Source: Verrucomicrobium spinosum DSM 4136 = JCM 18804 (GTDB lineage Bacteria; Verrucomicrobiota; Verrucomicrobiia; Verrucomicrobiales; Verrucomicrobiaceae). Taken from it: 64,000 nucleotides of DNA. The position numbers and the translations under genes were made by a program. Positions 1-64,000 of this stretch are shown here, piece after piece. Under the pieces are notes generated by a model, which was given only the letters and a program-made list of their open reading frames with translations, made no database searches and was not told the origin of the DNA. How positions within the stretch are numbered: position 1 is the first letter of the stretch; the number at the start of each line of letters is the position of its first letter. The stretch is from the NCBI RefSeq assembly GCF_000172155.1, contig NZ_ABIZ01000001.1:3753105-3817104 (forward strand), in the 5' to 3' direction.

Positions 1-768
1 GGGCTGGACTTCTCCAACCTGAATGCCCTGCGCGAAGTTTATGAGCGATGCACCGGCATGTCAGTGCCGCCCCGCCATCCGTATTCGGGAGAACTGGTAT
101 TCACCGCCTTCAGCGGTTCCCATCAAGATGCCATCAAGAAAGGCCTGACCGGTTGGGAGAAGAAGGGCGGCGTCTGGGACGTCCCTTATTTGACCATTGA
201 TCCGAAGGACATCGGTCGTGAGTATCGCGAGGTGATCCGGGTAAACAGCCAGAGTGGCAAAGGCGGGGTCGCCTACTTGCTGGAGGCTGAGTTCGGCATC
301 GAGCTGCCAAAAGATTTGCAGCGGGAATTTGGCCCGTTGGCCAACGATGAGGTGGATCGTCTGGGGCGCGAAGTGACCGCGAGCGAACTCAAGACCATGT
401 TCTGGAACGAGTATATCGAGAGGGAGCAGCCCTACTCTCTGAAACACTTCCATGCGGATGGCACCACGGGTGTATTCCGCTGCCGTGCCAGCGTCTTCCA
501 GAAGGGGCAGGAGGTGGAGGTTACGGGAGAGGGCAATGGTCCTATCGCAGCGTTTGTGGACGGCCTGGTCAAAAGTGGCGCCCCCGCCTTTGAGATCGCA
601 ACCTACCGTGAGCAGTCTCTGAGCGAAGGCACTGGTGCCAGTGCGTTGTCTTTCATCCAGATCAAGCTGGCTGGCGGCAAACACGTCTGGGGAGCAGGGG
701 TGGACACCAATATCGAATTGGCCTCCATCAAAGCAGTGCTCAGCGCGGTGAACCGTGCGATGAAATAA
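1..768 (+). CDS. leuA: 2-isopropylmalate synthase, C-terminal part (5' end outside window)
   Basis: Last 255 residues of 2-isopropylmalate synthase, which condenses acetyl-CoA with 2-oxoisovalerate in the first committed step of leucine synthesis. The reading frame is open from base 1, so the catalytic TIM barrel lies upstream. The visible start covers the end of the catalytic region, with a TAFSGSHQDAIKKG stretch and a VNSQSGKGG motif, typical of the longer class II (yeast/mycobacterial type) LeuA. Residues from about 130 to the end are the LeuA regulatory dimer domain that binds leucine. Family assignment is firm; leucine feedback is inferred from the family. A strong hairpin follows 24 bp after the stop. 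Confidence 0.95.
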   Translation, partial: GLDFSNLNALREVYERCTGMSVPPRHPYSGELVFTAFSGSHQDAIKKGLTGWEKKGGVWDVPYLTIDPKDIGREYREVIRVNSQSGKGGVAYLLEAEFGIELPKDLQREFGPLANDEVDRLGREVTASELKTMFWNEYIEREQPYSLKHFHADGTTGVFRCRASVFQKGQEVEVTGEGNGPIAAFVDGLVKSGAPAFEIATYREQSLSEGTGASALSFIQIKLAGGKHVWGAGVDTNIELASIKAVLSAVNRAMK

Positions 769-791
769 TTCAGGGGTGGTGCTCCCAAATG

Positions 792-827
792 AAAAGCGCC
801 CGCATCCGGTGAGGATGCGGGCGCTTT
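792..827. terminator. Bidirectional rho-independent terminator
   Basis: A near-perfect hairpin of 16 bp whose arms begin AAAAGCGCCCGCATCC and end in the complementary strand, with a 4-base loop and T-rich flank on both strands. It lies between the convergent ends of leuA (+) and the oxidoreductase small subunit (-) and can serve both. Confidence 0.9.
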
Positions 828-852
828 TGTTTTCGGTAAAGAGGGTCAAGCT

Positions 853-1515
853 TTAGGCCACGTCTTCCAGCCCCAGCATCTTGATGACCTCCTGGGGTAC
901 GCCAGGGTAGTCGCCGGGAAGGCTGATGTTCCCCACGTAGCCCAATTGTTTCCAAGTGGCGCTGTGGGTGTAGTACCCGCCCAGGGTCAGCTTGCGGAAG
1001 AGACGGAAGAAGCTAACACCGATCTTGTACTGCGGCTTGGCGGTGGTGTGATCGCAGATGTCATCCACGATGGCGGTTTGTTGGGCGGCAGTGAGCTCCA
1101 CGAAGGTCTTTTCAAACCGGCGGAAGCTTTCGGTATTGAGCCAGCCGAGGCCGCCGCGAATCACATCGCAGTCGTCCTTCTTGTCGTCATAGGGGGCGCT
1201 GCACCATTCGTTGATGAAGTCATGCACGCCCACCTCGCTGGCCGCCGGGCCGAGGTTGTCCTTGGGCAGGATGATGTCGGCGAGGACCTTGGTGGTGTTC
1301 AGCTCCTCGGGGGAGAAGAGTTTGGTCCACGGATAGACCGCAGGCTTCATGTAGTCCGGGTCGTAGATCGGACTGCGGGTGGAGATTGCCGGAGGCGAAG
1401 GTTCCGTCTCATTGGGAGCGGCCAGCACGTCTGGGGCTGCGGCAGTACCGGCTGCGGTGCCGGCAAACCACTTCAGGGCGTCGCGGCGGGAAAGGGGGGC
1501 GCGGTTGTCAGACAT
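853..1515 (-). CDS. Tat-exported gluconate 2-dehydrogenase subunit 3 family protein
   Basis: 220 residues resembling the small (gamma) subunit of membrane-bound GMC-type sugar and gluconate dehydrogenases. A twin-arginine signal (RRDALKWFAG, residues 10-19) followed by an Ala-rich stretch to about residue 32 indicates folded export by the Tat pathway. In this family the small subunit lacks its own cofactor and carries the large flavoprotein subunit out of the cytoplasm as a hitch-hiker. That matches the GMC flavoprotein gene 73 bp upstream on the same strand, which lacks a signal. No separate cytochrome c subunit gene is adjacent, so the electron acceptor cannot be read from this locus. The substrate is unknown. 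Confidence 0.85.
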   Translation of the reverse strand: MSDNRAPLSRRDALKWFAGTAAGTAAAPDVLAAPNETEPSPPAISTRSPIYDPDYMKPAVYPWTKLFSPEELNTTKVLADIILPKDNLGPAASEVGVHDFINEWCSAPYDDKKDDCDVIRGGLGWLNTESFRRFEKTFVELTAAQQTAIVDDICDHTTAKPQYKIGVSFFRLFRKLTLGGYYTHSATWKQLGYVGNISLPGDYPGVPQEVIKMLGLEDVA

Positions 1516-1537
1516 TGGGAGCGAGGAGAAATTGTTT

Positions 1538-1568
1538 AACCACAGAGGGCACAGAGTTTCACAGAGGG
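1538..1568. repeat. Short CACAGAG repeat unit in intergenic space
   Basis: Three imperfect 9-10 bp units (CACAGAGGG, CACAGAGTTT, CACAGAGGG) follow each other in the 73-bp gap between the GMC subunit genes. Similar CACAGAG-rich intergenic elements occur dispersed in many environmental genomes, to my recollection; only one copy is visible in this window. Confidence 0.5.
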
Positions 1569-1588
1569 ATTATCTTGAAGTCAGTTTC

Positions 1589-3370
1589 CTAGATGTTGCC
1601 GCGCTTCATCTCCTCCATGAGGTACTCACTGCCGCGCCATGCGAGGGCCAGGATGGTGAGCGTTGGATTTTTGTCCGGGTTCGAGGGGAGTACGGACCCG
1701 TCCATGAGGAAGAGGTTCTTCACCTCCCAGGTCTGGCAGTACTGGTTGGCGATGCTGGTGGCTTCGTCCGGTCCCATGCGGGCGGTGCCCACTTCGTGAA
1801 TGATCTCACCAGGGCGCTGGATGGCATCGCGGCCGGATTTGGGCTTGGCGGTGCCGCCCATGAGCTCAATGAGCTCGGCAAAAGTCTGTTGCATGTGTTC
1901 GGCCTGCTTGATCTCGTGATCGCTCCACTTCCAGTGGAAGCGCAGCACCGGGATGCCCCATTGATCCACCACAGATGGATCCAGTTCGCAGTAGCAGTCC
2001 TTGTTGGGGACCATCTCGCCGCGACCGGAGAAGCCAAAGCTGGCACCGTAGTAACGGCGGGCATCTTCTTTGAGCTTGGTTCCATAGACCCCGGGGGATT
2101 TGCCGTCCAGCACACCCAGGCTGCCCACGCTGGGCATGCGGCGTCCGCCGCCCATCTCAATGTGGTAGCCGCGGGCGAACCCGAGCTTGTTGTGATCGCG
2201 AACCAGCCACCACGGGGTGTACACGTGGATGCCGCCAGCGCCGTCTTCGTTGAAGGGCGGCAGGTTTTCCAGAGCGGGAATGTGCGCCCCCAGATTGGTG
2301 CCCACGCTGTCCATGAGGTTCTTGCCCAGCTGCCCGCTAGCGTTGGCCAGGCCGTTGGCATCCTTCCCCTTGGAATTCATGAGGATGCGGGTGGTCTCGC
2401 AGGTGCTGGCGGCAAGGATGACGACCCTGGCTTTGGCCACAGCATCCTTGCGGGTCACTTTGTCAATGTAGTGGACTCCGGTGGCGCGACCGTCTTTGCC
2501 CACGATGACTTCGCGCACCATGGCGTCCGTAATGATGTCCAGATTCCCGGTCTGCAGGGCAGGTGGGATGAGCACCGTGGTGCTCTGGAAGTTGGCCCGG
2601 ATCGAGCAGCCGCGGATACAATCTGTGGCCCAGAAGCACGGTGCCCGCATGGACATGTCCGTGCCCATGATTTCCTGCGCCTTGGGATTGTTGGGGAAGA
2701 GTTCCTTCGCGATCTTGGGCCCGTTCATGGGCTTGGTCAGTACCGCGCGGCGGGCGGCGACGATGGGCACTCCTACTTTTTTGCCTGCCTTGCGGGCCAG
2801 CAGATCACCCACGCGAGGTTTCGGCGCAGGCTGTAGCACCCCTGGTGAGGAGTCGGGAGCATTTTCAATGCCACAGTTTTCGCCGTACACCCCGATGAGC
2901 ATCTCCGTCTTGTCATACCACGGAGCGATGTCGCCGTACCGGATGGGCCAGTCATAGCCCAGACCATCGCGAGACTTGGGGATGAAATCATGTTCACCAA
3001 ACCGGAGGGAGATGCGGCCCCAGTGGTTGGTGCGGCCTCCGAGCATACGGGAGCGCCACCACCAAAAAGATCCCTCTGTCCCGGGTTTGTTTGTGTACGG
3101 CTCTCCAGGCACCTGCCAGCCGCCGCCTACCGTGGCGTCGTAGTAGCCAAAGAACCGGTCGGGTGTGCGGTCACCTCTCAGGGGGGCCATCTCCGGTGTG
3201 TTGAACATCGGCGTCTCCTTCATGGGCTCGTAGTTGCGCCCGGCTTCGAGCATCAACACCTTCATGCCGTTTAGGCTGAGCTGCAGGGCGGCCATCCCGC
3301 CGCCCGCACCGGAGCCGACGACGATAACATCATATTGTGGTTGAGTCTTGCGATCCGTGAGGAGTGCCAT
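1589..3370 (-). CDS. GMC family FAD-dependent oxidoreductase (large subunit)
   Basis: 593-residue flavoprotein of the glucose-methanol-choline family. The ADP-binding Rossmann motif GSGAGGG is at residues 19-25, followed by LMLEAGRNYE. The C-terminal GMC domain contains GTARMGPDEATS and the closing motif NPTLTILALAWR. The sequence pattern is closest to the large subunits of three-component gluconate/sorbitol dehydrogenases. It probably oxidises a sugar or polyol alcohol in the periplasm, exported together with its Tat-signalled partner encoded directly downstream. The substrate cannot be told from sequence. The start sits in a GGAGGAG-rich leader, a good ribosome site. Confidence 0.9.
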   Translation of the reverse strand: MALLTDRKTQPQYDVIVVGSGAGGGMAALQLSLNGMKVLMLEAGRNYEPMKETPMFNTPEMAPLRGDRTPDRFFGYYDATVGGGWQVPGEPYTNKPGTEGSFWWWRSRMLGGRTNHWGRISLRFGEHDFIPKSRDGLGYDWPIRYGDIAPWYDKTEMLIGVYGENCGIENAPDSSPGVLQPAPKPRVGDLLARKAGKKVGVPIVAARRAVLTKPMNGPKIAKELFPNNPKAQEIMGTDMSMRAPCFWATDCIRGCSIRANFQSTTVLIPPALQTGNLDIITDAMVREVIVGKDGRATGVHYIDKVTRKDAVAKARVVILAASTCETTRILMNSKGKDANGLANASGQLGKNLMDSVGTNLGAHIPALENLPPFNEDGAGGIHVYTPWWLVRDHNKLGFARGYHIEMGGGRRMPSVGSLGVLDGKSPGVYGTKLKEDARRYYGASFGFSGRGEMVPNKDCYCELDPSVVDQWGIPVLRFHWKWSDHEIKQAEHMQQTFAELIELMGGTAKPKSGRDAIQRPGEIIHEVGTARMGPDEATSIANQYCQTWEVKNLFLMDGSVLPSNPDKNPTLTILALAWRGSEYLMEEMKRGNI

Positions 3371-3670
3371 GGAGGAGAGGAGGGAAAGAAGTGAGAAGAA
3401 CTCAGAAGGGGCAGAAAGTAACGCGCATCGCTCTGGCTCTATTACAATTCAGAGCAAGGAACGCAGCAAGGGGCAAGGTGAAACCACAGGTCTGGACCGA
3501 ATGGTGGGGCTGCGCCGAGGGACGTGCTGCCGGCTGCATGGATCAACCTATGTGCTCCCATTTGCTCCGCGAGATGTGCTTTTTTGATCAGGTTTTGTCA
3601 CCGAAGGCTGAAAGAGTCAGGTCGCTGAAACCCTTGATCTCAATCGCGCATCGTCCGTCCGCCAGAAGCC
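3371..3670. other. Intergenic region between divergent genes, no gene seen
   Basis: 300 bp separating the divergent GMC oxidoreductase and mqo. Short reading frames cross it but none has a convincing start or composition. It must hold the promoters for both neighbours, but I cannot point to a clear sigma-70 pair. No tRNA or hairpin terminator was recognised. Confidence 0.6.
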
Positions 3671-5170
3671 ATGAAATACGACTCCCATATCGAGCATCCC
3701 GACGTCATTCTCATCGGCAGCGGCATCATGTCCGCCAATCTTGGGGCGATGCTGAAGAGGCTGGAGCCGAAACTTTCCATCCAGGTCTATGAGGCGACGG
3801 AAGAGCTGGCCCAGGAGAGTTCGCATGGCTGGAACAATGCTGGCACCGGCCATGCCGGAATCTGTGAACTCAGCTACACGCCCAAGCGTGATGCGGACGG
3901 TTCGGTGAACGTCCAGAAGCTGATCGAAATCTTTGCGCAGTTCGAGCAGTCCAAGCAGTTCTGGAGCAACGCCGTGGCCAGTGGCATGATTTCCGGGCCC
4001 AAGGAGTTCATCAACCCGGTTCCCCATCTCAGCTTCGTGCATGGGCAGGAGATGGTCGATTTTCTGCGGGACCGATACGAGGGCATGGCCGCCCACCACT
4101 TTTTCCGCGGCATCGAGTACTCGACTGACCGTGAGACCATCGCGAGATGGGCACCTTTGTTGATGGATGGCCGAGGAAGTGAGCCGGTGGCAGCCACGAA
4201 GATGGACAATGGGACGGATGTGAACTTTGGAGCCATCGCCCGGAAGTTGCTGAACTGGCTGGGTGCCCAGGACCGTTGTGGGATTGCTTCAAACCACCGG
4301 GTCACGGACATGAAACGTGGGGCCTCGGGCTGGACGCTGGAGATTAAAGACCTCGCTACTGGCCGGGTTCGCACCAATGACGCCCGGTTCGTGTTTGTAG
4401 GCGCGGGAGGCGGGAGCTTGCCCTTGTTGCAAAAGTCGGGAATTGCGGAGGCCAAGGGGCTGGGAGGTTTTCCCATCGGTGGGCAATGGTTGATTTGTGA
4501 GAATCCAGAGGTCGTGCGGCGTCACCAGGCCAAGGTGTATGGTCAGCCGCTGGATGCCGCGCCCACCATGGCGGTGCCTCACCTGGACACTCGGATGTTG
4601 GACGGCAAGAAGACGTTGCTGTTCGGGCCGTTTGCCGCCTGGACCACCAAGTTCCTGCACAAGAAGGGAAGCCGCCTGGATCTGCCCGGCTCCATTCGAC
4701 CGGACAATCTCTTCACTTTGATGAACGTCGGGCTGCACAACTTGAGTCTGGTGAAGTACCTGGTGCAGCAGGGGACCCAGAGCATGCAGGATCGTTTGGA
4801 TGTCCTTCACGTCTTCTATCCAGCGGCCCGAGAGCAGGACTGGAAACTCATTGATGCAGGAATCCGGGTGCAGGCGATCAAGAAGACCGATGGCAAGGCC
4901 GGAATCGTCCACTATGGCACGGAGGTGATCACCAGTGATGATCTCAGTCTTTCTGCCTTGCTGGGTGCCTCGCCGGGTGCCTCCGTCTCCGTCAATATCG
5001 TGTTGGAGGTTGTGAAAAAGTGCTTTCCTCACCTGCTGGACACTCCTGAAGGCAGCCGACGCATGAGCGAGTTGATCCCCACCTGGCACCTGGATGTCCG
5101 GAAGCCGGAGTTGGCAGGACGGTTCCACGAGATTCGCCGGGAAGTGGATGGGACATTGCAGCTGGCTTGA
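3671..5170 (+). CDS. mqo: Malate:quinone oxidoreductase
   Basis: 499 residues, the normal length for Mqo, a peripheral membrane flavoprotein that oxidises malate to oxaloacetate and passes electrons to quinones in the TCA cycle. The FAD-binding motif is GSGIMSANLGA at residues 16-26, the family variant of the dinucleotide fold. The family signature SSHGWNNAGTGHAG follows near residue 50. The C-terminal region ends with a SALLGASPGASVSV stretch typical of Mqo. Starts at ATG with a monocistronic layout: divergent from the GMC gene, followed after about 100 bp by a glycosyltransferase with its own start. Confidence 0.95.
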   Translation: MKYDSHIEHPDVILIGSGIMSANLGAMLKRLEPKLSIQVYEATEELAQESSHGWNNAGTGHAGICELSYTPKRDADGSVNVQKLIEIFAQFEQSKQFWSNAVASGMISGPKEFINPVPHLSFVHGQEMVDFLRDRYEGMAAHHFFRGIEYSTDRETIARWAPLLMDGRGSEPVAATKMDNGTDVNFGAIARKLLNWLGAQDRCGIASNHRVTDMKRGASGWTLEIKDLATGRVRTNDARFVFVGAGGGSLPLLQKSGIAEAKGLGGFPIGGQWLICENPEVVRRHQAKVYGQPLDAAPTMAVPHLDTRMLDGKKTLLFGPFAAWTTKFLHKKGSRLDLPGSIRPDNLFTLMNVGLHNLSLVKYLVQQGTQSMQDRLDVLHVFYPAAREQDWKLIDAGIRVQAIKKTDGKAGIVHYGTEVITSDDLSLSALLGASPGASVSVNIVLEVVKKCFPHLLDTPEGSRRMSELIPTWHLDVRKPELAGRFHEIRREVDGTLQLA

Positions 5171-5267
5171 TGGGCTCTGGCCGTTTTGTCGGCAAAGGGT
5201 GCCAGAATTGCCAACTTTGCGTCTTGTGCCTTGAAGTGTCGTATCTCCTCAAGATACTAGTGCTCCT

Positions 5268-6467
5268 TTGAAGTCCGTCGCCAACCCATCCACCACTGCT
5301 ACTCCTTCCCGATTGCTGTATGCCACCAGCGCAGGACTGGGCGGCGCGGGGTTGAACACGACTTCTCTGGAAGGGGTGTTGGCTTCGTGGCGGGGGGGAT
5401 ATCTGAGCAGGGCAATCTGCTATGCGAACCGCCAGCAGGAGGTGCCGGCGGGGAAAGTGAGATCGCTGCAACACCATCCTGTGCGGCTGCTCTCCTGTCT
5501 GGGAAGCAAGGACTACTATGCCGCCAAAAAGACCTATCTGGACTGGCACGTGGCGCGAGAGCTGCGGCGGGGTGGCTACGACTTCTTCCATGGTTGGAGC
5601 GGGGAGTGTTTCCAATCCCTGGTCGAGGCCCGTATGCGGGGGGTTCCCAGCGTCATGGATGTCCCCACCTGGCATCGGAACAAAGGGGTGGTGAAACCGG
5701 CCGAGACCAAAACGGAGCGTGAGGCGAGGTTGAAGGATCGGGGATGGCGTGACTGGCGGAAACACCTGCATGCCACCCGCCTGCACAATCTGGCAGAGTA
5801 CGACCTTGCCAGCATCCTCCTCATGCCTTCACGGAAGTCTGCTGAGACTTTCCTGGTCGCGGGAATTCCGGAGCGGAAACTGCAGTATGTGGGACGCGGC
5901 GTGGATCTCGCCCGATATCGTCCTGCGGAGGCACCGCCCGAGGTGTTCCGAGTGGGATTCGTCGGAGCGCTGATTCAAAGAAAAGGCGTGCATCATCTGA
6001 TTGAAGCCTGGAAAAGGCTTCGTCTCCATGATGCCGAACTGGTTCTGGTGGGCAGTGTGCACGAGGAAATAAAACCTTTCCTCCATGGGGCCGAGGAGGC
6101 GGGAGTGCGAGTGGTCGGCTTCACCTCCAGTGTGCAGGACGAGCTCCGCCGTTGCGCGGTGTTTGCCTTCCCCAGCGAGTGCGAGGGATTTGCCAAATCC
6201 ACCCTCGAGGCGGCGGCTTGCGGCCTCCCGCTCATCGCCACACGCGAGTCTGGCGATGCCATCGTGGACCAGGAAACGGGGCTGCTCATCCCTCCCAACA
6301 ACGTGGATGCCCTCTGTGCCGCGTTGGAGCACGCTGCCAAGCACCGGGATGCACTTGCCGAGATGGGCAGGAAGGCCCGTGCCCTGGTGGAGCGTGAGTT
6401 CACGTGGGATCACTACAGGCAGCGCATCTCGGCAGGATACGCCCGAGCGTTCGCAGTGGGACGCTGA
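5268..6467 (+). CDS. Family 4-type glycosyltransferase
   Basis: 399 residues of the GT-B fold, group 1 glycosyltransferase family. The N-terminal half carries a Gly-rich acceptor-side loop (SAGLGGAGLN). The C-terminal half has the nucleotide-sugar donor fold, with RVGFVGALIQRKGVHHLIEA and the retaining-enzyme E-x7-E signature in CEGFAKSTLE followed by AACGLPLIATR. It transfers a sugar from an activated donor to an unknown acceptor, perhaps an envelope glycan. The start is a TTG at 5268; no in-frame ATG fits the conserved N-terminus. Neighbours (mqo, SRPBCC protein) do not suggest a pathway, and no other polysaccharide genes are adjacent. Confidence 0.85.
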   Translation: MKSVANPSTTATPSRLLYATSAGLGGAGLNTTSLEGVLASWRGGYLSRAICYANRQQEVPAGKVRSLQHHPVRLLSCLGSKDYYAAKKTYLDWHVARELRRGGYDFFHGWSGECFQSLVEARMRGVPSVMDVPTWHRNKGVVKPAETKTEREARLKDRGWRDWRKHLHATRLHNLAEYDLASILLMPSRKSAETFLVAGIPERKLQYVGRGVDLARYRPAEAPPEVFRVGFVGALIQRKGVHHLIEAWKRLRLHDAELVLVGSVHEEIKPFLHGAEEAGVRVVGFTSSVQDELRRCAVFAFPSECEGFAKSTLEAAACGLPLIATRESGDAIVDQETGLLIPPNNVDALCAALEHAAKHRDALAEMGRKARALVEREFTWDHYRQRISAGYARAFAVGR

Positions 6468-6536
6468 GGCTCAGGCAGCCATTGCCTTGAAAGGGTTTTA
6501 GGAAAACGCGATCGATTCCTGGGGAGGGCCTTGCCA

Positions 6537-6995
6537 TCATTCCCACCGGCCGAACTCTTCCACCAGCTTCTCCTGACGATACGCGAATATCCTCGTGAGT
6601 TGCATTTTCACGAGGGGGAAAGCCACGTCTCCAAGCGGTGTCAGCGGAAGTTTGTACACCACATGGTCGCGTGCGAGCGTGCCACCATCTGGAAGTTCTT
6701 CAAAAGTGTGAGTGTGCTCCCACAAGGCGTACGGTCCCTTCAGTTGGGTGTCCACGAAGTGGTTTGGCGGATCCCATGCGGAGATGAGGGTGGTCCAGTG
6801 AAAGGACATGCCAAAGATTGCCAGCTTATAGTCGATGAGAGCACCTTCCTTGATCTCCAGCGGAAGAGGGGAGATGATGTGGAATTTGAGTTCCGGGGGG
6901 GTAATCTTTTCCAGGTTGGTGGCGTCGGAGAAGAAGGCAAACACCTGTTCCCGCGGAGCAGGGAGTTTGAGTTCATAGTCCAGAGTGTGTTCCAT
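6537..6995 (-). CDS. SRPBCC-family ligand-binding protein
   Basis: 152 residues of the START/polyketide-cyclase-like SRPBCC fold, with a hydrophobic cavity that binds lipids or other small apolar ligands. The beginning LKLPAPREQVFAFFSDATNLEKI is the usual first strand and helix of this fold. ITPPELKF and the central WTTLISAWDPPNHFVDTQ stretch match cell-division-inhibitor-like SRPBCC proteins. I chose the ATG at 6995 because the conserved fold begins four residues later. An upstream in-frame ATG at 7061 would add 22 unconserved-looking residues. No ligand or partner can be assigned. Confidence 0.75.
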   Translation of the reverse strand: MEHTLDYELKLPAPREQVFAFFSDATNLEKITPPELKFHIISPLPLEIKEGALIDYKLAIFGMSFHWTTLISAWDPPNHFVDTQLKGPYALWEHTHTFEELPDGGTLARDHVVYKLPLTPLGDVAFPLVKMQLTRIFAYRQEKLVEEFGRWE

Positions 6996-7059
6996 GAAAT
7001 GTGAATACGGTGGATTGTCTGCCGGGGAAACCGCCAAATGTCCTGAAGCAGGGGCACTC

Positions 7060-7209
7060 ATGCGGAATCCGTATTATTTGACCTTGGATGTGCCGCAAGA
7101 ACTGGCGGAAGTGACTCCGACCGCTTTGACGCAGGCCTTTGTGCAACAGAGGCAGAAGGACACGATGGGTGTGCCGCGCAAAGCGCTCGGAGTATGGGCA
7201 AAAAGATGA
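7060..7209 (+). CDS. Possible 49-residue protein of unknown function
   Basis: Small open frame beginning MRNPYYLTLDVPQEL with an AGGGG sequence 6-10 bp upstream of its ATG. It lies between the SRPBCC gene (opposite strand) and the HNH gene. I do not recognise the product, and its codon use is not clearly coding. It could be the remnant of a longer gene or chance. If the SRPBCC gene starts at 7061 instead of 6995 the two would overlap head to head. Confidence 0.3.
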   Translation: MRNPYYLTLDVPQELAEVTPTALTQAFVQQRQKDTMGVPRKALGVWAKR

Positions 7210-7252
7210 GTCAACCCGGGCTTTGAAGTTTTTTTCACATTTTCTATTGCAA

Positions 7253-7285
7253 GGTGTTCAAATGTTAATTATTCATTTGAACACC
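7253..7285. promoter_or_regulatory. Perfect 12-bp inverted repeat abutting the HNH gene start
   Basis: The arm GGTGTTCAAATG (7253-7264) is exactly repeated in inverse at 7274-7285 (CATTTGAACACC), separated by the 9-base AT-only spacer TTAATTATT. The right arm touches the ATG at 7286. It could be a protein operator or an RNA hairpin that hides the ribosome site. No separate Shine-Dalgarno is visible between it and the start codon. Confidence 0.7.
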
Positions 7286-7759
7286 ATGCGCCACCAACGA
7301 CAATTGACTCCCTACGAGCTCTTGAAGTTCTTCGCCGACGGCGCGCACTGGCGCCGCCTGTTCTCCAAGGTCAGCACCATCGAGACCGCGCCGCAGTGGC
7401 GGCACTTGTACGAGACCTACCTGGACTCGCAAGCCTGGTGCGAAGTGCGTCAGCAGCGGTTGGCCTTGGATCAGCATCGCTGTGTGTGCTGCGGCTCCAC
7501 CGGGGAGGCGGGCCGGTATCTTGAGGTGCACCACCAAGACTACCAGAAGGTGGGGGGAGAGGATGTGGCCGAAGATGTGCGCACCCTGTGCCGCCACTGC
7601 TTTCACGGAGACAAGGGACGCCTCGATTTTCTCGCCCGCCTGCGTGGTCCCCGGCCCTGGGATGAAATTTGCCGTCTGGGTTATGACAGCATCATGGAGA
7701 CGGTCCGCACTCGTCGCGATCTTGCGGCCGCTTCAGCACCCGCTGCCATGGTCGCCTAG
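7286..7759 (+). CDS. HNH-type zinc-binding nuclease-like protein
   Basis: 157 residues with an HNH/zinc-finger core. A first cysteine knuckle CVCCG (C66, C68, C69) is followed by the EVHHQDY box (H82-H83) and a second knuckle CRHC (C102, C105), the order and spacing of HNH endonucleases with a structural zinc. The N-terminal 60 residues (TPYELLKFFADGAHWRRLF) are helical and of unknown role. No methyltransferase, integrase or phage gene is adjacent, so it is not an obvious restriction or homing enzyme. I start it at 7286 because the inverted repeat ends there. An upstream in-frame ATG at 7262 would place the repeat inside the coding region. Confidence 0.75.
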   Translation: MRHQRQLTPYELLKFFADGAHWRRLFSKVSTIETAPQWRHLYETYLDSQAWCEVRQQRLALDQHRCVCCGSTGEAGRYLEVHHQDYQKVGGEDVAEDVRTLCRHCFHGDKGRLDFLARLRGPRPWDEICRLGYDSIMETVRTRRDLAAASAPAAMVA

Positions 7760-7896
7760 GCACCCCTTTCAGACGATGGCCTCACCGGCTGTCGTAAAGC
7801 CCCCCTGGAACTGAGGAGGGCGGGACGGTAACGTCGCATCCTTTGATTTTCCTCCAAGTATCAGGTCTGGTGCTTGGAGATTTGAAGTTTGATTCT

Positions 7897-9123
7897 CTAT
7901 CTCTTTTGACCTCCCACGTCCGGCAGGAATGCCGTCAGCAGGCCGATCAGCGGCAGATAGGCGCACACTTGATACACATAATTGATGCTGGTGTGGTCAG
8001 CCAAATTGCCCAGCAGGGCAGAGCCAATGCCGCCCATCCCAAAGGCGAAGCCGAAGAAGAGGCCGGAGATCATGCCCACCTTGCCCGGCACCAGTTCCTG
8101 GGCATACACCAGAATGGCGGAGAAGGCGGAGGACAGCACCAGCCCGATGACCACGCTCAACACAGCGGTCGTGTACAATCCGGCATGCGGCAGCCAGAGA
8201 GTGAAGGGAGCCACGCCCAGAATGGAGGCCCAGATCACACGCTTGCGACCGAAGCGGTCACCCACCGGGCCACCCAGGATCGTCCCGGCTGCCACGGCGA
8301 ACAGGAACACGAACAGGTAGATCTGTGCGCTCTGCACCGGCAGATGGAAGCGGTCCATCAAGTAGAAGGTGTAATAGCTGGTCATGCTGGCCAGGTAGAA
8401 GTACTTCGAGAAGATCAACGCTCCCAGAATCGTCAGCGACCACACCACGGTGGAGGTGGGAAGCGCCGCATGAGCTGATTCCAGAGATTTCGCGGACTTG
8501 CGGTGTACCCGATGCAGATTGCGGGCCTGCCACAGGCCCACGTTCCACAACACGGCCACTCCCAGAAATGCCACCACAGAGAACCAGGCGATGGAGCCCT
8601 GACCGTGCGGCACAATGATCAAGGCGGCCAGCAAGGGTCCAATGGAGCTGCCAGCGTTCCCACCCACTTGGAACAGGGATTGCGCGAGGCCGCGGCGACG
8701 TCCCGCTGCCATATGAGCAATCCGGGAGGCTTCAGGGTGGAAGATGGCAGAACCCATGCCCACCAACGCGGCGGAGCCCAGAATGGAGGCAAAACTGCCG
8801 GCCATGGAGAGGGCCACCAGACCGCACAGGGTCAGCCCCATGCCGATGGGCAATGAGAACGGCAGGCTGCGCTTGTCGGTGTACCAGCCCACCAGGGGCT
8901 GCAACAGGGATGCCGTGACCTGGAAAGCAAAGGTGATCATCCCGAGCTGGCTGAAGGTGAGGTGATACGACTCTTTCAGCAGGGGGTAGATGGAGACGAG
9001 GAGCGCCTGGATGGTGTCGTTCAGCAGGTGGGAAAAGCTGATGGCGAACAGCACAGCATACACGGTCGTTTCCGCCGTTCGCAGGGTAGGCGACGGCATG
9101 TCTTCATTGCAGGTGGATTCCAT
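7897..9123 (-). CDS. fsr: MFS exporter, fosmidomycin-resistance (Fsr) type
   Basis: 408 residues with about twelve membrane segments. The LNDTIQALLVSIYPLLKES stretch in the first helix pair, YTDKRSLPFSLPIGM, and SAIFHPEASRIAHMAAGRRRG followed by QSLFQVGGNAGSS are characteristic of the Fsr branch of the major facilitator superfamily. These are proton-driven exporters first known from fosmidomycin resistance in E. coli, though natural substrates are poorly known. It lies downstream of, and on the same strand as, the AraC regulator, separated by 64 bp, so the two may be co-transcribed. An internal ATG at 9099 is an alternative start. Confidence 0.85.
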   Translation of the reverse strand: MESTCNEDMPSPTLRTAETTVYAVLFAISFSHLLNDTIQALLVSIYPLLKESYHLTFSQLGMITFAFQVTASLLQPLVGWYTDKRSLPFSLPIGMGLTLCGLVALSMAGSFASILGSAALVGMGSAIFHPEASRIAHMAAGRRRGLAQSLFQVGGNAGSSIGPLLAALIIVPHGQGSIAWFSVVAFLGVAVLWNVGLWQARNLHRVHRKSAKSLESAHAALPTSTVVWSLTILGALIFSKYFYLASMTSYYTFYLMDRFHLPVQSAQIYLFVFLFAVAAGTILGGPVGDRFGRKRVIWASILGVAPFTLWLPHAGLYTTAVLSVVIGLVLSSAFSAILVYAQELVPGKVGMISGLFFGFAFGMGGIGSALLGNLADHTSINYVYQVCAYLPLIGLLTAFLPDVGGQKR

Positions 9124-9187
9124 AACCCCGCCAACTTCTTGGATCTGGCGAGAGACGCAAAATCACTGGCAGGTGAGAAGTTGTATT

Positions 9188-10078
9188 TCAGTGGTACTTT
9201 TCTCGGATTTGGTCTCTGAAGGATTCTGGAGCGGAGCCGGCATACCTCCGGAAGAAGCGGCTGAAATAGGAGGGATCGTGAAAGCCGAGGTCGTAGCCGA
9301 TCTCGGAGACGCTCAAGTCGGAATGCAGCAGCAGGCGTTTGGCATCCAGCAGGCGGCGTTGGCGGATGATGTCCCCGGCCGACCGTCCGGTCTGCTCGTG
9401 AACGATGTCGTTGAGATGGTTGGCGCTCACGCCCAGAATTTCAGCATAACCTCCCACGGTGGTTATTTCTTTGAATCGCTGTTCAACGGAGAGAAGAAAG
9501 TGCCGCACCAGTTGTCCGGCCCGTGACGCCTCCTTATGGGGATGCAGCCGTGCGTACAGCCGGTTTACCCGAACCAGGAAAAGACGCAGAATGGAACGCA
9601 TGGCGTCTGCTGCGTCCGGGAGCGCAGCGTCAAACTCAGACTGCAAGAGTGGAACCAGCGGCAGAATACCATCAGAATCTCCGTCTGGAATCTGTAGCAG
9701 CGCCGCGACATCCACCGAGAAGAAGAACGGGTAGTCGTACAGGACGCTCGGCGGCGTGGACCGGAGATCGAAGAACTCCTGGGAGAACGAAAGGGTGGTG
9801 CCTCCCAAATTGTCACTGGGACGAACGGTGTGCACCTGACCTGGACTTAGGAAGACAAGGGTATTGCCGCTCACCCGGTATTCCTGGAAATCATGCATCA
9901 CCTGCGCCTGTCCTTGCAGAATGAAGATTTGGAAGAACTCGTGGTAGTGGGGCTGGAGCCGCTCGGGATCCATGCGCACCGAGTCCATGAAAGGCACGAC
10001 CACCACGCCCTGCTGTCGCAGTTCGGCCTGACCTGTTGCGGTCATGCCGTAGTGGGGAATGGACTCTCGCCGGATCAT
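9188..10078 (-). CDS. AraC-family transcriptional regulator
   Basis: 296 residues. The N-terminal half is a cupin sensor domain (HYHEFFQIFILQGQAQV, then VFLSPGQVHTVRPSD). The last 100 residues form the two helix-turn-helix AraC domain, with GVSANHLNDIVHEQTGRSA and GYDLGFHDPSYFSRFFRRYAG. The ligand is unknown. I chose ATG 10078, which has GGTGGGA 7 bp upstream; a TTG at 10120 would add 14 residues. It is divergent from the diiron/desaturase operon across about 90 bp and in tandem with the Fsr exporter, so either or both may be its targets. Confidence 0.85.
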   Translation of the reverse strand: MIRRESIPHYGMTATGQAELRQQGVVVVPFMDSVRMDPERLQPHYHEFFQIFILQGQAQVMHDFQEYRVSGNTLVFLSPGQVHTVRPSDNLGGTTLSFSQEFFDLRSTPPSVLYDYPFFFSVDVAALLQIPDGDSDGILPLVPLLQSEFDAALPDAADAMRSILRLFLVRVNRLYARLHPHKEASRAGQLVRHFLLSVEQRFKEITTVGGYAEILGVSANHLNDIVHEQTGRSAGDIIRQRRLLDAKRLLLHSDLSVSEIGYDLGFHDPSYFSRFFRRYAGSAPESFRDQIREKYH

Positions 10079-10111
10079 CGGTTCGTCCCACCATGCTTGT
10101 CTCGCCGGATG

Positions 10112-10122
10112 ATTTGTCAAAT
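10112..10122. promoter_or_regulatory. Small palindrome between AraC gene and lipid-type operon
   Basis: ATTTG-T-CAAAT at 10112-10122 lies in the divergent intergenic space, with a second short inverted repeat GGTGT-ATTG-ACACC at 10153-10166 just before the operon's first ATG. Either could be a regulator site. Both are short enough to be chance. Confidence 0.3.
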
Positions 10123-10167
10123 GACTGAGGATGAACGGTCACATCGGACAAAGGTGTATTGACACCC

Positions 10168-10926
10168 ATGGCGAAATCACGAAGACTTTGTGGCATGAGT
10201 GCTGGAAGCATCGGTTCCCCCGTCGATCATCCGCCGTCGCACGCCACAGCTCCGCATATTCTGGCTGCTGCCAGGGCGGTGTTGGCAGAGCGCCCCATCA
10301 TCACCCAGTCGTACTTCACACGTCTGAGGGATGGTTCCATGTCCTATGCGGAGTTCGTCCGTTCCCAACAGCAGTTTTATTTCGCGGTGCGGTATTTTTC
10401 CCGTCCGATTGCTGCCCTGGTTTCGCGCTGTCCGGATTCCTCCATGCGGATGAATCTTGTGGAGAATCTGGCGGAGGAGCAGGGCGGCTTTTTACCTTCC
10501 CATGCCCATGATCGTACCTTCCTAAGCTTCCTGGAGAGCCTGGGTGCCGCAGCTCCCGAAAAGGAGGGGCCGGAGGTGAGGGCCTTCAATTGCGCCCTGC
10601 TCGGGTCCTGTTATGGAGAGGACCTGGAGATGGCATTTGCTTGCTTGGGAATCATAGAGCTGGCCTTCGCAGAGATATCCGCCTGGATCGCCAGCGCTGT
10701 GGTGGATCGCGGGTGGATCGCTCCGGACCGGCTGGTTCACTATGCCTTGCACGCGGAACTGGATCATCGGCATGCCGAGGAGTGCTTTGTGGTCATAGAG
10801 CCAAGGTGGGAGGAGTCATTGTCCCGGAGACAAGCCATCCAGCATGGCCTTGAGCTCGGGCGTTATCTTTTCTCCCGTCTATATGTGGATCTGGACGCGT
10901 TGAACCCTGCACTGGCCGACGAATGA
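10168..10926 (+). CDS. Haem-oxygenase-like diiron oxidase (HDO / TenA-PqqC fold)
   Basis: 252-residue all-helical protein of the iron-containing redox enzyme group within the haem-oxygenase-like fold. Candidate metal ligands fall in the order known for this group: an ENLAEEQGG helix (E103/E104), SHAHD (H112, H114), a middle acidic helix ELAFAE (E164, E169), and HAELDHRHAEE (H195, E197, D199, H200, H202, E204). Members include UndA (fatty-acid decarboxylase), SznF and CADD, all O2-activating diiron oxygenases. Its stop overlaps the next start (ATGA), implying translational coupling with a desaturase, so a fatty acyl or lipid substrate is a reasonable inference. Alternative start at 10195. Confidence 0.75.
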   Translation: MAKSRRLCGMSAGSIGSPVDHPPSHATAPHILAAARAVLAERPIITQSYFTRLRDGSMSYAEFVRSQQQFYFAVRYFSRPIAALVSRCPDSSMRMNLVENLAEEQGGFLPSHAHDRTFLSFLESLGAAAPEKEGPEVRAFNCALLGSCYGEDLEMAFACLGIIELAFAEISAWIASAVVDRGWIAPDRLVHYALHAELDHRHAEECFVVIEPRWEESLSRRQAIQHGLELGRYLFSRLYVDLDALNPALADE

Positions 10927-11903
10927 ACGGGAAGCAGTATCACCCCAGGCTGAGTGCTCAACTCGCCCGGGAATTACATGAGCATCAGCCCATGCGCCAC
11001 TATGCCCGGATGGGGTGTTTTGTGGCGATCTATGCAGCCGGTGCGGGCGCGGCATGGTGGTGCTCTGCATTTGTGGCATCACAACCTGCGTGGTGGTTGC
11101 TAATGCTGCCTTTCTATCTGGCAGCGGCCGGGGCGTTGCACGGGATCAGTCTGTTCACTCACGAAGCCGTGCACCAGACGCTCTCCTCGCATCCGGCCTG
11201 GAATCGAATTTTGGGTGCGGTCTGCGCCATCCCCGTCTTGCAGAATTGCTCTGCCTACCGGGTGTTGCACCTGCGGCATCACCATCACCTGGGTGAGGGC
11301 GGGGATCCTGATCATTATGCAAACTACACCCGGTGGTCGTGGATGGTGTCGGTGTTGAACTGGTTGAGGCTGCTCGTGGGGTATCCAGTGTACATCGTTG
11401 CCATCCCGATTCTCGGATTCAAACATGGATCAAGCCGGGATCGCGTGGGCATCCTGCTGGAACTGGCCGCCACTTTAGCGCTGGGGATGGTGTTGCTGTT
11501 GGCTCCTTTACCCGAGGGCCTGTTGTGGCATGGCTGGTTGGTGCCCATGATCATCATCAATTTCATGGTCAATGTGCGGGGCATGAGTCAGCACACACTG
11601 CTGCCGGAGGCGACAGATGAGGTGCGGGGGACGCGGAGCATTCTTACTGGTCCCGTGGTTTCCTTCTTCATGTGCCATGAGAACCTTCATCTCGAGCACC
11701 ACCTCTATCCCGGAGTGCCGTGGTACCATCTGCCCAAGGTGCATCAGGCGCTCCGTCCGCAGCTGGCGGCCATGGGGGCACCGTACATCGGGTCGTACTC
11801 GGCCTTTGTTTTGAGGTTTATGCGCTATACTGTGAATCGAGGCCGTACGGGGGCCTGTGATGTGGGCCGGCTATCGGCCGGGGACGACGGGAGGAAATCA
11901 TGA
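10923..11903 (+). CDS. Membrane fatty-acid desaturase
   Basis: 326 residues with the three histidine boxes of the membrane diiron desaturase/hydroxylase family: HEAVH (80-84), HLRHHHH (116-122) and HENLHLEHH (252-260), plus a conserved SQHTLLPE near residue 224. Two hydrophobic hairpins (about 30-75 and 140-210) embed it in the membrane. It introduces a double bond or hydroxyl into an acyl chain or related lipid using O2 and reduced electron carrier. It overlaps both neighbours by 4 bp (ATGA junctions), the clearest sign that the cluster is one operon. The exact substrate and regiochemistry are unknown. Confidence 0.85.
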   Translation: MNGKQYHPRLSAQLARELHEHQPMRHYARMGCFVAIYAAGAGAAWWCSAFVASQPAWWLLMLPFYLAAAGALHGISLFTHEAVHQTLSSHPAWNRILGAVCAIPVLQNCSAYRVLHLRHHHHLGEGGDPDHYANYTRWSWMVSVLNWLRLLVGYPVYIVAIPILGFKHGSSRDRVGILLELAATLALGMVLLLAPLPEGLLWHGWLVPMIIINFMVNVRGMSQHTLLPEATDEVRGTRSILTGPVVSFFMCHENLHLEHHLYPGVPWYHLPKVHQALRPQLAAMGAPYIGSYSAFVLRFMRYTVNRGRTGACDVGRLSAGDDGRKS

Positions 11904-13024
11904 CCGCAGGTGCCAAGCTGCCGCCACCGGATGCCTGGGCTGTGGAAGCCGCCACATGGCCCCTGGCGTTTGCTCAGGTGCGGGAGGACCCCCGCGTGGA
12001 TCTGGAGGTGATCCGATTGCTCCCGCCTCGCGCGGAGGTGGTGATGATCGCCTCAGGGGGTGAGACGGCAGTCTGTCTGGAAAGGCACGGCCTGGGGCGG
12101 CTCACCCTTGTGGACATCAATCCTGCGCAATTGGCTCTGGCGAAGCTCAAGCGGCATCTGGCAAGGCAGCACGCTGTTGTCTTCTCCCTGCCTTTGCTCG
12201 GACATGCCAGCATGCCTCCAGGGGCCAGGCAGGTGGCGCTCTCCGCGCTGCTGGATACGTTGGAACTCGACAGGGGAATTCTGGGCCCGTTGGAAGGAGT
12301 GGCAGCGCTGGGTCCGGATCATGTCGGGCGCTATGAAATTACTTTTGCAGAATTGTGGAAGGAGCTTTCGGCCGATCCGGAGACTTTGCAGGTGCTGCTC
12401 ATGTCCGACCGGATGCCTGGGGCCGTGGAACAGTTGGGACCCGAGACCCAGTTGGGGCAACTGCTGGAGCAGGCTCTGAGCAGGGTCATGAGTCTGCAGA
12501 ATCTGGTCTGTCTCTTTGGAGAAGAGGCCACGAGAAATCCCCGCCAGCCTTTTGACCGGCATTTTGCAACGCGGCTGCGGGCCAATGCGAGGCGCGGTTT
12601 TGCCGCGGAGAACCCCTTCCTCTGGCAGATGCTGGTGGGCATGTTTCCTCCTGCGCAGCCCTATGACTGGCTGCTGCCGGGGCCACTTTCCTCCCAGGTG
12701 GACTGGCTGCCTGCTGACCGCATCCAGTATCTTCCGGGCAGGATGAATGAGGTGCTGGAGAACCTGCCGGATGCGAGTGCAGATTTCATCCACTTGTCGA
12801 ACATCCTGGACTGGCTTTCTCCGGAAGTGGCTACTGCCAGCCTAAAGAGCGTGGCCCGAGTGTTGCGTCGGGGCGGGCGGGTGCTCGTTCGCCAGTTGAA
12901 TTCCTCGCTGGAAATCCCCGCCCTGCATGCAGGGTTGCAGTGGGACGCCGCTCTTGGGGCGAGCCTTCATGCCAGAGACCGCAGTTTCTTCTATACTGCG
13001 ATTCACGTGGGAAGAAAGGAGTGA
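11900..13024 (+). CDS. DUF3419 / BtaA-like S-adenosylmethionine 3-amino-3-carboxypropyl transferase
   Basis: 374 residues similar to BtaA, which moves the 3-amino-3-carboxypropyl group of SAM to diacylglycerol to make the homoserine headgroup of betaine lipids. Family marks seen here are FAQVREDPRVDLEVI (24-38), the SAM-site loop MIASGGETAVCLE and VDINPAQLALAKLK (71-84). A late LSNILDWLSPE plus RGGRVLVRQLNSS finish the methyltransferase-like fold. The partner methyltransferase BtaB that would complete a betaine lipid is absent. Instead a GNAT gene follows 1 bp later, so the product may be a different aminolipid or amino-acid conjugate. Acceptor unknown. Confidence 0.75.
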   Translation: MTAGAKLPPPDAWAVEAATWPLAFAQVREDPRVDLEVIRLLPPRAEVVMIASGGETAVCLERHGLGRLTLVDINPAQLALAKLKRHLARQHAVVFSLPLLGHASMPPGARQVALSALLDTLELDRGILGPLEGVAALGPDHVGRYEITFAELWKELSADPETLQVLLMSDRMPGAVEQLGPETQLGQLLEQALSRVMSLQNLVCLFGEEATRNPRQPFDRHFATRLRANARRGFAAENPFLWQMLVGMFPPAQPYDWLLPGPLSSQVDWLPADRIQYLPGRMNEVLENLPDASADFIHLSNILDWLSPEVATASLKSVARVLRRGGRVLVRQLNSSLEIPALHAGLQWDAALGASLHARDRSFFYTAIHVGRKE

Positions 13025-13025
13025 G

Positions 13026-13985
13026 ATGGAGGTGTTGTGCTTTCAGCATGCAGTTCCCTCTGGGCTGGAGCGGACGTTGCAGGAGTTCGAGGAACAATTT
13101 TCCTACCCGCTCGGAGAAGGGGAGTCGTTTCACGTGTCCCATGGCGGCAGATACTTGAACTTCTTCCACGCCATGGGACAGGCCAGCCTCTGTGTCGCCA
13201 TGAGACGGGAACAGGTGTTGGGTACCTTGGTGGGAGTGCGGCGGCCCATGAGGCTGGCGGACGGGCGGGTGGTCGCGGCCACCTATGTGTGTGATCTCAA
13301 GGTGGCGTCTGGAGGGCTTCGTGGCCGGGTTTTGTTGGGCCTGGGCAGGGCCTTGGAGGCGGTGTGGCGGGAGGCCGGTGGGGGCCCCGGGTATGGAGTG
13401 GTGATGCAGGGGACCGCGCAAGCGCCCAATGCCTACACAGGGAGAGGCCTGCTTCCCGGATTCACGAGCGTGGCGGATCTGGTGATTTTCAGATTGCCAG
13501 TTCAAGGAGTCGAGACGCTGGATGAAGAGGTACGCGTGGTGGATCTTGCAGAGGCGCAGCGGGGATTCACTGAGTTGACCGTGAGCGGAATCGTCCCCAT
13601 TGGAGGAACGCCCTCGAATCGGTCCTCTATGAATCCCGTGCCTCTGGTCTTGGGAGATCCGGTGCGCGCATCTGGCGTGGTCGAGGACACCCGGCTGGGG
13701 AAGAGACTGGTCGTCAGCGGGGGGCAGGAGATGAAAGCGGCGCACCTGTCTCACTTTGCGTTCCGTTCCGCCGGGGATGGCGCGCGCTTGATTCGTGCTG
13801 CTTTGTCTGAGTCGGATCGTTGCGGGTTCCCCTCGCTGTTCGTCTGCGTGCCCGCCGCAAGGGCGGACGCGTTGCAGAAGTGTCTGGCGGATCTCAAGCC
13901 TACGGTGGCCCCGGCGGCGGTGTATGCGCATGACGCTGGGATGAATGGCGGGGCCGACTGGTGGGTGCATTCCTCGGAGATCTGA
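13026..13985 (+). CDS. GNAT-fold acyltransferase-like protein
   Basis: 319 residues, begun at the ATG one base after the DUF3419 stop. The pattern FHVSHGGRYLNFFHAMGQ, VLGTLVGVRRPM and TYVCDLKVASGGLRGRVLLGLGRALE resembles the beta4-alpha3 acyl-CoA binding region of GNAT N-acyltransferases. A second, weaker half follows to the C-terminus. In the operon it could acylate the amino group created by the DUF3419 enzyme; that is inference. The assignment rests on motif pattern only, so the function is tentative. Last gene of the overlapping set; a gap of 78 bp separates it from the next gene. Confidence 0.6.
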   Translation: MEVLCFQHAVPSGLERTLQEFEEQFSYPLGEGESFHVSHGGRYLNFFHAMGQASLCVAMRREQVLGTLVGVRRPMRLADGRVVAATYVCDLKVASGGLRGRVLLGLGRALEAVWREAGGGPGYGVVMQGTAQAPNAYTGRGLLPGFTSVADLVIFRLPVQGVETLDEEVRVVDLAEAQRGFTELTVSGIVPIGGTPSNRSSMNPVPLVLGDPVRASGVVEDTRLGKRLVVSGGQEMKAAHLSHFAFRSAGDGARLIRAALSESDRCGFPSLFVCVPAARADALQKCLADLKPTVAPAAVYAHDAGMNGGADWWVHSSEI

Positions 13986-14063
13986 GGCAAACAATCGTGG
14001 GAGACTCGAGGGCGGGGTTCGTGGTAAGTTTGCAGGGATTTTCCCAAGCTGACCCAACCTCCC

Positions 14064-15041
14064 ATGATCGTTCCCGAATACTGGGCAGAAGCCCGCCTCC
14101 AGACCAAGGAAGATGGCCGCCAGATCACCATCAGGCGGTTCGGGTGGTCTGATGACAGCCAGGAGGCTGCTGAGGCCATGGCTCAAGAGCGGGCGGCAGA
14201 AGCCATGCGGCGGGCCCGTGCTGGCGAAAAGCTGGACAGGCGGGAGTTCAAAACGCCCTACAACGGTGCGGATGGGGTGCCGATCCGGGAGGAGATCCTG
14301 GCCCGACATGGCGATGTGGTCATCACCCGGAATTCCTATGGAGCTCCCTGCCTGAATACTCCAGACGTCCTGTTTCTGGATGTGGACTTCGAGGAGAAGG
14401 CGGGATGCGGGCTGATGGTGAGAATCTGGCAGTTGCTGGCTCTGATCGTGGTGTCGTACGCCATCTTCGAGCGATCATGGAAGTACGCGGCGATCGGTTT
14501 GGCTATCTCAGCGGCCCTGGCTCCTATGGTGGCATCCTTTCTGAAAAAGACCTGGATCCGCTGGAGCGGGGGAGTGGAGAAAGTGGCGAGGAAGCGGATT
14601 AACCACTTCCTGAAGGCTCACCCAGACTGGAATCTGCGGGTGTACCGGACTCCGGCGGGATTTCGGCTGTTGGCATTGCATCGCACCTTCCAGTCGGATG
14701 ATCCGGAGGTGGAGTCCGCCTTCAAATCCCTGGATGTGGATGAGATGTACGCCAGGATGTGCCGGAACCAGCGCTGTTTCCGGGCAAGGGTGGGACCCAA
14801 GCCTTGGCGAATCGGCATTGGCGATCACCTTCGTCCGCGCCCCGGGGTGTGGCCTGTGCATCCGGACCGGCTGCCCCTCCGCCAGAAGTGGCTGGAACGC
14901 TACCATGCCAAAGCGCCGGGCTTTGCCTCGTGTCAGTTCGTGGAAGACCTTGGCAGCGGGGTGATTGATGCAAAAGTCGCCTCGGTGGCGAAGGTGCATG
15001 ATGAACTCAGTCGCGCCCACTCAGGTCTGACCCCGGCCTGA
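14064..15041 (+). CDS. Membrane-anchored protein of unknown function
   Basis: 325 residues. A soluble N-terminal part ends in an acidic hydrophobic motif LFLDVD (103-108). Then come two membrane helices (about 121-136 and 142-160), and a C-terminal domain with VYRTPAGFRLLALHRTF (193-209) and a basic C-X3-C-rich patch MCRNQRCFRARVGPKPWR. I do not recognise a named family. The hhhDhD motif followed later by a strand ending in His is loosely like archaeo-eukaryotic primase catalytic strands, but the inserted membrane pair argues against it. It stands on the same strand as the upstream operon and could be its fifth gene. Confidence 0.65.
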   Translation: MIVPEYWAEARLQTKEDGRQITIRRFGWSDDSQEAAEAMAQERAAEAMRRARAGEKLDRREFKTPYNGADGVPIREEILARHGDVVITRNSYGAPCLNTPDVLFLDVDFEEKAGCGLMVRIWQLLALIVVSYAIFERSWKYAAIGLAISAALAPMVASFLKKTWIRWSGGVEKVARKRINHFLKAHPDWNLRVYRTPAGFRLLALHRTFQSDDPEVESAFKSLDVDEMYARMCRNQRCFRARVGPKPWRIGIGDHLRPRPGVWPVHPDRLPLRQKWLERYHAKAPGFASCQFVEDLGSGVIDAKVASVAKVHDELSRAHSGLTPA

Positions 15042-15191
15042 CCGCTTCCTCCTGAGAGAGATTCCTGAAAGAAGGGACGTCTTTTGGCGGTTGCGACAGA
15101 CGAAAAAAACAGGTGATTTCTGTCCAACACAATGGGCGAAATTGCCTTCTTCTCCCGTGCGGCCCGTTCGCTTATCGGCCGGATGACTTTC

Positions 15192-18100
15192 ATGATTTTC
15201 GTTCCTCCCATGATCCGCCTCAGCTTCATCGTTCCTGTACTGGCTGTCGCCACCTTGACCCCTGCGGCCGAGCCGGACGCCAACCGGGTTGCTCTGGAGT
15301 TTTTTGAGAAGGAGATCCGGCCCATTCTCGCCAATCGCTGCTACAGTTGCCACGGCGAGGAAAAGCAGAAAGGCAGTCTCCGTTTGGATGACATCGGGCA
15401 CGTCCTGGCGGGCGGTGATTCTGGTCCCGCCCTGGTGGCTGGCAAGCCGGATGATTCGCTGATCGTCCAGTCCATTCGCTATACTAAAGATGACTTCCAG
15501 ATGCCTCCAAAGGAGAAGCTTCCGGATGACGAGATCGCCAAGCTCGAAAAGTGGGTCAAGCTGGGAGCCCCCTGGCCCAAGTCCGCTGCCACCGTGCGTT
15601 CCACGGTGGATGAATTCGGCTTCACCAAGGAAGACCGGGCCCAGTGGGTGTTTCAGCCGCTGGCCAATCCCAAGCCCCCTGAGCTTCCAGCGAACAAGTG
15701 GGTGAAGGGTCGTATTGACTCATTCGTCGCAGCCAAGCAGGCGGAGATGAAGCTGGTGCCCGCGCCCGCTGCCACACCGCAGGAGCTCGTTCGCCGGGTT
15801 TACTTTGACCTGCATGGGCTCCCGCCGTCGCCCGAGCAGATCGAGTCATTTACCTCCCGCCATGATGACAAGGCCTACGAGAAGCTGGTGGATGAACTCC
15901 TGGCCAGCCCCCGCTACGGCGAGCGCTGGGCTCAGCACTGGCTGGATCTGGTGCGCTATGCGGAGAGTGATGGCTACAATGCCGACGGCTATCGTGATTC
16001 CGTCTGGCCTTATCGCGATTGGGTGATCAAGGCGCTCAATGACGATATGCCCTACGACAAGTTCGTCCGGTTGCAGCTGGCTGGAGACGAGATCGATCCC
16101 GGCAATCCCGAAGTGCTGATCGCCACGTCCTACCTCCGGAACGGGATCTATGAGTGGAACCAGCGCGATGTCCGGGGCCAATGGGACCTGATTGTCACGG
16201 ACATGACGGACAATGCGGGCGAGGTGTTCTTGGGGTTGAGCTTTGGCTGTGCCCGCTGCCACGACCACAAGTTTGATCCCATTTTGCAGAAGGACTACTA
16301 TCGTCTGAAAGCGTTCTTTGCGCCCGTGCTCTGGCGGGATGACATGAAGCTGGCCACCGCAGAGGAGCAGGCGGCTCATGCCAAACTGCAAGCAGAGTGG
16401 GAAGCCGCCACGGTGGACATTCGCAGCAAGATGGATGCGATGACCCTGAAGTCTCTGGATGGAAGCATGAAGCGCGCAAAGGGCCGTTTCTCAGAAGATC
16501 TACAGGCCATGATGAACAAGGAGCCCGACCAGCGGGAGACCTTGGAACAGCAGCTTGCCTGTCTTGCCCAGCGGCAGGTGGAGTACGAGCGCGTGCGCTT
16601 CGACCCCATGAAGACGCTTAAGAAGCCTGAGGACAAAGCGGCGTATCAAGCGCTGGTCGAAGAGCTCAAGAAGTTCGACAATCTGAAGCCGAAGCCGCTG
16701 ATGGATGCGTTCGTCGCGACCGATGCCGGTCCCAAAGGGCCTGCGAACCTGTTGAAGACTCGCCGAGGAGAAGCGGATATCGCTCCGGGATTCCTCACTA
16801 TTCTTGAGCCGAATGAGCCCGAGATTCAACCCATCGGCAAGTCCACGGGACGCCGCAGTGCCCTGGCAAAATGGATCACCCGTCCGGACAACCAGCTTTC
16901 CACCCGTGTGATCGTGAACCGTGTCTGGCAGTACCACTTTGGCCGCGGCCTCTCTGGAACCCCGAGCGACTTGGGTAACATGGGAGAAAAACCGACCCAC
17001 CCCGAACTGCTGGACTGGCTTTCCCGCCGGTTTGTCGCAGAAGGATGGAGCCTGAAAAAGCTTCATAAGGAGATCCTCATGTCAGCCACCTACCGGCAGA
17101 CGGCGTTGCGTCAGCCTCCGGTTGAGTACGGTCAGATCGATCCTGGTAACAAGTTCCTCTGGCGCTTCCCGCCGCGTCGCTTGGACGCCGAGCAGGCTCG
17201 TGATGCCATGCTCATGGCGAGCGGTGAACTGGATCTCACGATGGGCGGTGCGGCTTCGGACGCCAAGGAGCCCCGACGCTCCATCTACACCCGGAAGAAG
17301 CGCAACAGTCAGGACGAACTCCTACGGAGCCTGGACGCGCCTGCGAACTTCACCAGCACCTCCGAGCGCCAAAGCACCACCACGCCTACTCAGGCGCTGC
17401 TGATGGTGAATGGCGACTGGATCAACTCTCGCTCCCGCAAGCTGGCCACCAGGGCCACCAGCGTCGAAGAGGCCTGGAAATTCACTTTGGGTCGGTCGCC
17501 CACTGATCGCGAGAAAAAGCTGGTTGATGCCTTTTTTAAACGACGCTTGGGGGCCGATGCTCCTGCAGTCAACGGCAATCCCTCCTCAGCAGACTCCCAT
17601 GCGGACTTCAAGGTCGGCACCCCGCAGGAACGCCTGCTGGTCAAAGGGGCTCCCGAGGAAGGGGACGATTTCACGGTGGAATCTGTGTTCACTCTCAACA
17701 GCGTGGACGCCGGGGCCTCCGTGCGCACGGTGGCTTCGCGTTGGAACAGCGGCAAAGACACGCAGGAGTCGTTTGGCTGGAGCCTGGGTGTCACAGGGGA
17801 GAAATCCCGTTTCAAACCGGGCAATCTCATCGTGCAACTCGTGGGAGAAGACGACAATGCCAACATTGCCCACGAAGTGGTGGCATCCGACATCCGGATC
17901 GGCCTTGGCAAGCCTTACCATGTCGTGGTGCATGTTTCCGCAACTGAAGGCGTGGTGGAGTTCAAGGTCACAGATCTGAGCTCGCCCGGGACCCCTCCGC
18001 AGACGGCAGAGGTCAAGCACCGGGTACGTCGAGGGCTGGGCAAGGGTGTGTCCGAACTGGTGGTTGGCGGCTTGAACCAGAGAGCTGCGCCGCATCAGTG

Positions 18101-18341
18101 GGACGGCCGTCTGGACGCCCTGCGAATCACCCGGGGGGAACTGCCTGTGGAGCAGGCGACAGCCAATGCTTCCAGCTGGAAGGACGGCCTCCTTGTCTGG
18201 GATGCCAACCGCCCGTTGGATCCCCGGATGGAGTGGGCCGGCTACGACGGAAAGTCGGACTCCGACAACCCCTTCCAGAGGGCGCTTGCGGATCTCTGTC
18301 ATGTGCTCCTCAACAGCAATGAATTTCTCTATCTGCACTGA
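15192..18341 (+). CDS. PSD1 / planctomycete cytochrome C domain protein with LamG-like domain
   Basis: About 1049 residues. After a signal peptide (hydrophobic 8-20, cleavage near AAEP) comes a PSCyt1 haem domain with CYSCH (C50, C53, H54). A DUF1549 (PSCyt2) domain follows, containing the signature RYGERWAQHWLDLVRYAESDG (split around residues 240-260). A DUF1553 (PSD1) domain carries NRVWQYHFGRGL and RRLDAEQARDAML, and a concanavalin/LamG-like insertion sits near the C-terminus. Family members are exported c-type cytochrome-like proteins abundant in Planctomycetes and Verrucomicrobia and often tied to polysaccharide use. The DUF1501 partner follows 46 bp downstream. Possible upstream starts at 15132 and 15183. 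Confidence 0.9.
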   Translation: MIFVPPMIRLSFIVPVLAVATLTPAAEPDANRVALEFFEKEIRPILANRCYSCHGEEKQKGSLRLDDIGHVLAGGDSGPALVAGKPDDSLIVQSIRYTKDDFQMPPKEKLPDDEIAKLEKWVKLGAPWPKSAATVRSTVDEFGFTKEDRAQWVFQPLANPKPPELPANKWVKGRIDSFVAAKQAEMKLVPAPAATPQELVRRVYFDLHGLPPSPEQIESFTSRHDDKAYEKLVDELLASPRYGERWAQHWLDLVRYAESDGYNADGYRDSVWPYRDWVIKALNDDMPYDKFVRLQLAGDEIDPGNPEVLIATSYLRNGIYEWNQRDVRGQWDLIVTDMTDNAGEVFLGLSFGCARCHDHKFDPILQKDYYRLKAFFAPVLWRDDMKLATAEEQAAHAKLQAEWEAATVDIRSKMDAMTLKSLDGSMKRAKGRFSEDLQAMMNKEPDQRETLEQQLACLAQRQVEYERVRFDPMKTLKKPEDKAAYQALVEELKKFDNLKPKPLMDAFVATDAGPKGPANLLKTRRGEADIAPGFLTILEPNEPEIQPIGKSTGRRSALAKWITRPDNQLSTRVIVNRVWQYHFGRGLSGTPSDLGNMGEKPTHPELLDWLSRRFVAEGWSLKKLHKEILMSATYRQTALRQPPVEYGQIDPGNKFLWRFPPRRLDAEQARDAMLMASGELDLTMGGAASDAKEPRRSIYTRKKRNSQDELLRSLDAPANFTSTSERQSTTTPTQALLMVNGDWINSRSRKLATRATSVEEAWKFTLGRSPTDREKKLVDAFFKRRLGADAPAVNGNPSSADSHADFKVGTPQERLLVKGAPEEGDDFTVESVFTLNSVDAGASVRTVASRWNSGKDTQESFGWSLGVTGEKSRFKPGNLIVQLVGEDDNANIAHEVVASDIRIGLGKPYHVVVHVSATEGVVEFKVTDLSSPGTPPQTAEVKHRVRRGLGKGVSELVVGGLNQRAAPHQWDGRLDALRITRGELPVEQATANASSWKDGLLVWDANRPLDPRMEWAGYDGKSDSDNPFQRALADLCHVLLNSNEFLYLH

Positions 18342-18387
18342 TCAGGCGTCTGGTACCCAATAAAACTCCAACTCAGCATCTTTGGTT

Positions 18388-19818
18388 ATGGCTTGCAACA
18401 ACATCACCTACGCTTCCAACCGCCGTGACTTCCTTCGCACCGCGGGTTGCGGCTTTGGAGCTGTGGCCCTGTCCGCTCTTCTGGGGGAAAACGCTTTCGG
18501 AGCTGGCACCGCCGACACCTTGAACCCCGTGGCGGCCAAGTTGCCGCATCGGTTCGGCAAGGCAAAGAGCGTCATCTTCCTGTTCATGGAAGGTGGTCCA
18601 AGTCACCTGGATACATTCGATTACAAGCCGTTGCTCAATGAACTGGATGGGCAGCCTCTGCCCCCAAGCTTCAAGCAGCCGGTGCTGGCCATGGGTGAGT
18701 ATGGCGCCCCGATTTTGGGCTCCAAACGTGCGTGGAAACAACATGGCGAGAGCGGGCTCTGGGTCTCCGACTGGTTCTCCAACGTGGCCAACCATGTGGA
18801 TGATCTGGCGGTCATCCGTTCCTGCCATTCCAACGGCATCAACCACGCGGGTGGGGTGTGCCAGATGAACACGGGTTCCATTTTTGGCGGACGCCCCTCG
18901 CTAGGGGCCTGGGTCACCTATGGTCTGGGCACGGAGAACCAGAATCTGCCAGCCTTTGTGGTCTTGAAAGACAGCGAGAGTGGCGTCATCAATGGAGTGC
19001 GCAATTGGGGCACCGGATTCATGCCAGCTGTGTATCAGGGCGTGGAGTTCAGTCCGGAAGGGGTGCCAATCAAGTATCTCGACAACCCGAAAGGAATGAC
19101 GCCGGAGCGTCAGCGGGAGAAGCTGGATCTGCTGGCCGGCCTGAATGGCATCCATGCCGAAAAGCGTCGCGACAATACGGAACTGGAAGCCCGGATTCGC
19201 AGCTATGAACTCGCTTTCAAGATGCAGGCGGAGGCTCCGGTCGCCGTGGATATTTCCAAGGAATCCGAAGCCACCAAAAAGCTCTACGGCTTGGACCAGC
19301 CGGAAACGGCGGTGTATGGCCGAAACTGTCTCCTGGCACGTCGTCTGGTGGAAAACGGGGTGCGCTTTGTCCAGCTCTACAGTGGCGCTGGCAGCAAGTG
19401 GGACTCTCATGCCAATATCGAGGGCAATCACGGCAAGCTCTGCCGTGGGGTGGACCTTCCCATCGCAGGTCTTCTCGCAGACCTCAAGTCTCGTGGCATG
19501 CTGGAGGAGACGCTTGTCATCTGGGGCGGTGAATTTGGTCGCACGCCCATCAGTGAGCAGGGTGGCGGACGCGATCACAACCCGACTGGCTTCACGATGT
19601 GGATGGCGGGTGGCGGTGTCAAAGGCGGGCAGACCATCGGATCCACGGACGAGCTGGGACTCTATGCCGTGGAAGACCGCCTGCATGTGCATGACATCCA
19701 CTCCACCGTGATGCACTTGATGGGCCTGGATCACACCCAGGTGGTGTACAACAACAAGGGGCGGCCGGAGCGCATCGACCAAAACGAAGGTCACCCGTAC
19801 ACGAAAATTCTGGGCTGA
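18388..19818 (+). CDS. DUF1501 protein, Tat-exported
   Basis: 476 residues of the DUF1501 family, an alkaline-phosphatase/sulfatase-like fold. A twin-arginine signal RRDFLRTAG (12-20) precedes a hydrophobic Ala/Gly segment, so it is probably exported folded. Conserved points are FMEGGPSHLDTFD near residue 70 and, in the C-terminal part, WGGEFGRTPISEQGGGRDHN, which supplies metal-binding acidic and histidine residues. DUF1501 genes are nearly always paired with PSD1/DUF1553 genes, as here (same strand, 46-bp gap), and the two products probably act together. Biochemical activity is not established. An ATG two codons upstream (18382) is also possible. Confidence 0.9.
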   Translation: MACNNITYASNRRDFLRTAGCGFGAVALSALLGENAFGAGTADTLNPVAAKLPHRFGKAKSVIFLFMEGGPSHLDTFDYKPLLNELDGQPLPPSFKQPVLAMGEYGAPILGSKRAWKQHGESGLWVSDWFSNVANHVDDLAVIRSCHSNGINHAGGVCQMNTGSIFGGRPSLGAWVTYGLGTENQNLPAFVVLKDSESGVINGVRNWGTGFMPAVYQGVEFSPEGVPIKYLDNPKGMTPERQREKLDLLAGLNGIHAEKRRDNTELEARIRSYELAFKMQAEAPVAVDISKESEATKKLYGLDQPETAVYGRNCLLARRLVENGVRFVQLYSGAGSKWDSHANIEGNHGKLCRGVDLPIAGLLADLKSRGMLEETLVIWGGEFGRTPISEQGGGRDHNPTGFTMWMAGGGVKGGQTIGSTDELGLYAVEDRLHVHDIHSTVMHLMGLDHTQVVYNNKGRPERIDQNEGHPYTKILG

Positions 19819-19832
19819 TTGCTTGAGCAACG

Positions 19833-20396
19833 GTGAATGCCGGTTCACACTTGAGGGTGTGGATCGTCATCACAGGGGCACCAAGTTCAGGCAAGACCAC
19901 CCTCCTGCGCGAGTTAAAACGGCGCGGCTATGCTGTGGTGTCGGAATCGGCCCGGGAGGTTCTCGAGAGCGGCGAACTCGATGAATCGCGCTCTGATGTC
20001 CAGACTCTCATTGAAGAGCGTCAGCAGGCCAAGGAGCAGCAGATTCCCCCAGGTCAGGTCATCGTGTTGGACCGTGCCCTGCCGGATTCGCTGGCTTATC
20101 GCCGATTGGGCGGGCTGGATGCGTCGGACCTGCGTGCTCTGATTCGACCTGAGCGCTACGCTGCCGTCTTTATGTGCGGCTTTGGGCAGCATATCGCAGA
20201 TGGCCTCCGGAAAGACGACGTCGAACGTGCCCGAGAAATCGAGCGACTCTTGCGTGAAGTTTACCTTGAAATCGGGTGCCGGGTCATTGACCTGCCCTGG
20301 TTCACGGCTGAAGACCCGGCCACAGGCGTGGCCAGGCGACTGGCGTTGATTGAAGAGGAGCTCGGCATCGCACTGCGGAACAAGGCCGCTCGTTAA
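19833..20396 (+). CDS. P-loop NTPase/kinase of the AAA_28 (NadR/Ttd14-like) type
   Basis: 187 residues with a Walker A motif GAPSSGKTT (15-23), then VSESAREVLESGEL and a Walker-B-like strand VIVLDRALPDSLAY, the layout of the NadR/Ttd14-like ATPase group. Members bind or phosphorylate small molecules, and several are of unknown function. It starts 14 bp after DUF1501 on the same strand, and its 3' end overlaps the convergent carbonic anhydrase gene by 4 bp. Whether it is functionally linked to either neighbour is unclear. Product name given at fold level only. Confidence 0.75.
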   Translation: MNAGSHLRVWIVITGAPSSGKTTLLRELKRRGYAVVSESAREVLESGELDESRSDVQTLIEERQQAKEQQIPPGQVIVLDRALPDSLAYRRLGGLDASDLRALIRPERYAAVFMCGFGQHIADGLRKDDVERAREIERLLREVYLEIGCRVIDLPWFTAEDPATGVARRLALIEEELGIALRNKAAR

Positions 20397-21064
20397 ATCC
20401 ACAAGGGCGGCTTGGTCATCAACCGGTGCACGGCGGATTCGCGTTTGGAGCCAATCTCCTCTGAATTGTTGACGCTCATGCTGAGGTCCCGCACCAGGCC
20501 GTCGCTGAGCCGGTAAATCCAGCCATGGACCGAAAGTTCCTGGCCGCGCTCCCAAGCTTGCTCCACTACGGTGGTCTGGCAGACGTTGACGGCCTGCTCG
20601 ATGACATTCAGCTCGCAAAGCCGGTCCACCCGGTCGCTTTCCTCAATGATGGTGGCCAGATGGGGATCATGTTTTTGGTTCACGTCCTGGATGTGGCGCA
20701 GCCAGTTGTTGATGAGGCCCAGCTTCATGTTGAGCATGGCCGCTCGCACCCCCCCGCAGCCGTAGTGGCCCACCACCATGATGTGCTTCACCTTCAGCAC
20801 CTCCACGGCGTATTGGAGGACGCTGAGGCAGTTGAGATCCGTGTGAACGACCACGTTGGCCACATTCCGGTGGACGAAGAGCTCACCGGGCAGGAGGTCA
20901 ACGATCTCGTTGGCTGGGACGCGACTGTCCGCGCAGCCAATCCAGAGGTACTCTGGTGCCTGTTGGGCCACCAGACGGGAAAAGAATTCGGGGTCCTCGG
21001 CGCGCCGAGCATCGGACCAAAGACGGTTTTGGGCGAGCAGAGGGGAAAGGTTGGCAGATGACAT
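20393..21064 (-). CDS. can: Beta-class carbonic anhydrase
   Basis: 223 residues. Zinc ligands are C44 in CADSRV, H100 and C103 in GHYGCGG, with the catalytic Asp-Arg pair D46-R48. This is the complete beta-class active site interconverting CO2 and bicarbonate. It is of the E. coli Can length and type, cytoplasmic, supplying bicarbonate to carboxylases such as acetyl-CoA carboxylase (accA is elsewhere in this window). I start at ATG 21064 (MSSANLSPLL), the normal N-terminus of the family; an in-frame upstream start at 21094 would add ten residues. Confidence 0.93.
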   Translation of the reverse strand: MSSANLSPLLAQNRLWSDARRAEDPEFFSRLVAQQAPEYLWIGCADSRVPANEIVDLLPGELFVHRNVANVVVHTDLNCLSVLQYAVEVLKVKHIMVVGHYGCGGVRAAMLNMKLGLINNWLRHIQDVNQKHDPHLATIIEESDRVDRLCELNVIEQAVNVCQTTVVEQAWERGQELSVHGWIYRLSDGLVRDLSMSVNNSEEIGSKRESAVHRLMTKPPLWI

Positions 21065-21101
21065 GCAAGGGTTGGTTAGCAGCGCAAGGGCCAAAATGCA
21101 A

Positions 21102-21134
21102 CGCGCCGTTCCTTCCGGAGGAAGAAACGGCGCG
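21102..21134. terminator. Hairpin terminator after the secreted cyclase-fold gene
   Basis: CGCGCCGTT (21102-21110) pairs with AACGGCGCG (21126-21134). Inside, CTTCC/GGAAG extends the stem past one mismatch to a 3-base loop. On the minus strand it is followed by a short T run (GCATTTTGG), consistent with termination of the gene ending at 21161. It also lies just upstream of the carbonic anhydrase start. Confidence 0.65.
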
Positions 21135-21160
21135 GGGAAAATCCTTAGATGGAGACGGGA

Positions 21161-22351
21161 CTACTGGAGAGCGCGGTAGGTGTGCTCAAGCGCCAGCAGC
21201 GTGTATGCGGTCACCAGCACAGGGTCATTCTCCATCCAGCGGCCAGTGTCGTTCAGCCAGGAACCATCAGGCTTCTGGATGTTGAGCAGGTGACGGCCTA
21301 GTTCATTGCGCCAGTCCACGGTTTTGCCGTCTTTGGTCTTCAGTTCATCCAGATTTGCCACGGCCAGGGCCTTGGCCATGGTGTGGTAGTAGTAAAACTT
21401 GCCTTCCTGGCCCAGGCCGGGATTCTCTTCCAAGGTGAAGTTGTCACCCAGCCACTTCAGAACAGCCTCAATCCGCGGGTCTTCTGGCGTGAGGCCGGCG
21501 TAGATGAAGCTGAGCATCCCGGCATAGCTGATGCTGCCGTAGGAGCGCAGGGCGGTGCGTCCATCGGGCAACTTGTCCACATCTGGGGCCTTGCTCACTC
21601 CTGGCTCATAGACAAAACCACCGGCGTTCTTGGGGTCGTTGCTGGCCCAGGCCTGGTCATTGGACTCTGGGCGGTTCTGGCAGCGCTCCACGAACTTGAT
21701 GGCGGCAGCCCAATTGAGGTCGTTCTTTTTGTCCTCTGGAGTGCCCTTATCTTCGAAGAGACGCTTCGAGTAGTAGAGAGACTCCAGGGCGAAGTGCGTG
21801 TTGGAGAGATCAGCGTGGGCAGGGCTGTTGGGGCCGGGACGACCGTAGCCGATGCCGCCATCGAAGGCGTTGTCGGTGCTGCCCTTCGTGTCGAAGTCAT
21901 TTTGCTGCCCCACGACGAAGCGGCGGGCCTTCAAAATTGTCTGCTCATACTCGGGTTTGGCGTTGAGGGTCAGGGCCAAAAGCGACAGGGAGGTGTTGTA
22001 GTTGGCGCGGCCCTTGGCGTAGATGCCGCCATCATCCTTAGCGTTGCTGAGGATGAATTTGTAGCCCTTGTCAGCCTCCGCCGGAAGAGGGTCCGCTGGC
22101 TTGCGTGTGGGATCCGCCGCGAAAGCGCTGAGCACGAGCGCTGTGATGGCAGGTTCTTCAGGATTGCTCCAGGCCCCCGTCTCCTTTTGCTGGGTTTTCA
22201 GGAATGCCAGGCCTTTGCTGATAGCCAGGTCAATTTCCTGGCGCAGCGATGCGTTACGATCCGGTTGGGTGGATTGAGCCTGAAGGCCCGTGAAGCCAAG
22301 CCCGAGGGCCAGGCCAGCGGTGACGAGGGAGCGTTGTGTGCGTGTTTTCAT
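21161..22351 (-). CDS. Secreted terpene-cyclase-fold (alpha/alpha barrel) repeat protein
   Basis: 396 residues with a signal peptide (residues 1-25, cleavage near LQAQ). The body has repeated alpha-alpha hairpins as in squalene-hopene cyclase and prenyltransferase beta folds: GLAFLKTQQKETGAW, GGIGYGRPG, NTHFALESLYY, SISYAGMLSFIYAGL and LLNIQKPDGSW (QW-like repeats). The DxDD acid motif of true triterpene cyclases is not seen, and export argues against isoprenoid cyclisation. Such secreted proteins are common in Planctomycetes and Verrucomicrobia and are of unknown role. A YdjY-domain gene lies 27 bp upstream on the same strand, so the two are probably co-transcribed. Confidence 0.75.
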   Translation of the reverse strand: MKTRTQRSLVTAGLALGLGFTGLQAQSTQPDRNASLRQEIDLAISKGLAFLKTQQKETGAWSNPEEPAITALVLSAFAADPTRKPADPLPAEADKGYKFILSNAKDDGGIYAKGRANYNTSLSLLALTLNAKPEYEQTILKARRFVVGQQNDFDTKGSTDNAFDGGIGYGRPGPNSPAHADLSNTHFALESLYYSKRLFEDKGTPEDKKNDLNWAAAIKFVERCQNRPESNDQAWASNDPKNAGGFVYEPGVSKAPDVDKLPDGRTALRSYGSISYAGMLSFIYAGLTPEDPRIEAVLKWLGDNFTLEENPGLGQEGKFYYYHTMAKALAVANLDELKTKDGKTVDWRNELGRHLLNIQKPDGSWLNDTGRWMENDPVLVTAYTLLALEHTYRALQ

Positions 22352-22378
22352 TTGAGGGGATGGAAAAGCGGGTCGGCA

Positions 22379-23173
22379 TCAGACACCAGGATTCTTGGGG
22401 CTGATCACGAGGGTCACGGGGGTGTCCACGGGGGGGACTTTAGCCGTTTCGACCTTCCAAAGGTCGTCGTTGGCATTCTCCTTTACGGGAAAGTTCACCA
22501 GTGAGATGAGATCGAAATAGATGGCCACCATGGATCCGTCGAACTGGGCGGCGAACCCGGTCTGGCTGATCATGGAGCCTGTGTAAGTCCAGTGCTGGCT
22601 GTCACGGGCGACCTTGGCGTCCTTCTCGTGAATCCACCGGGTGACGGGCGCAGTTTGTTCCTTGCCGTCCTTGTCCTTCCACTGCACACTCAGGGTGATC
22701 TGGTTGGCCCCGGCCTTGGACATAGGTTCCGCCATGAGCTTTTGAGTCATAGGGGTCGGCTCAGGGAGGAACTGGGCAGCCTCTTTGATATTGGGCTCAT
22801 AGTGAGCCAGAAGCAGGGCCACGTTCAGTTCTGTCGGACTGACAGAAGTGCGCAGGAGGCTTTCGTGGGTTTTCCCGTGTTCGTGCACCAGCACGTACTC
22901 CAGGAGGCCCTCTGTCATGTTGAGCACACAAGGCACGCTGATTTGCCGAGTCTTGCTATTGATTTTGATGCCACCCAGATCGTACTCGTTGTCCGCCACT
23001 TTCTTGACCCGTGACTGGGCTTCAGCCATTTCCTTGGCGGCCACGGTTTTGCCAGCATCATTGGGCGAGGGCTGTTTCGTGGGCTCCTCATCCTGGGCCA
23101 GGAGCAGAGCGGAGCTGAGAGTGGCGGCGACCAGCAAGAAGGGCAGCGTAAAGCGGCGAGGGAAAGCGATCAT
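22379..23173 (-). CDS. Secreted YdjY-domain protein
   Basis: 264 residues from the ATG at 23173, with a signal peptide (FTLPFLLVAATLSSALLLAQ, residues 8-27) followed by a Pro/Lys/Glu linker. The domain that follows, from INSKTRQISVPCVLNMTEG through EYVLVHEHGKTHESLLRT, matches the YdjY-type domain of unknown function found in exported proteins. A downstream part (about 130-260) includes QWKDKDGKEQTAPVTRWI. The open frame extends further upstream, but that part is Pro/Arg-rich and lacks a signal. It precedes the cyclase-fold gene in a likely two-gene operon. Confidence 0.75.
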   Translation of the reverse strand: MIAFPRRFTLPFLLVAATLSSALLLAQDEEPTKQPSPNDAGKTVAAKEMAEAQSRVKKVADNEYDLGGIKINSKTRQISVPCVLNMTEGLLEYVLVHEHGKTHESLLRTSVSPTELNVALLLAHYEPNIKEAAQFLPEPTPMTQKLMAEPMSKAGANQITLSVQWKDKDGKEQTAPVTRWIHEKDAKVARDSQHWTYTGSMISQTGFAAQFDGSMVAIYFDLISLVNFPVKENANDDLWKVETAKVPPVDTPVTLVISPKNPGV

Positions 23174-23513
23174 GGCGGCAATTTTAGGTTGTCGCTTATC
23201 ATCGTATTTTCCCCAGACCAAGGGAAGTGCGCAGTAGTGAAAAGTCGTCCTTCGAAAAGGTGGCCAGGAACAGGGACATGGGCGTGGAAGGCTGCGCCAA
23301 ATGGCACACATCGTGCCAGTCGGTGGAAAAAGCGGGCCTTTCCTGCGTGAGTGCGGGATAAATGGTGTTCGAGCCAATGGCGGAGCTGGGAATGAAGGGC
23401 GATTTTTGATCCTGTTGAGCTGGTGGGGGTTAAAATTTGGCCCCCTTGTGGTTGTGAATTGATCCTGGCCACGGGCTTGCACGGGCGTTGGAAAGAGGCT
23501 TCAATGACCACAC
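23174..23513. other. Intergenic region between divergent genes, no gene seen
   Basis: 340 bp between the YdjY gene (-) and the membrane protein gene (+). No reading frame with a plausible start and no tRNA-like or terminator structure was found. A G-rich then AT-rich segment (GGTGGGGGTTAAAATTTGG near 23425) may be part of a promoter for the plus-strand gene, but the elements are too weak to define. Confidence 0.5.
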
Positions 23514-24275
23514 ATGACGAATGCGGCCCATCCACCGAAAGATCCCGACACCATCATCTGTCATGTGACCTCGTGGTACTATCGGAGGATGGGGCTGCTT
23601 GCGGCCATGTTCTTGGGAATGGGGCTGTTCTTTTTTTACGATGGGAAGGTGGGCTATCCAAAAAAGAATGCGGTAGCTGCCAAGAAGGTGTGGTTTGAAG
23701 AAACAGTACTCAAGAGCTATGATACAGCGCAGAGCGCAGGGGAGGCGGCTGTGGCTGCCTGGCTGAAGGACGCGCGGGAGAAAGGGTGGATCGTCAATCC
23801 GAACCTCCAGCAGCCCCGGTGGGACGACTATGCTGCACCACATGACTGGCCCAGTGATCCCAAGAAATACAGCCCAGAGGAGATTGAGCAGCAGTTTTAC
23901 TGGGGGGCGGCGATGATCGTCGGTGCGGCCATTGCAGGGATTCTCGTTCTGCTCAACCACAACAAGGTGCTGATCGGCCACCGGTCGGAAATGCAGATGC
24001 CCAACGGCTCCAAGGTGGCATTTGCGGACGTGTTCAAGGTTGACAAGCGCAAATGGGACAACAAAGGGCTCGCGACGGTGTACTACCGTGTGGGGGGCAC
24101 TGGAGCCGAGCGCAAGGCCGTGGTGGACGATCTCAAGTTCCATGGCGCTGATCGCGTCCTGAAACGTCTTTTGGAGGGGTTTTCCGGAGAATTAATCGAA
24201 AAAGTGGCAGACAATCACGGAACGAGCGGCGAAGAGAAAGAGAACTCCGAATCTTCCCCTAAAAATACCGCTTAG
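23514..24275 (+). CDS. Two-pass membrane protein of unknown function
   Basis: 253 residues, unrecognised. A short cytoplasmic N-terminus leads into a first membrane helix (about 26-43, GLLAAMFLGMGLFFFY). A hydrophilic Trp/Pro-rich stretch follows (40-120, including APHDWPSDPKKYSPEEIEQQ), then a second helix (130-145, MIVGAAIAGILVLL), and a basic globular C-terminal domain ending in a Glu/Ser/Lys tail. No enzyme motif is visible. A hairpin follows, then acpP on the same strand with its own likely promoter. Confidence 0.7.
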   Translation: MTNAAHPPKDPDTIICHVTSWYYRRMGLLAAMFLGMGLFFFYDGKVGYPKKNAVAAKKVWFEETVLKSYDTAQSAGEAAVAAWLKDAREKGWIVNPNLQQPRWDDYAAPHDWPSDPKKYSPEEIEQQFYWGAAMIVGAAIAGILVLLNHNKVLIGHRSEMQMPNGSKVAFADVFKVDKRKWDNKGLATVYYRVGGTGAERKAVVDDLKFHGADRVLKRLLEGFSGELIEKVADNHGTSGEEKENSESSPKNTA

Positions 24276-24283
24276 TGGGCAAG

Positions 24284-24313
24284 CCCTTTCTGCCTGGAAT
24301 CGGGCAAAAAGGG
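24284..24313 (+). terminator. Imperfect hairpin after the membrane-protein gene
   Basis: CCCTTT-C-TGCC pairs with GGCA-A-AAAGGG around an 8-base loop, 8 bp after the stop. It has no U-run after it (an A-run follows), so termination efficiency is uncertain. Confidence 0.4.
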
Positions 24314-24338
24314 GACGTAAAAAATCGCATTTTCCCAG

Positions 24339-24366
24339 TTGCGAAAAATGGCGCACCCGCTAATGC
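24339..24366 (+). promoter_or_regulatory. Likely sigma-70 promoter of acpP
   Basis: TTGCGA (24339-24344), 16-base spacer, TAATGC (24361-24366), placing the start of transcription about 27 bases before the acpP ATG. Prediction from consensus match only. Confidence 0.4.
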
Positions 24367-24399
24367 TCCCCGCCACTTAGCAACCTACAACACGCATTT

Positions 24400-24642
24400 A
24401 TGGCCGAATCCAACATTGCAGACAAAGTCCGGGACATCATCGTCGAACAGCTCGGCGTGAACCCCGAACAAGTCACTCCTGAAGCCAAGTTCATTGAAGA
24501 CCTTGGCGCCGATTCACTCGACACCGTGGAGTTGGTCATGGCTTTCGAAGAAGAGTTCGGCATCGACGTGCCCGATGAAGAGGCTGAAAAGCTACTCTCC
24601 GTGGGTGATGTGATCCGTTACGTCGAAGAGAACGCTGAGTAA
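24400..24642 (+). CDS. acpP: Acyl carrier protein
   Basis: 80-residue acidic protein carrying the growing acyl chain of fatty-acid synthesis on a 4'-phosphopantetheine arm attached to S39 of the DSLD motif ([19 protein letters not shown]). Length and helix pattern match the housekeeping AcpP. It stands alone here between a membrane protein and an acyltransferase gene, rather than in a fab cluster. It is followed by a strong terminator, consistent with a highly expressed single-gene unit. Confidence 0.97.
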
Positions 24643-24681
24643 GCTTCCGCTTACCGGACTGACCCTTCATCTATTTCTGGG

Positions 24682-24705
24682 AAAGGCACGGTTTACCGTG
24701 CCTTT
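24682..24705. terminator. Rho-independent terminator after acpP
   Basis: AAAGGCACGGT pairs perfectly with ACCGTGCCTTT (11 bp, 2-base loop as drawn), followed by CTTGCGTTC. It sits 39 bp after the acpP stop and before the convergent acyltransferase 3' end, so it may serve both strands. Confidence 0.8.
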
Positions 24706-24758
24706 CTTGCGTTCAGTTTTCCCGAGGGTGTGTAGGCATCTTCCTCTGGCCCGGAAAA

Positions 24759-25736
24759 TCACGGCGGGGGCAATTGCGCAACGGGGAGCATCTCCCGGAA
24801 CTGGCGGTTGGGATTGGCGTACTCCGGATATCGGGAATCGTGTTCTGGGCCGGGGAGGTAGCGCCAGTGCTTGTACATCCACATCCAGCACTCGGGGTGC
24901 TGGCGGATTTGGGGTTCGAACCGGTCCCACACCGCCTGGGTCATGGTGTCGATGGAGGGATAGTCTGAAGCCTCCATGGGGTCGAGGAAATGGCAGCGGT
25001 ACGTCCCATCTGTCAGAGGGAGGGCGGTCGCGGGCAGGAGGGGCAGCCCCAGCCGGAATGCCAGGCTCGTGTGCAGGTTGGGGACACAAGTTTTCAGTCC
25101 AAAACACTCGATCACCGTGGCGGCGCGGCCGGGTTTGACGGTGAGATCGGCAAGCAGTGAAGCGTGCCCGTTTCGTTTTAGTTGCTTGAAGATTCGTAAC
25201 ATCGCCCCTTGTTGCGGGATGATTTCGTGGCCAGTTTTCTGCCTGAGCCGGGCAAAGATGTCGGTCAATGCGGCATTTTTGAAGTCTTGAGCGATGGTGA
25301 GTTGGGTGAAGCCCTGAAGGCCCACGATAAGGCTGAGGACCTCAAAGTTGCCATAGTGCGGTGTGACCCAGAGTGCGCCCCGGGATTTTGCCATGGCGGG
25401 CGTTTCGGAATCCTGCCAGGAAAGCTTCGCAATTTCCGGCAATTCCTCCTTCGGGTGCCCCGCGATCCAGAAAAGATCCAGGAAGGTGCGGGCGAAATTC
25501 TGGAAACTGCCGATCGCGATGCGACGAGCTTGGGCGGGAGTAATGTTCTCCCGGGCAAAAGCCGCCTTGAGGTTTGCAATGGCCGTGCTGCGGCCGCGGT
25601 AGTCGATGGCAAAAGCGAGCAGTCCGATCACCTTGCTGAGGAGCAAAACTTGTCCCCTGGAGAGTTTTGGGAGCCACCAGACTCCGAAGTTCACTAGAAA
25701 TGTCTCAATCCGGTGGCGAATCTTCTTCACGATCAC
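24759..25736 (-). CDS. Lipid A / lysophospholipid acyltransferase family protein (LpxL-like)
   Basis: About 325 residues of the LpxL/HtrB branch of lysophospholipid acyltransferases. The HxxxxE catalytic box is HYGNFE (in WVTPHYGNFEVLSL). The family region PQQGAMLRIFKQLKRNGHASLLADLT follows, and near the C-terminus PECWMWMYKHWRYLP is typical of lipid A acyltransferases (WMHRRWK-like). It would add a secondary acyl chain from acyl-ACP to lipid A or a glycolipid at the inner membrane; acpP is its convergent neighbour. Start uncertain: GTG at 25736 or 25730, or a TTG at 25772 that would overlap the divergent peptidase gene. Confidence 0.85.
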   Translation of the reverse strand: MIVKKIRHRIETFLVNFGVWWLPKLSRGQVLLLSKVIGLLAFAIDYRGRSTAIANLKAAFARENITPAQARRIAIGSFQNFARTFLDLFWIAGHPKEELPEIAKLSWQDSETPAMAKSRGALWVTPHYGNFEVLSLIVGLQGFTQLTIAQDFKNAALTDIFARLRQKTGHEIIPQQGAMLRIFKQLKRNGHASLLADLTVKPGRAATVIECFGLKTCVPNLHTSLAFRLGLPLLPATALPLTDGTYRCHFLDPMEASDYPSIDTMTQAVWDRFEPQIRQHPECWMWMYKHWRYLPGPEHDSRYPEYANPNRQFREMLPVAQLPPP

Positions 25737-25753
25737 GTTTGGTACTGGGAGAA

Positions 25754-26776
25754 ATGAGTATAGAGTGGGCAATGGCCGACACGCTGACCTCTATCCTCAA
25801 GAAGCTCCTGAATCAACCGACCGCCCCATTTCATGAATATCATGTGCGGGCGCAAATTGAGCAGCTCCTTCTGGACGTGCCCCATGTGGAGCTGTCCACC
25901 GATGCCTTTGGCAATTTGCTGGCGACCTATCGCAAGGGTAAGCGCAAGTCCAGCCCGGTCTGGGTGTTGGGCGCGCACATGGATCACCCGGCTTGGGTGA
26001 AGAGCCCTGGCAAGAATGGGGACTGGGAGTTTCTGGGTGGCGTGCCGAAATCGATTGTGGATCTCCCTGAGAACATCGCTCTCCGTCGCGAGAACGGCGA
26101 AATTGCGCCGTGGGGTTTCCCCGTCACCATTGAAGAAGGCAAAGTGGGCGCTGCGGCCTGTGACGATCTGATTGGTTGTGCTGTGATTATTGCCACCATT
26201 AAAGAGCTGGCCCGTCTGGGTCTGGATGCAACGGTGCATGCCGCCTTCACCCGCGCTGAGGAAGTGGGCTTCCTGGGAGCCTGGCACCTGGGCAAACACT
26301 GGCCTTTCGGAAAAGAGGCCGCGTTTCTGTCCGTTGAAACCAGCCGTCCTGTGAACGGTGCGGAAATGGGTGATGGGCCCATCGTTCGTGTGGGCGACCG
26401 CCTTTCGGTGTTTGACCATGACTTGATCGCCACGGTCATGCGCACCGCCGCAGAGCAGGGGATTCGAGTCCAACGTTGCCTTCTGGACGCCGGGGCTTGC
26501 GAGGCCACTGCGCTCCAGGCCTGCGGGATTCGCAGCGCCGGTCTGAGCGTCCCTCTGGGCAACTATCACAATCTGGACGACGACCAGAATGTCTCTGCCG
26601 AATATGTGATGCTTGAAGACGTGAAAGCCACGGTGAATCTGGTGGTGGCCCTGGTGGGCACCGAGCATCAGGGGCTTGGTGAGCGCACCCTTGAAGAGCG
26701 TGTGACCCTTCGCATGAAGGAGTACAAGAAGCACCTTGAGGCGTCCAATGCCAAGTTCGAAGAGACTTTGGTCTGA
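25754..26776 (+). CDS. M42/M20-family zinc aminopeptidase
   Basis: 340 residues with a two-metal peptidase site: AHMDH (H75, D77), the bridging Asp in ACDDLIG, the catalytic Glu pair in RAEEVGFLGAW, an Asp/Glu ligand in SVETSRP, and the final His in NYHNLDDD. These are the landmarks of M42 (glutamyl aminopeptidase/endoglucanase-annotated) and related M20 peptidases, cytoplasmic oligomers that trim peptides. Starts at ATG 25754 (GGGAGAA just upstream) or at ATG 25772. No operon partner; the next gene is convergent. Confidence 0.85.
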   Translation: MSIEWAMADTLTSILKKLLNQPTAPFHEYHVRAQIEQLLLDVPHVELSTDAFGNLLATYRKGKRKSSPVWVLGAHMDHPAWVKSPGKNGDWEFLGGVPKSIVDLPENIALRRENGEIAPWGFPVTIEEGKVGAAACDDLIGCAVIIATIKELARLGLDATVHAAFTRAEEVGFLGAWHLGKHWPFGKEAAFLSVETSRPVNGAEMGDGPIVRVGDRLSVFDHDLIATVMRTAAEQGIRVQRCLLDAGACEATALQACGIRSAGLSVPLGNYHNLDDDQNVSAEYVMLEDVKATVNLVVALVGTEHQGLGERTLEERVTLRMKEYKKHLEASNAKFEETLV

Positions 26777-26791
26777 TTTTCAGATCGCTCG

Positions 26792-27724
26792 TCAGGCAGC
26801 CAGCCACAGCTTCAGCAGGCTCAGGGTCACGGTGGTCGTGAGCATGCTGACCAAGGTGGTGTAGTACACGGAAGAGGTGGCGAATGAGACATCGCCACCA
26901 AATTCATGCGCAAGCAGGGCTGTGTTCACGGCCGTGGGAGCCCCCGTCGCGAGGACCAGAGAAGCTGCTACCGCCGGAGGAAATCCCATGATTTGAGTCA
27001 GCCCAAGAGCCAGTAGAGGGCTAAGAATGAGGCGAATGCCCAGAGCGGCAAACAGCGGAGCGCGGAAGGGGGCGGGGCGGGTCTGAGACATCTGGACCCC
27101 CAGGGTGAGGAGGGCAAATCCCACCAAAGCGGCCTGGAGCAGATCCAGTGGCTGCCAGAGCCATGTCACCTCCTGAAGGTGAAGCCCGGTGGATTTGGCC
27201 AGCACTCCAGCAAGCAGGGCGTAGAGCGTGGGTTGCCTCAGCATTCCATTGAGCGCCCGCCAGTGCGCCCCCGGCTTTTCACCGCGCTCCTGAGCGAGAA
27301 AGAGACCGATTGTGAAAGTGGCAACATTCATCGTTGCCAGGACATAAACTTGAACTGCGGCACCCTCATGGCCAAAAGCCAGCGTCACCAGGGGTAGGCC
27401 ATAATTTCCACAGTTGTAGAACATGGTGGCCAAGCGCAAAGCCTGCCGCTGTTGCGAGTGCATTTTGAGGACTCTGGCTGCAATTGTGCTACAGATGAAC
27501 ATGAGGGTGATGGTGGCCAGGGTGAACCCCACAATCTGCAACGCTTCGTGACCGGCCAGTTCGGTGTCGAGCACCCGGGTGAAGATGAAAGCTGGTACCA
27601 GAAGATAGATGTTCAGTTTGACCAGAGTCTCCAGATGGAGCCGGAATTTCCGGTCCAAGAGCCATCCCAGACCCACCACAAAGAAAATGGGAGCGCAAAC
27701 ATTCAGGAAGAGGTCAAAGAACAT
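26792..27724 (-). CDS. AEC-family (auxin efflux carrier-like) transporter
   Basis: 310 residues from the ATG at 27724, with about ten membrane segments in the two-fold repeat of the AEC family. Useful marks are VGLGWLLDRKF after the first helix, the polar break YNCGNYGLPLVTLAFG in the fifth segment and ATGAPTAVNTALLAHEFGGD in the ninth. Relatives export or import small organic anions such as malonate or malate in bacteria. The substrate here is not predictable. The longer frame upstream of 27724 lacks conserved sequence and I leave it out. Confidence 0.85.
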   Translation of the reverse strand: MFFDLFLNVCAPIFFVVGLGWLLDRKFRLHLETLVKLNIYLLVPAFIFTRVLDTELAGHEALQIVGFTLATITLMFICSTIAARVLKMHSQQRQALRLATMFYNCGNYGLPLVTLAFGHEGAAVQVYVLATMNVATFTIGLFLAQERGEKPGAHWRALNGMLRQPTLYALLAGVLAKSTGLHLQEVTWLWQPLDLLQAALVGFALLTLGVQMSQTRPAPFRAPLFAALGIRLILSPLLALGLTQIMGFPPAVAASLVLATGAPTAVNTALLAHEFGGDVSFATSSVYYTTLVSMLTTTVTLSLLKLWLAA

Positions 27725-27852
27725 CTCCGCAGATTCAAGGGGGCCAGCTCCGCATTCAAGAGCGATCTGATGGAATCCCCCTCGCAAATCCAAGCCTCAA
27801 AAAACGCTAGCCACGAAGCCATTCCGCACTACCCTCTGCCTCCCACCTAGAA

Positions 27853-28380
27853 ATGCATTCTGAGTTCGATTTTCAGTACACGATCGAAAACACGAAGGTT
27901 CTTCACGAGCCTGATCGTCGCATTGATACTTTTGGCACCACCCAGTTCGAGTTTCAACTGGTGACCGAACTCATGGACTCCACCAATGTGACGCGAGTGC
28001 GCCAAGGCCGGATCGAGGCGGAACGCCCCATGATCGTCACCCCTACGGTGACAGACGACTGGAGTTTCGAGGGATTCGGAGCCGAGGCGGAGGCTTTTGG
28101 CCAGTGGGTGAAGAACCACCTCAAGGATCTTGCGATCCTGCGCTACAGGTTCAATTTTAAGCGTACCACCGTGAGCGAGGAGATCGTTCATGAGTCATTT
28201 GCCACTGTGTGCGACAAGTTGCTGACCGAGCAGCGCGCCTCTGGCAATCCCATGCGAGCCATCATTCAGGGTGTTGACGACACCTGGGAGATCTCGCTGC
28301 TGAGGTTCTTTTTCGAAATGATTGAGAAGTCCCAAAATATCAACATGTTCGATTTCAAGCGTCGGGGCCTGCTAGGCTGA
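27853..28380 (+). CDS. Conserved-looking hypothetical protein
   Basis: 175 residues, soluble, acidic to neutral, with no signal peptide or membrane helix and no motif I recognise. It mixes beta-rich N-terminal sequence (FDFQYTIENTKVLHEPDRRI, FGTTQFEFQLVTE) with helical C-terminal sequence ending MFDFKRRGLLG. It begins a run of same-strand genes (LysM protein 18 bp downstream, then accA, the RMD1 protein and others), so its expression may be coupled to the LysM protein gene. Possibly lineage-specific. Confidence 0.7.
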   Translation: MHSEFDFQYTIENTKVLHEPDRRIDTFGTTQFEFQLVTELMDSTNVTRVRQGRIEAERPMIVTPTVTDDWSFEGFGAEAEAFGQWVKNHLKDLAILRYRFNFKRTTVSEEIVHESFATVCDKLLTEQRASGNPMRAIIQGVDDTWEISLLRFFFEMIEKSQNINMFDFKRRGLLG

Positions 28381-28398
28381 GCTGATGCCACGGATACG

Positions 28399-29370
28399 AT
28401 GAGCCGATTTAAAATCCTCGTCTTCCTTCTTGCGGTGGGTATCGCAGGTTCGGTGCTTGCTGCCGCTTACTGGTACTACACTCGTGTCCTCGGGCATGAG
28501 ACGGTGGTTCAGGGCCAGATCAAGAAAATGCAGGGCAAGCACACTAGTCTGCCGGATCCAGGGGTGCGCCGTTTTGATGAAGCAATGGAATTCATCAACG
28601 CCTCGAACTACGCGGAGGGGCGAAAGGCGCTCTATCGTCTGCTGGACAGCTTTCCTGAGACCTCCGCAGGGCCTGAGGCCCGCCGGATCATTGGCGAGCT
28701 GAACATGGACATGCTTTTCTCCCAGGAGGCCAATCCGCAGAGAAAGGACTACATCGTTCAGCCGGGCGACTCGATGGGGCTCATCGCCCGCAAAAACCAG
28801 ACGAGCGTGGAATGCATCATGCGGGCCAATGGCATGCTGAGCACCAATCTGCAGCCTGGAGATCACCTGTTCGTTTTTCCCCTGGACTTTGAGATCGTGG
28901 TGGACATCTCTTCCAAGACCGTCCAGCTCTGGCGCGGGACCCGGGAGAAGGGCTACTTCTTCAAGGAATATCAGGCTCTGGAAGTCCGCCTGCCCCCTGG
29001 GATGAAGGCACCCGCCGAGACCGTGATCCAGGCAAAAAGCGCCTGGCACAATGGCAAGGCCGTGACCTCGGAGAATCCTCTTTTCATCAGTGCTGACAAA
29101 TGGCTGGTTGGTCACAAGACCGGATTTAATCTCCGGGGGCTGCCCAAGGCGAAGCCGCTTGTTGATAAGACGACGACACCCTCCCAGCCCGCTGCGGCGA
29201 CCAAAGGGAAGTCCAAAGGCGGCTCAAAGGCTGCCAATAAAGTTGTGGACGACGACGATGATGATGGCCTGGCGGGCATCCCGGAAACCGGGGTGTTTCT
29301 GGCCCGGGAGGACATTGAAGAGCTGTTCACAATCGTCCGCACGCAGACGAAGTTGTTTGTCGCGCGCTAA
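28399..29370 (+). CDS. Membrane-anchored LysM-domain protein
   Basis: 323 residues. An N-terminal membrane anchor (6-27) is followed by a short TPR-like helical region (58-100, FDEAMEFINASNYAEGRKAL), a single LysM peptidoglycan-binding domain (about 118-160, YIVQPGDSMGLIA ... LQPGDHLFVFP), and a beta-rich domain (161-250) with DFEIVVDISSKTVQLW. The C-terminal linker contains a run of six Asp near residue 277. The beta domain recalls the start of L,D-transpeptidase (YkuD) folds, but I see no HxxxxSxGC catalytic signature, so it is probably a non-catalytic wall-binding protein. It lies directly before accA on the same strand. Confidence 0.75.
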   Translation: MSRFKILVFLLAVGIAGSVLAAAYWYYTRVLGHETVVQGQIKKMQGKHTSLPDPGVRRFDEAMEFINASNYAEGRKALYRLLDSFPETSAGPEARRIIGELNMDMLFSQEANPQRKDYIVQPGDSMGLIARKNQTSVECIMRANGMLSTNLQPGDHLFVFPLDFEIVVDISSKTVQLWRGTREKGYFFKEYQALEVRLPPGMKAPAETVIQAKSAWHNGKAVTSENPLFISADKWLVGHKTGFNLRGLPKAKPLVDKTTTPSQPAAATKGKSKGGSKAANKVVDDDDDDGLAGIPETGVFLAREDIEELFTIVRTQTKLFVAR

Positions 29371-29397
29371 CCTTAAATTCAACTTTTTGTCAGCAAC

Positions 29398-30360
29398 ATG
29401 AAACAAGTTTTGGAATTTGAAAAACCGCTCGTCAAGGCGCGGGAAGAGCTGGAAGAGCTGCGCCGCAAGCAGGCTCTGAAGAACACGAGCAAAGTCACGC
29501 TTGCGATTGCCGATCTCGAGAAGAAACTGGCGGAGCTACAGGAGGAAACCTACGCCAACCTCAGCCCGTGGCAGCGGGTGCAAATCGCGCGCCACATCCA
29601 GCGCCCGTATATGCTTGACTACGCCAGACTCTGTTTTGACGAGTTTGTCGAGTTGCATGGGGATCGTCACATTGGCGATGACAATGCGATGCCCGCAGGG
29701 TTCGCCACACTCAATGGCCAGCGAGTGATGCTGATCGGTCAGCAAAAGGGTCGCGACACCAAGGAAAACCTGCTCCGCAACTTCGGCAGCGCCCATCCGG
29801 AAGGGTACCGCAAGGCCCTCAGGCTCATGCGCATGGCGGAGAAGTTCGGTCTGCCGGTCATCTGCATGATCGACACCCCGGGGGCCTTTCCGGGCATTGG
29901 GGCGGAGGAGCGCAACATCGCGGAGGCCATTGCCTTCAACCTGCTGGAAATGATGAAAATCCGCACACCAATGGTTTCAGTGGTGATTGGTGAAGGCGGT
30001 TCCGGTGGGGCCTTGGGCATCGGTGTGACGGACCGAGTCATGATGTTGGAGAACGCCTACTACTCGGTGATTTCACCAGAAGGCTGTGCCGCCATTCTTT
30101 GGAAACACCGGCAGCATGCTCCGGAGGCAGCCCAGGCCCTGAAACTTAGCGCCCCTGACCTCATGGATCTCGGGATCATAGACCATATTGTCCCTGAGCC
30201 CCATGGTGGTGCCCACAACGACCACCACGCTGTCGCAGCCTCGCTGAAATCTGCCCTTGTGTCCGCCTTGGCGGAACTGACCCCGCTGGGTACGGAAGAG
30301 CTGCTCCAAAAGCGGTATGAGAAGTTCCGCTCCTACGGCAAGTTTACCGAAGGCGAGTAA
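29398..30360 (+). CDS. accA: Acetyl-CoA carboxylase carboxyltransferase subunit alpha
   Basis: 320 residues, the standard length of AccA, which with AccD moves the carboxyl group from carboxybiotin to acetyl-CoA to make malonyl-CoA. Diagnostic segments: LDFEKPL-like start (LEFEKPLVKAREELEELR), ELHGDRHIGDDNAMPAG, GRDTKENLLRNFG, MIDTPGAFPGIGAEERNIAEA, GEGGSGGALGIG and YSVISPEGCAAILWK. accD is not adjacent, as is common. It follows the LysM gene by 27 bp and may share its transcript. Confidence 0.97.
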   Translation: MKQVLEFEKPLVKAREELEELRRKQALKNTSKVTLAIADLEKKLAELQEETYANLSPWQRVQIARHIQRPYMLDYARLCFDEFVELHGDRHIGDDNAMPAGFATLNGQRVMLIGQQKGRDTKENLLRNFGSAHPEGYRKALRLMRMAEKFGLPVICMIDTPGAFPGIGAEERNIAEAIAFNLLEMMKIRTPMVSVVIGEGGSGGALGIGVTDRVMMLENAYYSVISPEGCAAILWKHRQHAPEAAQALKLSAPDLMDLGIIDHIVPEPHGGAHNDHHAVAASLKSALVSALAELTPLGTEELLQKRYEKFRSYGKFTEGE

Positions 30361-30442
30361 GGTCAGCCTGTCCCTAAGTCGTGGGTGACGGAAACGTGAT
30401 CCACGGCTTGATACACCGTCCCTGAACGGAGTAGAGTAGTGC

Positions 30443-31582
30443 ATGGCAGAAGGGGATAGCGCCGTCACAGGCTCAGCACTGAAGGGCGAAGTTGTTTACT
30501 TTTATGCCTTCGACATTGCTTACGAGTTGCGGCGACCTGGGTTGACGCATCTCCTTGGTAAGCCGTTGGTGGCCCAGCATGTGGGCGTCTCGAAGCGGAG
30601 CCCACGCCAGCAGCTTTTCTATCAGCCGAGGATGGCCAGGCTGGAACCTCTGGATCTGCCGCTTGAGGGAGGCAGAGTGGTGAAGGTAGGGCGCTCGGTG
30701 AAGGTGCTGCCCATCGGGGCGATCAGTCTGACACTGAGAGTCTCCTTTGAAGTGGATCGCCTGGAGGACCTTAGCCAGTTCCATCGGTCCCAATTTGCAG
30801 GGGGGGCTCTGCAACGGCACGCCAGGGAGCTTTCCGAGATTCTCAGGCAGGAACTTGGGACAGTGGCGGTGCGCCCCGTCGAGGTGCTTCAGGAGGAAGA
30901 GGCCTACACGGTGTTCTGCGTGGAGTCTCCCGGCGGTTTTGCGGGAGGGCAGTGGTTCAATGCAGAGGAGTGGTTTCGTGTCAATCGGAGGATCATCGCA
31001 ACGCTCATCACCCAGGAAACCTCTGACCCGCCGTTGTCGCACCAGGAGGCACTCGAATCCACCAGCAAGCACCTTTCTTACTACCAGTCTGACCTGATCG
31101 TTGTGGACTGGGACGCTGCCCTCATCGTGGATCGGCCAGCGGACTTTGAGGAATCTCTGTTTGTGATGGAGCTTGCCAACGTCCAGCTCGAGGAACTGGA
31201 GGCTTACGACCAGCTCATCGACACAGCGTTGGAACGTTCCTACGCCGACCTCCAGCGTCCTCCCCGCATTCGGGATCACAAGCGGCTTCTGCCCCATCTG
31301 CGGGAGGTGCGCATCGATCTGGCTCGTTTTAGCGATGAGCTTTCCAACATCACGAAGTTCTTCGGTGACTGGCATCTGGCTAGACTCTACGACACGGTCT
31401 CCCGCCGCTTCCACCTGCCAGACTGGCATCGCAGCATCGACGAAAAGCTGAAGACGCTTGATGACTTGTACGAGATGCTCAAACAGGAGCAGAATCACCG
31501 CATCATGTTGGTGCTGGAGGCGTCCATTGTCCTGATGTTTGTGATTGATATCGTGCTGCTCCTCGCAGAACTCGCCAAGTAG
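30443..31582 (+). CDS. RMD1/RMND1-like DUF155 membrane protein
   Basis: 379 residues similar to the RMD1/RMND1/Sif family (DUF155), known in eukaryotes from mitochondrial translation-related inner membrane proteins. The N-terminal part (LKGEVVYFYAFDIAYELRRPG) and middle (IVVDWDAALIVDRP, ELANVQLEELEAYDQ) lead into the diagnostic C-terminus: FFGDWHLARLYDTVSRRFHLPDW, KLKTLDDLYEML, then a single membrane helix (about 357-377). The membrane helix anchors the soluble part to the cytoplasmic side. Bacterial function is unknown. Same strand as accA (82 bp upstream). Confidence 0.7.
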   Translation: MAEGDSAVTGSALKGEVVYFYAFDIAYELRRPGLTHLLGKPLVAQHVGVSKRSPRQQLFYQPRMARLEPLDLPLEGGRVVKVGRSVKVLPIGAISLTLRVSFEVDRLEDLSQFHRSQFAGGALQRHARELSEILRQELGTVAVRPVEVLQEEEAYTVFCVESPGGFAGGQWFNAEEWFRVNRRIIATLITQETSDPPLSHQEALESTSKHLSYYQSDLIVVDWDAALIVDRPADFEESLFVMELANVQLEELEAYDQLIDTALERSYADLQRPPRIRDHKRLLPHLREVRIDLARFSDELSNITKFFGDWHLARLYDTVSRRFHLPDWHRSIDEKLKTLDDLYEMLKQEQNHRIMLVLEASIVLMFVIDIVLLLAELAK

Positions 31583-31695
31583 TCGGGATTTGCGTGGATC
31601 TGGGCTGTGAAAGGGCCCTTTGGCGCAGGGGATCGGACTGCTCGTTGGGTGCACAACCTGCTCGCATTTTCCCGCTCCATACGTAACGTCAGAGG

Positions 31696-33078
31696 ATGCG
31701 CCCCCGCAGACCCATTTCTGGTGTCACATTTGCCCGTTTCCTGCCCTGGCTGAAGCAGCTGGCTGTAGCGGTATTGTGCCTTTGTGTCCTGACCTCCTGC
31801 CTTGAGAAGCTCAAGGAATTCCTCCCCAAGCCCCCTCCACCCGCACCGCCGCCGCCGGTGGAAGCGCCGCTCTCGGCCGAGGAAGAGAGACTCCAGCAGA
31901 CGCTGGAGAATGGCAAGATGTTCGCAGCGGATGGCAGCGAGATCGAGGTGCCCAAGGCAGAGCTTTTTGAGCTGAACAAGTCAGCGCTGGTCTCCATCAT
32001 GTGTTACCATGACTTCGCGGAGAAATCCTCCCGGAGTGATATGGTCATCACTGCCACCACCTTCCGGACGCAGATGCAGGCTCTCAAGGACGCCAAGATC
32101 CCGGTAATTCCTCTTGCAGATGTCCTTGCTTGGAAGCGCGGAGAGAAAAACATCCCTGAAGAGTCAGTGGTCATCACAATGGATGATGGCTGGCTGGGGG
32201 TGCATGAGTACTGCTTCCCGATTCTGAAGGAGTTCAACTACCCGTTCACGGTGTATCTCTACAAGAACTACGTGAACCGCGGCGGTCGATCTCTGACGCT
32301 CGACCAGATTCGCGAGATGATGAAGTACGGTGCCGAGTTGGGCAGCCATAGCGTGTCTCACCAGGCCCTCACTGCCCGGCATGGCAAGACGGACGAGCAG
32401 TACCACAAGTGGCTGGAAGTCGAAATTGTGGAATCAAAGAAGTTCCTCGAGGAGACCTTTGGCGTTCCCTGTAGAACCTTCGCTTATCCGTATGGCAACA
32501 AGTCTGACGAGATCGCCCAGATGTGTCTGGATGCTGGCTACGAAGCTGCAGTCACGGTGAATCCGCAAAAGACGACCTGGGACACTCCCAATGGCAAGCT
32601 CCCGCGCTTCGTGCAGATTGGCGACAAAGACGTGAACTTCCGCCTGGCTACGAACTTCCGCGGAGGTGGTGGCAACATCGCCGACAGCAAGTTCCTAAAA
32701 ACCGACGAAGTGGACGAACATGGCAACAAGCTCGTTGTGCTACAGCCCCAGCCGGGAGCTACCATCGCAGATCGCAGGCCTTTGATCGAGGCCAATCTAG
32801 CCCGGGTGGGGCCTGTGCTGCCGGACAGCCTGGCTCTCCGCGTCAGTGGCTTCGGGCTTGTCCCTGTGGAGTTCGATCCCGCAACGCAGACGGTGCGGTT
32901 CCGTGTGCCGCAGATGTTGCGTTTGGAGGAATGCACCGCCCAGCTTTCTTTCCGCCGCGCCAGCGCAGACAAGGCTGAGGTCCTCAGCTGGAAGTTCAAA
33001 GTGGACCAGAGCTCATCATACCAACCGGCCGCCGGCTCGGCTGCCACGGCCACTCCTCCTCCCGCGCCCAAAGCTTAA
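31696..33078 (+). CDS. Polysaccharide deacetylase (NodB-fold) lipoprotein
   Basis: 460 residues. The lipobox LTSC (C35) after a hydrophobic stretch marks a lipoprotein, followed by a Pro-rich spacer (44-58). The carbohydrate esterase 4 domain (about 98-300) shows metal-binding TMDDGW (D163-D164) and HSVSH (H218, H222), with FAYPYGNKSDE as a later motif. It should remove N- or O-acetyl groups from a polysaccharide such as peptidoglycan or poly-GlcNAc in the envelope. A C-terminal 150-residue beta domain (starting near KLVVLQPQPGA) is of unknown role. Ends 55 bp before ffh. Confidence 0.85.
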   Translation: MRPRRPISGVTFARFLPWLKQLAVAVLCLCVLTSCLEKLKEFLPKPPPPAPPPPVEAPLSAEEERLQQTLENGKMFAADGSEIEVPKAELFELNKSALVSIMCYHDFAEKSSRSDMVITATTFRTQMQALKDAKIPVIPLADVLAWKRGEKNIPEESVVITMDDGWLGVHEYCFPILKEFNYPFTVYLYKNYVNRGGRSLTLDQIREMMKYGAELGSHSVSHQALTARHGKTDEQYHKWLEVEIVESKKFLEETFGVPCRTFAYPYGNKSDEIAQMCLDAGYEAAVTVNPQKTTWDTPNGKLPRFVQIGDKDVNFRLATNFRGGGGNIADSKFLKTDEVDEHGNKLVVLQPQPGATIADRRPLIEANLARVGPVLPDSLALRVSGFGLVPVEFDPATQTVRFRVPQMLRLEECTAQLSFRRASADKAEVLSWKFKVDQSSSYQPAAGSAATATPPPAPKA

Positions 33079-33133
33079 TTTCCCATCGCGGCAACAGCCA
33101 ACCGGCTCCTCCTCCATACTCTTTTCATCTGCC

Positions 33134-34573
33134 ATGTTCGAAGCACTCCAGGAAAAACTCGAAGGCGCTTTCAAAAAGCTCCGCGGTCACAGCAAGATCA
33201 GTGAATCCAACATCAGCGATTCGATGCGTGAAATTCGCATGGGATTGCTGGAGGCAGATGTGGACTTCAAGGTGGCCAAGGATCTTGTCGAGAACGTCAA
33301 GACCAAGGCACTGGGGGAGGAAGTGCTGCGGACCGTTTCCCCCAGTCAGCAGATCGTCAAGATCTTCCACGACGAACTGGTCGTCCTGTTGGGCGAAGGG
33401 ACTGCCACTCTGGATTTGAATCCTCCGCAGCGCCTGCTTATCGCGGGTTTGAACGGGGCAGGTAAGACCACCACTTCAGGCAAGCTGGCGGCCCTTTTGA
33501 AAAAGCAGGGCAAGAAGCCCCTGCTGGTTGCGTGTGACGTGTTCCGGCCTGCGGCCGTGAAGCAACTCGTGGTGCTGGGCGAGAGCATCGGGGTGCCGGT
33601 GTTCCAGCCAGAGGAAGGGGAGAAGGACGCCGTGCGTGCCGCAAAGCAGGGCCTGGAGTGGGTGGAGAAACAGGGGGGAGGTATTGCCATCTTTGACACC
33701 GCCGGTCGTCAGGAAGTGGACGAGGGCCTCCTGGAAGAACTGATCAAGATCAAAAACGTAGTGCAGCCGCGTGAAGTCTTGCTCGTGGCAGACGCGGCCA
33801 CCGGTCAGCAGGCAGTGAGCGTGGCCAAGACCTTTAATGACGCCATCGGGATCACCGGCCTCGTCATGACGAAGCTGGATGGCGATGCTCGTGGCGGGGC
33901 GTTGCTTTCCATGAAACAGGTCACCGGATGCCCGGTGAAGTTTGTGGGCATGGGGGAGAAGATTGACCAGCTGGAAGTCTTCCACCCTGATCGCATGGCT
34001 CAGCGCATACTCGGCATGGGGGATGTCGTCTCACTCGTGGAGAAGGCCGCAGATGCCATCAATGAGGAAGATGCCATGCGCATCGCCAAGCGGGTGCAGG
34101 AGGCGAAGTTCGACTTCAATGATTTCCTCGGCCAGATGAAGTTCATGCGCAAGCTGGGACCGCTGGAGTCCATCCTGGGCATGCTGCCTGGCATGGGCGC
34201 ACTTAAGGGGCTCAATGTGGAAGAGAAGCGGATGAAGCATGTGGAGGCAATCATCCTGAGCATGACCGCCAAGGAGCGTACCAAGCCGGAATTGCTCAAC
34301 GGCAGCCGTCGCAAACGCATCGCCAATGGCAGTGGGCGCCCTGTGGTGGAAGTAAATCAGCTCCTCAAGCAGTTTGAGATGATGCGAAAGTTGATGCGGA
34401 ACAAGGGCATGATGAAGGGGTTGATGGGCAGCATGATGGGCGGTGGCGGGGCTGGTGGCATGCCAGATCTCAGCAGCCTGGGAGGAATGGGCGGCATGCC
34501 TCCGGGCTTTGGCGGCGGCGGCAAAGGAGGAATGCCCAAAATGAGCAAGCGGCCGAAGGGCTTCAAATTCTAG
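33134..34573 (+). CDS. ffh: Signal recognition particle GTPase Ffh
   Basis: 479 residues. The N domain (MFEALQEKLEGAFKKLRG) leads into the G domain with P-loop GLNGAGKTT, the SRP insertion DVFRPAAVKQL, DTAGRQEVDEGL and TKLDGDARGGA. The methionine-rich M domain (about 300-430) binds signal sequences and 4.5S RNA. The C-terminal tail is unusually Gly/Met-rich. Ffh delivers nascent membrane and secreted proteins to FtsY. The start MFEAL at 33134 fits the family; the frame continues upstream inside the deacetylase gene in another frame and is not coding. No SRP RNA gene was found nearby. Confidence 0.97.
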   Translation: MFEALQEKLEGAFKKLRGHSKISESNISDSMREIRMGLLEADVDFKVAKDLVENVKTKALGEEVLRTVSPSQQIVKIFHDELVVLLGEGTATLDLNPPQRLLIAGLNGAGKTTTSGKLAALLKKQGKKPLLVACDVFRPAAVKQLVVLGESIGVPVFQPEEGEKDAVRAAKQGLEWVEKQGGGIAIFDTAGRQEVDEGLLEELIKIKNVVQPREVLLVADAATGQQAVSVAKTFNDAIGITGLVMTKLDGDARGGALLSMKQVTGCPVKFVGMGEKIDQLEVFHPDRMAQRILGMGDVVSLVEKAADAINEEDAMRIAKRVQEAKFDFNDFLGQMKFMRKLGPLESILGMLPGMGALKGLNVEEKRMKHVEAIILSMTAKERTKPELLNGSRRKRIANGSGRPVVEVNQLLKQFEMMRKLMRNKGMMKGLMGSMMGGGGAGGMPDLSSLGGMGGMPPGFGGGGKGGMPKMSKRPKGFKF

Positions 34574-34759
34574 ACCCCGGGGGGCCGATGCAGCGCTCGG
34601 GTGACAAGGCAGACGAGCCGTCTCGGCTCCTGGCTGCTGTGTTTATCGGGAACAAGAACTGAGGCGGCTCTTCTACCTTGGCGGAGAGGCCATGCTGTCT
34701 GGTTGGGGATGCCTCGCAGTGACCGGCATCTCCATTTTTATGGGAGCATCCGGGAAATA

Positions 34760-34777
34760 AGCCTTCCAAGGAGGGCT
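34760..34777. terminator. Possible hairpin terminator overlapping the minus-strand stop
   Basis: AGCCTTC-CAAG-GAGGGCT, seven pairs including one G-T. On the minus strand it is followed by TATTTCC, on the plus strand by a CT-rich TTCTTTTCC tract. It could end transcripts from either ffh or the gene at 34776-35213. Confidence 0.35.
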
Positions 34778-35213
34778 AAGGCCCCTTCTTTTCCTCTTTT
34801 GCACCTGCGTCCGGGGGCGGCACGAGGGGGGTGACCTCTGCAGTGGGGTTGGCCATGTCCCAGATTTTTAGCTCGATGGGACGTGCCAGCAGTGGCTTGA
34901 TCTTCTCATCCATGATGAGGGTGTATTCCTTAAGCGCGGCATCCAGTTGAGCGCGGGTCACAGGCGCATCCACAGGGATGCCCGCCGTCGGCCCCTTTCT
35001 GAAGTCCTCTTTGAGGGCAAAAATCTGGTCGTCCAAAAAGGACGCAGTCTGCGTGGTCTCCTCAAGCTTCTTGCGGGTTTCCCCCAGTTCCTGCCGCAGT
35101 TTTTCCAACGCATGTTCCTGGTGCACCACTCGCGATTCCACGGTGAGGGTCAGGTACCCAACTGCCAACGCGATGAGCAGGCTGAGGATGGCCGGGAGGT
35201 GATTCATGCTCAT
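34776..35213 (-). CDS. Small single-pass coiled-coil membrane protein
   Basis: 145 residues from the ATG at 35213. One membrane helix (about 6-24, AILSLLIALAVGYLTLTV) is followed by a predicted coiled coil (31-55, HALEKLRQELGETRKKLEE), a helical region, and a Pro/Lys-rich tail. No family is recognised. It is convergent with ffh and separated by 178 bp from the zinc-ribbon gene on the same strand. It may be an envelope structural or scaffold protein. Confidence 0.6.
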   Translation of the reverse strand: MSMNHLPAILSLLIALAVGYLTLTVESRVVHQEHALEKLRQELGETRKKLEETTQTASFLDDQIFALKEDFRKGPTAGIPVDAPVTRAQLDAALKEYTLIMDEKIKPLLARPIELKIWDMANPTAEVTPLVPPPDAGAKEEKKGP

Positions 35214-35391
35214 GCGTTTTCGATTCGGGGAAGCGAAGGCAGGTGCAACCGACTCAGAATATCCGCCCGCAAGGGAACCCGTACGGGCGGGCCAAGGGGG
35301 CGAGTCAAAACACCATAACACTCAATACGATTCCGTCGAGAAGCTTGCGCGTAGGAAGCCTGGCAAATGCCTTCCCGTGACGGGCAAGTTG

Positions 35392-35670
35392 TCAGGAAGG
35401 GCGGGAAACTGCCGAAACCGGACCTGGGGGCAAAACGAAGGTTCCGCACTTGGGACAGAGAAAGCATGAAGGTGCTTGTTGGTAGTCGAGAACTTTCACC
35501 TTCTTCGGTCTGGGCGCGTCGCGGCTTTCCCTACGTGGCTTGAAGTACAGGTGCTGGTACCCGTGGCCAAACATCAGAAAGCCCAGGCCCGTGCAGTTGA
35601 TATCGGCTTTGCCCAGAGTCATCGTCTCTCCGCAGCAGGGGCAAGGGAGCGGGTTGGGGGCATATGTCAT
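35392..35670 (-). CDS. Small zinc-ribbon protein
   Basis: 92 residues with two cysteine knuckles, CPCCG (C10, C12, C13) near the N-terminus and CPKCG near residue 72 (with an extra FLC just before), the arrangement of a zinc ribbon. The stretch between is Gly/Phe-rich (GLGFLMFGHGYQHLYF) and then basic. Proteins of this shape occur as short hypothetical zinc-binding proteins; no specific function can be given. It is divergent from the 32-residue basic protein. Confidence 0.6.
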   Translation of the reverse strand: MTYAPNPLPCPCCGETMTLGKADINCTGLGFLMFGHGYQHLYFKPRRESRDAPRPKKVKVLDYQQAPSCFLCPKCGTFVLPPGPVSAVSRPS

Positions 35671-35736
35671 CGAGTGAAAACGAAGAGTCGGGCGAATTTC
35701 TCGCGAATCTGATCCTCTGCTTTGAGGAAGTGCCCT

Positions 35737-35764
35737 TTGCGCCGATTCGAGAACAAGCTATCCT
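35737..35764 (+). promoter_or_regulatory. Possible promoter of the 32-residue basic protein gene
   Basis: TTGCGC (35737-35742), 16-base spacer, TATCCT (35759-35764), about 35 bases before the ATG at 35800. Consensus match only. Confidence 0.3.
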
Positions 35765-35799
35765 AGCACGGTCAAAATTTCAGCAACCAAGCAACTCCT

Positions 35800-35898
35800 A
35801 TGAAATCCAACGACGCCAGAAAAGAGAAGAAGAAGGCCCCAAGCAAAACTCCCAAGGAGAAGAAGCTCGCCAAGGCCGAGAAAAAGAAAAATAAGTAG
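35800..35898 (+). CDS. 32-residue Lys-rich protein
   Basis: Tiny open frame running from ATG 35800 to TAG 35898, too short for ordinary gene finders. About 15 of the 32 residues are lysine; the middle reads KKKAPSKTPKEKKLAKAEKK. The composition (Lys, Ala, Glu, Pro) is very unlike out-of-frame noise in this GC-rich DNA. It recalls small basic proteins of unknown role seen in related phyla, which may bind nucleic acid or the ribosome; that is inference. A plausible promoter lies just upstream and a series of hairpins directly downstream. Confidence 0.55.
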   Translation: MKSNDARKEKKKAPSKTPKEKKLAKAEKKKNK

Positions 35899-35902
35899 TC
35901 AA

Positions 35903-36042
35903 GCGAGGACCGGATGGTCCGACCTCGCCGTTCGTGGAAAAATCTACACAGGAGTTCGATCCTCCTGTGAAGCCGTTACGCCGTGTAACGGACAGCCAGT
36001 TCCGACTGACACGACATCGCGGAGTGCCCGCAGACACTCCGC
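35903..36042 (+). other. Cluster of consecutive hairpins, possible structured RNA
   Basis: Five stems in 140 bases: GCGAGG/CCTCGC with inner ACC/GGT (35903-35928); CACAGGAG/CTCCTGTG around a TTCGATC loop (about 35947-35969); CGTTAC/GTAACG (35974-35990); a CAGT/ACTG tetraloop hairpin (35997-36008); GCGGAGTG/CACTCCGC (36019-36042). The second has the exact shape of a tRNA T arm, but no acceptor or anticodon arm can be built, so it is not a tRNA. It may be a 3' UTR structure, a noncoding RNA, or stacked terminators between convergent genes. Confidence 0.4.
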
Positions 36043-36060
36043 CAGTGCTCATGGTCGAAC

Positions 36061-37215
36061 TCAGCCCAGTTTCTCAAGATCGATCCACTTGCGCTGTTCC
36101 CATGAGGCCAGGCCCGCCTCGGCGAGTTGCACGCCTTTGGCACCTTCGCGGAGAGTCCAGCGGAAGGGGGCATCAATGGCCACGTGCTTCAGGAAAAGCT
36201 CCCATTGGATTTTGAAGGCGTTGTCGTAGGTGGTGGCGTCGGGTACCTCCTGCCAGCTGCCGTTGAAGTCGATGGGCTGGTCAATGTCTGGATTCCAGGT
36301 GGGCCGGGGAGTGGTGCCCAGGCTCTGAGCCCAGCACTTGCGGAGTCCCACGATGGCCGAGCCGTGGGTGCCATCCACCTGCATGGTGAAGAGGTCATCG
36401 CGACGCACCCGGACCGTCCAGGAGCTGTTGAACTGGCAGACCACTCCGGTCTCAGTTTCAAAGGTGGCGTAGCAGGCGTCGTCGGAGGTGCAGTCGTATT
36501 TGTTGCCACGCTCATCCACACGTTGGGGGAGGTGGGTGGCCCCCAGGCAGCTCACAGACTTTACTTCGCCGAAGAGATTGTCCACGACATAGCGCCAGTG
36601 GCACAGCATGTCCACGATGATGCCGCCTCCCTCTTCTTTGCGGTAGTTCCAGGAGGGGCGCTGAGCCGGCTGATCTTCATCCAGACCGGTGAAGACCCAG
36701 TAGCCAAACTCGCCGCGAACGCTGAGGATCTTGCCGAAGAAGCCTTGGTCACGGAGAACCTTGAACTTGCGAATTCCTGGCAGCCACAGCTTGTCCTGCA
36801 CCACTCCATTCTTTACTCCGGCATCTTCACAGAGCTTGGCCAGGCGGAGAGCTTCATGTGTCTCCACCGCCGTGGGCTTCTCACAATAGATCGCCTTGCC
36901 AGCCTGCACGGCCATTTCCACGAACCGGGCACGCTGTAGGGTGCCTGAGGCATCGAAGAAGATCTCGTAGGTGGGGTCTTTAAACACTGATTCCAGGTCG
37001 GTGCTGTACTTCTGCACCCCCGTGCGGGTGGCGAGGGCGCGCAGCTTGTCCTCATTCCGTCCGGTGAGGATCGGATCAGGCATCAGCGTCAGATCGTCAT
37101 TCACCTTCAGGCCGCCCTGCTTGATGATGGCAAGGATGGAGCGGATGAGGTGCTGGTTGGTGCCCATGCGTCCGGTGACGCCGTTCAGGATGATGCCGAT
37201 TCTGCGTGTTTCCAT
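36061..37215 (-). CDS. Gfo/Idh/MocA-family oxidoreductase
   Basis: 384 residues with an N-terminal NAD(P)-binding Rossmann domain (IGIILNGVTGRMGTNQHL, residues 7-24) and the family EKPTAVETHEAL segment, whose Lys is catalytic. The C-terminal alpha/beta dimer and substrate domain includes NYRKEEGGGIIVDMLCHWRYV, with the conserved GGG-x3-D-x3-H pattern. It oxidises or epimerises a sugar or inositol-like ring. Immediately upstream (68 bp) on the same strand is a TIM-barrel sugar isomerase gene, so they form a catabolic pair probably controlled by the divergent AraC protein. Confidence 0.9.
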   Translation of the reverse strand: METRRIGIILNGVTGRMGTNQHLIRSILAIIKQGGLKVNDDLTLMPDPILTGRNEDKLRALATRTGVQKYSTDLESVFKDPTYEIFFDASGTLQRARFVEMAVQAGKAIYCEKPTAVETHEALRLAKLCEDAGVKNGVVQDKLWLPGIRKFKVLRDQGFFGKILSVRGEFGYWVFTGLDEDQPAQRPSWNYRKEEGGGIIVDMLCHWRYVVDNLFGEVKSVSCLGATHLPQRVDERGNKYDCTSDDACYATFETETGVVCQFNSSWTVRVRRDDLFTMQVDGTHGSAIVGLRKCWAQSLGTTPRPTWNPDIDQPIDFNGSWQEVPDATTYDNAFKIQWELFLKHVAIDAPFRWTLREGAKGVQLAEAGLASWEQRKWIDLEKLG

Positions 37216-37282
37216 GGAGTAAGGTTGGCGTGGATTGAAGGAAAGAGGTGCTGGGTATCAGGAAAGAACAGTCCCGCTGTTC

Positions 37283-38098
37283 TCAGGCCACATGCTCTTG
37301 AAAGGCCTGGGTGATCTGGGCCAGGTAGGAGGTCTGGTCCATCGACCAGTAACGGGTGGAGAAGATCTCCACCTCGGAGTAGCCGTGAAAACCGGTCGCT
37401 TCCACCCACCCTTTGATCTGGCGGATGGGGATGCAGCCTTCCCCCATGAGACCACGATCATTGAGAAAGTCGGTCGTGGGCGTTTTCCAGTCGCAGACGT
37501 GAAAAGCAAAGAGGCGGTTCTTGTTGCCAGTGATCTTGATCTGGGCTTCGAGGGCGTCATCCCACCAGACGTGGTACACGTCCACCGCCAGACCGAGATT
37601 GGCGGGTGAGCCGAGGTGGTCGCAGATCTCGTTGGCCTGACGCATCGTGTTCACCGCCGAGCGATCGTCGGCGTACATGGGATGAAGCGGTTCGATTGCC
37701 AGTTTCACCCCGGCTTGTTCTGCTGCCGGGAGGACGGCGGCGATGCCGTCCGCGATCTGGCGACGCGACTCGGAGAGGGGCTGCCCGGGGACGGCACCGC
37801 AGACCAGGACGATCAGCGGGGCACCCAGCGCGTGGGCTTCGTCGATGGCCCGAAGATTGTCGTCGATGGCCGCTTGTCGGCTGGTGGGGGAGTGGCTGGG
37901 AAAGAATCCGCCGCGGCACAGGCTGATGATCTCTAGTCCTGCGCCCCTGAGGTTCTGGCCGGCTTTCGCAATGTCGTGGCCTGCCAGGTGCTGCCGCCAG
38001 ACCGTGATGCCGCCCACGCCCGCTGCCGGGTAGTGCCGGGCACAGTCGTCGAGCGACCAGGGTTTGGTCGTCATGGTGTGAATGCAGCATCGGCTCAT
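37283..38098 (-). CDS. Sugar phosphate isomerase/epimerase (AP endonuclease 2-fold TIM barrel)
   Basis: 271 residues from the ATG at 38098. TIM-barrel elements of the xylose-isomerase-like family: ISLCRGGFFPSH, IVLVCGAVPGQPL, LAIEPLHPMYADDRSAVN (metal-binding Glu and His), LAVDVYHVWWD (Asp, His) and the closing GEGCIPIRQIKGWVEATGFHGYSEVEIF. It probably isomerises a keto-sugar or inositol derivative using a divalent metal. It is paired with the Gfo/Idh dehydrogenase downstream, and about 100 bp from the divergent AraC gene. Alternative start at 38074. Confidence 0.85.
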   Translation of the reverse strand: MSRCCIHTMTTKPWSLDDCARHYPAAGVGGITVWRQHLAGHDIAKAGQNLRGAGLEIISLCRGGFFPSHSPTSRQAAIDDNLRAIDEAHALGAPLIVLVCGAVPGQPLSESRRQIADGIAAVLPAAEQAGVKLAIEPLHPMYADDRSAVNTMRQANEICDHLGSPANLGLAVDVYHVWWDDALEAQIKITGNKNRLFAFHVCDWKTPTTDFLNDRGLMGEGCIPIRQIKGWVEATGFHGYSEVEIFSTRYWSMDQTSYLAQITQAFQEHVA

Positions 38099-38199
38099 AG
38101 GAGTCAGTCGGGAAGGGGGGCGCACGGGAGCAAGTTGGCGGGTTGAGGTTAATCGCAACCTGCTAGAACTATGGCATTTGCACTAGCACTTTTTCGACA

Positions 38200-39063
38200 G
38201 TGCGCTTTTGTCTAGGCGGAGCCCGACCTGTGAAGAACTACCGCCCTCTGCTCATCCAGGATCTGAATCTGCAAATCGCGGGCATCAAGGTCATGCGGTT
38301 GCGGATCAACCGCCACCTGCCTGAGGCCCGGTGGAACGAGCACTCCCATGATCACGATCAACTCCTGATCTACCTGATGGGACGGGGTCAGCAGAGGCTG
38401 GGAGACGCGCTCTACACCGCCAGGCCTGGCACGGTCATCCATGTGCCGCCTGGGCAACCGCACGCCTTTGATCAGCAGGCGAGCCGCCCGCCTCTATGCC
38501 TGGTGCTGGATCTGGAGATGAGCACTGGCAGGGGCGTGGCGCACACTTGTGACCAGCTCACCGCTGATCAGCTCACTGAGACCAAATCCCGCCTGAGCAC
38601 CTTGTTCCGCGACCCTCAGATTGAGCGGCGGGAGATGAGCTTCCGAGTGGCCGCTGTGGTGCTGGACATCCTGGACATGGCTCTTAAAGCCATTGGGTGG
38701 CTTGTTCCCGTGAACCGCTCCAGCAGTGCCCGTCACTACTCGCTGGCCAAGCGGGTGGAGCGGCTGCTGGAGACCAAGGATGCGAGTGACGTGCCGCTGG
38801 AAGAGATTGCCCGGCAGAGCGGCTACCAGCAGGATCACCTCAACCGCCTGCTCCGGGCGGAATGCGGCCTCACTCTTGGGCAGATGCGAGCCAGGATCAG
38901 GCTAAAGAAAGCCGTCGCATTGATTGAGGAGAACCGGCCCATTCAAGAGGTAGGGGAGAAAGTAGGCATCTTGGATCCCAACTATTTTGCCCGCTGGTTC
39001 CGCCAGCAGACCGGCATGACCCCCTCTGCATGGCGAAGGAAGCCGGGGGAATTGAGGTTTTAG
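38200..39063 (+). CDS. AraC-family regulator of the adjacent sugar genes
   Basis: 287 residues from a GTG start at 38200; another GTG at 38230 is possible. The N-terminal cupin (HSHDHDQLLIYLMGRGQQ ... TVIHVPPGQPHAFDQQ) is a sugar-sensor domain. The C-terminal two helix-turn-helix region contains DVPLEEIARQSGYQQDHLNRLLR and VGEKVGILDPNYFARWFRQQTG. Divergent transcription from the isomerase/dehydrogenase pair, across a 100-bp gap, suggests that it activates or represses them in response to their substrate. A 15-bp hairpin terminates it. Confidence 0.85.
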   Translation: MRFCLGGARPVKNYRPLLIQDLNLQIAGIKVMRLRINRHLPEARWNEHSHDHDQLLIYLMGRGQQRLGDALYTARPGTVIHVPPGQPHAFDQQASRPPLCLVLDLEMSTGRGVAHTCDQLTADQLTETKSRLSTLFRDPQIERREMSFRVAAVVLDILDMALKAIGWLVPVNRSSSARHYSLAKRVERLLETKDASDVPLEEIARQSGYQQDHLNRLLRAECGLTLGQMRARIRLKKAVALIEENRPIQEVGEKVGILDPNYFARWFRQQTGMTPSAWRRKPGELRF

Positions 39064-39102
39064 TGGATGCGTCCGCCACCGGATGCGCTCGACCCATCGA
39101 CA

Positions 39103-39135
39103 CCTGCACCTTGAGGCGGGGCCTCAAGGTGCAGG
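39103..39135. terminator. Perfect 15-bp hairpin after the AraC gene
   Basis: CCTGCACCTTGAGGC (39103-39117) and its exact inverse complement (39121-39135) flank a GGG loop. It lies 40 bp after the AraC stop and about 170 bp before the convergent DAC gene end. No U-run follows, so it may act as a terminator with help, as an RNA stabiliser, or be a repeat element. The rest of 39136-39306 shows nothing recognisable. Confidence 0.6.
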
Positions 39136-39306
39136 CCGCACTCCGGAGGGTTGTTTCCTCTAAATGCGGGCAGCGCTCTCGTGGCGGGACCGGCGTTCGT
39201 TCCTTTCGCACCACTCCTCGTAGTACCCGTCGGGGCAGGTTCCATCATCCTTTGCGCCGCACGTCACTCCCCAAAGTTCTTCTGCCGGATGTTCGCAGTT
39301 ATTTGT

Positions 39307-40584
39307 CTAGCCCACACTGTGCGTCCAAAAAAGTACGCGGTCATCCACGTTGGCGATCATGCGTACCTGGCTGTCCTGAGAGATCACAAAGCCGATGACC
39401 TCGGGCTCCACGGAGCAAAGCCGGTACACGGACCTATGACGGGTGCCGTCCGCCTGGACATTCCAGGGCACGGTGACGGTGCCGTCCAGATCCTGGGCAT
39501 GACCTACTTGCAGGACGGTGCGGTCCACGCGGATCTCCCCACCAAAGCCCAGCAGGCAAAGACGCTGATCAAGGACCAGCGCGCCGTCCACTTGCATGAG
39601 GTCGGAGAAGAAACGAGCCAGTTCGAAGAAGGATTCTTCCAACTGGTCCAGCTCCGGATCACGGCTGGTGCAGAAGATATCCCAGGCCTGTTCCACGGTG
39701 GCACCGGACGGAGACAGTTCACCCACGCGGCGGATGAAGGACTGCAGCAGGTGGCGGAAGCGAAGTCCGGCGTCGTCTGTTTCAGCAGAGTATTTGCAAT
39801 CGATCCAGCGGGCAGCGGCGTCTTCACCCTCTGCTCCTTCAGGGAGCACCACCACGCTGCCGCCGTGGCCGCTGGTTCGGACGAGGTTGATGATCCGTTT
39901 TACAAACTGGAGGGAGATGAGATGGCTGAGCTCTGCATACGCTTCCAGATGCAAGGAGCAGGGGAGACAGTCATCGGACAACTCCGCCACGAGCTTGCGG
40001 CGCAGCTCGCGGAATCGATCATTGAGGAGACGGGACTGGAATACATCCAGCCGGGGGCCATGGAACTCCGTGCCGCGCCACTCGGCCATCAGTTCGTACC
40101 CGTCGTAAAAGAGAAGCCATCCCGGATCGCGCACATGGATGACGGGGTTCGAGATGTCATTCCCGGCAGATTTGCGCCCCCCCGCCACCAGGTTCATCCA
40201 GCGGGGTCCGGTATTGATCACACCCCAGATGGAGAGACTGCGGTCCCGGGATTCATCCGGCCACACTGCCACCACGGAGTGGAAGAAGCTGGCGGCCGGG
40301 CTGAGACGTTTGATCTCATTTGGCGTCAGCTTGTGCGGCACGGCGAAGCGGATCGCGTGGCTGGCATTGGGTGGACCGTTCGTGGGATTGAAGCTGTCTG
40401 GGGGGGCGAGAATCACGCGGGCCCGGACTGCCCGACCCTCCTCCTTCAGCAGGCTCGCTGCGTAGAGGATCTGACAAATTTTCTCGATCTCGTGCGGCAA
40501 CGGGCATCCGGCCAGGTGCTGCACACGGGAGTGGATCACATTCAGCGTGTCCTTCAGGGTGAGTTCAGGGGTGGTGCCGGTCAT
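39307..40584 (-). CDS. Diadenylate-cyclase (DAC) domain protein with N-terminal sensor region
   Basis: 425 residues. The last 100 residues match the DAC catalytic domain that makes cyclic di-AMP from two ATP: DGA at 333-335 (VDGALVLDQ), LLGFGGEI, and GTRHR with R382-H383-R384, then VISQDSQVRMI. Both key motifs are intact, so activity is plausible. The first 300 residues are unlike DisA, CdaA or CdaS. They resemble the predicted sensor regions (DACNV-type) of unusual DAC proteins described by comparative genomics and lack membrane helices. The protein may couple an unknown small-molecule signal to c-di-AMP. Start ATG 40584. Confidence 0.75.
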   Translation of the reverse strand: MTGTTPELTLKDTLNVIHSRVQHLAGCPLPHEIEKICQILYAASLLKEEGRAVRARVILAPPDSFNPTNGPPNASHAIRFAVPHKLTPNEIKRLSPAASFFHSVVAVWPDESRDRSLSIWGVINTGPRWMNLVAGGRKSAGNDISNPVIHVRDPGWLLFYDGYELMAEWRGTEFHGPRLDVFQSRLLNDRFRELRRKLVAELSDDCLPCSLHLEAYAELSHLISLQFVKRIINLVRTSGHGGSVVVLPEGAEGEDAAARWIDCKYSAETDDAGLRFRHLLQSFIRRVGELSPSGATVEQAWDIFCTSRDPELDQLEESFFELARFFSDLMQVDGALVLDQRLCLLGFGGEIRVDRTVLQVGHAQDLDGTVTVPWNVQADGTRHRSVYRLCSVEPEVIGFVISQDSQVRMIANVDDRVLFWTHSVG

Positions 40585-40676
40585 GGTGCGAAGATCGGGC
40601 AGGGAGGCGAGTGCATTACGACAGAAGTGCCTCGTCCGTCAACGCAAGATGCGAAGAGGGCTATGCCGTACCCCGC

Positions 40677-41324
40677 TCAACTCCCGAGGTGGCGCTTGGT
40701 GTGCACCCATAGCTTCAGTTGGCCACCAAAGGCGGTGCGTTGGCATTCGTAGCCCTCGGGAATCTCATCGCACTGCCCGGCATACGTCACCACGCGTGCG
40801 CCCACCGGGAGGCCCGAAAGCTGGGCCGACACATAGCGGGTGTAGATGTCATACAACTGGGCTTTAAGCTCGACCGTGGCGTCGATCTGGTACGCCTGAC
40901 GGACATTTTCCTCGAAGGGATTGAAAATGTAAAAGGCGTCATAGTCGGTGAAGTCCACTGTGGTGATGTTCCCATGCACAATCTGCACGCGGGGAATGCC
41001 CGACCGGTCGATGAGATTGCGGGCGATGCCTACCAGCTCACCTCGTTGCTCAATCCCGGTGAAGACGCCTTTTGTAGTGGCTGCCCCGATCACGCAAAAC
41101 TTGCCAGGCCCGCAACCCACATCGAGCACCCGGGTGCCTGGTTTGTTCACAAGCAGGGCAGCTGCCTTTCTGGCGACCTCGGCAGGGGTCCAGTGCCATG
41201 GGGAGATCTCCCGCACCTCTCTGGGGTAAAGGCTGTCAAATGAGTCGTCCTCAATGGAGTGAAGAAAACCCGCATCCCACCCAGCGGAGGATGAATCCGG
41301 CGGGTCTGCGAACGAAAGTGTCAT
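40677..41324 (-). CDS. SAM-dependent methyltransferase
   Basis: 215 residues of the class I methyltransferase fold. SAM-binding motif I is VLDVGCGPG (66-74); motif II lies around FTGIEQ, and FYIFNPFEENV corresponds to the catalytic-loop region. An N-terminal extension (SLYPREVREISPWHWTP) is typical of a group of small bacterial methyltransferases with unknown substrates. It is downstream of the two-component operon and upstream of the DAC gene, all on the minus strand, with gaps of 25 and 92 bp. It may be co-transcribed with the hybrid kinase. Confidence 0.8.
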   Translation of the reverse strand: MTLSFADPPDSSSAGWDAGFLHSIEDDSFDSLYPREVREISPWHWTPAEVARKAAALLVNKPGTRVLDVGCGPGKFCVIGAATTKGVFTGIEQRGELVGIARNLIDRSGIPRVQIVHGNITTVDFTDYDAFYIFNPFEENVRQAYQIDATVELKAQLYDIYTRYVSAQLSGLPVGARVVTYAGQCDEIPEGYECQRTAFGGQLKLWVHTKRHLGS

Positions 41325-41349
41325 GACGGGAGAAGGCCACTACAGCGCC

Positions 41350-43404
41350 TTATTTGGGAGGAGGTATCGCGTACCTTGAGATCGCTGCCTCCAGCTCCTG
41401 AATACGTACCGGTTTGGTCAAGTGGGCTAAAAATCCCACTGAGGTGCTGCGGGAAATATCCTGTTCCATGCCATAGCCAGTCAAGGCGATGGCCCTGATG
41501 CCGTATCGGGCATGAAGCTCCTCCATCAGATCATAGCCGCTACCGTCCGGCAGACCGATGTCTGAGATCATCAGGTCGAAAGAATGGCGTGCGGCCGCCT
41601 GGCGGGCTTCTTCGACTGAGGAAACGCTGATGATGCGGTGTCCTCTCCGCTTCATCAGTGCCGTCAGGGCGGAGCGCGTTGGTTCATGATCCTCGACGAT
41701 CAAGATGTGCAGCGGTGGGCAGATGCTGTCTGTCGAAACTGCTGGACGACTGGAGGGAGCCGCTGTTGTGCTGATGTTATTCTCCGATTGCAGAGGGATA
41801 CGTACGCGGAAAATCGCTCCTGCATCGCGGCCGGGACTGGAGGCACTTATCTCCCCGGAGTGCATTTCCACCAGCATCCGGGAGATGGCCAAACCCAAGC
41901 CGAGGCCGCCGAATTGATGCGATCCATTTGGCCAGGAGTGTTCGCCCTGTGCGAAGGCATCGAACACGCTGGTCAGCTCCTCTTTAGAAAGACCGATGCC
42001 GTCATCTTGCACCTCGACCGTGACCCAGGCTTCCTTGATCTGAGTGGCAACCACGATCCTGCCCCCATCAGGGGTGAACTTCACTGCATTGTTGAGCAGA
42101 TTCCAGAAGATCTGTTGCAGGCGTACCGCATCTCCCAGCACGTAGGGGGACTCGCCATCAAGGGATAATTGCAGGCGCAAACGCTTCTTGTCCGCCTCCC
42201 CCTTCACGCTGGTAAAGGCATCGCGCACGACATCGTGCAAGTCCACCCGCCGCAGTTCCAGAGAGAGCTTGCCCCGGCTGATACGGGTGACGTCGAGCAG
42301 GTCATCGATGAGGCGGGCCTCAAGATCCACGTTCTTACGGATAGTGTGGAAATCTGCCCGGACTTCGTCGGGCAGATGAGGATTGTCCGCGGCTTCACTG
42401 GCAAGCAGAAGCACGGGATTGAGCGGAGTGCGCAGCTCGTGAGAGAGGCGGGCCAGGAATTCATCTTTGGCACCGGAGGCGGCGAGGGCCTGATCCCTTG
42501 CCTCCTTGAGTTCCTGCTCTGCTCGTTTGCGCTCGGTCAGATCGGTCAGAACGGCAACGACACTTACCACCTGGCCCGTGAGATCGTGCTCCGCTTTGTA
42601 AACAACATGAATCCAGCGTGGACCCAACTCTTCATATGGCAGTTCTTTCTCAAACTCCACCCGCTGCCCCAGAAAGGCGGCCGTCAATTCCGGGAGGGCG
42701 GCGAGGTAGGCCTTTTCACCGACAATCTCCGAGACATGCAGGCCAACGATGTCTTTCACCTCACGACCATAGCGCTCTGCGTAGGCACCATTGACAAACT
42801 TGTAGCGGTGCTCGCGGTCCACCTGCGCCAGCAGGACGGAGGCATGGTCCGTCACCAGGCGGAGCTGGGTTTCGCTGGAGCGGAGGGCATCCTCCACACG
42901 CTGGCGCTCGGCAGCTTCCTGTTCAAGCTTGGTCACGTGCTCTTCAAGCTGGGCATTCTTGTCGGCCAGCGCACGCCGCTGGGTCTCCAGTTGACGCTGG
43001 ATGGCTGCCTTCTCCATGGCGTTTTCCACCGCCCGGCGCAGGGCAAAGCCGTCAGCCCCGTTCTTCTCAAGGTAGTCATGGGCCCCGTTTTGAAGGGCCT
43101 TCACTGCGACGGAGATTTCCGCCGCCGAGGTGAGCATGACGATGCCGAAGGTGTGGTTTCCATGATCTCTCACGATCTGCCGCACAAATTGCAGGCCGTC
43201 CATTTCTGGCAGGTGAAAGTCCACAAGCACACAGTCGGGCAGCTCATTTGCGAGCAAAGCTGTGGCTTCGGCCGCCGTTCCGGCTTCGTTCACATGATAC
43301 TCCCGGTGAGCTCCACGGGTGAGGTGACGCCGGAATATGACGCGATCCGTGGGGGAGTCATCCACGATGAGCACGCGCACAAAGCGACTTCTGATTTCTG
43401 CCAT
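41350..43404 (-). CDS. Hybrid histidine kinase (REC-PAS-HisKA-HATPase-REC)
   Basis: 684 residues from the ATG at 43404. Order: an N-terminal receiver (RVLIVDDSPTDRV; phosphorylated Asp in LVDFHLPEMDGL), a coiled-coil linker, a PAS domain (about 190-300), then HisKA with the phospho-acceptor H in SHELRTPLNP. The HATPase follows (NLLNNAVKFTPDGG, GGLGLGLAISRMLVEMHSG), then a C-terminal receiver (ILIVEDHEPTRSAL, LMISDIGLPDGSGYDLME). No membrane helix, so it is cytoplasmic. It is the last component of the phytochrome operon and probably receives or relays its phosphoryl group. It has two receivers and no output domain of its own. Confidence 0.9.
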   Translation of the reverse strand: MAEIRSRFVRVLIVDDSPTDRVIFRRHLTRGAHREYHVNEAGTAAEATALLANELPDCVLVDFHLPEMDGLQFVRQIVRDHGNHTFGIVMLTSAAEISVAVKALQNGAHDYLEKNGADGFALRRAVENAMEKAAIQRQLETQRRALADKNAQLEEHVTKLEQEAAERQRVEDALRSSETQLRLVTDHASVLLAQVDREHRYKFVNGAYAERYGREVKDIVGLHVSEIVGEKAYLAALPELTAAFLGQRVEFEKELPYEELGPRWIHVVYKAEHDLTGQVVSVVAVLTDLTERKRAEQELKEARDQALAASGAKDEFLARLSHELRTPLNPVLLLASEAADNPHLPDEVRADFHTIRKNVDLEARLIDDLLDVTRISRGKLSLELRRVDLHDVVRDAFTSVKGEADKKRLRLQLSLDGESPYVLGDAVRLQQIFWNLLNNAVKFTPDGGRIVVATQIKEAWVTVEVQDDGIGLSKEELTSVFDAFAQGEHSWPNGSHQFGGLGLGLAISRMLVEMHSGEISASSPGRDAGAIFRVRIPLQSENNISTTAAPSSRPAVSTDSICPPLHILIVEDHEPTRSALTALMKRRGHRIISVSSVEEARQAAARHSFDLMISDIGLPDGSGYDLMEELHARYGIRAIALTGYGMEQDISRSTSVGFLAHLTKPVRIQELEAAISRYAIPPPK

Positions 43405-43411
43405 GGGAGGG

Positions 43412-43891
43412 TCAAGATCCGGAGGGCGTGGCAGGCAAGCTGCCGGACGCGGGAGGCAGCCGGACAGCCTCCAGCCAGTAGGCGACAAGCATTTCCACCC
43501 CTCGCTTGAACGCGGAATAATCCATTTCCTTTACGTGATACGAATTGGCACCGTTCTCATAACACCAAGCAATGTCCTGTGGGTTGCTCGACGTGGAGAA
43601 GATCACCACCGGCACCGTCCTGAACCGGGGATGCTCGCGTACGGCCGTGAGCACTGTGCGGCCATTGAGGCCGGGGAGGTTCAGATCCAGTACGATGAGG
43701 GAAGGGAGTTCCGGCGGGGTTCGGTCGGGGATCAGAGGAGCCCGCATCAGCGTGAGGACCTGCTCTGCAGAGGTGCAGCGCTGGAGACGGGCGGGGGCGT
43801 TGGCCCGGCGCAAGATCCGCTCCAGAGCCATGAAGTCTTCGTCACTGTCTTCTACGACTAGAAACGAGGGTTGGGGGGAACTACGGGGCAT
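43412..43891 (-). CDS. Single-domain response regulator
   Basis: 159 residues, a stand-alone receiver. Acidic pocket FLVVEDSDEDF and phospho-Asp in LIVLDLNLPGLNGRTVL, then VVIFSTSSNPQDIAW with the conserved Ser/Thr and a closing VKEMDYSAF Lys region. This is the group of phytochrome-associated receivers (Rcp1-like) that follow bacteriophytochrome genes. Its ATG overlaps the last 11 bases of the phytochrome gene, so the two are translationally coupled. It lies 7 bp before the hybrid kinase start. It lacks an output domain and acts by phosphotransfer or protein contact. Confidence 0.9.
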   Translation of the reverse strand: MPRSSPQPSFLVVEDSDEDFMALERILRRANAPARLQRCTSAEQVLTLMRAPLIPDRTPPELPSLIVLDLNLPGLNGRTVLTAVREHPRFRTVPVVIFSTSSNPQDIAWCYENGANSYHVKEMDYSAFKRGVEMLVAYWLEAVRLPPASGSLPATPSGS

Positions 43892-46160
43892 GTGGCGAGA
43901 CGACCGGCAGGGTGAAGGAGAAGGTCGTGCTGAACCCAAGGATAGAGTCGATCCAGATGTTTCCTCCATGACGCTCTACGATCTTTCGGACAATGGTCAA
44001 GCCCGCCCCAATTCCACCACCGTAATCATTGCGCCCGTGCAAGCGTTTGAATATCTGGAAAACGATGTTGCGATGTTCTGGAGCGATGCCGATGCCATTG
44101 TCACGTACTTGGATTTCGCATGTGGCCCCGTCAGCGGATGTTTCAAAGGTGATGACCACCTCTGGGACGGGTTTGTCGTTGTACTTGATGGCGTTGCTAA
44201 CCAGATTGGTGAAGAGTTCACACAGCCGGTCGGAGTCGCCAAGCACGGTGGGGAGAGGGCGCGGGATGGTGGTCCTCAGGCCGCTCTCCTGGACCCGGGA
44301 AACCAGGAATTCCAGAGCATCTGCCACGCACTCGTTGAGGTCCACAGATGATTTTGGAATCTCCAGTCGGGACAGACGGGAATAGTGCAGGAGAGAATCC
44401 AGCAGCATTTCCATCCGGTCTGCCAGGCGCATGACCGTGCGGTTGTAGCCTTTGGCCTCGTCCGCCAAATCATCGCCAAAGTCCTCCATGAGGAACTGGG
44501 AGTAGTTGCGGATGCCTCGGAGGGGTTCCTTCAGGTCGTGGGAGGCGACGTAGGCGAAGGCGTCTAATTGGCTGTTCCGTTCCTGGAGATCTGCGTTGAG
44601 ACGTACCAATTGCTCTGTGTGGCGGACGAAATGCTCCAAGATGGCCTGTCGAAGCTGCCGTGCGGCGTGGTACTCACAGGTCAACCAGGGCCGGGAGCGT
44701 CCTTTCACTGTCTCTTGCCAGAGGGAAAAGGATTTGCGCGGGGTCAGTCGGTCCCCATGTGGACCCACCGCTACTGCCTTGGCTGGTTCACCTGCCCACT
44801 TGACGGTCTGGACCTCCTCCTGCCGGAACCAAAACAGGTAAGCTTCTGCTTCCTGGGAAAGGCGAACGGAGAGTGTGCCACTGGCAGCGGCACAGGATGC
44901 TGAGAGACTGGGAAAGCGCTCTCCCAGCCGGTCTGTGCTCCAGACGGGCTCTTCCACCTCCCGGCCCAGACAGCCAGCAAGCTCACGTATGGAATTCTCG
45001 TCTGGAGTGATTCCGTAAAGATGGACGTGGTGGTTAAAGAGCAGGGCCGCACCCGTGGCTTCAATTCCACCGATCATGGCTTCAGGCGGGCAGCGCAATG
45101 CATCGGGAAGCGAGGGTGAATTGTACAGCTCGGAGACGAGCGCCTGGTGCTCGCGGTGAAGCATCTCTGCATAACTGTGCTGGTCCGCAGCCTCTTTTCC
45201 CGCTACTTGAAGAGAGAGGGTATGGGCGAGGAACTCGCAGGCCATGCGGGTGCCATGGGACACGTAACGCGGGGAATAGTGGTGGCAGGCAAACAGGCCC
45301 CAGAGACGGTCATTTACGACGATGGAGATGGACATGGAAGCGTCCACCCCCATGTTCTGCAGGTACTCCGCATGGATGGGGGACATCGAGCGGGTGACGC
45401 AGAAGCTCATGTCCAGCGGTTGCCGAGTGTCCGGTCGCAACGCGGGGATGAGGGGAACGGGCCGGTAGCGGACATCTGGATTGAGGCGGAGCTGAGAGCG
45501 TTTGAATAGCTCTCGCGCCTGTTTGGGGATGTCCGCGGCGGGGTAGTGCAAGCCCAGATAGCTCTCCAGATCCCCGCGACGCGCCTCTGCAATGACATGG
45601 CCGGAATCATCCTCAGCGAATCGATACACCATGACCCGGTCAAACCCGGTGAACTCCTTGACCTGCTCCGCAGCCTTCTGGCAGAAGGTCTCCAGCGTCG
45701 GCATACGATCAAGTTGCGAGAGCGTCGCTTTGAGAGAGCCGTAAATCTCCTCGTGCACCGCCGTGGCATCTTGGGCCCAATGTTCCATCTCCAAAATGAG
45801 CGCGCCTTGATGGCGGTGGGCTATGGCTTCGAACCGGATTTCGTGACCGATAAAGCGCATGCCGGGGAGGTAATGGGGCGCTTCGTCCAAGCTCCTCGGC
45901 AGCACTTTGCTCTGGAGATAGCCCAGGTCATGGGCGTCCACCAGTTCTGACAGGGGCCGGTTCAGGCAATTTTCTGCTCCCCCTTTGATCGCGGTGCTGA
46001 CGTTGCTTGTGATTTGTTGAATCACAAGGTCCGGCTCTGTCAGCACCATGAGGATGGCGTGAGGCTGGATGGAGCCGGGGATGTGGATGGGCTCCCGGTC
46101 GCAGTTCGTGAGGTCAACGGTGGTCTCCAGACTCATGAATTTCGCTATCGGTTGAGCCAT
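43881..46160 (-). CDS. bphP: Bacteriophytochrome histidine kinase
   Basis: 759 residues with the PAS-GAF-PHY-HisKA-HATPase plan. The bilin-attaching Cys is C20 in LTNCDREPIHIPGSIQPHA, the N-terminal position used by biliverdin-binding phytochromes. In the GAF domain YPAADIPKQARELF (D210, the PASDIP site), H263 in SPIHAEYL and H293 in ACHHYSPRYV hold the chromophore. The kinase has SHDLKEPLRGIRNYS (H541) and NLVSNAIKYND. It senses red/far-red light through biliverdin, made by the haem oxygenase gene overlapping its 5' end. A second ATG (M9) is an alternative start. Confidence 0.95.
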   Translation of the reverse strand: MAQPIAKFMSLETTVDLTNCDREPIHIPGSIQPHAILMVLTEPDLVIQQITSNVSTAIKGGAENCLNRPLSELVDAHDLGYLQSKVLPRSLDEAPHYLPGMRFIGHEIRFEAIAHRHQGALILEMEHWAQDATAVHEEIYGSLKATLSQLDRMPTLETFCQKAAEQVKEFTGFDRVMVYRFAEDDSGHVIAEARRGDLESYLGLHYPAADIPKQARELFKRSQLRLNPDVRYRPVPLIPALRPDTRQPLDMSFCVTRSMSPIHAEYLQNMGVDASMSISIVVNDRLWGLFACHHYSPRYVSHGTRMACEFLAHTLSLQVAGKEAADQHSYAEMLHREHQALVSELYNSPSLPDALRCPPEAMIGGIEATGAALLFNHHVHLYGITPDENSIRELAGCLGREVEEPVWSTDRLGERFPSLSASCAAASGTLSVRLSQEAEAYLFWFRQEEVQTVKWAGEPAKAVAVGPHGDRLTPRKSFSLWQETVKGRSRPWLTCEYHAARQLRQAILEHFVRHTEQLVRLNADLQERNSQLDAFAYVASHDLKEPLRGIRNYSQFLMEDFGDDLADEAKGYNRTVMRLADRMEMLLDSLLHYSRLSRLEIPKSSVDLNECVADALEFLVSRVQESGLRTTIPRPLPTVLGDSDRLCELFTNLVSNAIKYNDKPVPEVVITFETSADGATCEIQVRDNGIGIAPEHRNIVFQIFKRLHGRNDYGGGIGAGLTIVRKIVERHGGNIWIDSILGFSTTFSFTLPVVSPHAP

Positions 46161-46717
46161 TGGTCAAAGCTAACAAAGGCAGCCCTGGCTGCGGTGGTTG
46201 CCTCTGTCTTGTCCAGTTGGTCCTCCACAGATCGCACCCATTCTCCGAAGGCCCTCCAGTGAGAGACGGTGCCCGCCCCGTAACCAGAGAAGAATCGCCC
46301 GCCGTGATCTGGTGTCGCACCTAGGGTAGAGGAGAACTGCTTGGTAATGAGCTGCCCACCCAGAGTGGAACCCTCCAGGACATAGAGACAGCCCACAGCG
46401 TGGGAAGCTGAGGAGAGAAGTGGAAGATCCTGACAGCGGGGCAGGGCATCGAGCCCGGCTGGGTCTGCTCCCAAGCTCACGAGATCCTGTAACAGCCAAG
46501 GCGTCTTGCGTGAAGCCTCGAAATCCCACCCCAGTGAGTTCCAGTTCACGGCCCCAGCGAGCATTTCTTCCAAGGGGGAGTAGAGCGTGTAAAAGCTCTC
46601 GAGCAAGCGGCGATAAGCGGCGAGATCGGTGACTCGGTTGAAGAGGTCCAGTCTGTCCTCAAGGAGCCGATGTTCTTGTTGAGTGTCGGCTTTGAGCGAA
46701 AGGAGCAGTTCTGGCAT
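46145..46717 (-). CDS. bphO: Biliverdin-producing haem oxygenase
   Basis: 190 residues. The proximal haem ligand is H16 (QQEHRLLEDRL) and the distal-helix signature is YVLEGSTLGGQLI with SGYGA later. These mark bacterial BphO-type haem oxygenases that open haem to biliverdin IX, releasing CO and iron. Its 3' end overlaps the start of bphP by 16 bp, so chromophore and apoprotein are translated together. First gene of the light-sensing operon. The upstream 76-bp gap to the DUF2383 gene contains a hairpin, so the operon probably has its own promoter there. Confidence 0.93.
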   Translation of the reverse strand: MPELLLSLKADTQQEHRLLEDRLDLFNRVTDLAAYRRLLESFYTLYSPLEEMLAGAVNWNSLGWDFEASRKTPWLLQDLVSLGADPAGLDALPRCQDLPLLSSASHAVGCLYVLEGSTLGGQLITKQFSSTLGATPDHGGRFFSGYGAGTVSHWRAFGEWVRSVEDQLDKTEATTAARAAFVSFDQWLNR

Positions 46718-46753
46718 TGGAGTGGAGTCTGGCGGGAGGTATGCCGATGGGCA

Positions 46754-46781
46754 CGGGAAGCGTGGATGGGTGCGCTTCCCG
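46754..46781. terminator. Hairpin between DUF2383 gene and bphO
   Basis: CGGGAAGCG (46754-46762) and CGCTTCCCG (46773-46781), a perfect 9-bp stem with a 10-base loop, 13 bp past the stop of the minus-strand DUF2383 gene. No U-run follows on the minus strand, so it may attenuate rather than stop transcription into bphO. Confidence 0.5.
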
Positions 46782-46793
46782 GCCCGATTCTTA

Positions 46794-47288
46794 TTAGCTG
46801 CCCTGCGGAAGTTTGTACAAGCCCGAGTCGCGAAGATTTCTCACTTCATCATGGGCCTGGCGGATCTGGGCTGATTGGGCAGCAATGGCGGACCGCACAT
46901 CCACCGGCAACTCGGCAAAGTCCCGTTGAGCAGCCTCGAATGCGGCCTTCGCGGCATCCTCACCACGCTCCGCTTCCTCCAGGAGTGCCTGGTCGTCGTT
47001 GCTGGTAAGCGCAGTGCGGAGCCCTATCCAAGCCCGGTGCAAGCTGCCCGCGGCAGACCCGTTTCCATCCACCTCGGACTCGCCGAAACGGCGTTCCAGC
47101 TCCTGGAGTTGGGTCACAAATTCGTGTCGCTGGTGGCTGTAATTGGCGAACACCTGCTTCAGTTTCTCCGCGCGTGCGTGCTCTGCGGCCTGTTTGAAGC
47201 CTTCTTCACCATCCCGGCTGATGCCAATCAGATTGTGAAGGAGGGAGAGAATGTCTTCGATGGGCTTGATATCCTGGTTTGAATTCAT
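46794..47288 (-). CDS. DUF2383 / PA2169-family four-helix-bundle protein
   Basis: 164 residues, helical, of the ferritin-like DUF2383 family (PA2169 type). The pattern of an N-terminal helix (ILSLLHNLIGISRDGEEGFKQAAEHA), a second helix with HQRHEFVTQLQELERRFG, an acidic break, and two further helices (LLEEAERGEDAAKAAFEAAQRD, VRSAIAAQSAQIRQAHDEVRNL) fits. Such proteins are often stress-induced, and their function is not established. It sits between the phytochrome operon and the divergent kinase, which may point to a light or oxidative-stress context. Confidence 0.85.
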   Translation of the reverse strand: MNSNQDIKPIEDILSLLHNLIGISRDGEEGFKQAAEHARAEKLKQVFANYSHQRHEFVTQLQELERRFGESEVDGNGSAAGSLHRAWIGLRTALTSNDDQALLEEAERGEDAAKAAFEAAQRDFAELPVDVRSAIAAQSAQIRQAHDEVRNLRDSGLYKLPQGS

Positions 47289-47506
47289 GGTTTTTTGGGG
47301 TTCTCATTGTATCGTGAGGACGAGGTCTGCCCGTCCTGCTTCACCAAGGATCGCATCCCGCCAGCTAAATGCGTGCTGCTGAGAGCGCCGGAGAAACTCG
47401 ACAAACTTTTTCCAACCACCCAACCGCTTGAAGGTCAGGCTTCGATTCTTAAAACTGGCTCCAAGCCTCCGTTGAATCAAAAACACCCTCTTGCCAGCCC
47501 AACCAA
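47289..47506. other. Intergenic region between DUF2383 and kinase genes
   Basis: 218 bp between divergent genes. A TACAAT sequence on the minus strand (47311-47306) could be the -10 element for the DUF2383 gene, but no matching -35 is visible. Nothing else recognised. Confidence 0.4.
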
Positions 47507-48535
47507 ATGCTGATGACCGTCCCTCCCAAGACCATGGAACTGTTGGTGGTGAGTGCCGCAAATGGCGCAGAGGTAACAACCCAGGTGGCGGTGGCCGGTC
47601 GCGCTGTGTTTGGTGAAGCGGCCGTGCGCGAAGTGGGGGGGGGGGGCAACCTGCTGGAGGAGCCTGCGGTGCACCATGCCCAAATGGTTGTGCTTGTGGA
47701 TCCAGATACAGGAACGGTCCGTGCTGCGGGAAGCGCTCTCGACTCCCAGCAGCTTCCACGTTGGGCAGTGATCGTATTGGATAACTCTGAGCTGATATCT
47801 TCAGGAGCGGGGTTGGCCCGGGCGCTTGGCGATGCCTGGAAGATTTATCAGGCAGAGCGGGAGTGTGCCCGCCTTCGCGGAGATCTCAAGGCGGTGGCGC
47901 GAAGGGTAAATCATGATCTGCGGTCTCCATTGGGAGGCATCACCACCACAGCCGAGTTGATCAAGGAACTGCTGGGCGAGTCTAATGCCGAACTGGCTGC
48001 CTTGACGGACCCTCTCTTTGATTCGGCCCAGTCCATGATCCGGTTGATGGACCGCATCAGCTTTATGGCCCGGGCGGTGGCTGACCCCCCCTCTGGCGCT
48101 CTGGTGGCGATGACGGAAGTGGTGTGGGCAGCGGAACAGCGTCTGCAGCGTCAACTCATGCGGAAAAAGATCACCATACGTCGTCCCGCGAGCTGGCCGG
48201 AGGTGTCGGGCGTAGCGGCCTGGCTGGAAGTGGTGTGGCTCAATCTGATGAGCAATGCCATCGAACACTCCGTGGCTGAAACGGAAGTGCAGCTTTTCTG
48301 GGAACTCGCGGGCACCCGGGCAGTGCGATTCGGTGTACGTGACACCGGAAAAGGAGTGCCTCCCGCCAAGCGGAGTCAGCTCTTCTATCCCTTCCACCTG
48401 CTCCAGCAGCCCAACAGCCCTCATGGCCTGGGCCTGCCGATTGTGCAACGGCTGGTGGAGATGCAGGGCGGAGAGGTGGCGTGCGACTTTCCTGAAACCG
48501 GAGGAAGTGTTTTTTCCTTTACTCTCCCGGTCTGA
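47507..48535 (+). CDS. Histidine kinase with an in-frame 12-G tract
   Basis: 342 residues, cytoplasmic (no membrane helix). The N-terminal 120 residues are an unrecognised sensor region interrupted by a Gly4 run (44-47) encoded within a 12-base G tract. HisKA has its phospho-acceptor H136 in VNHDLRSPLGGI. The HATPase domain shows LNLMSNAIEHS (N box), DTGKGVPP (G1), FYPF (F box) and HGLGLPIVQRLVEMQGG (G2). No cognate response regulator is adjacent; the phytochrome operon supplies receivers 4 kb away. A one-base slip in the G tract would shift the frame before all catalytic domains. Confidence 0.85.
   Translation: MLMTVPPKTMELLVVSAANGAEVTTQVAVAGRAVFGEAAVREVGGGGNLLEEPAVHHAQMVVLVDPDTGTVRAAGSALDSQQLPRWAVIVLDNSELISSGAGLARALGDAWKIYQAERECARLRGDLKAVARRVNHDLRSPLGGITTTAELIKELLGESNAELAALTDPLFDSAQSMIRLMDRISFMARAVADPPSGALVAMTEVVWAAEQRLQRQLMRKKITIRRPASWPEVSGVAAWLEVVWLNLMSNAIEHSVAETEVQLFWELAGTRAVRFGVRDTGKGVPPAKRSQLFYPFHLLQQPNSPHGLGLPIVQRLVEMQGGEVACDFPETGGSVFSFTLPV
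47635..47646 (+). repeat. Poly-G tract (12 G) inside the kinase gene
   Basis: Twelve consecutive G on the plus strand near codons 43-47 of the histidine kinase gene. Homopolymers of this length are prone to slipped-strand mispairing, and changes of one or two bases would truncate the protein. Could also be an assembly artefact, since such tracts are error-prone to sequence. Confidence 0.9.
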
Positions 48536-48544
48536 AATACAGAA

Positions 48545-48570
48545 GCCTCCGCAGGCGGGGCTGCGGAGGC
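48545..48570. terminator. Hairpin between convergent kinase and barrel genes
   Basis: GCCTCCGCAG (48545-48554) pairs perfectly with CTGCGGAGGC (48561-48570), 10 bp and a 6-base loop, 9 bp after the kinase stop and 26 bp before the barrel gene's end. On the minus strand TTCTGTATTTC follows. Likely shared terminator. Confidence 0.7.
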
Positions 48571-48596
48571 TGTGCAAGACATTTGCCGAGGGGCGT

Positions 48597-49211
48597 TTAG
48601 AAGGCGAAGCGAACGCCTGCGCGAATCAGCGTGAAGTCACTGTCATCGCGTTCAACAAACGTGTAGCGGGCATCGGTGAAGATACCAAAGTTCGGGCTGA
48701 AGCGATACTCGATGCCGACTCCGACGTGGCCCTGAAGGAGGACGTCGTCGGAATCTTTAGGATCATCGTCGTCCTCAACGCGGTCTTGGAAGTCATCGAA
48801 GTCGTCGCTGTCAATGTCGTCCGCATTGAAGGTGATGCCGATGCCGGTAAAGCCATAAACTGCAAAGCCTGACTCTCCGAGCGGAGCGCGGAGAAAGACA
48901 TTGAAGGTGGCGGTGCCCACGGTGTCTCCATCCGTGTCAAAGAGGGAGCCTTCACCACCAATGCCGAACCAGCGTGTGATGAAATAATTCACTCCCAGAC
49001 CGCCGCCGAAAGCGTCATCACCGATGAGCCGCTCGTTGCCGGAACTGGTGACACCATATTGACCAAAGAGGTCAAACTGGAGTTCATGAGCGTTGTAAAG
49101 TGAGACAGGGGCTGGGGGAGGTGTGATCTCCGTGGGTGCCGGGGTGCCTGCCATGGCGGTGCTGCCAAGGCCGCCAATCGTGGCGAGGAGGAGGAGGAGG
49201 TTGCTCTTCAT
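48597..49211 (-). CDS. Outer-membrane beta-barrel protein
   Basis: 204 residues with a signal peptide (cleavage near residue 21, TAMAG). The body alternates polar and hydrophobic residues in beta strands as in small eight-stranded barrels of the OmpA/OprF-like porin superfamily: LQFDLFGQYGV, GGGLGVNYFITRWFGIGGEGS, VGVGIEYRFSPNFGIFTDARYTF and a final strand ending in F (AGVRFAF), the usual outer-membrane targeting residue. An exceptionally acidic loop (about 127-155, many Asp) may bind cations. Role unknown. Confidence 0.8.
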   Translation of the reverse strand: MKSNLLLLLATIGGLGSTAMAGTPAPTEITPPPAPVSLYNAHELQFDLFGQYGVTSSGNERLIGDDAFGGGLGVNYFITRWFGIGGEGSLFDTDGDTVGTATFNVFLRAPLGESGFAVYGFTGIGITFNADDIDSDDFDDFQDRVEDDDDPKDSDDVLLQGHVGVGIEYRFSPNFGIFTDARYTFVERDDSDFTLIRAGVRFAF

Positions 49212-49279
49212 AATGAGGTTGCGGGGCTTCAGGTTGGAGTGGGGGTTGTTGTTTTTTCGTTCTTCCTGCCGTGTGAGGG

Positions 49280-50041
49280 TCAGGAAGGAAGGGGAACTTC
49301 AGAGCTGAAGGGGGCACGCATGCCCGCAGCGGCGTAGTGGATGAGGGAGCGAACCAGCTGCTCACCCGTGAGCCGGGCGGTGTGCGGCATGCCTGTCATG
49401 CTGGCGAACTGGCATGTCTCAAAGCTGCTCCAGGTATATAAGGCATGGTGCAGAGTGCCAAACATGAAGCTGGTGCGCCAGAACAGCTCTCCCGCAGGCA
49501 ACCCAGGCAAGGCGCGAAGGAAATGCGGATTGAAGGAGGAAACTACCTCCGCGAACACTCCCACGAGGAATGTTTCCAGCTTGGGGTTGGGCTCTTGAAG
49601 GCAGCGCCCCATCAGGCGGAGAAAGTGGCTTGTGCAACCGCCGGTGCGAAGCTCGTCCACCGACGGGCGGATGAAGGCATCCAGGATGTCTTCCAAGGGG
49701 ACGGGGGACTCGCCAGCATATTTGACAGCTGCCTCAAGCCGGGTCAACCGCCGATCATTAAGGGGGGCCAGCCGGCGGAAGAACACGGCCTCTACCAGGC
49801 CATCTTTGCCACCAAAGTGGTAGTTCACCGCAGAGACGTTCGCGGCAGCGGCTTTGGTAATGTCCCGTACCGAGGTGCCGTCAATGCCTCGCTCGGCGAA
49901 AAGTTGTTCAGCGGTGTCCAGGAGGGTGAGGCGGGTTATTGCGGACGGGACCTTCGCTACAGCGGTCGGGGCGCTCGTGGCAGAGAGGGTGAGCAGGGTG
50001 GACACGGTTTCAAACAAACGTTTGAAAAGCACTTTCGTCAA
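49280..50041 (-). CDS. TetR-family transcriptional regulator
   Basis: 253 residues as drawn from ATG 50041. The TetR helix-turn-helix is LLDTAEQLFAERGIDGTSVRDITKAAAANVSAVNYHFGGKDGLVEAVF (split about residues 41-87). The ligand-binding C-terminal part resembles the DUF1956/CecR group (EDILDAFIRPSVDELR, LRLMGRCLQEPNP). The first 35 residues are unusual for the family. A GTG start at 50005 would remove them and leave an inverted repeat immediately upstream as an operator. Divergent from the MscS channel gene, which it may control. Confidence 0.85.
   Translation of the reverse strand: MTKVLFKRLFETVSTLLTLSATSAPTAVAKVPSAITRLTLLDTAEQLFAERGIDGTSVRDITKAAAANVSAVNYHFGGKDGLVEAVFFRRLAPLNDRRLTRLEAAVKYAGESPVPLEDILDAFIRPSVDELRTGGCTSHFLRLMGRCLQEPNPKLETFLVGVFAEVVSSFNPHFLRALPGLPAGELFWRTSFMFGTLHHALYTWSSFETCQFASMTGMPHTARLTGEQLVRSLIHYAAAGMRAPFSSEVPLPS
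50008..50027. promoter_or_regulatory. Candidate TetR operator
   Basis: TTTCAAAC-AAAC-GTTTGAAA, a perfect 8-bp inverted repeat at the 5' end of the TetR gene and about 75 bp before the divergent MscS gene. Symmetry and composition are typical of TetR operators, suggesting autorepression and possibly control of the channel gene. Confidence 0.5.
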
Positions 50042-50099
50042 CTGCCAACTGATGAAAAACCTGTTTGCCCGGTGCCGATAGGTCTCTAAGGGTGGATGG

Positions 50100-52484
50100 A
50101 TGAAGCTGCTGGCAATCGCCTTCTGGACGGTACTGTTTGGGATGACAGGGTGGGCTCAGCAGCCGCCGCCTAAACTGCCGGACATAGGCACGATGGTGAA
50201 GCCCGCGGAACCGGTGGAGCCGGTGCTCCCAGATTTCTTCTCTCTGGCCCAAGTGGCGGAGCAGGCCCAAAACACGGATCTGGAGATGGAAGTGCTCCGG
50301 GCTGATGCAGAGGGCGTGAAGGTGGAAAGCGGAGTGACCGCCCGGCTTGGTAAACTGGCTGCCGAGATAACTGCACGAAACGCAGAGACGGCGGCCATCC
50401 TGGGTGCCTCTCCAGGCCTGGATGCGCTACAGTCACAGGAAGCTGTGTGGACAGAGATGCGACGCTTGCTTGGCACGTGGCAAAGTGAACTGGCTGCCCG
50501 GGCGGATCACCTGGAGAGGCGTGACCAGCGTCTGAGTAAACTGGCGGAGACCTGGCAGAAGACTTTGGATGAAGCAAAGAAGGCAGGGGCCATGCCGGAA
50601 GTTCTAAAGCGGATCAGTGCGGTGATGGATCAGATCCAAAAGACGCGCGTTGCGGGTCAAAAAGCCAGTGGCGGGATTGTGGCGTTGCAAACGAAAGTGA
50701 GCACTGAAGATGCCCGCGCCAGGGAGATGCAGGTCGCCATCACCCAGGCGCAGAGTCGGGCAATGCGGATGCTTCTACAGCCTGATGCACCGATGATCTG
50801 GAGGTCGGACGCGCTCCAGCGTTCGGCGGATGTGATGAGACTGGAGGCTGGCGAGGCCCTACCGGTACAGTGGTCAGCTCTGGGGGAGTACCTGCTGCGC
50901 CAACGGGGTGCCTTGGTATTGCACGCACTGATTGTCACCGCTTTTTTTCTGCTCATCACCTGGATGCGACGCCATGTGGGGCAATGGGCGGTGGGGGATG
51001 AATCCCTGCGTGGGGCAGCGGTGGTCTTTGGCGTGCCGAAGAGCACCGCGCTGGTTCTTTCCGTCCTGGTCAGCGGCTGGATCTATCCCCAGCCTCCCCG
51101 AATCCTCTGGGCGGTGGTGGGAGGCGTGGCGCTGGCGCCGACCCTTTATGTGCTGCACCATCTGGTGGCGGGATCGTTGCGGAAGCTCCTCTATGGCCTG
51201 ACTGGTTTTTATCTCTTCGGTGTGATCTTGAACCTCGCTGCGCCCTGGCCGGTGATGACTCGTTTTCTTTTCCTGGGGGAAACGCTGGCGGGCGCCTTGT
51301 TTTGTCTTTGGTTTTTGCGTCGCGCTGCAAAGCCCGATGATGCCTCATCACGGCTCTGGTCCATTACCCTGCTGGCAGTGAGGATGGCCATGGCGGTGTT
51401 TGGCGTGGCGTTTGTGATGAATGCCCTGGGCTACGTCGGGTTGGCGAGATTCCTGACAGCCGGTCTGTTCAAAAGCACCTACCTGGCGCTCGTCCTCAAC
51501 GCAGCGGTCAATGTGGTGGACGCGCTGGTAGGTTGTTTCCTCCACTTCCGGCCGGTGGCGAAACTGCGTGCCGTGCAGCGACACCGGCCCATGTTGCGTC
51601 GCCGCAGCAGCCGGCTGTTGCGCTGGCTCGCCGGGTTCTGGTGGGTCACCTCCACCCTGGAAGTGCTGTCCCTGAAGCGACCGGTGTTCGAAGCCATCGA
51701 GACCGCCCTGACGAGCAACTGGATTCTGGGATCTGCCACTCTTTCAATTGGCGGTGTCGTCACTTTTGGATTGATGGTGACGGGGGCGTTTCTGCTGTCC
51801 CGGATGCTGCGTTTCGTGCTGGAGGAGGACATCTATCCCCGGGTCCGTCTGGCACGAGGTGTTCCCTACGCGATCTCCACGATGCTGCACTATGTGATCC
51901 TGCTGGTGGGATTTGTGCTGGCGGTGGCGGCACTGGGGTATGACATGACAAAGTTCACCATCCTGGCCGGTGCGTTCGGCGTGGGGCTGGGTTTTGGGAT
52001 GCAGAACATCGTGAACAATTTCGTCTCTGGCCTGATCCTGCTCTTTGAGCGTCCTGTGCAGGTAGGGGACATCATCCAACTGGAGGCCGTCACCGGAGTG
52101 GTGACGCATATCGGAATCCGGGCCAGCATCGTCAAGGTGGGGGATGGTTCTGAAGTCGTGGTCCCCAACGGCAAACTCATCGCAGACCGCTTTACGAACT
52201 GGACGCTAACTGACCGCAAAAGGCGCCTGGAAGTGGCGGTAACGGTTGGGAAGGATGCCGACCCCCAACGCGTGATGGAGGTTATCAACGGGGTAGCAGT
52301 GGGCCATCCGCTGGTGGCGACTGCTCCTGCACCGCAAACCTGCCTCACCGAGTTCGTGGCCGGGGGCATTAAGTTTGAGCTGCGAGTGTGGACAAACCGG
52401 TTCGAAGACGCCCGCCCCCTCTGTAGTGACTTGAATGTTGCAGTCCATAAAGCCCTCACGGAGCAGGGGATAGCGCTGCTTTAA
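50100..52484 (+). CDS. Large MscS-type mechanosensitive channel
   Basis: 794 residues. A signal peptide (1-21) is followed by a long periplasmic coiled-coil region (about 40-230), around ten membrane helices, and a C-terminal MscS core. The pore helix carries the Ala/Gly pattern LAGAFGVGLGFGMQNIVNNFVSG, then LILLFERPVQVGDIIQL and the beta domain VVVPNGKLIADRFTNWTLTD. The plan is that of MscK or YbdG/YjeP-like large MscS proteins, which open on membrane tension during osmotic downshift. It is divergent from the TetR gene with a shared regulatory region. Confidence 0.9.
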   Translation: MKLLAIAFWTVLFGMTGWAQQPPPKLPDIGTMVKPAEPVEPVLPDFFSLAQVAEQAQNTDLEMEVLRADAEGVKVESGVTARLGKLAAEITARNAETAAILGASPGLDALQSQEAVWTEMRRLLGTWQSELAARADHLERRDQRLSKLAETWQKTLDEAKKAGAMPEVLKRISAVMDQIQKTRVAGQKASGGIVALQTKVSTEDARAREMQVAITQAQSRAMRMLLQPDAPMIWRSDALQRSADVMRLEAGEALPVQWSALGEYLLRQRGALVLHALIVTAFFLLITWMRRHVGQWAVGDESLRGAAVVFGVPKSTALVLSVLVSGWIYPQPPRILWAVVGGVALAPTLYVLHHLVAGSLRKLLYGLTGFYLFGVILNLAAPWPVMTRFLFLGETLAGALFCLWFLRRAAKPDDASSRLWSITLLAVRMAMAVFGVAFVMNALGYVGLARFLTAGLFKSTYLALVLNAAVNVVDALVGCFLHFRPVAKLRAVQRHRPMLRRRSSRLLRWLAGFWWVTSTLEVLSLKRPVFEAIETALTSNWILGSATLSIGGVVTFGLMVTGAFLLSRMLRFVLEEDIYPRVRLARGVPYAISTMLHYVILLVGFVLAVAALGYDMTKFTILAGAFGVGLGFGMQNIVNNFVSGLILLFERPVQVGDIIQLEAVTGVVTHIGIRASIVKVGDGSEVVVPNGKLIADRFTNWTLTDRKRRLEVAVTVGKDADPQRVMEVINGVAVGHPLVATAPAPQTCLTEFVAGGIKFELRVWTNRFEDARPLCSDLNVAVHKALTEQGIALL

Positions 52485-52568
52485 CAATAGCTAAAAATTT
52501 ACCCTCAACGCTGGTCGTTCTGGCGATGTCCCATTGGATGACTCCCGAACTCCTGAATTGAGGTTCTT

Positions 52569-53264
52569 ATGCATGCTAGTAGATGGGTGACATGTCTTCG
52601 TCCGGTCGCCGGATGGGCCGTTGTCGTAGCTTGCTGGTTCGGCCTGGGGCTGAGATGGGTTACGGCGGACCCGGTGGTTGAGCTGAAAGACCTTGAAGCG
52701 AAGGCTCTGGCTGGGGAGGGGGCAGCGCAGCTGGCTCTGGCGATTCGGTACGACGGTCGCGAGCGGTCCGATGATCATGATATGGGCAAAGCCTTTCATT
52801 GGTACAAAGAGGCTGCCGCCAAGGGCTATGCGGAGGCACAGGCAGCTTTGGGGCTCATCTACATGAAGGGTGAGGGTACCCCTGAAGATTATGCTGAGGG
52901 GGCGAAGTGGTTTCGCCAGGCCTCCGAGCAGGGGCATCCCGTGGCTCAAATGAACCTCGCAAGCTGCTATGCCAACGGACATGGGCTCCCCCGAGACCTC
53001 AAGGAGGCGGCCAGATGGTTCCGCGAATCGGCGGAGCGGAATGAGCCGATGGCTCAATATTATCTGGGAATATTGTATGGTCGGGGCGAGGGGGTGCCGC
53101 AGAGTTACATAGAGGCCTACAAGTGGCTCACTGCTTCCGCTGCGCAGGGGGTGAAAGAGGCTCGCGAAAGCTTGGAAACGCTGGACTCCGTGCTCAGTGC
53201 AACGGAGTTGGAAGCCGCAAGGAAAGCGGCGGCGAGCATGCGGCTCAGTCTTGTGGGGCGATAA
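52569..53264 (+). CDS. Secreted Sel1-like repeat protein
   Basis: 231 residues. After an N-terminal signal or anchor (residues 15-33) come about five Sel1-like repeats of 36 residues, each with the A-x3-L-G-x2-Y pattern: GKAFHWYKEAAAKGYAEAQ, GAKWFRQASEQGHPVAQ, AARWFRESAERNEPMAQ and EAYKWLTASAAQGVKEA. Such solenoids act as scaffolds for protein-protein contacts in the periplasm. No enzymatic motif; partners unknown. It follows the MscS gene by 84 bp on the same strand. Confidence 0.85.
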   Translation: MHASRWVTCLRPVAGWAVVVACWFGLGLRWVTADPVVELKDLEAKALAGEGAAQLALAIRYDGRERSDDHDMGKAFHWYKEAAAKGYAEAQAALGLIYMKGEGTPEDYAEGAKWFRQASEQGHPVAQMNLASCYANGHGLPRDLKEAARWFRESAERNEPMAQYYLGILYGRGEGVPQSYIEAYKWLTASAAQGVKEARESLETLDSVLSATELEAARKAAASMRLSLVGR

Positions 53265-53330
53265 GGGGCGCGAAGTGCCCGGTCGCAATCACGCTTGCCT
53301 CTATTGGGGCGTGGTCCTAGCATCAGGCCC

Positions 53331-54101
53331 ATGAACGCATCCCGGTATCTCCGACCCCGCCTTCTGCATGGTGCCGTGGCCTGTCTGGCCGCAACCATCT
53401 CTTTCGCCAGCAGCCGACTTGCTGCTCAGGCTGCTGCTCCTCTCTCCACGGTGGAGACGGCTCTGGCTACTCCGGGCAAGCGCCCTGACCCCGCCAGGTT
53501 TGAAAAGGATCTGGCCAAGTTTGACGCCGAATTCAAGGCGAAGCCGGTCAAGGGAGGGATCGTCTTCACGGGCAGTTCTAGCATCCGTCTCTGGAAGACC
53601 GAGGAAGCGTTTCCCAATCTGCCGGTACTGAACCGTGGCTTTGGTGGATCGGTTGCGAATGACCTGGTGGTGCACGCGGAGCGTGTGGTGCTGCGGTACG
53701 AACCCAAGGTATTGGTAGTTTACACAGGCAGCAATGACTTGAATGCGAAGCTGAACCCCGAGGAGGTTCTGGCCGACTATACAGCCTTCCTGAACCTGGT
53801 GCACGAGAAGCTGCCTGACTGCCGGATCGTCATCAATTCGGTGAAGATCTCGGAGTTGCGTCTCAAACAAATTCCCGCCGTGAAGCAGCTCAACAGCCTT
53901 TTGCAGGCATGGTGCGAGGGCAAAAACTGGGTTCGGTGGCTGGAGTCGATGAACTACCTGATGGACGAGAAGGGGTTGCCCAAGAACGAGTTATTTCGCA
54001 AAGATAAGCTTCATCTCAACGAAGCCGGTTACGCGAAATGGAACGAGATCATCGAGCCTGTCATCAAAGAGGAGTGGACGAAGGCCGGAGGCAAGGCCTG
54101 A
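53331..54101 (+). CDS. Secreted SGNH/GDSL-family hydrolase
   Basis: 256 residues from ATG 53331, with a signal peptide (about 1-33). The SGNH blocks are FTGSSSIRLW (catalytic Ser), NRGFGGS (oxyanion Gly), VYTGSNDLN (Asn), and DKLHLNEAGY (Asp-His). These are the four signatures of GDSL-like lipase/acylhydrolases, here the subfamily common in Planctomycetes and Verrucomicrobia. It should hydrolyse an ester, possibly acetyl groups on polysaccharide. Starts 67 bp after the Sel1 gene; a longer frame from 53295 exists but lacks a signal. Confidence 0.88.
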   Translation: MNASRYLRPRLLHGAVACLAATISFASSRLAAQAAAPLSTVETALATPGKRPDPARFEKDLAKFDAEFKAKPVKGGIVFTGSSSIRLWKTEEAFPNLPVLNRGFGGSVANDLVVHAERVVLRYEPKVLVVYTGSNDLNAKLNPEEVLADYTAFLNLVHEKLPDCRIVINSVKISELRLKQIPAVKQLNSLLQAWCEGKNWVRWLESMNYLMDEKGLPKNELFRKDKLHLNEAGYAKWNEIIEPVIKEEWTKAGGKA

Positions 54102-54177
54102 TGAAGCGCGTCTTATTATTTGCGGCTGCCAACAACTGTTTACTGGAGTAAAAAGTTCAGTTCGATTGATTAATGTC

Positions 54178-54206
54178 TTGGCACGGACGATGCAGTTTCA
54201 TAATAA
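54178..54206 (+). promoter_or_regulatory. Strong sigma-70-like promoter in intergenic region
   Basis: TTGGCA (54178-54183), exactly 17 bases, TAATAA (54201-54206). The spacing and both hexamers are close to consensus, and there is no annotated gene on the plus strand before the terminator that follows about 100 bp later. Confidence 0.55.
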
Positions 54207-54212
54207 TGAGGC

Positions 54213-54346
54213 GTCCTGAAAAACTATCCTAAATTCCCCGGAATAAAGGATGGCTGAAAGGGCGAGCCAACTGATTTGTCAGGTGTCGAATGGTGTTGTG
54301 TTGTGTATGATGAAGGCGGTCCAGGTGGGCCGCCTTCATCATTTTT
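54213..54346 (+). ncRNA. Candidate small noncoding RNA
   Basis: The 130-base segment between the promoter at 54178-54206 and the terminator at 54307-54346 does not carry a convincing coding frame. It includes small complementary stretches (GGCT/AGCC; CTGA/TCAG). The terminator overlaps the 3' end of the minus-strand lipoprotein gene by a few bases, so it could also act in cis as an antisense to that transcript's end. Confidence 0.4.
54307..54346 (+). terminator. Rho-independent terminator
   Basis: ATGATGAAGGCGG (54307-54319) pairs perfectly with CCGCCTTCATCAT (54330-54342), 13 bp, loop of 10, then TTTT. It points along the plus strand and closes the candidate small RNA (or a long SGNH-gene transcript). 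Confidence 0.8.
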
Positions 54347-54809
54347 CACGCTTGGGTGAAGCGGGCCGCTGGAGTTCAAACACCCCATTGTCGATGTTGC
54401 AGCGGTAAGTTGCCTTGAACTCGGCTGGGGTGGCCTTCCCTTCATAGTGATAGACTCCGCCGACGAGGGCTCCAAGATCCTGCTGGCCCGTCACCCGGCC
54501 CCGGCGGTCCACCAGATGGCGTGCCGTGTAGCCGCCACTCAGCACTCTGGCCCACGTGGCGTGGTAGCGAAAATCGTAGGCAGTGTTCTTTCCTTGCTCC
54601 TCTACGGGGGTGACGATTGCCTTGAGCTTCCCATGATGCCCGTTGTGCCGGCTGTACCAGAGCCCTTCCCAGGCCCCAGTCAGATCCTTGGGCGGGTTTT
54701 GGGTATCACGGGCAGCAGCTTTGTTCCAATCACTCTGGTAGCCTAGGGAGCAGCTTGAAAGTAGGGACGCACTGAGAGCGAGGATCAGGAGTGTGAGGCG
54801 AGCAGGCAT
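54339..54809 (-). CDS. Small putative lipoprotein
   Basis: 156 residues from ATG 54809. Lipobox SLLSSC (C20) after a 15-residue hydrophobic stretch indicates a lipid-anchored envelope protein. The mature part is rich in beta-forming segments: GAWEGLWYSRHNGHHGKLKAIVTP, DFRYHATWARVLSGGYTARHLV, GALVGGVYHYEGKATPAEFKATY. That would fit a small barrel or lipocalin-like domain, but I do not recognise a family. Single gene, divergent from the SDR gene. Confidence 0.7.
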   Translation of the reverse strand: MPARLTLLILALSASLLSSCSLGYQSDWNKAAARDTQNPPKDLTGAWEGLWYSRHNGHHGKLKAIVTPVEEQGKNTAYDFRYHATWARVLSGGYTARHLVDRRGRVTGQQDLGALVGGVYHYEGKATPAEFKATYRCNIDNGVFELQRPASPKREK

Positions 54810-54910
54810 GGTGATAGGAAAGTGAAGCAGATGAAGCGCGATGAACCATGCACCGGAGGTCGCTGGTGGAACCAGCGTCTTGCCATGCCCCGGGCAGACC
54901 GCTACGCTGC

Positions 54911-55726
54911 ATGCTGATGAATGGAGCAAGCGATGTCAAGGATCTGGTGGTGGTGGTGGTGGGTGGAACGACTGGCCTGGGGCTCTCAGCGGCCAAGGCG
55001 CTGTCGGTTGCCGGGGCGCGTCTGGTTGTCGTGGGGCGGTCTGGCGACAGTTTGGAATCGGCACTGCTTGTGCTGGGGAGTGGAGCGTGTGGCCTGGCGG
55101 GTGACGCCGTGCTTCCTGAGACATCTGAGCGTGCGGTGGAACTGGCAGTAAAGCAGTTTGGCCGGCTGGACGGGCTCTACCATGTTGCTGGAGGCAGCGG
55201 TCGTTCCAGAGGTGATGGGCCTCTCCATGAACTCACGGACGAGGGCTGGGACTACACACTCGACCTTAACCTTAAATCTTTGTTCAACTCCAATCGGGCA
55301 GCCGTGAGGCAGTTCCTAAAACAAGGGGGTGGGGGCGCAATCCTGAACATGGCAAGTGTGCTCGGGTGGTCGCCGTCGCCAAAGTATTTTGCCAGTCATG
55401 CCTATGCGGCAGCCAAGGCCGGGATCGCCGGTTTCAGCAAAGCCACTGCCGCGTACTATGCGCCTCACAACATCCGGATCAATGTGATCGCTCCCGCTCT
55501 GGTGGAGACACCAATGTCCCGCCGGGCAGTGGGAGATGAAGAAATTGTTCAGTTCGTTTCCAGCAAGCAACCTCTTGATGGGGGGCGGGTGGGAGTGCCG
55601 GGAGACTTGGATGGTGCTGCAGTCTTTTTGCTCTCCCGTCAGGCGCGGTATGTGACGGGTCAGGTACTTGCGGTTGACGGCGGATGGAGCGTCACGGAGG
55701 GTCAGCGCGGCGGGGCGTCCAACTGA
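54911..55726 (+). CDS. Short-chain dehydrogenase/reductase
   Basis: About 271 residues (start at 54911 or 54917). The NAD(P) motif is GGTTGLG, preceded by a run of five Val encoded by a TGG-rich repeat. Catalytic residues are Ser in NMASVLGWS, Tyr and Lys in HAYAAAKAG, with Asn in LNLKSLFNSN. A C-terminal GQVLAVDGGWSV is typical of classical SDRs. It reduces or oxidises a ketone/alcohol; substrate unknown. It sits 30 bp before a ROK sugar kinase on the same strand, hinting at sugar metabolism. Confidence 0.85.
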   Translation: MLMNGASDVKDLVVVVVGGTTGLGLSAAKALSVAGARLVVVGRSGDSLESALLVLGSGACGLAGDAVLPETSERAVELAVKQFGRLDGLYHVAGGSGRSRGDGPLHELTDEGWDYTLDLNLKSLFNSNRAAVRQFLKQGGGGAILNMASVLGWSPSPKYFASHAYAAAKAGIAGFSKATAAYYAPHNIRINVIAPALVETPMSRRAVGDEEIVQFVSSKQPLDGGRVGVPGDLDGAAVFLLSRQARYVTGQVLAVDGGWSVTEGQRGGASN

Positions 55727-55756
55727 TCCCGGCCGTTATCGCAGCAGCTTCCCAGC

Positions 55757-56674
55757 ATGGATCTCATTGGAATCGACATTGGCGGCACCAACATCAAGGC
55801 CGGACTTTTTGACAGTGAAACGGGTCAGTTTCTGGAGCGCGCCACCTTGCCCACGAATGATGGGATCATGGTGGACGGAGTGCCCGCCTGGGCTGAGGCC
55901 GTGAAGACTCTGATCGCAGGCTTCGAAGGTGCCAGAGGCCGCTCTGCGATACCGGTGGGAATCTCGGCGCCTGGACTGGCGGCCCGTAACGGGCAGACCA
56001 TCCAGTGGATGCGAGGACGCATGGCGGGGCTGGAAGGCTTTACCTGGGCTGCTTTTCTGGGCCGGGAAGTGCAAGTGCTCAACGATGCGCATGCTGCCTT
56101 GTTGGGAGAGGTCTGGAAAGGGGCCGCAGAGGGATCACGCGATGTGGTGATGCTGACCCTGGGTACGGGCGTAGGGGGAGCGGTTATTTCAGATGGGCGA
56201 CTGCTTCGCGGCCATCTAGGGAGGGCTGGTCATCTGGGACACATCACCGTCAACTTTATCGGGCCGGGCGACATTGTGGGGACGCCGGGCAGCCTGGAGG
56301 ACGCTGTGGGGAATGCCACGGTCGCCCTGCGCACGCAAGGCGGCTACCAGAACACCCGCGAGCTGCTGGAAGCGGTGCAAAGGGGAGATGGCATGGCCAG
56401 GGCAGTTTGGGAAAAGTCCATGCACGCGCTGGCAGCTGGGATGGTCTCACTCATCAATGCCTTTGACCCGCGGGATATCATATTGGGTGGCGGGATCGCT
56501 GCGGGGGCTTGGGAGCTGGTGATGGCGGGTGTCCGGCCGCATCTAAACGCCTCGGAGTGGTGTCCGACCGGGGAGCGTGTCAGGATCGTCCAGGCAAAGC
56601 TGGGAGAGTGGGCGGGAGCTTACGGTGCGGCGAAGACTGCCAGGCTGGGGGGCGTTGCGCGTTCCGACCCATGA
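55757..56674 (+). CDS. ROK-family sugar kinase
   Basis: 305 residues. Phosphate-binding loops: GIDIGGTNIKAGLF (residues 5-18) and LGTGVGGAVISDG, a catalytic Asp in VLNDAHAALLGE, and a C-terminal adenosine loop GGGIAAG. It phosphorylates a hexose such as glucose or a related sugar. The usual ROK zinc cluster CxCGxxGCxE is absent; the corresponding stretch reads GDIVGTPGSLED, with no Cys. This may place it in a divergent subgroup with another substrate. Directly downstream of the SDR gene and followed by a terminator. Confidence 0.85.
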   Translation: MDLIGIDIGGTNIKAGLFDSETGQFLERATLPTNDGIMVDGVPAWAEAVKTLIAGFEGARGRSAIPVGISAPGLAARNGQTIQWMRGRMAGLEGFTWAAFLGREVQVLNDAHAALLGEVWKGAAEGSRDVVMLTLGTGVGGAVISDGRLLRGHLGRAGHLGHITVNFIGPGDIVGTPGSLEDAVGNATVALRTQGGYQNTRELLEAVQRGDGMARAVWEKSMHALAAGMVSLINAFDPRDIILGGGIAAGAWELVMAGVRPHLNASEWCPTGERVRIVQAKLGEWAGAYGAAKTARLGGVARSDP

Positions 56675-56695
56675 CGCGCTGCCAGATAACGAAAG

Positions 56696-56726
56696 AGCCC
56701 TGCTCCCGGAATTGGGAAGCAGGGCT
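56696..56726. terminator. Hairpin terminator between ROK kinase and aldolase genes
   Basis: AGCCCTGCT (56696-56704) pairs with AGCAGGGCT (56718-56726), extended by CCC/GGG inside. It lies about 20 bp after the ROK stop and 33 bp before the convergent fba end, and can serve both. Confidence 0.7.
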
Positions 56727-56759
56727 TGAAAGCACAGGCGCGACAAGCCTGATGGCGGA

Positions 56760-57791
56760 TTAGACCGTCCCGTAGATGGTACGGCCGGTGCTGCGAAGGT
56801 CGTCGCAGGCCTGCTGGAGGCGCTTGGCGAGGCTGATCTCAGCCTTCTTCAGGTAACCACGGGGATCGTAGAGCTTCTTGTCACCCATTTCACCGTCGAT
56901 CTTCAGGACGCCGTCGTAGTTTTTGAACATGTGTTCCGCGATGGGGCGGGTAAAGGCGTACTGGGTATCCGTGTCAATGTTCATCTTGATGACGCCGTAG
57001 TCGAGCGTCTCACGGATTTCTTCCAGCGGAGTGCCTGAACCACCGTGGAAGACGAGGTCCATCTCTGCTTGGGCACCGTACTTGGCCGTTACAGCGGCCT
57101 GGCCATCACGGAGGATGGTGGGTTTGAGCTTCACGGCACCAGGCTTGTAGGCACCATGAACGTTGCCAAATGTGGCGGCAAACATGAACTGGCCAATGCC
57201 GTTAAGGGCTTCGTACACCTGCACCATGTCTTCCGGAGTGGTGTAAAGTTTCTCATTGGGCTGATCACCGTGGTCCACGCCATCTTCCTCACCACCAACG
57301 ACGCCGGCTTCGACTTCGAGGATGATTTCGTTGGCCACGCACTCCGCAAGGAGGGTCTTGGAAAGTTGCAGGTTCTCTTCAAGCGGCAGCTCGGAGGCGT
57401 CCAGCATGTGGGAGTTGAAGAGGTTGCCATTGCCTGCGGCACGACGGGCGGCGGTGGCGGCGATGAGGGGTTTGAGGAATGTATCCACCTTCTTGGGCTG
57501 GCAGTGGTCCGTGTGGAGGGCCACGAGCACATTGTAGCGCTCGGCCAGTCGATGGGCGGCTTCTGCGAGCACGATAGCCCCCAGGGCCATGTCTTTGACG
57601 GATGTGCCGGAGGCAAACTCGCCACCACCGGTGCTGACCTGGATGATGCCGTCGGACTTGGCGTCTGCAAATGCCTTGAGCGCGCCATTGATGGTCGTGA
57701 TGGAGGTCACGTTGATGGCGGGATAGGCATAACCGCCTTCCTGGGCGGCAGCCAGCATGGCGCGATATTGTGCAGGTGTAGCAATAGGCAT
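56760..57791 (-). CDS. fba: Class II fructose-bisphosphate aldolase
   Basis: 343 residues. Zinc ligands and substrate residues of class IIA aldolases: LHTDHCQPKK (His ligand), GEEDGVDH loop, FHGGSGTPLEEI, and MNIDTDTQYAF for phosphate and potassium binding. It splits fructose-1,6-bisphosphate to dihydroxyacetone phosphate and glyceraldehyde-3-phosphate in glycolysis and gluconeogenesis. Length and N-terminus (MPIATPAQYRAMLAAAQEGG) match the E. coli FbaA branch. Convergent with the ROK kinase; no operon partner. Confidence 0.95.
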   Translation of the reverse strand: MPIATPAQYRAMLAAAQEGGYAYPAINVTSITTINGALKAFADAKSDGIIQVSTGGGEFASGTSVKDMALGAIVLAEAAHRLAERYNVLVALHTDHCQPKKVDTFLKPLIAATAARRAAGNGNLFNSHMLDASELPLEENLQLSKTLLAECVANEIILEVEAGVVGGEEDGVDHGDQPNEKLYTTPEDMVQVYEALNGIGQFMFAATFGNVHGAYKPGAVKLKPTILRDGQAAVTAKYGAQAEMDLVFHGGSGTPLEEIRETLDYGVIKMNIDTDTQYAFTRPIAEHMFKNYDGVLKIDGEMGDKKLYDPRGYLKKAEISLAKRLQQACDDLRSTGRTIYGTV

Positions 57792-57948
57792 AGGCTAACC
57801 CTTAGAGCAGAATTCGGGCCGCCGCAACCCGCAAGACCCTTGACCAGAGCGCAACTTTTCCGATTGAGATGTGTTTCGTCCCCTTGTGAAGATGAAGTTG
57901 CCCTTGTCCAGCGTTGCGTTTTACACCAGCATGCTAATGGTCTTCTCC

Positions 57949-58773
57949 ATGAGAAGAGCGGCAGCAGTAGCAGCCATTGGGATGGCCTTCATGTTGGGAG
58001 GTCCCGCTAACTTGCCTGCACAGGGGCCTCGTCCGCCTGAGGGGGGAGCAGAAGGGAGCGGGCCCGGACCTGGACCCCGGCCTCCCAAATCCGGAATGGA
58101 CGGCAGGGACCGTGACAGGGATGGGCGCTCTGGATTTGGTCGTGGCGGCGATCGGGATCGCATGGATGTCTTCCGCACCATGACGGAGGAAGAACGCCAG
58201 CGGGTGCGAGACGCCTTTGAGAAGGCCTGGCAGAATCCTGCTGTCACCGCAGCCAGGGAGCGGTACCAAAAAGCGAACGATGAGTACCGAGAAACCTTAC
58301 AGAAGGCGCTCAAGGAGGCTGATCCCGTCGCGGTGGAATTGCTTGAGAAGCACAAACCCAAGGGCGGCCCCTTTGGTATGATGCCCATGCCGGATCCGAA
58401 TGATCCTGAATTTGTCAAAAAGGCGATCAACAGGCTCGGAATGGAGCTGCATGCCCTCTCCCGGGGGGAGAATCGGCGGTTCCCTACCAAAGAGATTGCA
58501 GAGAAAGTACAGGCCGACCCTGCTGTGAAAGCTGGGATTGAGGCGCTCGAGAAGGCCGCACCTGCCGGACGCTTGGAAGCTTGGGGCAAGCTGGTATCCA
58601 TCCTACAGGAAGTGGCCCGTAAAGAAATGCCGGTCCAAGAGGGCGGTTGGCGCCCAGGGCCGGGACCGGGGGCACCTCCCGGTCCTCCGGGGCCACCGCC
58701 TTTTGAAGAGCATCGGCCAGATAAAAGACCGGAAGCGGGCTCTGACTCACGCCCGGGCCCTGGCGGGAAGTGA
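57949..58773 (+). CDS. Secreted Pro/Gly-rich protein of unknown function
   Basis: 274 residues from ATG 57949 (an upstream in-frame ATG at 57892 is also possible). A signal peptide (AAAVAAIGMAFMLGG, cut near LPAQG) is followed by a low-complexity Gly/Pro/Arg/Asp region (about 25-75), then a helical core (76-220) with TEEERQRVRDAFEKAW and RYQKANDEYRETLQKALKEADP. It resembles periplasmic Spy/CpxP-like helical proteins in outline only. The C-terminus is again Pro/Gly-rich. Common type in Planctomycetes and Verrucomicrobia; role unknown. Confidence 0.6.
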   Translation: MRRAAAVAAIGMAFMLGGPANLPAQGPRPPEGGAEGSGPGPGPRPPKSGMDGRDRDRDGRSGFGRGGDRDRMDVFRTMTEEERQRVRDAFEKAWQNPAVTAARERYQKANDEYRETLQKALKEADPVAVELLEKHKPKGGPFGMMPMPDPNDPEFVKKAINRLGMELHALSRGENRRFPTKEIAEKVQADPAVKAGIEALEKAAPAGRLEAWGKLVSILQEVARKEMPVQEGGWRPGPGPGAPPGPPGPPPFEEHRPDKRPEAGSDSRPGPGGK

Positions 58774-58800
58774 TCTGCTTGCGTGTTGGAGAGCAGAGGG

Positions 58801-59226
58801 TCACGGCCAGCATGCATCCAGGATTTCCTCCTGGATGCGGTGCATCTCGGTCCTCTCCGCAGGCTCATAGTCGCTCCAGCCAGCCAGATGCAACAGGCCG
58901 TGTACCATATAACGGGCCACCTCGCGGTCGTAGCTCTCGTTGTGATCAGCGGCTTGCTTTTGCGCGGTGTCCAGGCTGATGAGAATCTCGCCGTGATGAA
59001 AGGTGATCACGTCCGTGGGGGTCGGATCATCAAGGAAATCACCGTGGACCTTGGCAATGGTCCGGTCTGAAACGAGGACGAAATCCACCTCGTTAAGCTG
59101 CGAAAGGGGTGACTCGGATTCGCGGGCCGCAGCCAGGCACTTCGGAACCGCCTGGAGAGCTGTGGTTTTCCAGCGGGCTGTCGCGGCGGGAGGGCGTCGG
59201 TAGCGGCGGTCAATGCGAATGCGCAT
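58801..59226 (-). CDS. ybeY: Endoribonuclease YbeY
   Basis: 141 residues. Conserved segments: VDFVLVSDRTIAKVHGDFLDDP (part), PTDVITFHHGEILIS and the metal site HGLLHLAGW. The first two zinc histidines are present (H109, H113). The third, which in most YbeY proteins is a His six residues later, is Asp here (D119, in GWSDYE). YbeY matures the 3' end of 16S rRNA and takes part in ribosome quality control. It is the third gene of a phoH, HD phosphodiesterase, ybeY cluster, a widely conserved order. Confidence 0.9.
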   Translation of the reverse strand: MRIRIDRRYRRPPAATARWKTTALQAVPKCLAAARESESPLSQLNEVDFVLVSDRTIAKVHGDFLDDPTPTDVITFHHGEILISLDTAQKQAADHNESYDREVARYMVHGLLHLAGWSDYEPAERTEMHRIQEEILDACWP

Positions 59227-59243
59227 CGGCAGAAGGTGCCCGG

Positions 59244-60893
59244 TCAGGCCGCGTGATTGACCTTGGTGGGCTGGGGTTTCGTGCTGCCGCTGGATCCTTC
59301 AGAATCTTTGGACTCCCTGGCCTCTTTCGCGTGTTTGCGTGCCACTTCAGAGGGCGTTTCCTCACGAGGCGCCTTGGGATAGTGAATACGGCTGTGAAGC
59401 ATGCTCATGAGAGTCTTTACGAAGCTGGCCTTGATGTCGCCAAGTTCTGCCAGAGTGAGATCGCACTCGTCAAGTTGATGGTCGAGAATGCGGTTGCGCA
59501 CGATCTCTTCCACAAGCTGCTCTACGCGGGTAAGTGAAGGTTTGGCCAAGGTTCGGCTGGCACTCTCCACCGCATCCGCCAGGGAAATGATGGCAGCCTC
59601 CTTGAACTGTGGGCGCGGGCCGGGATAGCGGAAACCATCTTCCGTCACTTCCGGCACATCGTCTTCGCGAGCCTTGTCCTCCTCCACCAGTCGCAGGATT
59701 TCCTTCTTCTGATCCAGAGCACGGCGATAGAAGAAATAGACGAGTGAGTTACCGTGATGCTGCTCAATGACGTCGATGATGCGGGAATTGAGGCCGTGTT
59801 TGATGGCAATGTCCACGCCGTCCTTTACATGGGCGATGAGGACCAGCGCACTCATGCGCGCGGTCAGGTCATCATGCGGATTGTCATCGGGATCCATATT
59901 CTCGATGAAATACTCCGGCTTGGTGAGCTTGCCGATGTCGTGAAAATAAGCACAGACGCGGCACATGCTGGCATTCGCCGCGATCGATTCTGCCGCTGCC
60001 TCAGCCAAGTTGGCTACCACCAAAGAGTGGTGATAAGTTCCCGGAGCCTCAATGCTGAGGCGCTTCATGAGCGGATGGTTCAGGTCTCCCAGTTCCAGCC
60101 AGGAGATCGTCGTGGTCATCTGGAACAAAGACTCAAGCGCAGGCAAAAGAGCGCCGGCCAGCATGGCGGTAAGAATGCCAGAAAGAAGGGGGGACAGGAA
60201 GAGCAGAGCCTGGTGGTCGCTGTTCAACGCCACGCTGGTCTGGCTGAAAAGAACCATGAAAATCGAGGCCGCAGCACCAATGTACAAACCGCTGGTGAGC
60301 AGGCGGCTCCGGCGGCGGATGCGCTGGGTGACATAAACGCCGACAAATCCGACGCTGAGGCCGGTCGCAATATACGGGAGAATGGTGTCAGGCGGCACGA
60401 GGCAGGAGCCGAGAAGCGTCGCATAAACGGCACCAAAAAGGGAGATACGCCGACCCGCCAGCATGCAAAGGATGACCGGGCCCAAGGCATGAGGCACCAG
60501 CAGGAGCGTGTACGAAGGGGGCCAACCACGATGATGGCCGTAACTCAGCACCACTCCCACGGCGGCCAGATGAAGCACGACTGCGCAGAAGACCAGCAGC
60601 ACGTGGCCATTAGGGCGGACATCGGCAGGCAGACTGAGGTACCAGTGCACCGCTGCGGGTAGGAAGACCGCAGCGGTGAAAATGAAGCTGGCACCCGTAG
60701 CACCAGGGAGGTTTGCCCCAAGAATCTTCATCAGCACCGTGATGCCGATGAAGGCGGAGACAAACAGTCCGAGTCCAACCATCGGATTGCAACGCAGAGT
60801 CTCCCAGAACTCTCCCTGCAAATGCTTACGGCGAGTCTTGCCACAAGACAAACCTTTGCGCGTAAGCTGCGCCCGCTTGATGAAATCGAACAT
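59244..60893 (-). CDS. 7TM-HD (PgpH/YqfF-like) membrane phosphohydrolase, short form
   Basis: 549 residues. About seven membrane helices (37-60, 68-90, 98-118, 128-147, 150-168, 173-190 and 205-255 region) are followed by a cytoplasmic HD domain with YHHSLVVANLAEAAA (H288-H289) and YFHDIGKLTKPEYF (H318-D319), then AAIISLADAVESASR. The Firmicutes homologue PgpH hydrolyses cyclic di-AMP. The large extracellular HDED domain normally preceding the membrane part is missing here. The C-terminal tail is hydrophilic. Between phoH and ybeY in the classic order; a c-di-AMP cyclase-like protein is encoded at 39.3-40.6 kb. Confidence 0.88.
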   Translation of the reverse strand: MFDFIKRAQLTRKGLSCGKTRRKHLQGEFWETLRCNPMVGLGLFVSAFIGITVLMKILGANLPGATGASFIFTAAVFLPAAVHWYLSLPADVRPNGHVLLVFCAVVLHLAAVGVVLSYGHHRGWPPSYTLLLVPHALGPVILCMLAGRRISLFGAVYATLLGSCLVPPDTILPYIATGLSVGFVGVYVTQRIRRRSRLLTSGLYIGAAASIFMVLFSQTSVALNSDHQALLFLSPLLSGILTAMLAGALLPALESLFQMTTTISWLELGDLNHPLMKRLSIEAPGTYHHSLVVANLAEAAAESIAANASMCRVCAYFHDIGKLTKPEYFIENMDPDDNPHDDLTARMSALVLIAHVKDGVDIAIKHGLNSRIIDVIEQHHGNSLVYFFYRRALDQKKEILRLVEEDKAREDDVPEVTEDGFRYPGPRPQFKEAAIISLADAVESASRTLAKPSLTRVEQLVEEIVRNRILDHQLDECDLTLAELGDIKASFVKTLMSMLHSRIHYPKAPREETPSEVARKHAKEARESKDSEGSSGSTKPQPTKVNHAA

Positions 60894-60953
60894 AGAGATG
60901 GCTTAGCCGGGGGGATTCTAAGGGATTCCCTTCCGAACACAACCTTTTACTTG

Positions 60954-61916
60954 CTATTCCCCAGTTCCCCGATGGATGCGATAGGCTTCGATGATCCTTT
61001 GAACGATCGGCAGACGTACCACATCTGTAGGTTCGAATCGGATAAACGACAGGCCCTCGACTCCCGAAAGAATGTGCATGGCTTCCGCCAGGCCTGAGCG
61101 AACCCCGCGCTTCAGATCCACCTGGGATGGATCCCCGGTGACGACGCAACGAGATCCTTCCCCCAGACGGGTCAGGAACATGAGCATCTGCTCGGTGGTG
61201 GTGTTTTGAGCCTCATCCAGAATGACAAACGAGTTTTTCAAGGTGCGACCACGCATGTAGGCGAGGGGGGCGATCTCTACGATGCCTCTTTCGATCATCT
61301 TCTCTGCCTCATCCGTCTCCAGCATCTCGTAAAGAGCGTCATAAAGGGGGCGAAGGTAGGGGAAGACTTTCTCATTCAGGTCGCCCGGCAGGAAGCCCAG
61401 AGCCTCGCCGGCCTCCACAGCAGGGCGGGTTAGCACCAGCCTCTGCACAGTTTTATCTCGCAGGGACTGGAGTGCCTGCGCCATGGCGAGGTAGGTTTTG
61501 CCCGTTCCAGCGGGTCCAATGCCGAAAACCACTTCGTTTTCCCGCATGGCCTTGAGGTAGTCAATCTGACCACGGGTCTTGGCCAGAACCGGAGGTTTTC
61601 TGGAGGATCCCAGCAGCTTGAGCTGCAAGATCTTTTCCGCTGGGGCTTCCGTCCAGGGTTGGCGGGTGTTGCTGATGACCATCTGGAGCATGCCAAGGCT
61701 GACCTCGGCCCCGCCACGGCGAACTTTCTCGAGTTCTGCCAGGACTTCCTGAGCGGCGGTGATGCGGTCTTCCGGGCCGTCGAGCTTGATCCAGCCATCG
61801 CGGGAGGTGACCTGGATGTCGAAGGCCTCAGCCAGTTTTCGAAGGCTGCTGATGTCGTTTCCTATGACTGAGTGGAGAAACTGCGGGGTTTCGTAAGTAA
61901 GAGTGACAGATGACAT
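60954..61916 (-). CDS. phoH: PhoH-family ATPase
   Basis: 320 residues from ATG 61916. An N-terminal KH-like/small domain (LTYETPQFLHSVIGN) precedes the P-loop GPAGTGKTYLAMA (134-146). Walker B lies in SFVILDEAQNTTTEQM, with LTRLGEGSRCVVTGDPSQVDL after it. PhoH proteins are cytoplasmic ATPases linked to RNA metabolism and ribosome maturation, consistent with ybeY two genes downstream. Start chosen because the family begins with this N-terminal domain; the upstream extension from 61976 lacks conserved sequence. Confidence 0.93.
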   Translation of the reverse strand: MSSVTLTYETPQFLHSVIGNDISSLRKLAEAFDIQVTSRDGWIKLDGPEDRITAAQEVLAELEKVRRGGAEVSLGMLQMVISNTRQPWTEAPAEKILQLKLLGSSRKPPVLAKTRGQIDYLKAMRENEVVFGIGPAGTGKTYLAMAQALQSLRDKTVQRLVLTRPAVEAGEALGFLPGDLNEKVFPYLRPLYDALYEMLETDEAEKMIERGIVEIAPLAYMRGRTLKNSFVILDEAQNTTTEQMLMFLTRLGEGSRCVVTGDPSQVDLKRGVRSGLAEAMHILSGVEGLSFIRFEPTDVVRLPIVQRIIEAYRIHRGTGE

Positions 61917-62068
61917 TTTGTCAGAATTGAAAGAAGCGGATTGGAGGAGGTGGCCACGATTTGATGCTCTGGACACAATGCCAGAATTCTACCAAGGCCA
62001 CGAGGAAAACAGCAGGGACTGAACGTCAGTCTCCTGTCGAGTGCATCAAGATGGACATGGGGGGATCC

Positions 62069-62506
62069 TCAACGGTAGCCGTAGGCGAGTGCCCAGGTGA
62101 CTCCGCGTTCTTTCTTGCTCTTTACGCTGAATACGACCGTGTAGGTGCCAGTGGCTGGCGGGTTCACACGCACAGAGCATGTAAACTTCCCAGTCTTGCG
62201 TTCCATGTGGACTGGCTGGCCCTTGGAATCGAAGACGGCGAGTTCAAGCTCGCAGTCTTCGTTGGCGGTACCAAGCCAGAAAGCATATTCATTGCCCTTG
62301 AAGAGTTGATGGCGGACGGCCAGTTTCTGACCGGACTCCACCTCGCCATTCCAGTAATCCTCACGAACGGTGTAGCCCTGCTCCACGTACGGCGTGGCGG
62401 CCTCCATGGCATAATCATGTGCCTCGTCCACAAAGGCGTAGGCACTGGTCAGGGCCACAAAGAAGAGGGCGCAGAGTACTGCGCACTGAAGCTTGAGCTT
62501 GTTCAT
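62069..62506 (-). CDS. Secreted protein of unknown function
   Basis: 145 residues with a signal peptide (about 1-24, cut near AYAF) and a beta-sandwich-like mature domain (FWLGTANEDCELELAVFDSKG, SVRVNPPATGTYTVVFSVKS, ending in WALAYGYR). A DxDxxG-type calcium site is not seen. It resembles small pre-peptidase C-terminal (PPC-like) domains in strand pattern, but the match is weak. The next minus-strand gene, also secreted, lies 32 bp upstream, so the two are probably co-transcribed. Confidence 0.65.
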   Translation of the reverse strand: MNKLKLQCAVLCALFFVALTSAYAFVDEAHDYAMEAATPYVEQGYTVREDYWNGEVESGQKLAVRHQLFKGNEYAFWLGTANEDCELELAVFDSKGQPVHMERKTGKFTCSVRVNPPATGTYTVVFSVKSKKERGVTWALAYGYR

Positions 62507-62538
62507 TTGAGGTAGCGGGAAACTGGAGGACCGGATGA

Positions 62539-63345
62539 TTACCGGGACTTTTTGACTTGAAGGATCAAAGTCAGCAGTTCTTCGCAGGTCGTGTGAATGG
62601 TGTTGATCTTCTCAGGCGTAAAACTGCCATCGGGCGAGTCCATGGACTTGCGGATGGTCACTAGACCCTTGGAGATCGCAGTCACAAGACGGTTGTTCTT
62701 GGCTGAGTCTGACATGCCATTCACCGACTTGGCGAAGTGATCCACCAGCATGGGCTGGTTGAGAAGCTCAGCCCGGTCATTGGTATAAGCTTTGGACACG
62801 ACAGAGGTGGCAGAAGAGGTGCCACGCAACCAGCCGCCAAGGCTGACGCACTGGGCCAGATCATTATCACGCATGCGCTCCATTTCAGCGCGAACGGTGG
62901 CCTGAGTCTGGTCGAATTCCTTGCGGACAGCCTTCCAGTCATCCTTCTGCACTGCATCAAGAATGCTTTGCGCATGAGGGCGAACGGCCTTGGTCAAGCC
63001 GAGACTCTGAGCGATATTAATGACTTCCCGACCGATTTCCTCCACCGCCTGCTTGTCCTGGGCCTGCACAGCCACAAACCCCTCGGCGACGACGGTGCCA
63101 AACACCAACGAAAGCTCCATCCGGTCAGAGGAGTCGGGGGTGGAGAGCTTACGAAGTTCGTCTTTCCAGTTGGGATCCCCCAATTTGTCTAGAACGGCAA
63201 AGATCTCGCTGGGCACAGGCACCACCACTTCGTCCATGACGTAGCCAGGGAACTGGGCCGGGTCGAACTTCTGAGCGGTCCCCTGGGAGAAGGCGGAACC
63301 CGCCAGCATCAAGGAGGCAAAAAGATAAAAAGTCTTCACTTTCAT
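62539..63345 (-). CDS. Secreted helical protein of unknown function
   Basis: 268 residues from ATG 63345, which gives a clean signal peptide (KTFYLFASLMLAGSAFSQ). The mature protein is mainly helical, with a conserved-looking start PGYVMDEVVVPVPSEIFAVLDKLG and later QSILDAVQKDDWKAVRKEFDQTQ. No enzymatic or binding motif recognised. The type is common among Verrucomicrobia as lineage-specific envelope proteins. It overlaps no neighbour and is followed by a second secreted protein gene. Confidence 0.65.
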   Translation of the reverse strand: MKVKTFYLFASLMLAGSAFSQGTAQKFDPAQFPGYVMDEVVVPVPSEIFAVLDKLGDPNWKDELRKLSTPDSSDRMELSLVFGTVVAEGFVAVQAQDKQAVEEIGREVINIAQSLGLTKAVRPHAQSILDAVQKDDWKAVRKEFDQTQATVRAEMERMRDNDLAQCVSLGGWLRGTSSATSVVSKAYTNDRAELLNQPMLVDHFAKSVNGMSDSAKNNRLVTAISKGLVTIRKSMDSPDGSFTPEKINTIHTTCEELLTLILQVKKSR

Positions 63346-63497
63346 GGTCATTCGGGCAATCTCAGACAGCGACATGCAAGAGGCTGTCATAACGAAGCGC
63401 AGAATAGTTGAGGTGCAACCGTTTTGCGGACGTTGATTCCATACTGCTTGAATCTCACAAGAACCGGACCTTGCGCGTAAATAAGATGGGAGGCGAC

Positions 63498-64000
63498 ATG
63501 AATGTACAGATCTTGCAGACGAGCCCCATATGGGAGGACAAGCTGGCGAGCCAGGCGGGAGTCATCGCGATGCTGGAACGCTGCCCTCCGGTCCCTGGGA
63601 GCCTTTTGGTGCTGCCGGAGATGTTTTCCACGGGTTTCAGCATGAACGTGGCGGTGACGGCCCAGACTGAGGCCCGGGAGGATGAGGCCTTTCTTTCCGG
63701 AGTGGCCATGAAACACCATTGTGCCGTGATGGGTGGGGTCGTTTCTCCCCTTGTGGAGGGCAAAGCGCAGAACGAATCCGTGACCTTCGGCCCGGATGGG
63801 GAGCTTTTGGCCCGCTACGCAAAACAACAGCTCTTTTGTCTCGGCGGCGAGGCTGACTGCCACACACCGGGTGAGGCGGTGATCGCCTTCCCCTTGCAAG
63901 GATTTATGGTAGCGCCCTTTGTCTGCTACGACCTCCGGTTCCCGGAGTTGTTCCGTGATGCAGCCATGGTGGGGGCGAATCTGCTGGTGGTGATCGCCAG
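63498..64000 (+). CDS. Nitrilase-family amidase, N-terminal part (runs off window)
   Basis: First 167 residues of a carbon-nitrogen hydrolase; the 3' end is outside the window. The nitrilase Glu-Lys-Cys triad is visible: E in VLPEMFSTGF, K in RYAKQQLF, C in FVCYDLRFPELFR. The pattern fits the omega-amidase/YafV branch, which repairs or recycles 2-oxoglutaramate-type amides. I start at ATG 63498 because GGGAGG lies 5 bp upstream; an in-frame ATG at 63486 precedes that ribosome site. Confidence 0.9.
   Translation, partial: MNVQILQTSPIWEDKLASQAGVIAMLERCPPVPGSLLVLPEMFSTGFSMNVAVTAQTEAREDEAFLSGVAMKHHCAVMGGVVSPLVEGKAQNESVTFGPDGELLARYAKQQLFCLGGEADCHTPGEAVIAFPLQGFMVAPFVCYDLRFPELFRDAAMVGANLLVVIA

Follow-up and report, generated by a model that had tools for sequence, protein, structure and literature searches.

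What does a bacterium make with an operon that joins a diiron oxidase, a membrane desaturase, a DUF3419 transferase, and an acyltransferase? We examined this question in a 64,000-nt stretch of the genome of Verrucomicrobium spinosum DSM 4136 = JCM 18804 (assembly GCF_000172155.1, NZ_ABIZ01000001.1, positions 3,753,105 to 3,817,104, forward strand), which we call the window. The operon lies at positions 10168 to 13985 of the window, and all positions below are relative to the window. Our analysis suggests that the four genes form a biosynthetic pathway of their own, probably for an N-acylated aminolipid. A literature search covering the titles and starts of abstracts of the papers listed (most subscription journals were outside its scope) found no description of this gene set; the listed papers on DUF3419 concern algae, plants, and a fungus, and N-acyl tyrosine clusters carry other genes in the available text on them (PMC12479983).

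Gene layout and co-conservation of the operon

The original prediction of four coupled genes on one strand was confirmed: all four open reading frames, which we call A, B, C, and D, lie on the + strand, with gaps of -4 at A/B, -4 at B/C (both ATGA), and +1 at C/D. Promoter and terminator scans of the operon region gave values within one standard deviation of those for shuffled sequences.

Strong matches to A (E < 1e-90), C (E < 1e-70), and D (E < 1e-30) were found in an identical set of 21 among the 386 genomes sampled from the order and in none of the remaining 365. Because the 386 genomes are related, a Fisher value for this co-occurrence is not a true probability. At looser thresholds, D was found in 26 of the 386 genomes, C in 57, and A in 21. 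Genomes excluded as weak comprised 5 for D, including one (G538) with a 46-residue C-terminal piece, and 36 for the C profile, all scoring below 70 bits; the inspected ones held other DUF3419 proteins. In one excluded C-profile genome (G309), the match is a 52-residue piece, possibly a fragment of C. B belongs to a large family and was looked for in the fetched loci rather than genome-wide.

As far as the contigs extend, the gene order A-B-(X)-C-D, where X is an optional gene described below, was the same in the loci of all 21 genomes, to which loci L003 and L004 also belong; the contig of one genome (G086) starts ∼200 bases ahead of C. The spacing between A and B reaches 614 bases in one locus (L053) and 507 in another (L068), depending on the choice of start codon, so the tightness of coupling is unequal among loci. 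In one MAG (L007), C was present and A, B, and D were absent from the 17 kb fetched.

Beyond the Verrucomicrobiota, sampling consisted of plasmid records and a close-relative contig scan with C. Of 72,556 plasmid records, one contained C, one D, and seven A. A Mycobacterium plasmid carries C-A-D adjoining an RND transporter, and a search up to 31 kb from these genes found no B. The contig scan with C alone recovered five loci, all from Verrucomicrobiota. Haem-oxygenase-like relatives of A were also found without C and D. The operon occurs in two phyla and moves jointly among distantly related bacteria; co-conservation outside the host genome, which had been proposed as a check on the original prediction, was found in the 21 genomes and on the Mycobacterium plasmid.

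Two oxidative enzymes and an optional membrane enzyme

A (10168 to 10926, + strand; 252 amino acids [aa]) encodes a haem-oxygenase-like diiron oxidase (HDO) and matches PF14518 Haem_oxygenas_2 (E = 1.2e-16). Its profile matches include the 4-aminobenzoate synthase CADD (1.9e-14) and a 4-chloro-allylglycine synthase (3e-7), which we take to be BesC. The HDO ligand positions (E103, E104, H114, E164, H195, D199, and H202) carry the same residues in all 23 A proteins compared. We rejected a CADD-type 4-aminobenzoate synthase for A: the sacrificial Tyr and Lys of CADD, presumably Y27 and K152, fall on F50 and I174 of A in an alignment read by hand, and A scores 40 bits against the NCBIfam CADD model, whose cut-off is 200. 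According to the available text of one report, HDOs appear to be specialized for amino-acid pathways, and several hold a substrate carboxylate at Fe1 (PMC13185094).

B (10923 to 11903, + strand; 326 aa) is an integral-membrane desaturase/hydroxylase that matches PF00487 FA_desaturase (E = 3.5e-44). Mean column identity among 19 B proteins is 70%, and H80/H84, H116/H119/H120, H256/H259/H260, and H224 are invariant in all 19, some of which are partial. The diiron ligands and three histidine boxes originally predicted for the first and second genes hold in these A and B proteins. Among NCBIfam models, GntB fits B best (E = 3.1e-21), with 76.1 bits where the cut-off is 380.

X, a PAP2_3 membrane enzyme encoded between B and C, is present in 10 of 21 loci and missing from 11; its motifs PSxH and RxHYxxD are invariant in 10 of 10. 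Since X is missing from these 11 loci and B was not found near the Mycobacterium C-A-D genes, a membrane-lipid product is not required by the core.

A DUF3419 transferase distinct from BtaA

C (11900 to 13024, + strand; 374 aa) encodes a SAM-dependent transferase, putatively of 3-amino-3-carboxypropyl, and matches PF11899 DUF3419 (E = 1.9e-27; 96.8 bits, with a cut-off of 28.2), which we take to be the family of BtaA. We took identities, conserved columns, and the tree from a comparison of all 27 loci. In the tree (43 rows), the 15 C rows and the 12 BtaA rows form separate clades with 100/100 support each. C and BtaA have long branches that join each other, and the Rhizobium row is also long; the separation of the clades is independent of this join, while their order depends on it. 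Within a single phylum, DUF3419 splits into three or more clades, so a DUF3419 gene alone is unsafe as a betaine-lipid marker.

C and BtaA are about 18% identical (14 to 22%). Among 47 columns conserved within both groups, C retains the BtaA residue in 24, with E29-D30, S52-x-G54, D72, N74, Q77, D304-W305, D360-R361, and Y365 among the residues in common. It departs from BtaA in the other 23, including CWED, which becomes VRED, and the region of DHxDW, so the acceptor, and even the transferred group, may differ. The third gene had been called BtaA-like; the family assignment stands, but with a clade of its own and such low identity the term overstates the closeness.

BtaB lies inside the fetched region at 6 of 7 BtaA-class regions. 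Two BtaB queries, run against the operon loci of all 21 genomes, gave no match at E values up to 1e-3. C is the single DUF3419 gene of the host genome, in which no convincing BtaB was found; the best relative is 30% identical (E = 6.1e-8) and lies ∼1.2 Mb from the operon. One genome (G338) carries both the operon and an adjacent BtaA-BtaB pair, which makes the operon unlikely to serve betaine-lipid synthesis. The tree, the lack of a convincing BtaB, and the presence of both systems in G338 led us to reject ordinary betaine-lipid synthesis. A standard BtaB elsewhere in the host, named earlier as evidence against the original prediction, was not found, and the view that this is no ordinary betaine-lipid operon agrees with these results.

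D resembles N-myristoyltransferases

D (13026 to 13985, + strand; 319 aa) had no match in Pfam, including the N-myristoyltransferase (NMT) families, or in NCBIfam at E values up to 1, and its Mycobacterium homologue barely exceeds the cut-off of a GNAT model (21.5 bits versus 20.7). The predicted structure (pLDDT, 90.5) was more informative. Foldseek gave NMT as the best match (E = 7.8e-14), and the VIA comparison with NMT gave a Z score of 20.8 with 291 of 319 residues aligned (rmsd, 3.8). The best 50 rows of both structural searches were NMTs; the double-GNATs MshD, HisAT, and those of the clavulanic-acid pathway were not among them. A plain aminoglycoside-type acetyltransferase was rejected: its profile matches were weak (best E, 0.0065) and spanned ∼70 residues, whereas NMT covers the whole model. 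D is 284 to 351 aa long in the aligned loci, mostly shorter than the listed NMT chains (341 to 446 residues), to which it is 8 to 12% identical.

As far as the alignment of the model tells, D and human NMT1 are matched to their very ends, residue 319 of D with residue 496 of NMT1. All 22 complete copies of D end in Glu-Ile, unlike the C termini of A, B, C, and X, which are variable. In the available text of the cited papers, the C-terminal carboxylate is the catalytic base of NMT (PMC7048800, PMC4964394), and NMT-type double-GNATs are defined by a protein C terminus that ends in the active site (PMC12219266). Judged by its modeled fold, D is thus a double-GNAT of the NMT type and no ordinary GNAT; the original call of a GNAT-like fourth gene was right about the fold but missed this type. 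An N-terminal glycine is an unlikely substrate of D. NMTs had been reported as limited to eukaryotes, and the accessible part of a 2025 structure search describes NMT-type folds in bacteria and archaea, with function unassigned; its authors caution against inferring function from fold (PMC12219266).

Proposed pathway and alternatives

We tentatively favor, at somewhat short of even confidence, a pathway in which C installs a 3-amino-3-carboxypropyl group, D N-acylates the amine, and A and B oxidize the product. C would transfer the group from SAM to a probably lipid-like acceptor. D would then acylate the new amine from acyl-CoA or acyl-ACP, the carboxylate at its C terminus serving as the base. 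A, whose diiron class often grips substrate carboxylates, may oxidize the amino-acid part, and B may desaturate or hydroxylate the acyl or lipid part. Where present, X could supply or recycle the acceptor, for example, diacylglycerol from phospholipid. We infer the acceptor, the order of steps, all of the reactions, and the transfer of aminocarboxypropyl rather than methyl. The NMT-type fold of D makes an N-acylated product more likely; with a betaine lipid unlikely, the suggestion of an N-acylated or oxidized aminolipid is thereby partly supported. A bolder version, which we consider possible but doubtful, is a new class of bacterial aminolipid with a SAM-derived homoserine-type head, N-acylated by an NMT-type enzyme using its C-terminal carboxylate as base, and then oxidized by the diiron oxidase and desaturase.

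Slightly more doubtful, yet the best of the alternatives, is a soluble product, either an unusual amino acid or an amine: C would alkylate a small acceptor, A (like BesC or CADD) and B (like GntB) would oxidize it, and D would add a short acyl group, as a product step or for self-protection. In sequence, 4-aminobenzoate synthase and 4-chloro-allylglycine synthase are the solved HDO relatives nearest to A; GntB heads the NCBIfam matches of B, though far under its cut-off; and the A-C-D core exists without X and, in the Mycobacterium plasmid, with no B close by. Against this, D has a long-chain acyltransferase fold (though the double-GNAT HisAT is most active with short chains, according to the available text of PMC12219266), B is membrane integral, a lipid-type PAP2_3 enzyme is present in 10 of 18 loci of one fetched set, and the Mycobacterium version adjoins an RND transporter. 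None of these points is decisive.

It is improbable that C is an ordinary methyltransferase and the product methylated, N-acylated, and oxidized. The model of C (pLDDT, 91.4) has a SAM-methyltransferase fold broken by a helical insertion, and its best structural matches, among the best 50 rows, are ordinary methyltransferases (Z scores of 13.5 to 12.4), with the aminocarboxypropyl transferases NAT and MccD merely interspersed in the list. However, several aminocarboxypropyl transferases have a methyltransferase fold too. C also has many SAM-side residues in common with BtaA, in whose family we place it. The known activity of BtaA is aminocarboxypropyl transfer, as the accessible text states (PMC10491745).

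We give very little credence to D as a true protein or peptide N-myristoyltransferase in an operon that modifies a peptide or protein. The full-length NMT fold and fixed C terminus of D fit such a role, but no conserved precursor gene was noticed among ORFs of at least 100 codons, D is mostly shorter than NMT chains and of low identity to them, and C and A suggest small, amino acid-like substrates. Least probable of all is that C serves as the host's BtaA and the operon makes a betaine lipid (DGTS) or DGHS, which the common Pfam family and SAM-site residues and a possible supply of diacylglycerol by X would favor, but against which stand the separate clade and low identity of C, the lack of a BtaB match in the operon loci, the host without a second DUF3419 or a good BtaB, and the two systems in G338.

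Here a bacterial NMT-type enzyme lies inside a small operon. Its partner C should make a primary amine of the kind such enzymes acylate, which opens the function of this bacterial type to direct test. If the new aminolipid class is real, it would assign a function to such an enzyme; it would also suggest a role for the myristoyltransferase architecture in small-molecule lipid biosynthesis. The four- or five-gene set is in addition a handle for locating a new lipid or natural product.

Comparison with known systems

Each enzyme has known relatives from which the operon differs. A has PF14518 and the three-His/three-carboxylate ligand set in common with other HDO enzymes (CADD, BesC, UndA, and MboA), but its gene partners differ. 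B belongs with GntB, the guanitoxin arginine hydroxylase, and other FA_desaturase enzymes in the three-His-box membrane desaturase superfamily, yet it is far from meeting the GntB cut-off. With the betaine-lipid synthases BtaA/BtaB, C has its Pfam family and many SAM-site positions in common, but it lies in another clade, its CWED and DHxDW motifs are altered, and no BtaB partner was found. The predicted full-length double-GNAT fold unites D with NMT1/NMT2 and the bacterial NMT-type double-GNATs; the last residues of D and NMT1 are aligned with each other, and the C terminus of D is fixed. In contrast to eukaryotic NMT, D is bacterial, only 8 to 12% identical, without a Pfam NMT match, and encoded in a biosynthetic operon next to a SAM transferase. 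Ornithine lipid and N-acyl amino acid pathways (OlsB and NasY/FeeM type) acylate free amino acids. As they do, the operon would N-acylate an amino acid into an aminolipid, but here the amine would first come from a SAM aminocarboxypropyl transferase.

Gene order and conservation of the operon

The operon consists of four genes on the forward strand of the 8.22-Mb, single-contig host genome. These encode A, a haem-oxygenase-like diiron oxidase (HDO; 10168-10926; PF14518, E = 1.2e-16); B, a membrane desaturase (10923-11903; PF00487, E = 3.5e-44); C, a DUF3419 protein (11900-13024; PF11899, E = 1.9e-27); and D (13026-13985), with no Pfam or NCBIfam match at E values up to 1. The gaps A/B, B/C, and C/D measure -4, -4, and +1 bases, as originally predicted (two overlaps and a 1-bp gap). 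Verrucomicrobium sp. BvORR034 and BvORR106 are close to the host, with C proteins 93% identical to that of the window.

We searched one set of 386 genomes of the order with a profile for each of D, C, and A. Each matched strongly (E < 1e-30, 1e-70, and 1e-90, respectively) in 21 genomes, the three genome lists were identical, and in the other 365 genomes none of the profiles had a strong match; the gene set is thus co-conserved. The 21 loci (the window, L003, L004, and L051 to L068) share the same-strand order A-B-(X)-C-D, as far as the contigs of L065 and L067 reach: L065 starts within B, with A of that genome on a separate contig, and L067 stops within D. The A-B gap is 614 bases in L053 and 507 in L068, depending on the chosen starts; in the other operon loci, spacing between genes of the set ranges from overlaps to gaps of 66 bases. 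A genome from a different family of the phylum (G086; L069/L113) has the order C-D-A and no B match on its 16 kb, a contig that starts ∼200 bases before C. In a Chthoniobacteraceae MAG, C stands by itself in 17 kb. All four genes are missing from L070, a region included on account of a weak match to D.

The additional gene X, encoding a PAP2_3 membrane protein (PF14378; E = 6e-14 to 3.5e-16 in three copies tested), lies between B and C in 10 of the 21 loci, and its PSxH and RxHYxxD motifs are invariant in all 10. This His-His-Asp pattern is that of Aur1/sphingomyelin-synthase-like lipid enzymes. The host operon lacks X, and the genome has one PAP2_3 relative elsewhere (G000:C1:882787-883575). 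Judging by appearance, the genes near this relative include one for a PlsC-like acyltransferase and another of PEP-synthase-like type.

Upstream, 47 bases separate the operon from a divergent block (7897-10120, reverse strand) of an AraC-type regulator (9188-10120; nearest HpaA, below its cutoff) and an MFS transporter (7897-9123) that by eye resembles fosmidomycin-resistance proteins. With tblastn, both genes were matched only in the same-genus loci L003 and L004 and in none of the remaining operon loci, and we therefore left them out of the operon. Downstream, 15132-18341 (forward) encodes a large protein with a CxxCH motif, presumably like the secreted cytochrome-type proteins of planctomycetes and Verrucomicrobia.

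Among 72,556 plasmid records, C and D matched one each and A matched seven. The single record common to all three is from Mycobacterium riyadhense, where C (40% identical), A (43%), and D (34%) are arranged as C-A-D with an RND-family transporter gene next in line, and 31 kb of the region contain no match to B. Streptomyces linear plasmids (L023, 11286-12684; L024, 11286-12672) carry HDO relatives ∼44% identical to A, adjoining a conserved EF-hand protein, and neither C nor D lies within 25 kb around the A relative on the two inspected. A-C-D thus seems to be the transferable core, to which B and X would have been added in the Verrucomicrobial loci.

Predicted enzymes

The ligand motifs predicted for A and B were borne out. 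Across the 23 A proteins compared, which come from two phyla, E103 or E104, H114, E164, H195, D199, and H202 are invariant, fitting the three-His/three-carboxylate iron ligand set described for MboA (PMC13185094); the three histidine boxes of B are invariant in 19 proteins. Mean column identity was 70% for B, 57% for C, 50% for A, and 49% for D, in sequence sets that differ between genes.

In a model of C (pLDDT, 91.4), a long insertion of helices interrupts the SAM-methyltransferase fold. The best structural matches listed are methyltransferases (Z = 13.5 over 162 residues); also among the matches are MccD, an aminopropyl-type transferase (Z = 12.6), and, in Foldseek, nocardicin NAT. The putative transfer of 3-amino-3-carboxypropyl is therefore inferred from the family to which C belongs.

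The GNAT-like assignment of D could be sharpened. Its model (21 sequences; pLDDT, 90.5) matched N-myristoyltransferase (NMT) structures in Foldseek (E = 7.8e-14) and VIA (Z = 20.8; 291 of 319 residues; rmsd, 3.8). All 50 matches listed in each search were NMTs, and with full-length human entries the alignment extends to D residue 319 and NMT1 residue 496. As modeled, D is an NMT-type double-GNAT. NMT is reported to use its C-terminal carboxylate, that of Gln496 in human NMT1, as catalytic base; cutting NMT back by two residues did not alter kcat, since Glu244 then fills this role (PMC7048800). According to a 2016 review, NMT is the only GNAT to employ its C terminus in this way (PMC4964394). 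D ends in Glu-Ile in 22/22 complete copies from two phyla, whereas A, B, C, and X have variable C termini. A 2025 study pointed out NMT-type double-GNATs in bacteria and expressly cautioned against deducing activity from the fold (PMC12219266).

Proposed pathway

An acceptor would first receive an alpha-amino acid group from C, and D would acylate the amine so introduced; A may oxidize the amino-acid part, like other HDOs, and B may desaturate or hydroxylate a lipid part. We tentatively favor a lipid-like product, short of an even chance, since B is a membrane desaturase, X a PAP2_3 enzyme, and D of NMT fold, and an RND transporter is a neighbor. A small molecule appears rather unlikely, with A being an HDO and a core able to dispense with X, perhaps also with B, speaking for it.

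Comparison with betaine-lipid synthesis

DUF3419 proteins of the phylum formed three clades with 100% bootstrap each: C (15 sequences, one from Mycobacterium), BtaA (12), and a third kind (15). C is 14 to 22% identical to BtaA. At least 90% conservation in both was found at 47 columns, 24 with the same residue (among them, on the SAM side, E29-D30, S52-x-G54, D72, N74, Q77, D304-W305, D360-R361, and Y365) and 23 with different ones, including changes from CWED to VRED and in the DHxDW region. The BtaA label rests on a neighboring BtaB-like gene, present in 6 of 7 BtaA-class regions (not L102) and in G338; the first BtaB was assigned from its adjacency and a motif. The same BtaB queries had no match in operon loci at E values up to 1e-3; among all loci searched, the one match was to a methyltransferase encoded close to A in Streptomyces (E = 7e-5). 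The host has one DUF3419 gene, and its best BtaB relative is an unlinked methyltransferase, 30% identical, in keeping with the predicted absence of BtaB. G338 carries both a BtaA-BtaB pair and the A-B-C-D operon. We rejected C as BtaA on its separate clade, its identity to BtaA, the two systems in G338, and the absence of a BtaB match from the operon loci; of the predicted BtaA-type DUF3419 protein, the family and the 24 shared columns stand, but not membership in the BtaA clade.

Third-clade genes adjoin a PEP-utilizer or PEP-synthase-like protein in the regions examined (L109 to L111 and L120; PEP-utilizers by Pfam in L012) and possibly represent another lipid pathway. By eye, dolichol-kinase-like and AMP-ligase-like genes lie nearby in L109 to L111 and L120. 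A Rhizobium plasmid (CP041205.1; L072, 780-6098) holds a possible further DUF3419 natural-product cluster: genes annotated as KAS III, NAD(P)-dependent oxidoreductase, MBL hydrolase, and CoF synthetase precede its DUF3419 gene, which is followed by a 368-amino-acid protein, annotated as hypothetical and acyltransferase-like by eye.

No description of the A-B-C-D set was found in titles and abstract openings of the papers listed in searches of a collection with few subscription journals. Each enzyme is a member of a known superfamily; new to us are the way the genes are combined, the clade that C forms within DUF3419, and the placement of a bacterial NMT-type enzyme in a defined gene set.
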